Part shown: in pieces, positions 1-20,303 of the stretch
How the letters are laid out: every line of letters starts with the position of its first letter
Position numbering within the stretch: the stretch's first letter is position 1
From: a virus
DNA length: 20,303 bases
Virus record (IMG/VR): IMGVR_UViG_3300038451_000214
Location: 1-20,303 of that record
Direction: 5' to 3' (one strand)
Translations under genes and position numbers: made by a program
The notes under the pieces: model-generated
The model's database searches: none
What the model saw: only the letters and a program-made list of their open reading frames with translations
Told to the model about the DNA's origin: nothing

Positions 1-6
1 GCTCAT
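1..6 (-). CDS. First two codons of the next gene of the early operon (partial)
   Basis: On the minus strand an ATG at positions 6-4 overlaps the TGA (5-3) of the upstream gene as ATGA. This is the same four-base overlap that joins most genes of this operon. Only two codons (ATG AGC) lie in the window, so nothing can be said of the product. The call rests on the overlap pattern alone. Confidence 0.35.
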
Positions 7-287
7 GTCGTCCCCTCCGTCGCCCGCCCACGCGCGGTGAGGTACAGCATCCGTAGCCCAGCGATGTCGTCTGAGATGGCGAGCTGCGAAAGCCGGTCCT
101 CGCTCAGAATCTCCCGCGACAGGGCCAGCTCGTCGAACGACGCGGCGAACGCCCGCGCCTCGTCGGGGCGCATCCTCACCACGCCGCAGCCGCGCAGCGC
201 GTCCCCCTCGACCACGCAGACCGAGACCTCGCGGTGCGGCTGGTCGTAGTGCTGCTGCGGTAGGACCTTCACGCGGAACACGGTCAT
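3..287 (-). CDS. Hypothetical protein, 94 aa, early operon
   Basis: Starts at the ATG at 287-285, which overlaps the TGA of the upstream gene as ATGA; the frame is open further upstream, but the overlap start fits the operon pattern. The product (MTVFRVKVLP...) begins with a beta-like segment (FRVKVLPQQHY, then EVSVCVVEGDAL) and continues into an acidic helical part (RPDEARAFAASFDELALSREIL). There is no signal peptide, membrane segment or metal motif. I do not recognise the family. It is translationally coupled to the gene before it and to the gene leaving the window at 6. Its place among small phage genes suggests an early or host-interaction role, which is inference only. Confidence 0.72.
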   Translation of the reverse strand: MTVFRVKVLPQQHYDQPHREVSVCVVEGDALRGCGVVRMRPDEARAFAASFDELALSREILSEDRLSQLAISDDIAGLRMLYLTARGRATEGTT

Positions 288-532
288 GCCAGCCTCGGTT
301 TCAGCGCGTTTGAAGCGCTGCGGAGGGCTCCGATTACGGCCTCGCAGCCGCACGCCTTATCCGCCGGGAGGTTCCCCAGCCCGGCCTTCTTGAGCGCCAT
401 CACGAAGTCCTCCAGATGGCCGGGCTTCCCTTCGGGCGGGTTCAGCGCGGCCACGATGGACAGGGAAGGGTCCGCGCTAAGGCGGTCCACCGCTCGGTCC
501 AGGATGGCTGCTACCCGCTGGTTCTTGTTCAT
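284..532 (-). CDS. Hypothetical protein, 82 aa, early operon
   Basis: ATG at 532-530 overlaps the TGA of the membrane-protein gene (531-529) as ATGA, and its own TGA overlaps the next start at 287. The protein is mostly helical. It opens with MNKNQRVAAILDRAVDRLSADPSLSIVAALNPPEG, and has a central EDFVMALKKAGLGNLPADKACGCEAVIGALRSA. The single CGC does not form a zinc site. There is no membrane segment or signal. It is not recognised. The double coupling to its neighbours is the main support that it is real. Confidence 0.72.
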   Translation of the reverse strand: MNKNQRVAAILDRAVDRLSADPSLSIVAALNPPEGKPGHLEDFVMALKKAGLGNLPADKACGCEAVIGALRSASNALKPRLA

Positions 533-801
533 CCCCTCATCCCTTCCTGTCGGCCCCGTCGGGCACGTTCACACGCCGCGTACGTCGCCCACAGCGTGGT
601 CTGGACGTCGTCGAACTGTCGGGCCACTTCTGCCACGACGCGCTGGTACTCCACCTCCTCGCGGCGCTTCCGCTGCCGACGCGCGACCAGTCTGGGCGCG
701 GCCCAGCGATGCCAAGCCAGCACCGCGGCGGTGCACAGCGCGAGCGGCCCCCAGACGACGCCTGGGACGGCCAGCGTGCGCTCGACGGCGACTAGGCCCA
801 T
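529..801 (-). CDS. Small single-pass membrane protein, 90 aa
   Basis: ATG at 801-799 is preceded by a strong ribosome binding site, AGGAGGGAGAC, just upstream on the minus strand. This is the first start in the operon's left half that has its own good site rather than relying on overlap. Residues about 13-33 (PGVVWGPLALCTAAVLAWHRW) form one hydrophobic segment. A very basic stretch (RLVARRQRKRREE) follows, then a charged helix that is probably cytoplasmic (EVEYQRVVAEVARQFDDVQTTLWATYAACERARRGR). By the positive-inside rule the N-terminus would be outside. Its role is unknown. Small membrane proteins in phage early operons often act in exclusion or host takeover, but nothing here shows that. 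Confidence 0.75.
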   Translation of the reverse strand: MGLVAVERTLAVPGVVWGPLALCTAAVLAWHRWAAPRLVARRQRKRREEVEYQRVVAEVARQFDDVQTTLWATYAACERARRGRQEGMRG

Positions 802-928
802 GTCTCCCTCCTGTCCCGGTTACACGTACCCAGGGCGGGCGCAGGCGGCTCTACGGGGCATAGAAAGGTCAAGAGCCCCTCCCCGCCTTGGCGCTGTGTC
901 GGACGCTTTGACGCCCGCCCCGGCGAAC
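802..928 (-). other. 127-base gap in the early operon
   Basis: This is the only sizeable break between genes in the leftward early operon. It holds the ribosome binding site for the gene starting at 801. On the minus strand a TTGACC hexamer and a GGGGC...GCCCC pair (loop about 15 nt) are present, but no matching TANNNT -10 lies at 16-18 bases from TTGACC and the stem is short. I see no convincing promoter or terminator. An internal promoter or attenuator remains possible. Confidence 0.3.
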
Positions 929-1111
929 TCATGGCGCAGCCTCGAACGCGTCGAGGGCGACGCCTAGCGGCAGCAGTAGGCCAGGGCACTCGCAGCCGGG
1001 GTAGCCCTTCGTCCCCTCGCCCTGTGGCGATTCGCGGCCAACCGTGCACCGCCGTTCGCCGATGCCCCAATGGCGCTCGGCGGGGTGTCCGCACAGCACG
1101 CACGTCGCCAT
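929..1111 (-). CDS. Zinc-binding-type microprotein, 60 aa
   Basis: ATG at 1111-1109 overlaps the preceding TGA by one base (TGATG). The protein begins MATCVLCGHPAERHW and has a CxxC pair at residues 4 and 7, with further Cys at 22, 40 and 42 (GCECP) and His at 9 and 14. This fits one or two structural zinc sites. Short proteins of this CxxCGH...C...CxC type are common next to recombination genes in actinophages (family knowledge). Here it sits directly behind the candidate annealing protein, so a DNA-linked or adaptor role is possible. No enzyme motif is visible. Confidence 0.75.
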   Translation of the reverse strand: MATCVLCGHPAERHWGIGERRCTVGRESPQGEGTKGYPGCECPGLLLPLGVALDAFEAAP

Positions 1112-2085
1112 CAGAACGGCTCCTCGTCATCCGGCGGCTCGTTCGGCACCGACCGGCTGCGTCCGCCGTTGCTCCCCTTGCTCGACGCGCCGCCGATGAT
1201 GAGCGACGCCTGCGCCTTGGTGAGCGCGGAGAACGTCACCGCGACGCCGAGCTTGGCGGTCAGCCAGCGGTCCAGGTCGTCCGTGACCGGCCACTCGCCC
1301 TCGGCGCGGTCGGTCAGCCAGTCGCGCGCCTCGCGGGCCTCGCCTTCGAGCGTCTGGCTGTCCGGGTTCTCGCGCCGGGCGATGTTCAGCACCGTGTCGA
1401 GTTGCTTCGCGGTCGCGTTCTGGATGGCCGAGCGGCCTGCGTCGCGGTAGTCCGGCGAGCGCCGGTCGTCCCCGCGACCCGCGTCGGCCGCCTGTCCGCC
1501 GGTCCCCCCGTCGGCCATCTCCTCGGCCGAGACCTCGCCCGCGGCGAACAGGTCGGACGCGGCCCGGTTCGTGGCCCTCGTCGCGGCCGTGGCCGGCACG
1601 TCGTGCTCGGCGTGCGAGAAGTGCACCCAGCCCGGGCAGTCCGGCTTGCAGTGGGTGTGGCCGGTCGGTCTCCCGCTGTCCGCGTACTGCTCGGGGCGCG
1701 TGCAGACCCCCTGCCCGGCGCAGCACTTCTCGCGGACGCTGCACGACCCGATGCCGTCGGCGAAACGCCCGTTCGGTGCCGTCGCCCGGGCGATGACCTC
1801 CGTGCGGACGATGCGCCCGGTCGCGTCGCGGTCGTGGGTGACGGACTTGATCTCCAGGTCGACCCCGAAAGCGAGCGAGAGCTTGCGCCAGGCGGACTTC
1901 TTCTTGAACGCCTTCCCGCCGATGGTCTGGTAGTCCTCCTTCGCGTCCAGGAGGTCCTTCACCAGTTCCTGGTACGCCTCCTGCTGCGCCCGTATTTGCG
2001 CCCCGGACGCGGCCGGGACGATCAGCGCCGACCCGGCCCTCGACGGCACCACGGCCGTCTCGGTGACCTCTCCTGTCTCGTTCAC
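1111..2085 (-). CDS. Candidate single-strand DNA annealing/recombination protein with Cys cluster, 324 aa
   Basis: ATG at 2085-2083 overlaps the previous TGA as ATGA. Residues about 30-190 carry the most conserved-looking part. They include SAWRKLSLAFG (64-74), a segment RTEVIARATAPNGRFADGIG, and HDVPATAATRATNRAASDLF followed by AGEVSAEE (161-189). The closing pattern of Thr/Arg/Ala helices resembles the end of the core fold in Erf/RecT/Rad52-type phage annealing proteins, but this is similarity by eye. Between these parts sits a Cys/His cluster (C115, C121, C122, C128, H143, H145, C146, C150) that could bind zinc. After an acidic linker, the C-terminal segment (AKQLDTVLNIA ... LTKAQASLII) resembles the helical tails seen on phage recombinases. 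It may act with the zinc microprotein directly downstream. The function call is tentative; the gene itself is secure. Confidence 0.85.
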   Translation of the reverse strand: MNETGEVTETAVVPSRAGSALIVPAASGAQIRAQQEAYQELVKDLLDAKEDYQTIGGKAFKKKSAWRKLSLAFGVDLEIKSVTHDRDATGRIVRTEVIARATAPNGRFADGIGSCSVREKCCAGQGVCTRPEQYADSGRPTGHTHCKPDCPGWVHFSHAEHDVPATAATRATNRAASDLFAAGEVSAEEMADGGTGGQAADAGRGDDRRSPDYRDAGRSAIQNATAKQLDTVLNIARRENPDSQTLEGEAREARDWLTDRAEGEWPVTDDLDRWLTAKLGVAVTFSALTKAQASLIIGGASSKGSNGGRSRSVPNEPPDDEEPF

Positions 2086-2852
2086 AGCCCCTCCTCCTCG
2101 TATCGGTCACAGGCGTCCTTTCTCAGCAGCGCCAGCAGGTGCCGCCCCTGCCAGGCGCGCTCCTTGGCGTCGGCGGCGGCGGCGTTGGCGGCGTCGGCGG
2201 CGTCGGCGGCGTGGGCGGCGTCGGCGGCGGCGTCGGCGGCGGCGTGGGCGTTGGCGGCGGCGTTGGCGGCGTGGGCGTCGGCGGCGGCGGCGGCGGCGGC
2301 GTTGGCGGCGGCGGCGGTGGCGTAGGCGGCGTTGGCGGCGGCGGCGGCGGCGTAGGCGGCGTTGGCGGCGGCGTAGGCGGCGTGGGCGGCGTTGGCGGCG
2401 GCGTAGGCGGCGTGGGCGGCGTCGGCGTCGGCGGCGCCCAATCTCGCGGCCTCGATGGCCTTGCGGGGCCGGTCGTCGTCGGGGAACTTCGCCTCGAAGA
2501 TCGGCAGGACCCGTGCCGCGCAGTCGGCCGCGAAGGTGACGAGCACGCCCCGCGTGAGCACACCGACGCGTTCCACCAGTCGGGTCTGTTCGCAGGCGAG
2601 CTTGTCGGTGTCGGTGGCGATGGCCCCGCGCACCTCGGCAACGTAGAGCACCGAGCCCTCGCGGCCCCAGTGGTCGAACAGGTGTGACGCGGTGACGACG
2701 TGGTAGCCGCGGGCGCATGGCCTCGGGTCAGCAATGGGCGGCAGCCACTTGCCAGGGCGCTTGCCGTGCGGCAGGTGGTCGGTGTAGTCCCCGTGGCCGT
2801 AGACGCCGGCGTTCTGGGGCGACAGCCATTTGTAGTAGGTGGGGCGGGTCAT
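2082..2852 (-). CDS. Phage protein with N-terminal DUF7666-like domain and Ala-rich repeat tract, 256 aa
   Basis: ATG at 2852-2850 overlaps the previous TGA as ATGA. Residues 1-135 form a globular part (YYKWLSPQNAGVYG, PCARGYHVVTASHLFDHWG, SVLYVAEVRGAIATDTDKLACEQTRLVERVGVL). Its layout resembles phage proteins of the DUF7666 type, in which a converted residue list is followed by an Ala-rich tail. Residues about 140-229 are a low-complexity tract built of AAx units, where x is Asp, Asn, His or Tyr. The tract is followed by a charged tail (KERAWQGRHLLALLRKDACDRYEEEGL). It probably forms a long helix or solenoid. The function is unknown; an interaction or scaffold role is a guess. The long plus-strand open frames over this GCG-rich tract are composition artefacts. 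Confidence 0.85.
   Translation of the reverse strand: MTRPTYYKWLSPQNAGVYGHGDYTDHLPHGKRPGKWLPPIADPRPCARGYHVVTASHLFDHWGREGSVLYVAEVRGAIATDTDKLACEQTRLVERVGVLTRGVLVTFAADCAARVLPIFEAKFPDDDRPRKAIEAARLGAADADAAHAAYAAANAAHAAYAAANAAYAAAAAANAAYATAAAANAAAAAAADAHAANAAANAHAAADAAADAAHAADAADAANAAAADAKERAWQGRHLLALLRKDACDRYEEEGL
2166..2435 (-). repeat. GCC/NAC codon tract encoding (AAx)n repeats
   Basis: Read on the minus strand in frame, nearly every codon in this 270-base tract is either GCC (Ala) or NAC, where N is G, A, C or T, giving Asp, Asn, His or Tyr. One ACC (Thr) is the visible exception. Repeats such as AHAAYAAANAAHAAYAAANAAYAAA are directly visible. The codon uniformity points to recent growth by slippage or unequal exchange, with variation confined to a single base per unit. 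Confidence 0.8.
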
Positions 2853-3127
2853 CGGGCGTCCTCCAGGTCGTTGCAGTCACGGATGAGGGCGCAGTCCTCG
2901 CACTCGGCGGGCTTGCGCCCGTGGGCGCAGACTGCCGCGCCAAACGCCGGGCTGGCCTGGCAGGCGACGGGCGCGATGCCGACCCCGCGCAGGTCGTCGC
3001 CGCGCGCGACGGACCGGCGCACGTTCTCCTCGGCCGCGGCGCGCTGCTCGGGCGTGGCACCCGGCAGCAACGCGTCGTAGGTCGCCATGCCGCGGGCGAC
3101 GCGGTCCTCGATGGTCAGGACGGTCAC
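2849..3127 (-). CDS. Small Cys-rich protein, 92 aa
   Basis: The chosen start is GTG at 3127-3125, overlapping the preceding TGA as GTGA. The frame is open further upstream without a better start. Residues 1-50 are helical (IEDRVARGMATYDALLPGATPEQRAAAEENVRRSVARG). The C-terminal third carries C56, C67, H69, C76, C79 and C85 in the pattern C-AHG-RKPAEC-ED-C, typical of small treble-clef or ribbon-like zinc sites in actinophage proteins. There is no enzyme motif. It is coupled to genes on both sides. The function is unknown; DNA or protein binding is likely from the zinc-like motif alone. Confidence 0.75.
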   Translation of the reverse strand: MTVLTIEDRVARGMATYDALLPGATPEQRAAAEENVRRSVARGDDLRGVGIAPVACQASPAFGAAVCAHGRKPAECEDCALIRDCNDLEDAR

Positions 3128-3387
3128 AATGCCACCCCGGGGAGCGGCGGCTGTACGGCACCCGGCTCCTCGTCTACCTTGTGCTCGACGAGGGCGATGA
3201 TGCGGTCGTTGCGGAACCGGCTGGTCCGGACGGTGTTGCCGCCGTGGTCGATCTCGACGACGGACGTGGTGCGGCCCTGCTCGCGCACCTCGACCTTGCG
3301 GCCTTTCTTGGTCGCCTCGACCTCGAACTGCTGCGTCGTCCCCGCGCCGGAATCGACGAGGACAGTCACCACGTCGCCGCGGCTCAC
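3124..3387 (-). CDS. Hypothetical small beta-rich protein, 87 aa
   Basis: GTG at 3387-3385 overlaps the TGA of the first gene of the operon as GTGA. The product alternates hydrophobic and charged residues in beta-strand fashion: VVTVLVDSGAGTTQQFEVEATKKGRKVEVREQGRTTSVVEIDHGGNTVRTSRFRNDRIIALVEHK. It ends in a Pro-rich tail (PGAVQPPLPGVAL). It may be a small barrel or double-psi-like fold, but no known family is recognised. The repeated basic residues would permit nucleic-acid binding. Confidence 0.7.
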   Translation of the reverse strand: MSRGDVVTVLVDSGAGTTQQFEVEATKKGRKVEVREQGRTTSVVEIDHGGNTVRTSRFRNDRIIALVEHKVDEEPGAVQPPLPGVAL

Positions 3388-3695
3388 GACGTCGCCCCGA
3401 CACTGGCGCGCTCGGCCGCGAGCGTCGCCGCGGACCCGGCGAGCCGTTCCAGTTCCGCTTCGGCCGCGGCACCGATGGCGGCGGCGTAACCGAGCGGGAG
3501 CAGGACCGTCACGTCGGCGAGGCCGAACTTGCCCTTGGCGCGGACGGTGACGTAGCGCGTCCCGGTGCCCTGCACCTGGACCGTGACGTCCTTCGCACCG
3601 AGCAGGTCGAGGACCGAGTAGCCGTCCTTGCGGACATCGACGGTCAGCCGGGCACCGCTGTCGAACTCCGCCGATACTTGCGTGCGGGATTCCAT
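3384..3695 (-). CDS. First gene of the leftward early operon, hypothetical, 103 aa
   Basis: ATG at 3695-3693 follows GGGAGTG and lies 29 bases downstream of a promoter -10 element at 3730-3725, so this is the promoter-proximal gene. The N-terminal 70 residues look like a beta-sheet domain (TQVSAEFDSGARLTVDVRKDGYSVLDLLGAKDVTVQVQGTGTRYVTVRAKGKFGLADVTVLLPLG). The last 30 residues are an Ala/Glu helix. There is no membrane segment or metal site. The family is not recognised. Its leader and promoter are a near copy of those in front of the plus-strand membrane-protein gene at 6692, so the two genes may be controlled alike. Confidence 0.75.
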   Translation of the reverse strand: MESRTQVSAEFDSGARLTVDVRKDGYSVLDLLGAKDVTVQVQGTGTRYVTVRAKGKFGLADVTVLLPLGYAAAIGAAAEAELERLAGSAATLAAERASVGATS

Positions 3696-3724
3696 CGCAC
3701 TCCCTTCTCCCCAGGAACACTCAC

Positions 3725-3753
3725 ACGGTAGCCGACTCCCGCCGCCGTGTCCA
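3725..3753 (-). promoter_or_regulatory. Promoter of the leftward early operon
   Basis: On the minus strand TGGACA (3753-3748) is one base off the -35 consensus TTGACA. It is separated by 17 bases from TACCGT (3730-3725), which fits the actinobacterial TANNNT -10. The 17 bases CGGGAGTCGGCTACCGT and the leader beyond are almost repeated in front of the gene at 6692, on the other strand. Start codon of the first gene is 29 bases downstream. The 14-bp palindrome lies immediately upstream of the -35. Confidence 0.6.
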
Positions 3754-3762
3754 GTACCGCCG

Positions 3763-3787
3763 CGAAAACCCTAGACGTCTAGGCAAT
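3763..3787. repeat. Copy 1 of an identical 25-bp block containing the palindrome CCTAGACGTCTAGG
   Basis: Positions 3770-3783 are the perfect palindrome CCTAGACGTCTAGG. The whole 25-bp block 3763-3787 is identical in the same plus-strand orientation to 6891-6915. Here it sits 10 bases upstream of the -35 of the leftward promoter. That is a position where a repressor or activator could act. It could also form a 5-bp stem with an ACGT loop in RNA. Confidence 0.75.
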
Positions 3788-3898
3788 CGGGGAGCGACCC
3801 GGCTCTGACTCCGGGCCGCCCCCCTTGGCTACACCGGCCGTGTGGGCGGAAACGACCGTGCACCGCGCACTCTAGCGCGGGGGTGTCCCAGACGCGCA

Positions 3899-3941
3899 AG
3901 GGCCCCGAGCCCGGTTCTAGGAGACCGAGCATCGGGGCCCT
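3899..3941. terminator. Long GC hairpin, probable terminator (second of two)
   Basis: AGGGCCCCGA (3899-3908) and TCGGGGCCCT (3932-3941) are a perfect 10-bp inverted repeat around a 23-nt loop. The loop contains a further CGGT/ACCG pair (3912-3915, 3924-3927). No clear T-tract follows on either strand, which is usual for high-GC actinobacterial terminators. Its left arm shares the lead-in CAGACGC-CAAGG with the other hairpin at 4035-4063, suggesting the two are related copies. A structured small RNA is the alternative. Confidence 0.55.
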
Positions 3942-3988
3942 GCTGACCGCTGCCTTCCTAGCCGACAACGGCGGGGTGCCAAGAACCT

Positions 3989-4009
3989 ACTACCAAGTTT
4001 CATGGTAGT
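3989..4009. promoter_or_regulatory. Inverted repeat ACTACCA-7-TGGTAGT, possible operator
   Basis: ACTACCA at 3989-3995 and TGGTAGT at 4003-4009 form a perfect 7-bp inverted repeat about a 7-base AT-rich centre. It lies in the least GC-rich part of the non-coding region, between the two hairpins. The dyad size and spacing fit a helix-turn-helix dimer site. No regulator gene is in the window, so the partner is unknown. Confidence 0.35.
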
Positions 4010-4034
4010 TGGCGATGACGAGCCCCCAGACGCA

Positions 4035-4063
4035 CAAGGACCCCGGACGGGCCGGGGTCCTTG
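4035..4063. terminator. Terminator of the lysis cassette
   Basis: CAAGGACCCCGG (4035-4046) and CCGGGGTCCTTG (4052-4063) are a perfect 12-bp stem with a 5-nt loop, 42 bases past the stop codon of the cysteine-peptidase-like gene. On the minus strand it ends lysis transcription. The plus-strand side has only a weak T/C tail. This is the strongest hairpin in the window. Confidence 0.8.
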
Positions 4064-4104
4064 CTTCCTCCCTGGGTAGAAAGGAACGTGTGCAGACTAG
4101 CGCG

Positions 4105-4869
4105 CTAGGCGCTCGCCGCGAACCCGTGCACGTCCGCCTCCAACGCGGCCACGTCGACCGCGTCGAGCGGCCCGTGCCCGGCGGTGACGTAGCACTCGGG
4201 GATGACCACGAACGCGCTCACCGAATAGCGTGTCCACCACGGCCAGGTGAACCCGTTCTCGCCACCCCAGGTGATGTTGTCGAGGCCAGCGAACGAGCCG
4301 AGGTCGAGGTCCCCGCTCGCGACGAAGCAATGCCCGCCGACGCCCGGGTGCGCGCCGCTGACGAGGTGCCACCAGCCGGGGAACTGCGTCTCTGCGTCCT
4401 GCGGGATGTCACCCGCTAGGTAGAGCGCGCCGAAGTTGTAGAGCGCGTTCCGCAGCGCCGCCTTGGAGTGGATGTTCACCGAGCCCCAGGCGACCGCCTT
4501 CACGCCGAGCAGCCCCGCGCCCGCCGACGCCGCGGAGAGCACCTGCGTCATCTGCAAGCCCGGTCCAGGGTCGCCCTCGTACTCGGGGCCGTGCCCGACG
4601 AGCTCCCAGTAGGCCGCGGCGACCGCGTCGTCCCCCGGGTACGTGTACGGCACGCCGACGAGCGCGTAGGCGAGCTGGCAGAGGTGCACCCAGCCCGCGA
4701 TGGTGCAGTCGCCGATGGAGTCGTTGTCCGCCATCGGGAACCCGCCCGTGACCTTGGCCGCGTAGTCGAACGCTTTCGCGGGTGCCGCGGGCAGGGGCTT
4801 GGTCAGGCGCTCCTCGAACGACGGCGCGAAGCGCGTCTCGGGGAGCAGGCCGCGCAGGCCCGCGGTCAT
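4105..4869 (-). CDS. Papain-fold-like cysteine peptidase, candidate endolysin or lysis accessory, 254 aa
   Basis: ATG at 4869-4867 overlaps the TGA of the holin-like gene as ATGA. The protein has the marks of a C1/C39-like cysteine peptidase. These are DNDSIGDCTIAGWVHLC with candidate nucleophile Cys55 at a helix start, GVGGHCFVASG with candidate His180, and NITWGGENGFTWPWW (198-212). The last recalls the NSWG...WGENGY end of papain, though the Asn is shifted by one residue. The N-terminal 30 residues lack a signal peptide, so export would rely on the holin. Related proteins occur in actinobacterial phages and prophages, mostly unassigned. Its place as last gene of the lysis cassette suggests a peptide-cutting wall enzyme, but a virion or host-targeting role is open. 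Confidence 0.8.
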   Translation of the reverse strand: MTAGLRGLLPETRFAPSFEERLTKPLPAAPAKAFDYAAKVTGGFPMADNDSIGDCTIAGWVHLCQLAYALVGVPYTYPGDDAVAAAYWELVGHGPEYEGDPGPGLQMTQVLSAASAGAGLLGVKAVAWGSVNIHSKAALRNALYNFGALYLAGDIPQDAETQFPGWWHLVSGAHPGVGGHCFVASGDLDLGSFAGLDNITWGGENGFTWPWWTRYSVSAFVVIPECYVTAGHGPLDAVDVAALEADVHGFAASA

Positions 4870-5441
4870 GCGCGCGTCTTTAGGTGCGTCGCAATCGCGT
4901 CGGCCAGCTTCCGGCCGTCAATCGTGACGGTGACGGTCGGCGCGGGCTGCACGGCAACCGCGGAGGCTTCGAGGAACTGCCCCCCGCTCACCGCGGCAAC
5001 CGCCGCGTGGTGCGTTGCCAGGTTGACCAGCTGCGCGACCACCGCGACCAGGACGGCGACCGAGGGCAGGATGGCCACGACGACGGACGGCTCGGTGAAC
5101 CCCGGGTGCAGGCCGGTCACGACCGCGAACACGGCCGAGACGATGCTGGTCAAGTACGCGAGCACGCTCCCGGCGTCCGTCCACGTCGGCAGCTGCACGA
5201 CCGTGCCCCCCGAGGCCGAGACGGCCGAGACGGTCTTGCGGTGGATGACAATGACGAAGATGGTCGCCAGGGCCGCGACAACCACGCCCGCCGAGGGGAT
5301 CAGCGCGGCGACGATGGTCGGGGGCGCGAACCCTGGGTGGATGGCGACGATGAACGCGGTCGCGTAGCCCGCGATGGCGAGGAGGAACGCGGTCACCGAG
5401 GCCGGGTTCGTCCAGCGCGGTAGCAGGTTAGGGGTTGTCAT
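4866..5441 (-). CDS. Holin-like membrane protein made of two tandem homologous units, 191 aa
   Basis: ATG at 5441-5439 has an excellent ribosome binding site (AGGAGGCACCA). It starts inside the preceding gene, overlapping it by 14 bases, so the longer upstream open frame is not used. Residues 6-79 and 83-152 are two copies of one unit: LP-W-T, then SV-A-L and a hydrophobic helix, HPGF, P, then a second hydrophobic helix (AALIPSAGVVVAALATIFVIVIH and VAILPSVAVLVAVVAQLVNLATHH). This gives four membrane segments. The C-terminus (TVTVTIDGRKLADAIATHLKTRA) is basic and probably cytoplasmic. Number of segments, size and position between muralytic genes fit a holin; no holin family is securely recognised. 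Confidence 0.82.
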   Translation of the reverse strand: MTTPNLLPRWTNPASVTAFLLAIAGYATAFIVAIHPGFAPPTIVAALIPSAGVVVAALATIFVIVIHRKTVSAVSASGGTVVQLPTWTDAGSVLAYLTSIVSAVFAVVTGLHPGFTEPSVVVAILPSVAVLVAVVAQLVNLATHHAAVAAVSGGQFLEASAVAVQPAPTVTVTIDGRKLADAIATHLKTRA

Positions 5442-5886
5442 TGGTGCCTCCTGTCTGTGCCCGACGGGGCCGGGCGGTTCGGTGTGCTTCGCAACGTTCA
5501 GCAGCGGAAACTGCAGCAAGTTCAGCAGCGGAAGCTGCAGCAACGGCAGCGTCCTTCGCGGCGGCCGCAGCGGTACGGGCTTCCTTCGCGGCGATCTCGA
5601 CCGTTTGGCCCAAGGTGTGCCCGTTGCTCATCTTAAGGGACTTCTGGATGTCGGTCAGGATCTCGCCGTGCTCGCCAACCATCCGCTCGACGTTCTCCAA
5701 GCGAACCCCTGCCGTCTCCAGGACGGGGCGGATTCCGGGGACCGCGGGCGAGCCGTGGAGAAACAGGTCGTCGGTGTGCCTCTCAGCGGCGACCTTGCCG
5801 AACCGCTTCCAGGCGAACGGGGCGACGACACCCCCTGCCACGATGGTCGTGCAGACCGTCTCGACGATGGTCACGACGTCGGCCAC
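5428..5886 (-). CDS. Lysis-cassette membrane protein with Ala-rich helix, DUF2746-like, 152 aa
   Basis: GTG at 5886-5884 is two bases after the TGA of the muralytic gene and is preceded by GGGAGGGC; the longer open frame upstream only shadows that gene. Residues 4-25 (VVTIVETVCTTIVAGGVVAPFAW) form a weak membrane segment. A charged stretch follows (KRFGKVAAERHTDDLFLHG), then NVERMVGEHGEILTDIQKSLKMSNGHTLGQTV. The end is a long Ala/Lys/Glu helix (EIAAKEARTAAAAAKDAAVAAASAAELAAVSAAE), and the tail is basic. A single N-terminal anchor plus a long helix with an SNGHxLG-type motif resembles DUF2746 proteins found beside actinophage endolysins. Probably a second holin, holin regulator or spanin-like partner; this is inference. 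Confidence 0.75.
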   Translation of the reverse strand: MADVVTIVETVCTTIVAGGVVAPFAWKRFGKVAAERHTDDLFLHGSPAVPGIRPVLETAGVRLENVERMVGEHGEILTDIQKSLKMSNGHTLGQTVEIAAKEARTAAAAAKDAAVAAASAAELAAVSAAERCEAHRTARPRRAQTGGTNDNP

Positions 5887-5888
5887 TC

Positions 5889-6587
5889 TCAGCCCTCCCG
5901 CTTGCTCGCGTAGTGCTCGTTCGCGTACAGCCAGCACGTCCCGGCCGGGATGGGATGCGTCGCGGGGACGGCGACGAAATGGTCCCCCGCGAAGTAGAAC
6001 ACGGCCCAGCCGTTGCGCCGCGCGACGGTGGCGTCCTGGGAGACGATGCCTGGGGCGAAGCTGTCGCCCAGCACGACGAGCTGGCGGGCGACCAGCTGGT
6101 CCGCGGTCGGGCGTCCCGAGGGCGGCGGGACGAGGGGCGGGACCGGCACCCCGGCGCCGGGGACGACGAGCGCTTCGAGGGCCGCGAGGTTGGCCCGCGC
6201 CATCGCGACGAGCGCCGGATGGCAGTAGCCCCAGGCGGTCTTGTTCCACGTGGCGATGATCTGGTCGGCGGTCGAGGCGGACGACTGGAGCATCACGACC
6301 AGCGCGGCGTACTCGCGGGCCTGGAGGATGTCGTGGAACGCCCGGGCTCCCTCGGCGAGCGTCGGGTAGTTCCAGACGTGCTCGGGGGGATTGCCGAACG
6401 AGTTGAACGGCACCGCGCCCGGCTCGTACTCCGTCAGGTCGAGCGCGTCGTCGGTCGGGCCGCGGTCGGTCGCCTCGGACCATTCCTGGAGCACGCGGGC
6501 CTGGAGCGCCACCCGGTGCTCGACGGTCGCGGGCGACGGGACGGCGGCGAGGCAGGCCGCTACGTACTCACCACGCGTGAGGGCCAC
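5889..6587 (-). CDS. Muralytic (lysozyme/glucosaminidase-like) lysis protein, 232 aa
   Basis: GTG at 6587-6585. No ribosome binding site is visible, but TAGCAT lies 7 bases before the start, so a leaderless message is possible. Residues about 40-130 carry PFNSFGNPPEHVWNYPTLAEGARAFHDIL...AREYAALVVML and ADQIIATWNKTAWGYC. They match the pattern of lysozyme-superfamily domains in actinobacteria (N-P...YP...AEG..A....L....Y..I...L......W) that cleave the glycan strand. E42 and E79 are candidate acid residues, not proven. A Pro-rich linker (VVPGAGVPVPPLVPPPSG) leads to a C-terminal domain of about 75 residues (VVLGDSFAPGIVSQ ... NGWAVFYFAGDHFVAVP), possibly wall-binding. There is no signal peptide. 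It is the first gene of the lysis cassette. Confidence 0.78.
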   Translation of the reverse strand: MALTRGEYVAACLAAVPSPATVEHRVALQARVLQEWSEATDRGPTDDALDLTEYEPGAVPFNSFGNPPEHVWNYPTLAEGARAFHDILQAREYAALVVMLQSSASTADQIIATWNKTAWGYCHPALVAMARANLAALEALVVPGAGVPVPPLVPPPSGRPTADQLVARQLVVLGDSFAPGIVSQDATVARRNGWAVFYFAGDHFVAVPATHPIPAGTCWLYANEHYASKREG

Positions 6588-6594
6588 GCGTGAG
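6571..6594. repeat. Tandem CCACGCGTGAG direct repeat at the lysis-cassette start
   Basis: CCACGCGTGAG occurs at 6571-6581 and again at 6584-6594, with a 13-base period. Each copy contains the palindrome CACGCGTG. The pair overlaps the GTG start of the muralytic gene and abuts its -10-like TAGCAT. It could be an operator, or simply a short duplication. Confidence 0.4.
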
Positions 6595-6600
6595 ATGCTA
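6595..6600 (-). promoter_or_regulatory. -10-like TAGCAT, possible leaderless promoter for the lysis cassette
   Basis: On the minus strand TAGCAT (6600-6595) fits TANNNT and is separated by exactly 7 bases from the GTG start. Transcription would begin at or next to the start codon. No good -35 is visible. The spacing equals that of TACACT before the gene at 10023. Confidence 0.35.
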
Positions 6601-6635
6601 ACCGCGGCGGCCCAGACGACCGGGGATTTGGCGGC

Positions 6636-6664
6636 TTTACTTTGCCACGGGAGTCGGCTACCGT
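6636..6664 (+). promoter_or_regulatory. Promoter of the plus-strand accessory island
   Basis: TTTACT (6636-6641), 17 bases, then TACCGT (6659-6664). The 17 bases 6648-6664 (CGGGAGTCGGCTACCGT) are identical to the early-operon promoter on the minus strand at 3741-3725. The leader beyond is also similar (GTG-TCCTGGG, then a purine-rich binding site), with 27 bases from -10 to ATG against 29 there. It faces away from the lysis-cassette promoter. Confidence 0.6.
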
Positions 6665-6691
6665 TAGGGGTGTCCTGGGAGGGAGGAAGCG

Positions 6692-6910
6692 ATGGGAGCT
6701 CTGGTCGTGTTGGTGGTCCTCGGGACCATCGTGTGGATGATTGCCGACGCCCGACAGAAGGGCCGCTCCTGGGGGAGCGTCACCGGGTGGGTTATCGGCG
6801 CCATATGCCTGTGGATCGTCGTGTTCCCGTGCTACCTCGTCGTCCGGCGGCACTTCGACGAGGCGATCGACCATGACACCGCGCCCACCTCGAAAACCCT
6901 AGACGTCTAG
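6692..6910 (+). CDS. Small two-segment membrane protein, 72 aa, first gene of the accessory island
   Basis: ATG at 6692 follows GGGAGGGAGGAAGCG, a strong ribosome binding site, 27 bases after a promoter -10. Residues 3-18 (ALVVLVVLGTIVWMIA) and 30-52 (VTGWVIGAICLWIVVFPCYLVV) are hydrophobic. They are joined by the basic loop DARQKGRSWGS, and RRHFDEAIDHD follows. The motif LWIVxFPxYLxxR is common in small actinobacterial membrane proteins of unknown role. The last codons and stop lie inside the repeated 25-bp block (stop TAG 6908-6910 is part of the palindrome). It is co-directional with the G1 peptidase 22 bases downstream, so the two probably share one message. Role unknown; immunity, exclusion or peptidase partner are possible. 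Confidence 0.75.
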   Translation: MGALVVLVVLGTIVWMIADARQKGRSWGSVTGWVIGAICLWIVVFPCYLVVRRHFDEAIDHDTAPTSKTLDV

Positions 6911-6915
6911 GCAAT
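6891..6915. repeat. Copy 2 of the 25-bp block with palindrome CCTAGACGTCTAGG
   Basis: Palindrome at 6898-6911 inside a 25-bp block identical to 3763-3787. Here it covers the last codons and stop of the membrane-protein gene and ends 17 bases before the ATG of the G1 peptidase. That position would suit a site controlling the peptidase alone, by protein binding or as an RNA hairpin. Confidence 0.75.
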
Positions 6916-6932
6916 TCAGAGAGGAACCGACC

Positions 6933-7787
6933 ATGCGAAAGCTCACCGTAGCCGCAGCCCTCGCCCTCGCGACATTGGGCCTCGCGACCCCCGCGGGCGC
7001 GGTGACCCACGCGAGCTACCCGCGCGGTCACGCTCTGTCGTGCCACGTCGGCTACCGCGGGCTAGTCCGGCACCACTGGGTCACGGTCGGCGGTCGGCGC
7101 ATCCTGCGCGGCTACGTCGATTGCATCTGGCACCCGGTCGTCTCGTCCCTGTCGGCACCCGTCGCGACCCCCGGCCTTGCCTCGACAAACTGGTCCGGTT
7201 ACGTCCTAACGGGTGAGTACCAGGCGGTGAGCGGTGAGTGGACCGTCCCGACGCTCAACTGCGCCGTCGTCCCGGGCGGGGTCACTGTGGACTGGGTTGG
7301 CGTCAACGGTTGGGACGGCTCGGCGAACCTCTTCCAGACGGGGAGCGAGTCGGCCTGCGTGAATGGCGTGCAGGCTAATGACGCTTGGTGGACTGACGCG
7401 GCGCTCGGCTACGTCGCCCAGGACCAGCTCGCGGTAAACGCGGGCGACGTGATCTCGGCCGAGGTCCAGCAGTCGTCCTCGGGGACGTGGACGGCGACGG
7501 TCACGGACGTGACCTCGGGCCAGAGCGCCACCGCGAGCGATTCGGCGGTCTACGCCGGCTCCTCCGCCGAGTGGGTCACCGAGGACCCTACCGTGCAGGG
7601 CAGCTCGGACCTCACCCCACTCGCCGACTTCGGGATCGTGACGTTCACCAACCTCCAAGTCGTCCCGACGAGCGCGCTCACCTACGCCGACGCGATCGAG
7701 ATGCAGACATCCGGCGGCACGGTGGAGGCGATGCCGAGCCAGCCGCAGGGTGCCTCGTTCTCCGTCACCTACGAACCGACGACCTGA
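6933..7787 (+). CDS. Secreted G1 family glutamic peptidase (eqolisin), 284 aa
   Basis: ATG at 6933 with GAGAGGAA upstream. Residues 1-23 are a signal peptide (MRKLTVAAALALATLGLATPAGA), so the product is exported. A short propeptide-like part with two Cys follows. From residue 84 the G1 pattern is clear: STNWSGYVLTG, then AVSGEWTVP, VDWVGVNGWDGS, LFQTGSES, DAWWTD, AEWVTEDPT, PLADFGIVTFTN. The family's catalytic dyad, Gln and Glu, corresponds to Gln135 in LFQTG and Glu213 in AEWVTED; both are kept, so the enzyme should be active. Known members (scytalidoglutamic peptidase) work at acid pH. It is the only exported enzyme here, on the strand opposite the phage genes, and convergent with the tail gene ending at 7829. 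It is probably a cargo gene from a bacterial host. Confidence 0.92.
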   Translation: MRKLTVAAALALATLGLATPAGAVTHASYPRGHALSCHVGYRGLVRHHWVTVGGRRILRGYVDCIWHPVVSSLSAPVATPGLASTNWSGYVLTGEYQAVSGEWTVPTLNCAVVPGGVTVDWVGVNGWDGSANLFQTGSESACVNGVQANDAWWTDAALGYVAQDQLAVNAGDVISAEVQQSSSGTWTATVTDVTSGQSATASDSAVYAGSSAEWVTEDPTVQGSSDLTPLADFGIVTFTNLQVVPTSALTYADAIEMQTSGGTVEAMPSQPQGASFSVTYEPTT

Positions 7788-7828
7788 CGCACGCCCTGGT
7801 CGGGTCGGCGGGCAGGCAGACGCTGGGG

Positions 7829-8320
7829 CTAGGTTGAGCCGACGTAAAAGGCGTGGAGGTAGGTGCTACCCGACCCGGCGATAGTGGCCGGTGCGCCACC
7901 ATTCTGGTAGACATAAAACCCCAGGGTGTCGTTTGCTGCACACTTCACAAGCCCTGATGTGGTGCTCCCGATGAGGGTCCCCGAGGAGCCTTGGCGGATT
8001 TGCGACCCATTGTGGTAAGTGAGAGCGGTTAACAGGACCTCAGCGGCCGAAATGTATACGCTACAGGTTGTGGAATAAAGACCGGCGATTGGCACCACAG
8101 CGTTGTTTGACGCGACGCTGAAGCCGTAACCACTCGCCTCAGTCCCGCCAAGCGTGATCTGGGTTGACGCACCGAGCACTAAGGTCACCGCTACTGAGTT
8201 GTAATACAGTCCATACGGCGCCTCGGCCAGGAAGGTTTCGTTGTTGGCGATTGTGTTCCAATCGCTCACCGCGAGGGTGTCACCCGTAACGTGTACCGGG
8301 GGCGTCCCCCACACGGCCAC
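7829..8320 (-). CDS. Tail-tip receptor-binding-like protein, 163 aa
   Basis: GTG at 8320-8318, two bases after the stop of the intein-bearing gene. Residues 1-37 (VTGDTLAVSDWNTIANNETFLAEAPYG) match the GDxxxAxxWNxxxxNxxFL motif that starts many phage tail-fibre and baseplate proteins and docks them to the virion. Residues about 40-163 are rich in small beta strands and end with VKCAANDTLGFYVYQNGGAPATIAG...STYLHAFYVGS. This resembles a C1q/TNF-like jelly roll, used for trimeric receptor binding. The DNA is visibly less GC-rich than the hub and tape measure genes, fitting exchange of a host-range module. Receptor binding is inferred from motif and position as last tail gene. Confidence 0.72.
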   Translation of the reverse strand: MAVWGTPPVHVTGDTLAVSDWNTIANNETFLAEAPYGLYYNSVAVTLVLGASTQITLGGTEASGYGFSVASNNAVVPIAGLYSTTCSVYISAAEVLLTALTYHNGSQIRQGSSGTLIGSTTSGLVKCAANDTLGFYVYQNGGAPATIAGSGSTYLHAFYVGST

Positions 8321-8322
8321 GG

Positions 8323-10023
8323 CTACACCTTCGCCTTTCGCCCCGAGCGCGGGTTCGCTTTCCGCTCACGAGCGACGTGGGTCGCGACCGACTCACCAGG
8401 CTTGCCTCCGGTCGGCCCTGGCGCGAACCCCCGCCCCATCGCCTCATCGTCCTGCCACCGAATGTCCTCGGCCGTCTCGCCGGGGAACCAGTGCCGCACG
8501 TCGAACGGCCGACTGGCGACCCAGTTCTCCACCTCCGTGTGATTCGCCGGCCAGACCACCTCGACCCACTGACCTCCGACCGCGGCGTTGGCGCAGTCGC
8601 AGCAGAAGAACCGACGGTCGGTGAAGCTCGCCATCTGCGCGGAGTTGCAGCCAGGGAAGGGACAGTTCCCGGTATGGATATAACCGTCGAGAACAAAGCT
8701 CTCTGTTCCAGGGACCGTCGCGCAATACACCGGCTCATATCGGTCAGTCGCCTCGACGCTTTCAACCTCGTAGTCAATCACCTCAGCATTCTGAACCGAT
8801 GCCCAGTGGTCATAGCGGCGGCGATGTTCGGCAATCAAAAAGAACTCTGGGGTTAGCCGAGAACGAACGAAACCAATGCTATGAATCTCAGACCACACAC
8901 CTTTGATGCCTTTGCGTGTCCGCGAGATGATCGGGTATGTACCGAGTCCGAGACGCAACGCCAGACGTTCGACGAATTGCAGGTGTTCAAGTCGAGCAGA
9001 ATATAGAACCGCTTGGCCTTTCTTGGTCACATGACCGTCAGCCGCGAAGTAGCCAGCCAACCAGCCATAGAGATAGGACGGCGACTCATCGAGCGACGGG
9101 AGCACCTTAAAGTACGCAGGAAGATCAACGACGCGTAGGGCGTCTCGCCCTGAGATTTCGTAAGTATGAGACTCTGAGAAATATTTGAGCAACGCGGCGT
9201 CTTTCTCCGCATAAAGGGTGACCTGGCTACCCAGCGCGTACCGCGCCCCATCGCCGAACGTGAACCCCCGAGCAATACCGAACTGCGATGGGCGTAGTCC
9301 TTTCCCACGGGATAACGAACACGGCATCAATGAAGCCAGGCGTTGTCCTGCGACAAGGTCTTTGGTGAGCACCGAGTGCATGTCACGTCGCAACGGATCG
9401 GCCCTGGAACGGACCAACCAACGATGCTCCGCTGTCGTGTAGATGGTCCTGTGTCGCTTGCTCCTGACGAGGTTGAGCGCGTATAGCTGTTGCACCCCGC
9501 GCTCAGTGATTGGCGCTGGAACCCATACGCCACCATTCTGAGCTGTCGTGAGCACAGTCTGGATCGTTCCAGCCGTCTCGGCAAACGTCTTCGGGCCATC
9601 GGGGGTGAGGAACTTTTCCTCGCCAGCAAAACAGGAGACGACCCAGCGCCCCGCGTTCACGTAGGCCATCGCCTTGACGGTGGGGTGCACCGAGCGGTCG
9701 GCGATGACCTCCAGCTTGCGCTCAGGCGACAGTGGCACCTGGCCGCGGTGTTCGGCCGCCGAGCGCCAGACGATGCGCTGGGGGGGCGTCCAGGCGGGGT
9801 CCTCGGGCTGCTGCGCCGGGTCGGCGACGACGGCGCGGACGTGGGCGACGAGGGAGTCCACCAGCTTGTCGTGGATGTGGTCGGCCGGGTTCTCGTGCTT
9901 GTGGCGGCGGATTTGGTCGGCGACGTTGCCCGCCATCTGGAGCCGGTCGATGCCGGGACGCGGCAAATACGCGGCGTGAACCTCTGCGTGGTCAAGAACG
10001 GGGGCGATTCCGGGCACGCGCAT
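8323..10023 (-). CDS. Zinc-ribbon tail-region protein interrupted by an intein, 566 aa precursor
   Basis: ATG at 10023-10021 without a ribosome binding site; TACACT lies 7 bases upstream. Residues 1-130 and 454-566 are the mature protein (243 aa after splicing). The N-part ends AMAYVNAGRWVVS and the C-part begins CPFPGCNSAQMASF...FFCCDCANAA. Rejoining gives an unbroken GRWVVSCPFPGC...CCDC zinc ribbon followed by FDVRHWFPGETAEDIR. Actinophage tail-region proteins with a GRWV-C zinc ribbon and a later R(N/H)W-PGET segment are known by eye as a common unassigned family. Residues 131-453 are an intein. The mature protein probably works in tail tip assembly or host interaction; its exact role is unknown. 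Confidence 0.88.
   Translation of the reverse strand: MRVPGIAPVLDHAEVHAAYLPRPGIDRLQMAGNVADQIRRHKHENPADHIHDKLVDSLVAHVRAVVADPAQQPEDPAWTPPQRIVWRSAAEHRGQVPLSPERKLEVIADRSVHPTVKAMAYVNAGRWVVSCFAGEEKFLTPDGPKTFAETAGTIQTVLTTAQNGGVWVPAPITERGVQQLYALNLVRSKRHRTIYTTAEHRWLVRSRADPLRRDMHSVLTKDLVAGQRLASLMPCSLSRGKGLRPSQFGIARGFTFGDGARYALGSQVTLYAEKDAALLKYFSESHTYEISGRDALRVVDLPAYFKVLPSLDESPSYLYGWLAGYFAADGHVTKKGQAVLYSARLEHLQFVERLALRLGLGTYPIISRTRKGIKGVWSEIHSIGFVRSRLTPEFFLIAEHRRRYDHWASVQNAEVIDYEVESVEATDRYEPVYCATVPGTESFVLDGYIHTGNCPFPGCNSAQMASFTDRRFFCCDCANAAVGGQWVEVVWPANHTEVENWVASRPFDVRHWFPGETAEDIRWQDDEAMGRGFAPGPTGGKPGESVATHVARERKANPRSGRKAKV
8665..9633 (-). mobile_element. Mini-to-full intein with LAGLIDADG homing endonuclease, 323 aa
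   Basis: It starts at Cys131 (TGT, 9633-9631) and ends at Asn453 (AAC, 8667-8665), with Cys454 as the +1 residue. Block A is CFAGEEKFLTPDG. Block B is RTIYTTAEHRWLV with TxxH. A LAGLIDADG-like motif occurs at WLAGYFAADGHV (321-332), and SARLEHLQFVERLALRLGL follows. Blocks F/G are PVYCATVPGTESFVLDGYIHTGN with penultimate His-Thr-Gly-Asn, then Cys. Only one LAGLIDADG motif is plain to me; a second, degenerate one may lie in the following 60 residues. The nested DNA is clearly lower in GC than the flanks, a sign of separate origin. Insertion falls exactly on the first Cys of a zinc ribbon. Confidence 0.92.
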
Positions 10024-10030
10024 CGGTGTC

Positions 10031-10036
10031 AGTGTA
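10031..10036 (-). promoter_or_regulatory. -10-like TACACT, possible leaderless promoter for the intein-bearing gene
   Basis: Minus-strand TACACT (10036-10031) fits TANNNT and is followed by exactly 7 bases, then the ATG at 10023. No ribosome binding site precedes that ATG, so a message starting at the A of ATG would make sense. No good -35 is visible. The spacing matches that before the gene at 6587. Confidence 0.35.
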
Positions 10037-10048
10037 GGTCAGAGCGCT

Positions 10049-13030
10049 TCACAACGTTAGGACCCCTGTAGCGGACCCGAATTGCCAGCTACCCAGCACG
10101 ATTGGCACCGTGGCGCTGACCGTGAGCGGTGCCGAGGACCCGGAGACATGGGCCAGCTCGAACGGGCTGGTCACGAGCGTCGTCCTCCACCACGGCCCGT
10201 CCCCGCTCGTCCCGAAGTCCACGTCGTGCTCAATCGACTCGATGAGCACGTTGCCCGTGTATTCGCTCCCCGGCGAGAACGCGGGGCTGCCGGCCATGCC
10301 CTGGTACTCGACGGTGATCTGGTCGTAGAGCGTGCGCCCGAGCATCTGCGGGAGGTTCGCCCCCAGGTTGAAGGTCTGGTCGAGCGTGAAGGCCGAGGGG
10401 CGGACCTGGGCCGCGGCGTAGATCACCCCGTACCACTCGGCGACCAGCAGGGCGTCCGAGTCGTAGAGGAACAAAAGCGAGGTGAGCCCCTGGAGGGTCC
10501 GGTCGCCGAACTGGCTGGCCGAGACCGCCATCCGCGCGTCCTGGACCTGCGAGAAGACCTGGATGGGGTTGCCGCTGCTCGCCGACTTACCATTGTCGTT
10601 CGCCGCCGAGGGCCGCGCGCTCTGCGCCTGGATGTCGTTCCAGACGTCCAGGTCGTCGATGCCGAGGGCGAACCCCTTGGCGACAAAGCGGTAGGTGCAG
10701 GCCGCGGTGTCGCCGAAGATGCCCTGCGAGGTGTAGGCGCGGGCCGAGTTCATGATCCCCACCGCGCCCCCCTGGCCGATGACGTACTGCCGGTTCAGCG
10801 CGTAGATGTTCCCGTCCTGGCCCTGGAAGATGAGCCCCGGTTCGGTCTCGGTGATGAGCTGCACGTAGTCGAGCGCCGTCGTCGTGGTGACGGGCTGGGT
10901 CTCGCCGTAGACGGAGGTCTTGAACGGCGTCCCGATGGCCGTGAGGCCCGCCGGGAACGCGGCAACGGCGAGCACCTTGTTCAGCCGCGCCGAGGCCCCC
11001 GCCGCGTTCGACGCGCCGAGGTCGTTGCCCTGGAACCACCAGCCGGTCGTGTAGTGGGACGCAACGTCAGGCTGGGTAAGCGCCGATGAGTAGAGGGCGA
11101 CGTCCTGGATGAGACCCGCGAAACCCTGGGAGGGACCAGCAGAACAACCAACGGTGACCGCGGTGAGGTCAGTCAGACTCGGCCCGATCCCCCATGATAC
11201 GTCGAATGCACCGTCAATATAGAACGAAAATAACGAACCAGACAAGGTGACGACGACGTGGTGGAGAGAGCCGTCCATCAGCACCTGCGAGTTCGAGTAC
11301 GGGTCATCGAGGAGGTAACTGGCATTGAGAAGAAGGCGCCCGTAGTTGGTGGATGCCGTTGCTCCGGAACCTGTCGAGTAGGCTCCGACCAGGATGTTGA
11401 ATGTTCCCCCCGTACAGGTTCCCGAGAACAATGTGCAGAGCGGCGCGAAGGTCACCGCCTCCCCGACGTTGCTCCCCGTCGCGTTCCCGCTCATGTAGAC
11501 CGTCGAGCCGACAATCGCTGTGACCGTCGTGTTGTTCGGGACGTCCGCCGCGACCACGACCCAGCCCACCTCCACGCCCGTGGTTGATCCGACGCTCGTG
11601 AGCTCGTTGTTCGAGTTCGACGTCGCGGTCGTACCGACGGGCTGCGCGCCCAGGTACTGAATCCACGCCTCGAACGTCCAGGCGGAGGCCGAGCCGAGCG
11701 GGTTGCCGAGCGTGGCAAACCCGCCGTTCGGCGCGTTGGTCGCGTTCGAGAGGTCGAGCGAGGTCGACGGGTCGTAGACGAACTGGGGCGTCGCACCCAA
11801 GAGCGGCAGGCCGCCGGGGCCGTTCAGGAGCTGACCCGGGAACGGGCCGTAGCCGGAGGCGGTCGAGGGGGTGGAGTCGCGGAGCTGGGTGGGCTTGGTC
11901 GCGGACTGCATCGTGTCGGCCCCCACCGGGTCGCCGCAGCGCCAGTAGGCGCAGAGCGTCGATTCGGCCTCGATGAGCTGCGCGTAGTTGTCCCCCGCCA
12001 GGTAGCGCAGGGACAAGAACTGGAAGGCGTCCACGGCGTGCAGCGTCACCTCGACGTTCAGTTGGTCGTCGAGGCCCGGCGTGAGCGACTGGAGGTAGCA
12101 CCAGGCAACCGGGTACGTCACCCCCTGCCACGCCGCGGTCACGCGCACGGCGTTCATGGGCTGCATCCCGGTTCCCGAGGCGGAAAGGAAGCTCGAGGCG
12201 TTCCAGGGGTCGAACGTCCCGTCCCTGCCGTCGAGCACGATGTCCAGCGTCCCGGCCTCGATGCGGTCGAGCTCGTGCTGGCGCCCCAGCGTCGTCTTGA
12301 AGGACCGCACGTAGCGCGTCACGTTGCGCCAGTTGTTCGTGAACGGGTAGGGGTCGGCGGAAATCTCCACCTGGACCTGGGGCATATTCCCCCCCGGCGT
12401 GTTCGTCGCGGGGGTTCCCGGGAGGACCGCGCAGAAGCTCACCCCGAGCGCCAGCCAAAGCACGGATGAGCCGAGGCCCCACGTCGGCTGGTGTGAGCTC
12501 GTCCCCGAGTCGACCAGGTACACGACTGAATCCCCGGTGGTCCCCGTGGCGACCGGCGTGAAGCCCGTGGGCGTGGAGGTCACGGCGACGGAGGTCTTGG
12601 CGACCCCGATGAACAACTCGCCCGCCTGGAAGCCTTGCATCGCGAAGCCGATCTCCGGCGCGGACGACGTCCCCGCGTTAGCGTTCTCCTGGTCCATCGC
12701 GTTCACGGTCGGTGGCCCAGTGAACTCCATGAGCACCAGCGTGAAGTCCGTCGCCGAGGCTGAGGCGAGGGTGACCGTAACGGTCGTGTTGCCCCCCACC
12801 GCGCCCGACGCGCTCCATTCCTCGATGCCGAGGGAGCCCGAGGCGTAGGCGTCGGTGTTGCGAATCCACGGGTTGCCCTGGGAGTCCGTGACGGATGCCG
12901 TGGCGACGCCGTTCCCGGTGAACACCACCAGCGCGAGCAGGTGCCCCTTGCCGACGCCGGAGAGCGCGACCGTCTGCGTCGTCGCGCCCGCGTTCGAGGC
13001 GTGCGCCGACTGGGTCAGCGTGGTCGCCAT
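10049..13030 (-). CDS. Tail tip/hub protein with beta-sandwich, tail-hub and LamG-like domains, 993 aa
   Basis: ATG at 13030-13028 directly abuts the stop of the tape measure gene. Residues 1-205 form a beta-sandwich (TTQTVALSGVGKGHLLALVVFTGN ... WLALGVSFCAVLPG). From 218 a tail-hub-like segment begins (VQVEISADPYPFTNNWRNVTRYVRSF, then ELDRIEAGTLDIVLDGRDGTFDPWN). Residues about 358-660 look like a concanavalin/LamG sugar-binding domain (AYWRCGD, WTFEAWIQYLG, HHVVVTLSGSLFSFYIDGAFD, GFAGLIQDVALYSSAL). About 480-530 is an inserted small beta module (GVEVGWVVVAADVPNNTTVTAIVGSTVYMSGNATGS). Residues 670-993 return to hub-like structure. Position after the tape measure fits the tail tip (Dit/Tal type). 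Sugar binding is inferred. M216 has its own binding site and might be an internal start. Confidence 0.82.
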   Translation of the reverse strand: MATTLTQSAHASNAGATTQTVALSGVGKGHLLALVVFTGNGVATASVTDSQGNPWIRNTDAYASGSLGIEEWSASGAVGGNTTVTVTLASASATDFTLVLMEFTGPPTVNAMDQENANAGTSSAPEIGFAMQGFQAGELFIGVAKTSVAVTSTPTGFTPVATGTTGDSVVYLVDSGTSSHQPTWGLGSSVLWLALGVSFCAVLPGTPATNTPGGNMPQVQVEISADPYPFTNNWRNVTRYVRSFKTTLGRQHELDRIEAGTLDIVLDGRDGTFDPWNASSFLSASGTGMQPMNAVRVTAAWQGVTYPVAWCYLQSLTPGLDDQLNVEVTLHAVDAFQFLSLRYLAGDNYAQLIEAESTLCAYWRCGDPVGADTMQSATKPTQLRDSTPSTASGYGPFPGQLLNGPGGLPLLGATPQFVYDPSTSLDLSNATNAPNGGFATLGNPLGSASAWTFEAWIQYLGAQPVGTTATSNSNNELTSVGSTTGVEVGWVVVAADVPNNTTVTAIVGSTVYMSGNATGSNVGEAVTFAPLCTLFSGTCTGGTFNILVGAYSTGSGATASTNYGRLLLNASYLLDDPYSNSQVLMDGSLHHVVVTLSGSLFSFYIDGAFDVSWGIGPSLTDLTAVTVGCSAGPSQGFAGLIQDVALYSSALTQPDVASHYTTGWWFQGNDLGASNAAGASARLNKVLAVAAFPAGLTAIGTPFKTSVYGETQPVTTTTALDYVQLITETEPGLIFQGQDGNIYALNRQYVIGQGGAVGIMNSARAYTSQGIFGDTAACTYRFVAKGFALGIDDLDVWNDIQAQSARPSAANDNGKSASSGNPIQVFSQVQDARMAVSASQFGDRTLQGLTSLLFLYDSDALLVAEWYGVIYAAAQVRPSAFTLDQTFNLGANLPQMLGRTLYDQITVEYQGMAGSPAFSPGSEYTGNVLIESIEHDVDFGTSGDGPWWRTTLVTSPFELAHVSGSSAPLTVSATVPIVLGSWQFGSATGVLTL

Positions 13031-16000
13031 CTACGGGTTGCCGGTCCCGCGGCCGACCGAGCGCGAGTTGAGGACGTTCTGGCCGGTGGCACGCGCCCCG
13101 CGCAGCATGTACTTCTGGACCGCCGTCGCCAGCGTGCGGCCATCGAGAACGACGGTCGTGTGGAGGTCGCCCGAGACGTTGACCGTGTGGCCCGCGTCGA
13201 CCGAGGACTTCACGGACTTGACGGCGGTGGTCGCGGTGTTGACCGCGGTGGTGACCTTGGCGATGTCGACAGGCTTGGCGAGCTTCAGGGTCGCAGCAGT
13301 CACCGCCGCGATGTCGGGCGTCTTGGCGAGTTTCGACCCGAGCGAGTTCACGGCGATGGTCGTTTTGTCCGTCGAGGTCTTGATCCCGAGGACCTTCTGC
13401 TGGGCCTCCTTCAGCGACTCGCCCATCTTCATCAGCCCGACGACCTGATCCTTCTGGGCCTTCGTGAGCTCGATGTCCGACCGCCCGGTGTCGTAACTGC
13501 CGAGTGCCGCGTTCGCTGCGATCTGTTTCTCACTCGGCACCGTCTTGGGCAGCGCGCCGATTGCGTCGAGGAAACCGCCCGCGAGGTCGGCCCCGATCTT
13601 GGGTATCGCGCCGACGAACGGGATCGAAGAGACGTCCTTCATCCACGACGGCATCGCGGCCTCGCCCGCCGCGGCCCCCGGTATGAGCTTCGTCCCCAGT
13701 GAGGCGATCTGCGCGGTGATGACGGGCAGAATCAGGCTGGCCGCGCTAAAGCCTCCAGCCTCTCCCGCGCCCGCGGCTCCCGCACCAGCCGCGGCGCCGC
13801 CGCCCAGCGCGAGACCGGCCCCCGCGCCCGCGGCTCCCGCCGCTTCGGCGGCGTCCTCTCCGCCTGCACCCAGGTCCTCGCCTGCCGTGGCACCGCCAGC
13901 CGCGACGTCTTCGGCGGCGCCTGCGCCACCTGCCACCAGGTCCTCCGACGCCGTCTCGCCACCCGCGGCCAAGTCCTCTGCCGCTCCGGCACCACCAGCC
14001 CCCAGGTCTTCCGCGGCAGCCGCGCCACCCGCGCCGACATCCTCTCCGGCCACCTCGCCACCCGCGCCCAGGTCTTCCGCGGCCGAGGCGCCCCCAGCGC
14101 CCAAATCCTCCGCGGCCGAGGCGCCCCCAGCGCCTACGTCTTCAGCAGCAGCAGCACCGCCAGCGCCCAAATCCTCCGCAGCAGCCGCGCCGCCCGCACC
14201 GACATCCTCGGCAGCAGCAGCACCACCCGCGCCCAGGTCTTCAGCAGCCGTGGCACCGCCAGCGCCCAGGTCTTCCGCGGCAGTCGCACCCCCGGCGCCC
14301 AGGTCTTCAGCAGCCGTGGCACCGCCAGTTCCCAGGTCCTCGGCGGCTGTCGAGCCACCCGCAGTGAGGGACGCGGCCGCGGTCTTCGCGTCGGCGATCA
14401 GTTGCTCACCGGCCTTGGCGATTCCCTGCTGCAGCGTCTCGGACGCCTGGGAGGCGTCGGTGTTCAGGGCCGAAGTCTCGTCAGGGCCGCCCTTCAGTCC
14501 GAACAGCTTGAGGACCGCCTGGTACGCCGATTGCGCGTTGGCGACGAGCTTGCCGAGGGCGTTCACGGCGAACGCGGTCACCGCGACCCCGAGCACGCCC
14601 ACCACCACCGCGGCGAGCGTGTAGGCCGCGATGCGGTTCTTGTTGAACCACTCGACGACCGAGGCGGTGACGTGGATGACCGTCTCAATCTTGGGGATGA
14701 GCACCCGCCCGAGCCGGACCCCGTAGTCGTCGACCGCGGCCTCCAGCATGTGCAGCTGGCCGTGCAGGGTCTTCATCTGGAGGTTGGCCGCGTTCTCCGC
14801 CGTGCCGTGCTTGGTCACCGCCGCGGTGGCCTTGTCGAACGCCTCCGGGCCGGCACGGACCAGGGCGAGGACCTTGGCGGACGCGGAGCCGAAGCCCAGC
14901 GCGGTGAGTTCGGCCGTCGCCTGGGCGGTGGTCATGCCCTTGGTCTTCTCCGCCAGCTGGGAGATGACCGAAGCCCAGCCGACGAACTGGCCCTTGGCGT
15001 CCGTCACCGTCAGGCCAAGCTTGGCCGAGGCCAGCTGGGCGGTCTTGGCCCCGTCGGCCGCGGAGGTGAACGCCTTCCAGGCCACCGCTTGGCTCGACGA
15101 CATCCCTTGGGTCGCCGTCGTGAGTTCCTTCGCGGTGACCGTCCCGGCGACGTACTGCGCGGCCAGTCCCTGGAGCGACGGTGGCAGGGTGTCGCTCGCC
15201 ACCCGCAACGCGATCTGCGCCTTGGCGGCGTCGGCCGCGGGCTTCAAGAGCGCGGTCATGGTCGTGGTGAGCATCGACATCGCGGCTCGCCCGGTCTCGC
15301 CGTGCTCGGTCATGTCCACCAAGAGGCCGGAGAGCTGCCCGAGGGAGGGCGAGAGCGCGCCGAGCTTGGTCCGTGTCCGCTCCAGGCCGGAGGTCAGCGA
15401 GTCGACGCCCTGGCCGGTCATCTGCGAGGCCGAGTAGAGGACGTCGGCGGTCGAGGCGGCGTCCTTGGCGTGCAGCTGGAACGCCTGCATCACCCCCGCG
15501 AGGGCGCCGGTCGTGTCCGAGAGTGACCCCAGCCCGGCGTCAGCGAGCGACGTGGCCGCCTTCATCTCCTCCAGGGCCTCGGCGGTCGTGTAGGCGCCGG
15601 ATTGCAGCGACTTGAACTGGGCGGCGACCGGGGCCAGCGCCGCCTCCATCGCGTTGGCCGACTGCTCGGTCGACCCCGCGGTGCCGAGGAGCGCGTTGGC
15701 GAGGTCGTTCGACTGCTTGGTGGACTGGCCCAAGGCAGCCTGGACCTTGGCCTGACTGGTCTGGAAGTCCATCGCCATCTTGACGGACATGACGCCGACC
15801 GCGGCCCCGATGCCGAGGAAGGCGAGCGTGACGAGCTTGCCCGCCTTGATCAGCCGCTCGTCCTGGAGGACCCCCGTGTCGGCGGACGCCACCTCGGCCT
15901 CGGCGAGACGCCCTTGCGCGTCGGCGTTGGCGAGGGTCGCGTCGCGCATCTCCTTCTCGGCGACGGCCTGCCGGTCGAGGGCACCCGACTGCGCGGTGGA

Positions 16001-16258
16001 CGCTTCCTCGCCCGTGATCTGCCCCTTGTTGATCGCGTCCTGGGTCGCGATCAAGTCAGCGGAGGTCGCGGCAAGACGTTCCTGGGCGTCGGCGAGCTGG
16101 GAGCTGGTCGCCTCGGCGCGGGCCTGGGCGAGGTCGAGGTCATCGGTCGAGCCCGCCGTCTCGCCGAGGACGTCGCGGACCTCGGCCAGCTTGTCGATGA
16201 ACTGGCTGGCCGACAATTGCAATTCGCCCAATATGGGCGGAAGGATGCCCCCGGCCAT
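13031..16258 (-). CDS. Tape measure protein, 1075 aa
   Basis: ATG at 16258-16256, one base after the TGA of the gp10-like gene. It sets tail length and is ejected with DNA. In order: an N-terminal coiled coil (about 40-135, LAQARAEATSSQLADAQERLAATSADL), a hydrophobic segment (about 140-160), then a phage minor tail core with repeated Ala/Ser helices (SAKVQAALGQSTKQSNDLANALLGTAGS and on to KTAQLASAKLGLTVTDAKGQFVGW). A second hydrophobic segment follows at about 543-568, and an 11-residue repeat array at 634-809. The C-terminal part contains KTTIAVNSLGSKLAKT and VVLDGRTLATAVQKYML. Length and order (after the chaperone, before the hub) are typical for a siphophage. Confidence 0.93.
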   Translation of the reverse strand: MAGGILPPILGELQLSASQFIDKLAEVRDVLGETAGSTDDLDLAQARAEATSSQLADAQERLAATSADLIATQDAINKGQITGEEASTAQSGALDRQAVAEKEMRDATLANADAQGRLAEAEVASADTGVLQDERLIKAGKLVTLAFLGIGAAVGVMSVKMAMDFQTSQAKVQAALGQSTKQSNDLANALLGTAGSTEQSANAMEAALAPVAAQFKSLQSGAYTTAEALEEMKAATSLADAGLGSLSDTTGALAGVMQAFQLHAKDAASTADVLYSASQMTGQGVDSLTSGLERTRTKLGALSPSLGQLSGLLVDMTEHGETGRAAMSMLTTTMTALLKPAADAAKAQIALRVASDTLPPSLQGLAAQYVAGTVTAKELTTATQGMSSSQAVAWKAFTSAADGAKTAQLASAKLGLTVTDAKGQFVGWASVISQLAEKTKGMTTAQATAELTALGFGSASAKVLALVRAGPEAFDKATAAVTKHGTAENAANLQMKTLHGQLHMLEAAVDDYGVRLGRVLIPKIETVIHVTASVVEWFNKNRIAAYTLAAVVVGVLGVAVTAFAVNALGKLVANAQSAYQAVLKLFGLKGGPDETSALNTDASQASETLQQGIAKAGEQLIADAKTAAASLTAGGSTAAEDLGTGGATAAEDLGAGGATAAEDLGAGGATAAEDLGAGGAAAAEDVGAGGAAAAEDLGAGGAAAAEDVGAGGASAAEDLGAGGASAAEDLGAGGEVAGEDVGAGGAAAAEDLGAGGAGAAEDLAAGGETASEDLVAGGAGAAEDVAAGGATAGEDLGAGGEDAAEAAGAAGAGAGLALGGGAAAGAGAAGAGEAGGFSAASLILPVITAQIASLGTKLIPGAAAGEAAMPSWMKDVSSIPFVGAIPKIGADLAGGFLDAIGALPKTVPSEKQIAANAALGSYDTGRSDIELTKAQKDQVVGLMKMGESLKEAQQKVLGIKTSTDKTTIAVNSLGSKLAKTPDIAAVTAATLKLAKPVDIAKVTTAVNTATTAVKSVKSSVDAGHTVNVSGDLHTTVVLDGRTLATAVQKYMLRGARATGQNVLNSRSVGRGTGNP
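13832..14359 (-). repeat. Sixteen 33-bp units encoding 11-residue GGxxAxEDxxA repeats in the tape measure protein
   Basis: Residues 634-809 are 16 units of 11 residues: the first is GGSTAAEDLGT, then mostly GGATAAEDLGA, GGAAAAEDLGA or GGASAAEDLGA. Units 10-16 degenerate, and the last is GGEDAAEAAGA. Copies in the first half are almost identical in protein but differ at third codon positions. The units alternate Gly-Gly hinges with short acidic helices. Confidence 0.9.
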
Positions 16259-16259
16259 G

Positions 16260-16736
16260 TCAGGCCCTCATCACTTCGGACCAGGCCGCGGCGAAGATGC
16301 CCTCTATCGCCCCCTCCAGGTCGTCCAGGCCCTTCTCCATGTAGAAGCTGCCCGTCTGCGTCACCGACTCGACCTGGACCCAGTTGCCGTCGATCTGGAA
16401 CTTCAGGTACGGCCCGTTCTTCGCATGGATGGTCCCACCGAGGTCGCGGAAGCGCCCGTAGATGACCGAGGGGCCCGCGGTGGCGAGCCAGCGGCCCGGG
16501 CCGGTCTGCGTCACCTCGACGATGTGGATGCTGCGGCGGAGCGTGCCCCCGACGTGGCGTGGGGCCTGGACGGACTTGGCGACCGGCGCGTGTGCCATCG
16601 CGGCACCGACGAAGAAGGCGATGCCCCGTCGCGTCGCCAGCTCCACCGCGGCGTTCGCCCGGTCGGCGAGTCTGTCCACGGCCGCCTGCATGTCGGACGT
16701 GTCGAGGCTGGTGTGGAACTCCAGGCCGCCGGGCAC
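16260..16736 (-). CDS. HK97-gp10-like tail protein, 158 aa
   Basis: GTG at 16736-16734, one base after the TGA of the frameshift product, with the C-terminus of that frame ending AAAERG. Early residues are helical (DMQAAVDRLADRANAAVELATRRG). The middle carries GTLRRSIHIVEVTQTGPGRW, SVIYGRFRDLGGTIHAKNGPYLKFQIDGNWVQVESV and FYMEKGLDDLEGAIEGIF. The YG-F-DLGGTxxAKxGxYLxF run is the hallmark of HK97 gp10-like minor tail or neck proteins in actinobacterial phages. Usually such genes lie before the tail tube gene; here it lies after the chaperone, beside the tape measure. A role in tail completion or neck assembly is likely. Confidence 0.82.
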   Translation of the reverse strand: MPGGLEFHTSLDTSDMQAAVDRLADRANAAVELATRRGIAFFVGAAMAHAPVAKSVQAPRHVGGTLRRSIHIVEVTQTGPGRWLATAGPSVIYGRFRDLGGTIHAKNGPYLKFQIDGNWVQVESVTQTGSFYMEKGLDDLEGAIEGIFAAAWSEVMRA

Positions 16737-16737
16737 G

Positions 16738-17600
16738 TCAGCCCCTCTCCGCGGCCGCTGCTAGGCGCTCCACCTCCGCCAGTTCAATCATCAGCTCGAC
16801 CTTCCGGAACGGCAGCCTCAGGTACTCATCCTCAGTGTAGGACGGGAACGCCAGCAAGAACTGGACCATCCGGTCCAGGCGAACTAGCTCGCGGTCCTCG
16901 GCGAGGAGGCGCTGCGCTTGCGGGGTGAGCGTGAGCCGGTAGCGGGTGCCGTTGACGCGCTCGCGGATTTCGACTCCTCGGCCGATCCGGAGCCGTTGGA
17001 TTCTCCGGTAGGGGCTTTTGGGTCCCTCACGGCCTCCGGGCTCCGGTTGAAGTCCGTGGGCGTGACGTTCGTCCGCGCCGTCTCGGCGGAGATGGCCTTC
17101 ATCACCGTGTTGGGGACCGTCCGCGCGAAGGCTGCCACCGACTCCGGCGTCCGGTCGGGCGGAATGGGGATGACCTGGCCGTCCGGTCCCGTCACGTCCC
17201 AGGCGCGCAGGGAGCACATGACGCGCACCACCTCGAAGCGGTCGATGGGGGCGTACTCTTCGGGACCGAGCTTCTGGTAGGCGAGGGCGAGCGCGTTGGT
17301 CGCGCGGGCGTCGGTCATCAGCTTCAGCCGGGCCTCCGCCTCGCGCTTCCGCGCCGCGGGCGTGGACTTGGCCGCCACGATGGCCCGCAGGTCCGTCTCC
17401 AGGGTGCGCGCCGCGTCGGGCAGCGCCGTCTCCAGGCTCCTCAGCTCCTCCAGCTGGAGCACCGTCGTCTTGGCCGCCACCGACTCCGAGGCGATCCCGG
17501 CGTGCTCGATGTCCCACTGCTCCTGGACGGTGAGGTCGTCTTCCTCCGCTATCTCCGCCCAGCGGCCTCTCGGCAGCTCGATCCGTCGCACATCGACCAC
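16738..17600 (-). CDS. Tail assembly chaperone GT, made by -1 frameshift, 287 aa
   Basis: The first 195 residues are those of the shorter chaperone. At CCCAAAA (minus strand 17022-17016, read C CCA AAA in the starting frame) a -1 slip gives CCC AAA then AGC. The continuation is SPYRRIQRLRIGRGVEIRERVNGTRYRLTL, ending AEVERLAAAAERG at 16738. The extension of 92 residues has coding-like composition and no good start of its own. The layout before the tape measure gene matches the G/GT pair of siphophages, where the extended form recruits the tail tube to the tape measure. Confidence 0.8.
16884..17600 (-). CDS. Tail assembly chaperone G, 238 aa
   Basis: Unshifted product, stopping at 16884. GTG at 17600 is the first start, but AGGAGA sits almost on it; the in-frame GTG at 17591-17589 has better spacing (10 bases), so the true start may be there. 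Residues 1-130 are helical (TVQEQWDIEHAGIASESVAAKTTVLQLEELRSLETALPDAARTL) and 110-180 mixed (YAPIDRFEVVRVMCSLRAWDV). After the slip site it ends in Ser/Ala-rich low complexity (ESKSASASTAPATGSRSPRKRS). The gene starts 20 bases after the third 14-bp palindrome. Identity rests on position, size and the slip site. Confidence 0.82.
   Translation of the reverse strand: MVDVRRIELPRGRWAEIAEEDDLTVQEQWDIEHAGIASESVAAKTTVLQLEELRSLETALPDAARTLETDLRAIVAAKSTPAARKREAEARLKLMTDARATNALALAYQKLGPEEYAPIDRFEVVRVMCSLRAWDVTGPDGQVIPIPPDRTPESVAAFARTVPNTVMKAISAETARTNVTPTDFNRSPEAVRDPKAPTGESNGSGSAEESKSASASTAPATGSRSPRKRSASSPRTAS
17016..17022 (-). promoter_or_regulatory. -1 frameshift slippery heptamer C CCA AAA
   Basis: Minus-strand CCCAAAA in the X XXY YYZ register. 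The frame-0 codons are GAC CCA AAA. Both tRNAs can re-pair after a one-base slip. It lies in the overlap between two open frames, where tail chaperone genes of siphophages shift. Confidence 0.8.
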
Positions 17601-17620
17601 TCTCCTGTCTTGGTGAAATG

Positions 17621-17634
17621 CCTAGACGTCTAGG
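17621..17634. repeat. Copy 3 of the palindrome CCTAGACGTCTAGG
   Basis: It immediately follows the TAG stop (17637-17635) of the major tail protein gene and lies 20 bases before the start of the chaperone gene. The surrounding bases are not shared with copies 1 and 2; only the 14-bp core is. As at copy 2 it is tied to a stop codon and close to the next start. It may reset translation or bind a regulator within the tail operon. Confidence 0.75.
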
Positions 17635-18684
17635 CTATGCCGCTACTGACTGGCCATTCGTGCAGATAACCTTGAGCGGCGACGTGCCAGTGGAGGCGTC
17701 CGTCGCGTTGGCGACCGCCCGGAAGTTGGAGGACACGCCGAGGTAGGACTTGTCGACCTCCAGCTTCGGGTCCTCCAGCTGCGTGGTCGTCATCTGCAGC
17801 GCCACGGTGTGCGAGGTCACCGGGTCGGTGAACACGACGTACAGCCGTTGCTGCAGCCGCTCCAGGCCCTCGGTGATGACGTTCGGCGCGATGTTGTCGT
17901 TGTTGTCGTAGACGAAGGCGAACTTGCCCGTCACGCGGATCGAACCGGCAAAGTTGGCGTGCGCCGACTGTTGCCCCGCCGTGTGGATTGGAGCCGAGTT
18001 CATGCGCTCGATGGAGCAGTCGAAGGACTCGACCGCGACCGAGGTCAGCGTGCCGAGGGTGATCGACGTGTCCCACGACGGCACCATGTGCTCGGCGTTG
18101 TAGGTGTTGCCCGACAGCGACTGGGTGGTGAAGGGCAGCGTGATGGAGGCGATGGTCGCCTCGATCGCGGCGTCGATGGCCATCGCGATGTCCATCTTGG
18201 TCAGCTGCGTCCACGGTGCATACCAGCCGTGCCCGCCGTCGAAGTACGAGACGGTCAAGGACGGAGGCTGGGAACCGGTCGTGTTGTTGAGGAGCGTGTG
18301 GGTGTGCGTGTACGGCGCGGTCGTCCCGGTCACGTTGTCACTCCCCAACAGCCCCAGGAACAGGTACGGCCAGGCGTCGGCGAACAGGTTGGTCTTCCAG
18401 CCCATCTCCGCCGAGGCCACGCCCAGCACGTCGTCGTGGTCCATCGACGGGTCGCCGCGGAGTCCCACGTCCTGCAGGTAGGTCTGCTTCGGCACCCAGG
18501 CCGGGTCGTGCAACGGCGTCCACAGCGCCGCGGTGACGGCGGTGCCGGGCGTCGACTCGGCCGCGTAGCCGATCCAGGCGTTCTCGGTCGCCGGGATGCT
18601 GGGCGCGGCGGCCATTCGCATCCCGTAGCGGCGGGCGATACGGGCGAACTCCTCGTACCTCGGGTCAAAGAAGCGGTGGCTCAT
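17635..18684 (-). CDS. Major tail (tube) protein, 349 aa
   Basis: ATG at 18684-18682 with TAGGAGG five bases upstream, the best ribosome binding site in the structural operon, as expected for an abundant product. Residues 30-120 include NAWIGYAAESTPGTAVTAALWTPL and YLFLGLLGSDNVTGTTAPYTHTHT, a pattern of siphophage tail tube proteins in actinobacteria. Next comes a long beta-rich part with SYFDGGHGWYAPWTQLTKMDIAMAI. The end is VALQMTTTQLEDPKLEVDKSYLGVSSNFRAVAN. There is no signal or membrane segment. Position before the chaperone pair and the tape measure fixes the identity. An Ig-like extra domain is not evident. Confidence 0.85.
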   Translation of the reverse strand: MSHRFFDPRYEEFARIARRYGMRMAAAPSIPATENAWIGYAAESTPGTAVTAALWTPLHDPAWVPKQTYLQDVGLRGDPSMDHDDVLGVASAEMGWKTNLFADAWPYLFLGLLGSDNVTGTTAPYTHTHTLLNNTTGSQPPSLTVSYFDGGHGWYAPWTQLTKMDIAMAIDAAIEATIASITLPFTTQSLSGNTYNAEHMVPSWDTSITLGTLTSVAVESFDCSIERMNSAPIHTAGQQSAHANFAGSIRVTGKFAFVYDNNDNIAPNVITEGLERLQQRLYVVFTDPVTSHTVALQMTTTQLEDPKLEVDKSYLGVSSNFRAVANATDASTGTSPLKVICTNGQSVAA

Positions 18685-18693
18685 CCCGGCCTC

Positions 18694-18930
18694 CTACGGT
18701 ATGGCCGGTCGTGCCGGCGCAATGGTGGGAACGTCCGGCACGGTCACCTCCTCAGATGGCTCGGGTCGGGACGGGGTCTTCGGGGGTACGAGGGCGAGGT
18801 AGCGGTGGTTCCGCTTGCGGAACGTCACGAACGTCTCGCCGGGGTCGAGTTCGAGCGTCCGGCCGTCATCGCGCGTTTCATCCGCGAACACGGCCCGCTG
18901 GTCGAGCACCGACCTGTACGTGAAGGACAT
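18694..18930 (-). CDS. Small hypothetical protein before the tail tube gene, 78 aa
   Basis: ATG at 18930 gives MSFTYRSVLDQRAVFADETRDDGRTLELDPGETFVTFRKRNHRYLALVPP, with a Pro-rich tail. No ribosome binding site precedes it. An in-frame GTG at 18975 overlaps the upstream stop as GTGA, the pattern used elsewhere here, and would add 15 residues (93 aa). The beta-strand-like core (LELDPGETFVTFRKRNHRYLAL) may be a small barrel. Neck-region phage genomes often hold such a small gene between terminator and tube. Function unknown. Confidence 0.7.
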   Translation of the reverse strand: MSFTYRSVLDQRAVFADETRDDGRTLELDPGETFVTFRKRNHRYLALVPPKTPSRPEPSEEVTVPDVPTIAPARPAIP

Positions 18931-18971
18931 CGAGTCCGAGTCTACGCACCCGCGGGGTCGAGGCGTGGGAT

Positions 18972-19523
18972 TCACGCGTAGTACTGCTGCCACGCCTTCA
19001 CGGTGATGGTGCCCCAGACCTGCGTGAGGCCCATCTTCCCGCGGAGCAGGCGCGGCATGGTGAAGTCCTCCTCGATGTCCTCCTGGCCGAACGCCTCGCC
19101 CTCGCCCCATTGCCAGACGGCCCCGCTCCCGGGCGTGGTGCCGGCCGTCCGGTTGGCCTCGATGTAGGCGCGGAACGAGTCGACGAACGTGTCGTTCGCC
19201 GCGCCGCACTCCTGGGACTGGGCCGACGCCGAGCGGGTGAAGCAGATGAACGTCACCGGGTAGAGCGCCGCCTTGATGCCGGAAGTGGGTCCCCCCGTGC
19301 CCAGCCGCTTGTGCTTGGCCGGGCCGATGTAGACGTAGACGACCGTGCCCATGCTGGAGCCGGGGTCCTCGGAGGCGACGATGAAGTCGCCCTCGGGGGT
19401 GATCTTCGGCGGGTGGGCGTAGACGGTGCCCAGGCCCTCGATGGCGTTGCTGGCGATGCCGGTCTCCAGGTACGAGACGATGGCCGCCCGGAGCGATGCG
19501 CGGCCGGGGAAGGGCGCGGCCAT
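18972..19523 (-). CDS. Tail-terminator-like protein, 183 aa
   Basis: ATG at 19523 overlaps the previous TGA by one base (TGATG). Residues include SLRAAIVSYLETGIASNAIEGLGTVYAHPPKI, GTVVYVYIGPAKHKRLGTGG, then PVTFICFTRSASAQSQECGAANDTFVDSFRAYI and RLLRGKMGLTQVWGTITVKAWQQYY. A helix start, a central strand set and the position two genes before the tail tube fit the tail terminator or neck closure class (lambda U / SPP1 gp17 type), though it is longer than usual. Assignment is by position and size; no strong motif is seen. Confidence 0.7.
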   Translation of the reverse strand: MAAPFPGRASLRAAIVSYLETGIASNAIEGLGTVYAHPPKITPEGDFIVASEDPGSSMGTVVYVYIGPAKHKRLGTGGPTSGIKAALYPVTFICFTRSASAQSQECGAANDTFVDSFRAYIEANRTAGTTPGSGAVWQWGEGEAFGQEDIEEDFTMPRLLRGKMGLTQVWGTITVKAWQQYYA

Positions 19524-19843
19524 CAGACCTCCCTCCAGCGGTGGCCCTCATCGAGGTAGCCGTGCCAGTAAACCGGGTGGCCGCAGGCGATCGACGCGCG
19601 CACCTCGATCGAACCGTCCGGGCACTCTCGGAACGTCCAGGGCGGCGACGAGATCCCGTGTAGCCCGCTCCCCTCGTTGGCGTGGTCGTACATCGTCGCC
19701 CCGTGGTGAATCGGCAGCAGGAACCAAATCTGCGGGCGAACGTCCCCGTCGTCGTCGACGGAGCCGAGAGCGTAGTCACCCGGCAGTTCGAGGTCGTCCA
19801 TCGTGGCGACCCGCCGACCGACGGTGATATCGCCCGCGGCCAT
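19523..19843 (-). CDS. DUF6527-like small protein in the head-tail joining cluster, 106 aa
   Basis: ATG at 19843 overlaps the previous TGA by one base. It contains PQIWFLLPIHHGATMYDHANEGSGLHGISSPPWTFRECPDGSIEVRASIACGHPVYWHGYLDEGHRWREV. The C-P-D-G-S...RASI...WHG-L-GH-W ending recalls DUF6527-type small phage proteins with a Trp/His-rich beta fold. C89, C97 and nearby His might bind a metal. The genomic position would suit a head closure protein, but the sequence does not look like one. Role unclear. Confidence 0.7.
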   Translation of the reverse strand: MAAGDITVGRRVATMDDLELPGDYALGSVDDDGDVRPQIWFLLPIHHGATMYDHANEGSGLHGISSPPWTFRECPDGSIEVRASIACGHPVYWHGYLDEGHRWREV

Positions 19844-20303
19844 CAGGTCTTGATCTTGACGGCCGTGCGGTAGGACTGGAGCGCCTTGAAGGCCCGCACG
19901 ATGTCCACCGTCTTCTCGCCAGGGTCCGTCTCGCCGGTCCGCGCCTCGCCGACGCCCTCCAAGAGCAGGGCGTCGTCGCCGCGGCCCTTCACCAGAGCCG
20001 TCACAGCGTGGATGACGGCCTGCTGGACCGCCCAGGGGATGGCCGAGACCGGGATGAAGTCCGGGGCCTCAGGCGGCGTGTGGGCGTACTGGAGAGGCGC
20101 TACCAGGGCGACGGTCGCCTGCCCGGTGGCGGGCGTGTTGGCCTCGACGGACGCGACGGTGACGGTCTCCACACCGGAAGCGACGCTCATCGTGTAGTCG
20201 AGCACGTCGAGCTGCGTGCCGGGGAACACACCGATGAGGCCGCCCGCCGCGCTGGTGGCCTCCACGACCAGCGATTCGTCGGCCGCCGCCGCGGCCTCCG
20301 CGA
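19843..20303 (-). CDS. Head-tail connector (adaptor) protein, 5' end outside the window
   Basis: The frame stays open from the stop at 19843 to the window edge, reading AEAAAAADESLVVEATSAAGG before the in-frame GTG at 20265, so that GTG is probably not the start. The C-terminal part (IPWAVQQAVIHAVTALVKGRGDDALLLEGVG, then TVDIVRAFKALQSYRT) is a helical pattern typical of gp6-like connectors, which bind the portal ring and receive the tail. Its position upstream of the tail cluster agrees. At least 153 residues are in view. Upstream portal and capsid genes would lie to the right. Confidence 0.75.
   Translation of the reverse strand, partial: AEAAAAADESLVVEATSAAGGLIGVFPGTQLDVLDYTMSVASGVETVTVASVEANTPATGQATVALVAPLQYAHTPPEAPDFIPVSAIPWAVQQAVIHAVTALVKGRGDDALLLEGVGEARTGETDPGEKTVDIVRAFKALQSYRTAVKIKT

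Follow-up and report, generated by a model that had tools for sequence, protein, structure and literature searches.

The window, the whole stretch of 20,303 bases analysed here and an IMG/VR virus record, contains 22 open reading frames (ORFs) as called with a home-made greedy GC-frame caller, only two of which lie on the plus strand. The first (positions 6692..6910, plus strand) encodes a small membrane protein of 72 aa with two hydrophobic segments, a basic loop and an acidic tail, as judged from codon periodicity (GC by codon position 0.61/0.44/0.88) and from hydropathy, which peaked in windows starting at residues 1 and 33, indicating two membrane segments. The second follows after 22 bp (6933..7787, plus strand) and encodes a 284-aa homologue of the G1 glutamic peptidases (eqolisins) with a signal-like start and a GC content by codon position of 0.63/0.56/0.89. 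Purine-rich ribosome-binding sites were recognized by eye ahead of both ORFs (6678..6689 and 6919..6925, both plus strand). The two genes thus form an island opposite in strand to all of its neighbours, in which a two-segment membrane protein precedes the peptidase homologue, as described in the initial annotation. The same annotation gave the island its own promoter, and this part did not hold up. A scan of positions 6450-8000 for sigma-70-type promoters (other promoter types lay outside the scan) returned zero sites, and the only hint is the divergent intergenic gap of 104 bp (6588..6691, from the ORF coordinates), where any island promoter would be expected. No terminator was found in a consensus scan of the island.

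Both flanking genes are on the minus strand. Across the divergent gap lies a gene for a 232-aa protein (5889..6587) that matched phrog_30740, a minor tail family, weakly (E 4.1e-4) and had no match in Pfam or among phages; it may be a cell-wall hydrolase, which it resembles. On the other side, the last of the tail-side genes (7829..8320) encodes a 163-aa protein with no phage match.

A longer record, IMGVR_UViG_3300038450_000073 (G001; 53,866 bases), contains the entire window without a single difference, at positions 1973-22275. A further record, IMGVR_UViG_3300038425_000070 (G002; 38,115 bases), agrees with the far end of the window over 7.7 kb at 99.99%, and with the right half of G001 at 99.99-100%. 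G002 also bridges the two ends of G001 via about 2 kb of repetitive sequence, with the first 431 bases of G001 matching at only 94%. We infer closure, and G001 and G002 together apparently cover a ring of about 56 kb. Among the genes of the window are those for a tape measure, for tail completion and for minor tail proteins. G001 adds a terminase and a portal that carries a NUDIX domain, and a Mu F-like protein and an XkdF-type protease are also encoded by this phage. The peptidase gene is therefore located in a phage genome, with phage genes on both sides, and the GC content of the island (69.2%) is close to that of the window (68.9%). Four integrase and ParA profiles (PF00589, PF00239, PF07508 and PF13614) found no match in G001 or G002, and all of them matched control genomes; a temperate lifestyle is thus unsupported as far as these four profiles reach. 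No tRNA genes were detected in the five pieces scanned.

The best relatives of the terminase were those of Streptomyces phage TurkishDelight (47%) and Actinoplanes phage phiAsp2 (42%), and the largest single group of matches consisted of Salinibacter phage records (184 of 386). The host may be an actinobacterium. Comparison of 47 phage proteins with 40- and 45-kb stretches of phiAsp2 and TurkishDelight gave few matches, namely two glycosyltransferase-region proteins in phiAsp2, whose terminase lies outside the compared stretch, and the terminase in TurkishDelight. Searches for a related genome with an empty site were uninformative. The flanking 232-aa protein and the LamG tail protein matched only the same phage, and the tape measure matched ten loci, three of them from the same phage. 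Two tape-measure relatives (L087, 91%; L086, 69%) end inside that gene, so that the island position is uncovered. PF01828, the G1 profile, had no match in L085, L086, L087 and L090, all of which are fragments in which the control was silent too.

Fold, cleft and charge of the G1 homologue

The 284-aa protein was matched by PF01828 (Peptidase_A4, equivalent to MEROPS G1) with 98.1 bits (E 6.4e-28) over residues 85-280, far above the curated cut-off of 22.3 bits and covering the whole profile (positions 1-206 of 206). A phmmer search against the PDB gave aspergillopepsin II and scytalidopepsin B as the sole sequence matches at E up to 0.01 (1y43, E 6.7e-11; 1s2b, E 0.0022). An AlphaFold2 model built from a 13-row alignment had a mean pLDDT of 71, with residues 1-80 poorly modelled and the core mostly confident. 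Scytalidoglutamic peptidase (SGP) ranked first when this model was searched with Foldseek (E 5.1e-14), and again when its core was compared using VIA-align (2ifw; Z 24.9, 188 aligned residues, rmsd 2.3, 24% identity), followed by aspergilloglutamic peptidase (AGP; Z 18.9) and, as the first protein from outside the family, a structure at Z 13.9. The model thus adopts the beta-sandwich fold of SGP and AGP. Profile and modelled fold firmly place the protein in the G1 family, and the peptidase call of the initial annotation is borne out.

For the active site, the protein was compared with 59 other G1 proteins. These remained, together with the window protein, from 69 matching ORFs after duplicates and contained copies had been removed, stretches from phiAsp2 and TurkishDelight, as well as loci of the phage that carries the window, having been excluded at the outset. 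The resulting set of 60 represents the best of the listed loci and leans to high-scoring members. SGP residue numbers were counted by hand on the PDB phmmer alignment. Gln135 (7335..7337, plus strand) corresponds to the catalytic Q53 of SGP and is Q in all 59 others. Its catalytic partner had been given as Glu213, a column with E in 56 and D in three of the 59 relatives; Gln135 stands, and SGP E136 instead aligns with Glu217 (7581..7583, plus strand), which is E in 59 of 59.

The dyad and the other invariant cleft residues are retained in the window protein, and three positions depart from the family. At the position of SGP E69, a family feature that assists the Trp positioning the catalytic Gln, the protein has Thr154 (7392..7394, plus strand), where 57 of the 59 relatives have E; the exceptions are L080 and L022 only. 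Asn125 (7305..7307, plus strand) occupies the position of SGP D43 (D in 51, G in seven and Q in one of the 59), and Ala157 that of P72 (Pro in 54 of 59). With two relatives also lacking it, E69 does not define G1 membership, and its replacement bears on activity. Passages of PMC6154417 describe E69 as strictly conserved, report that the D43A variant of SGP retains about 20% activity and judge Gly acceptable at D43. Given the departures at N125, T154 and A157, activity is likely although not assured, as far as alignment and model can tell. A further trait of the family is pepstatin-insensitive endopeptidase activity in acid. The window protein has the fold and Gln/Glu dyad of SGP (2ifw/1s2b) and AGP (1y43) in MEROPS G1, and differs from them in being phage-borne and in having N125 in place of D43 and T154 in place of E69.

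The domain layout is marked by a sharp split in charge. A signal peptide was recognized by eye at residues 1-23, with cleavage after AGA (6933..7001, plus strand). It is followed by a basic pro-segment, residues 24-82 (7002..7178, plus strand), with six Arg, six His and one Asp (pI 10.3), its processing site being placed from where the PF01828 match starts. The mature G1 domain, delimited by composition and fold, comprises residues 83-284 (7179..7784, plus strand) and contains 12 Asp, nine Glu and no Lys, Arg or His (pI 4.05). Over the aligned part (residues 83-240), six of the 59 relatives are also free of basic residues, and the median of the relatives is seven. A core of 202 residues without a basic one suggests continued selection. 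By analogy, the combination of a basic pro-segment and an acidic core resembles that of acid-activated zymogens, and the window protein may be activated in the same way. PMC3009609 reports that the precursors of the fungal enzymes AGP and SGP mature by self-cleavage under acid conditions and that the bacterial enzyme pepG1, from Alicyclobacillus sp. DSM 15716, works at pH 2-5; in 2010 it described what G1 enzymes do in living bacteria and archaea as unknown. PepG1 is, like the window protein, a G1 enzyme of bacterial type with the dyad; it is cellular and has a measured activity, whereas the window protein is phage-borne and known from sequence and model. A G1 relative from A. fastidiosus, aligned in place of pepG1, was 27% identical to the window protein.

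Cellular relatives and a second phage

Cellular G1 genes occur in actinobacteria. PF01828 was found in 21 of the 197 genomes of Actinospica's order, with up to seven matches per genome; in the phylum of G003, the genome carrying L080, a search with the window protein gave matches in 11 of 396 genomes (E up to 1e-5). In a tree of G1 proteins, the window protein grouped with the actinobacterial L080 and L073 (the latter from G518 and 36-38% identical) with support of 96/92 and 97/95, all on long branches. In contrast to the window gene, both have cellular neighbours, an aconitase and a purine-type permease at L073, and Clp protease and ABC genes at L080. A third actinobacterial gene compared with the window protein, L011, also has cellular neighbours.

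A tblastn search with three different G1 queries found no G1 relative among 50,697 phage records, and IMG/VR scans with the window protein, or with alignments led by it, returned the same phage or nothing; both kinds of search may omit records very near the window's genome. When the IMG/VR scan was led by an alignment of typical actinobacterial G1 proteins, two further places emerged, L096 and L095. The shorter of these, L095 (4,090 bp), was set aside because the N-terminal half of a G1 protein there runs into unrelated sequence, and the contig is probably chimeric. L096 belongs to a second phage, IMGVR_UViG_3300037114_000021 (42,294 bases), which carries terminase, portal, major head, tape measure, exonuclease, Erf and replication-initiation genes. 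Its G1 gene (L096:7911-8612) encodes a complete protein of 233 aa (PF01828, 88 bits), and there is a four-base overlap between its start and the stop of the gene before it. As read from the sequence, the gene is coupled into a recombination/replication operon of early type. PF00589, PF07508 and PF13614, the profiles tried in this phage, had no match.

The second phage's protein resembles the window protein in being phage-borne and in having a signal-like start, the intact dyad and no E at the E69 position, where it has Val (Ala in another register). An E is thus lacking from this position in both phage G1 proteins and in two of the 59 others (Fisher p 0.003, for a contrast that was seen before testing and with kinship ignored). 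Unlike the window protein, it has no long pro-segment, no adjacent membrane ORF and an early-type genomic setting. By eye, about seven residues separate its signal-like start from the core, which contains six basic residues, so that the zymogen and charge features are not common to both phages. In the tree it was placed elsewhere with weak support. A single clade for the two phage proteins was not rejected by the AU test (p 0.22), and separate uptake by the two phages is therefore not demonstrated despite the tree.

The membrane protein of the island gave no comparable recurrence. It matched phrog_8436, a PHROG without assigned function, weakly (E 4.2e-4), had no match among the 50,697 phage records, and in a scan of viral contigs whose reach is limited to close relatives it found the same phage only. 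At L096 no match was obtained by tblastn at E up to 10, and the only matches elsewhere in the second phage had E-values of 2.7 and 4.3. With no co-occurrence of the membrane protein and the protease found in other genomes, the suggestion that the two are partners, and that phages might share them as a pair, is unsupported, and the island appears to be a local arrangement of two genes rather than an established system. A looser link between membrane proteins and G1 may exist, given that the second phage has a different two-segment membrane ORF (L096:6016-6426, 136 aa) upstream of its G1 gene, on the same strand and at a distance of about 1.5 kb, or three ORFs.

Outside phages, six of 72,556 plasmid records matched, all with less than 60% identity and none covering 80% of the query. 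Among the best 50 rows listed from BFVD, the query TM-score never exceeded 0.34. The first row is the coat protein of a grapevine leafroll virus, and the polyprotein of strawberry mottle virus appears as row 42 (E 4.6e-3, query TM 0.33). A literature search covering titles and abstract starts, mainly of open-access papers, returned no report of a phage G1 peptidase. Phages have a glutamic-type peptidase of another kind in MEROPS G2, the self-cleaving domain of phi29-type pre-neck appendages, which belongs to a self-cleaving structural protein and has a fold other than G1. The enzyme family G1 is known, and a phage-borne member was not found in print in the literature searched. The nearest viral precedent that we met is the glutamic protease Pro2-Glu of strawberry mottle virus, for which a review (PMC6357015) describes a somewhat eqolisin-like model. 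In contrast to the window protein, Pro2-Glu belongs to a plant RNA virus and processes a polyprotein; the same source states that it differs from eqolisins in sequence, in the spacing of the catalytic residues and in sheet arrangement, and that no other viral protease of that fold was known to the review in 2019. Some related coat proteins are said there to have a putative domain resembling glutamic proteases, so that the BFVD rows may be distant fold relatives. A conference report (PMC6356965) does no more than cite the strawberry mottle virus protease work.

Proposed role and competing explanations

We regard the island, with somewhat better than even confidence, as a moron-like accessory unit of two genes in a tailed phage in which no integrase was detected, and its main product as an exported G1 zymogen that acts outside the cell. 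The signal peptide would export the protein from the infected cell, and the basic pro-segment would silence the very acidic core near neutral pH. In acid surroundings the pro-segment would be released and the Gln135/Glu217 dyad could then cut exposed proteins. The likeliest targets would be proteins on the surface of the infected cell and of cells nearby, or outside these cells, and cutting them would make superinfection harder or rid the progeny of protein decoys. That surface proteins are the target is a tentative guess, which we nevertheless favour over a benefit to the host during dormancy, a part in release or a loss of activity. Sequence and modelled fold establish the family, the dyad, the charge split, the phage location and, by eye, the signal-like N terminus, whereas activity, acid activation and extracellular action of the window protein are inferred.

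The two known placements of a phage G1 gene, an island facing late genes and a recombination/replication operon, argue against a part of the virion. One common role is uncertain, as the second phage has its gene in an early-type operon while that of the window faces late genes. Still more speculatively, phages, probably of acid habitats, may have taken up eqolisins repeatedly and reshaped the cleft, both known cases lacking E69. The proteins would then make up a class of secreted, phage-borne acid proteases that remove surface proteins during infection by integrase-free phages. If active, the window protein would represent an exported zymogen encoded by phages in which no integrase was detected, and one would have to ask what a phage gains from digesting proteins outside a cell that it is about to kill. 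It would then also provide a compact setting in which the function of bacterial G1 enzymes could be studied.

A short unit on the opposite strand between late genes is the classic layout of a moron. Lysogenic conversion, in which a dormant phage would provide its host with an acid protease for feeding on protein, would fit this layout of the island as well as the occurrence of cellular G1 genes in actinobacteria (the 21 of 197 genomes of one order), and had been suggested from the sequence. We consider it unlikely: the suggestion is weakened in that G001 and G002, which between them span the apparent ring, yielded nothing with PF00589, PF00239, PF07508 and PF13614, and the second phage has its G1 gene in a replication-type operon and is free of matches to the three profiles tried there.

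Equally doubtful is a G1 homologue with weak or no catalytic activity, which the phage would retain for binding or be in the course of losing. T154 and N125 at the E69 and D43 positions would point in this direction, considering the strict conservation of E69 and the about 20% activity of the D43A variant described in parts of PMC6154417, as would the lack of E69 in the second phage. Against it stand the retained dyad and other invariant cleft residues, the basic-free core with the continued selection that it suggests, an open reading frame with strong codon bias, and the acceptance of G at D43 in the same source.

A role as a release helper, with the protease loosening surface protein layers late in infection, is somewhat less probable again. 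The G1 gene lies between the tail-side genes and a group consisting of the 232-aa protein, a short membrane-type ORF and a hydrophobic 225-aa ORF. This group resembles a lysis cassette and may be one. However, neither the 232-aa nor the 225-aa protein has a Pfam match, and the G1 gene is transcribed divergently from the putative cassette. In the second phage, G1 is located beside ERF and replication genes, which argues against a pure lysis role there.

It is improbable that the membrane protein and the protease act as a pair to exclude superinfecting phages. The two ORFs are on one strand and 22 bp apart, and the 136-aa two-segment ORF on the same strand as G1 in the second phage could be seen as a counterpart. 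That ORF is, however, three ORFs from G1 and not adjacent, and the membrane ORF of the window is unmatched in the 50,697 phage records, in viral contigs other than its own and at L096. Finally, an assembly chimera joining bacterial DNA to a phage contig is very hard to reconcile with the whole window recurring as G001 1973-22275, the internal position of the island between phage genes at matching GC content, and the second phage with its own G1 gene, even though L095 does look chimeric and the window record and G001 may be from sibling samples and not fully independent.

Long stretches without basic residues also occur in virion proteins of this phage, namely in the tape measure (231 residues), whose gene is partly repetitive, the LamG protein (180) and a 499-aa protein (106). 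Such stretches would fit an acid habitat.

Probable intein in a late gene

Judging from Pfam matches of its product, the late gene on the minus strand at window positions 8323-10023 is probably split by an intein that bears a LAGLIDADG endonuclease domain. The Pfam profile search matched the product to PF14528 (E = 1.8e-8) and, weakly and under the cut-off of the profile, to PF14890. By eye, the intein span runs from CFAGEEKF to YIHTGN and is followed by Cys; the flank downstream of it appeared zinc-finger-like.

Repeats and contig ends

In the viral-contig scan, contigs of the window's phage and of related phages were found to terminate within the tape-measure gene. This gene is repetitive at window 13907-14363 (minus strand), where tandem units recur every 33 and 66 bases; these repeats are perhaps the cause of the breaks. 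At the apparent junction of the ends of G001, the longer contig containing the window, lies ~2 kb of repetitive coding-like sequence (positions 11955-13862 of L029, a further locus of this phage), which may have broken that assembly.

Other G1 loci

At positions 3-797 of the 4,090-bp contig L095, a G1 protein is present only as its N-terminal half, which continues in-frame into unrelated sequence, a fusion that is probably an assembly chimera. In the second tailed phage (locus L096), a plus-strand ORF of 136 aa with two hydrophobic segments (6016-6426) sits upstream of the G1 gene, three ORFs away. A sequence match between this ORF and the window's membrane ORF was sought and none was found.

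Further proteins of the phage

The portal protein, of more than 1,000 aa, is encoded outside the window (L008, 12861-15998), and its residues 623-739 form a NUDIX hydrolase domain. Genes for a glycosyltransferase and a nucleotide-sugar epimerase (L009, 8737-12598) lie between the head-side genes and the contig end. Within the window, a 256-aa protein (2082-2852, minus strand) has an Imm-5-like domain (PF21805, 37.6 bits), and short GC-rich repeats form one stretch of its gene. A 254-aa protein (4105-4869, minus strand) matches phrog_19005, of unknown function. A Cys/His/Asn pattern was noticed in it by eye, which may resemble that of a papain-type peptidase.
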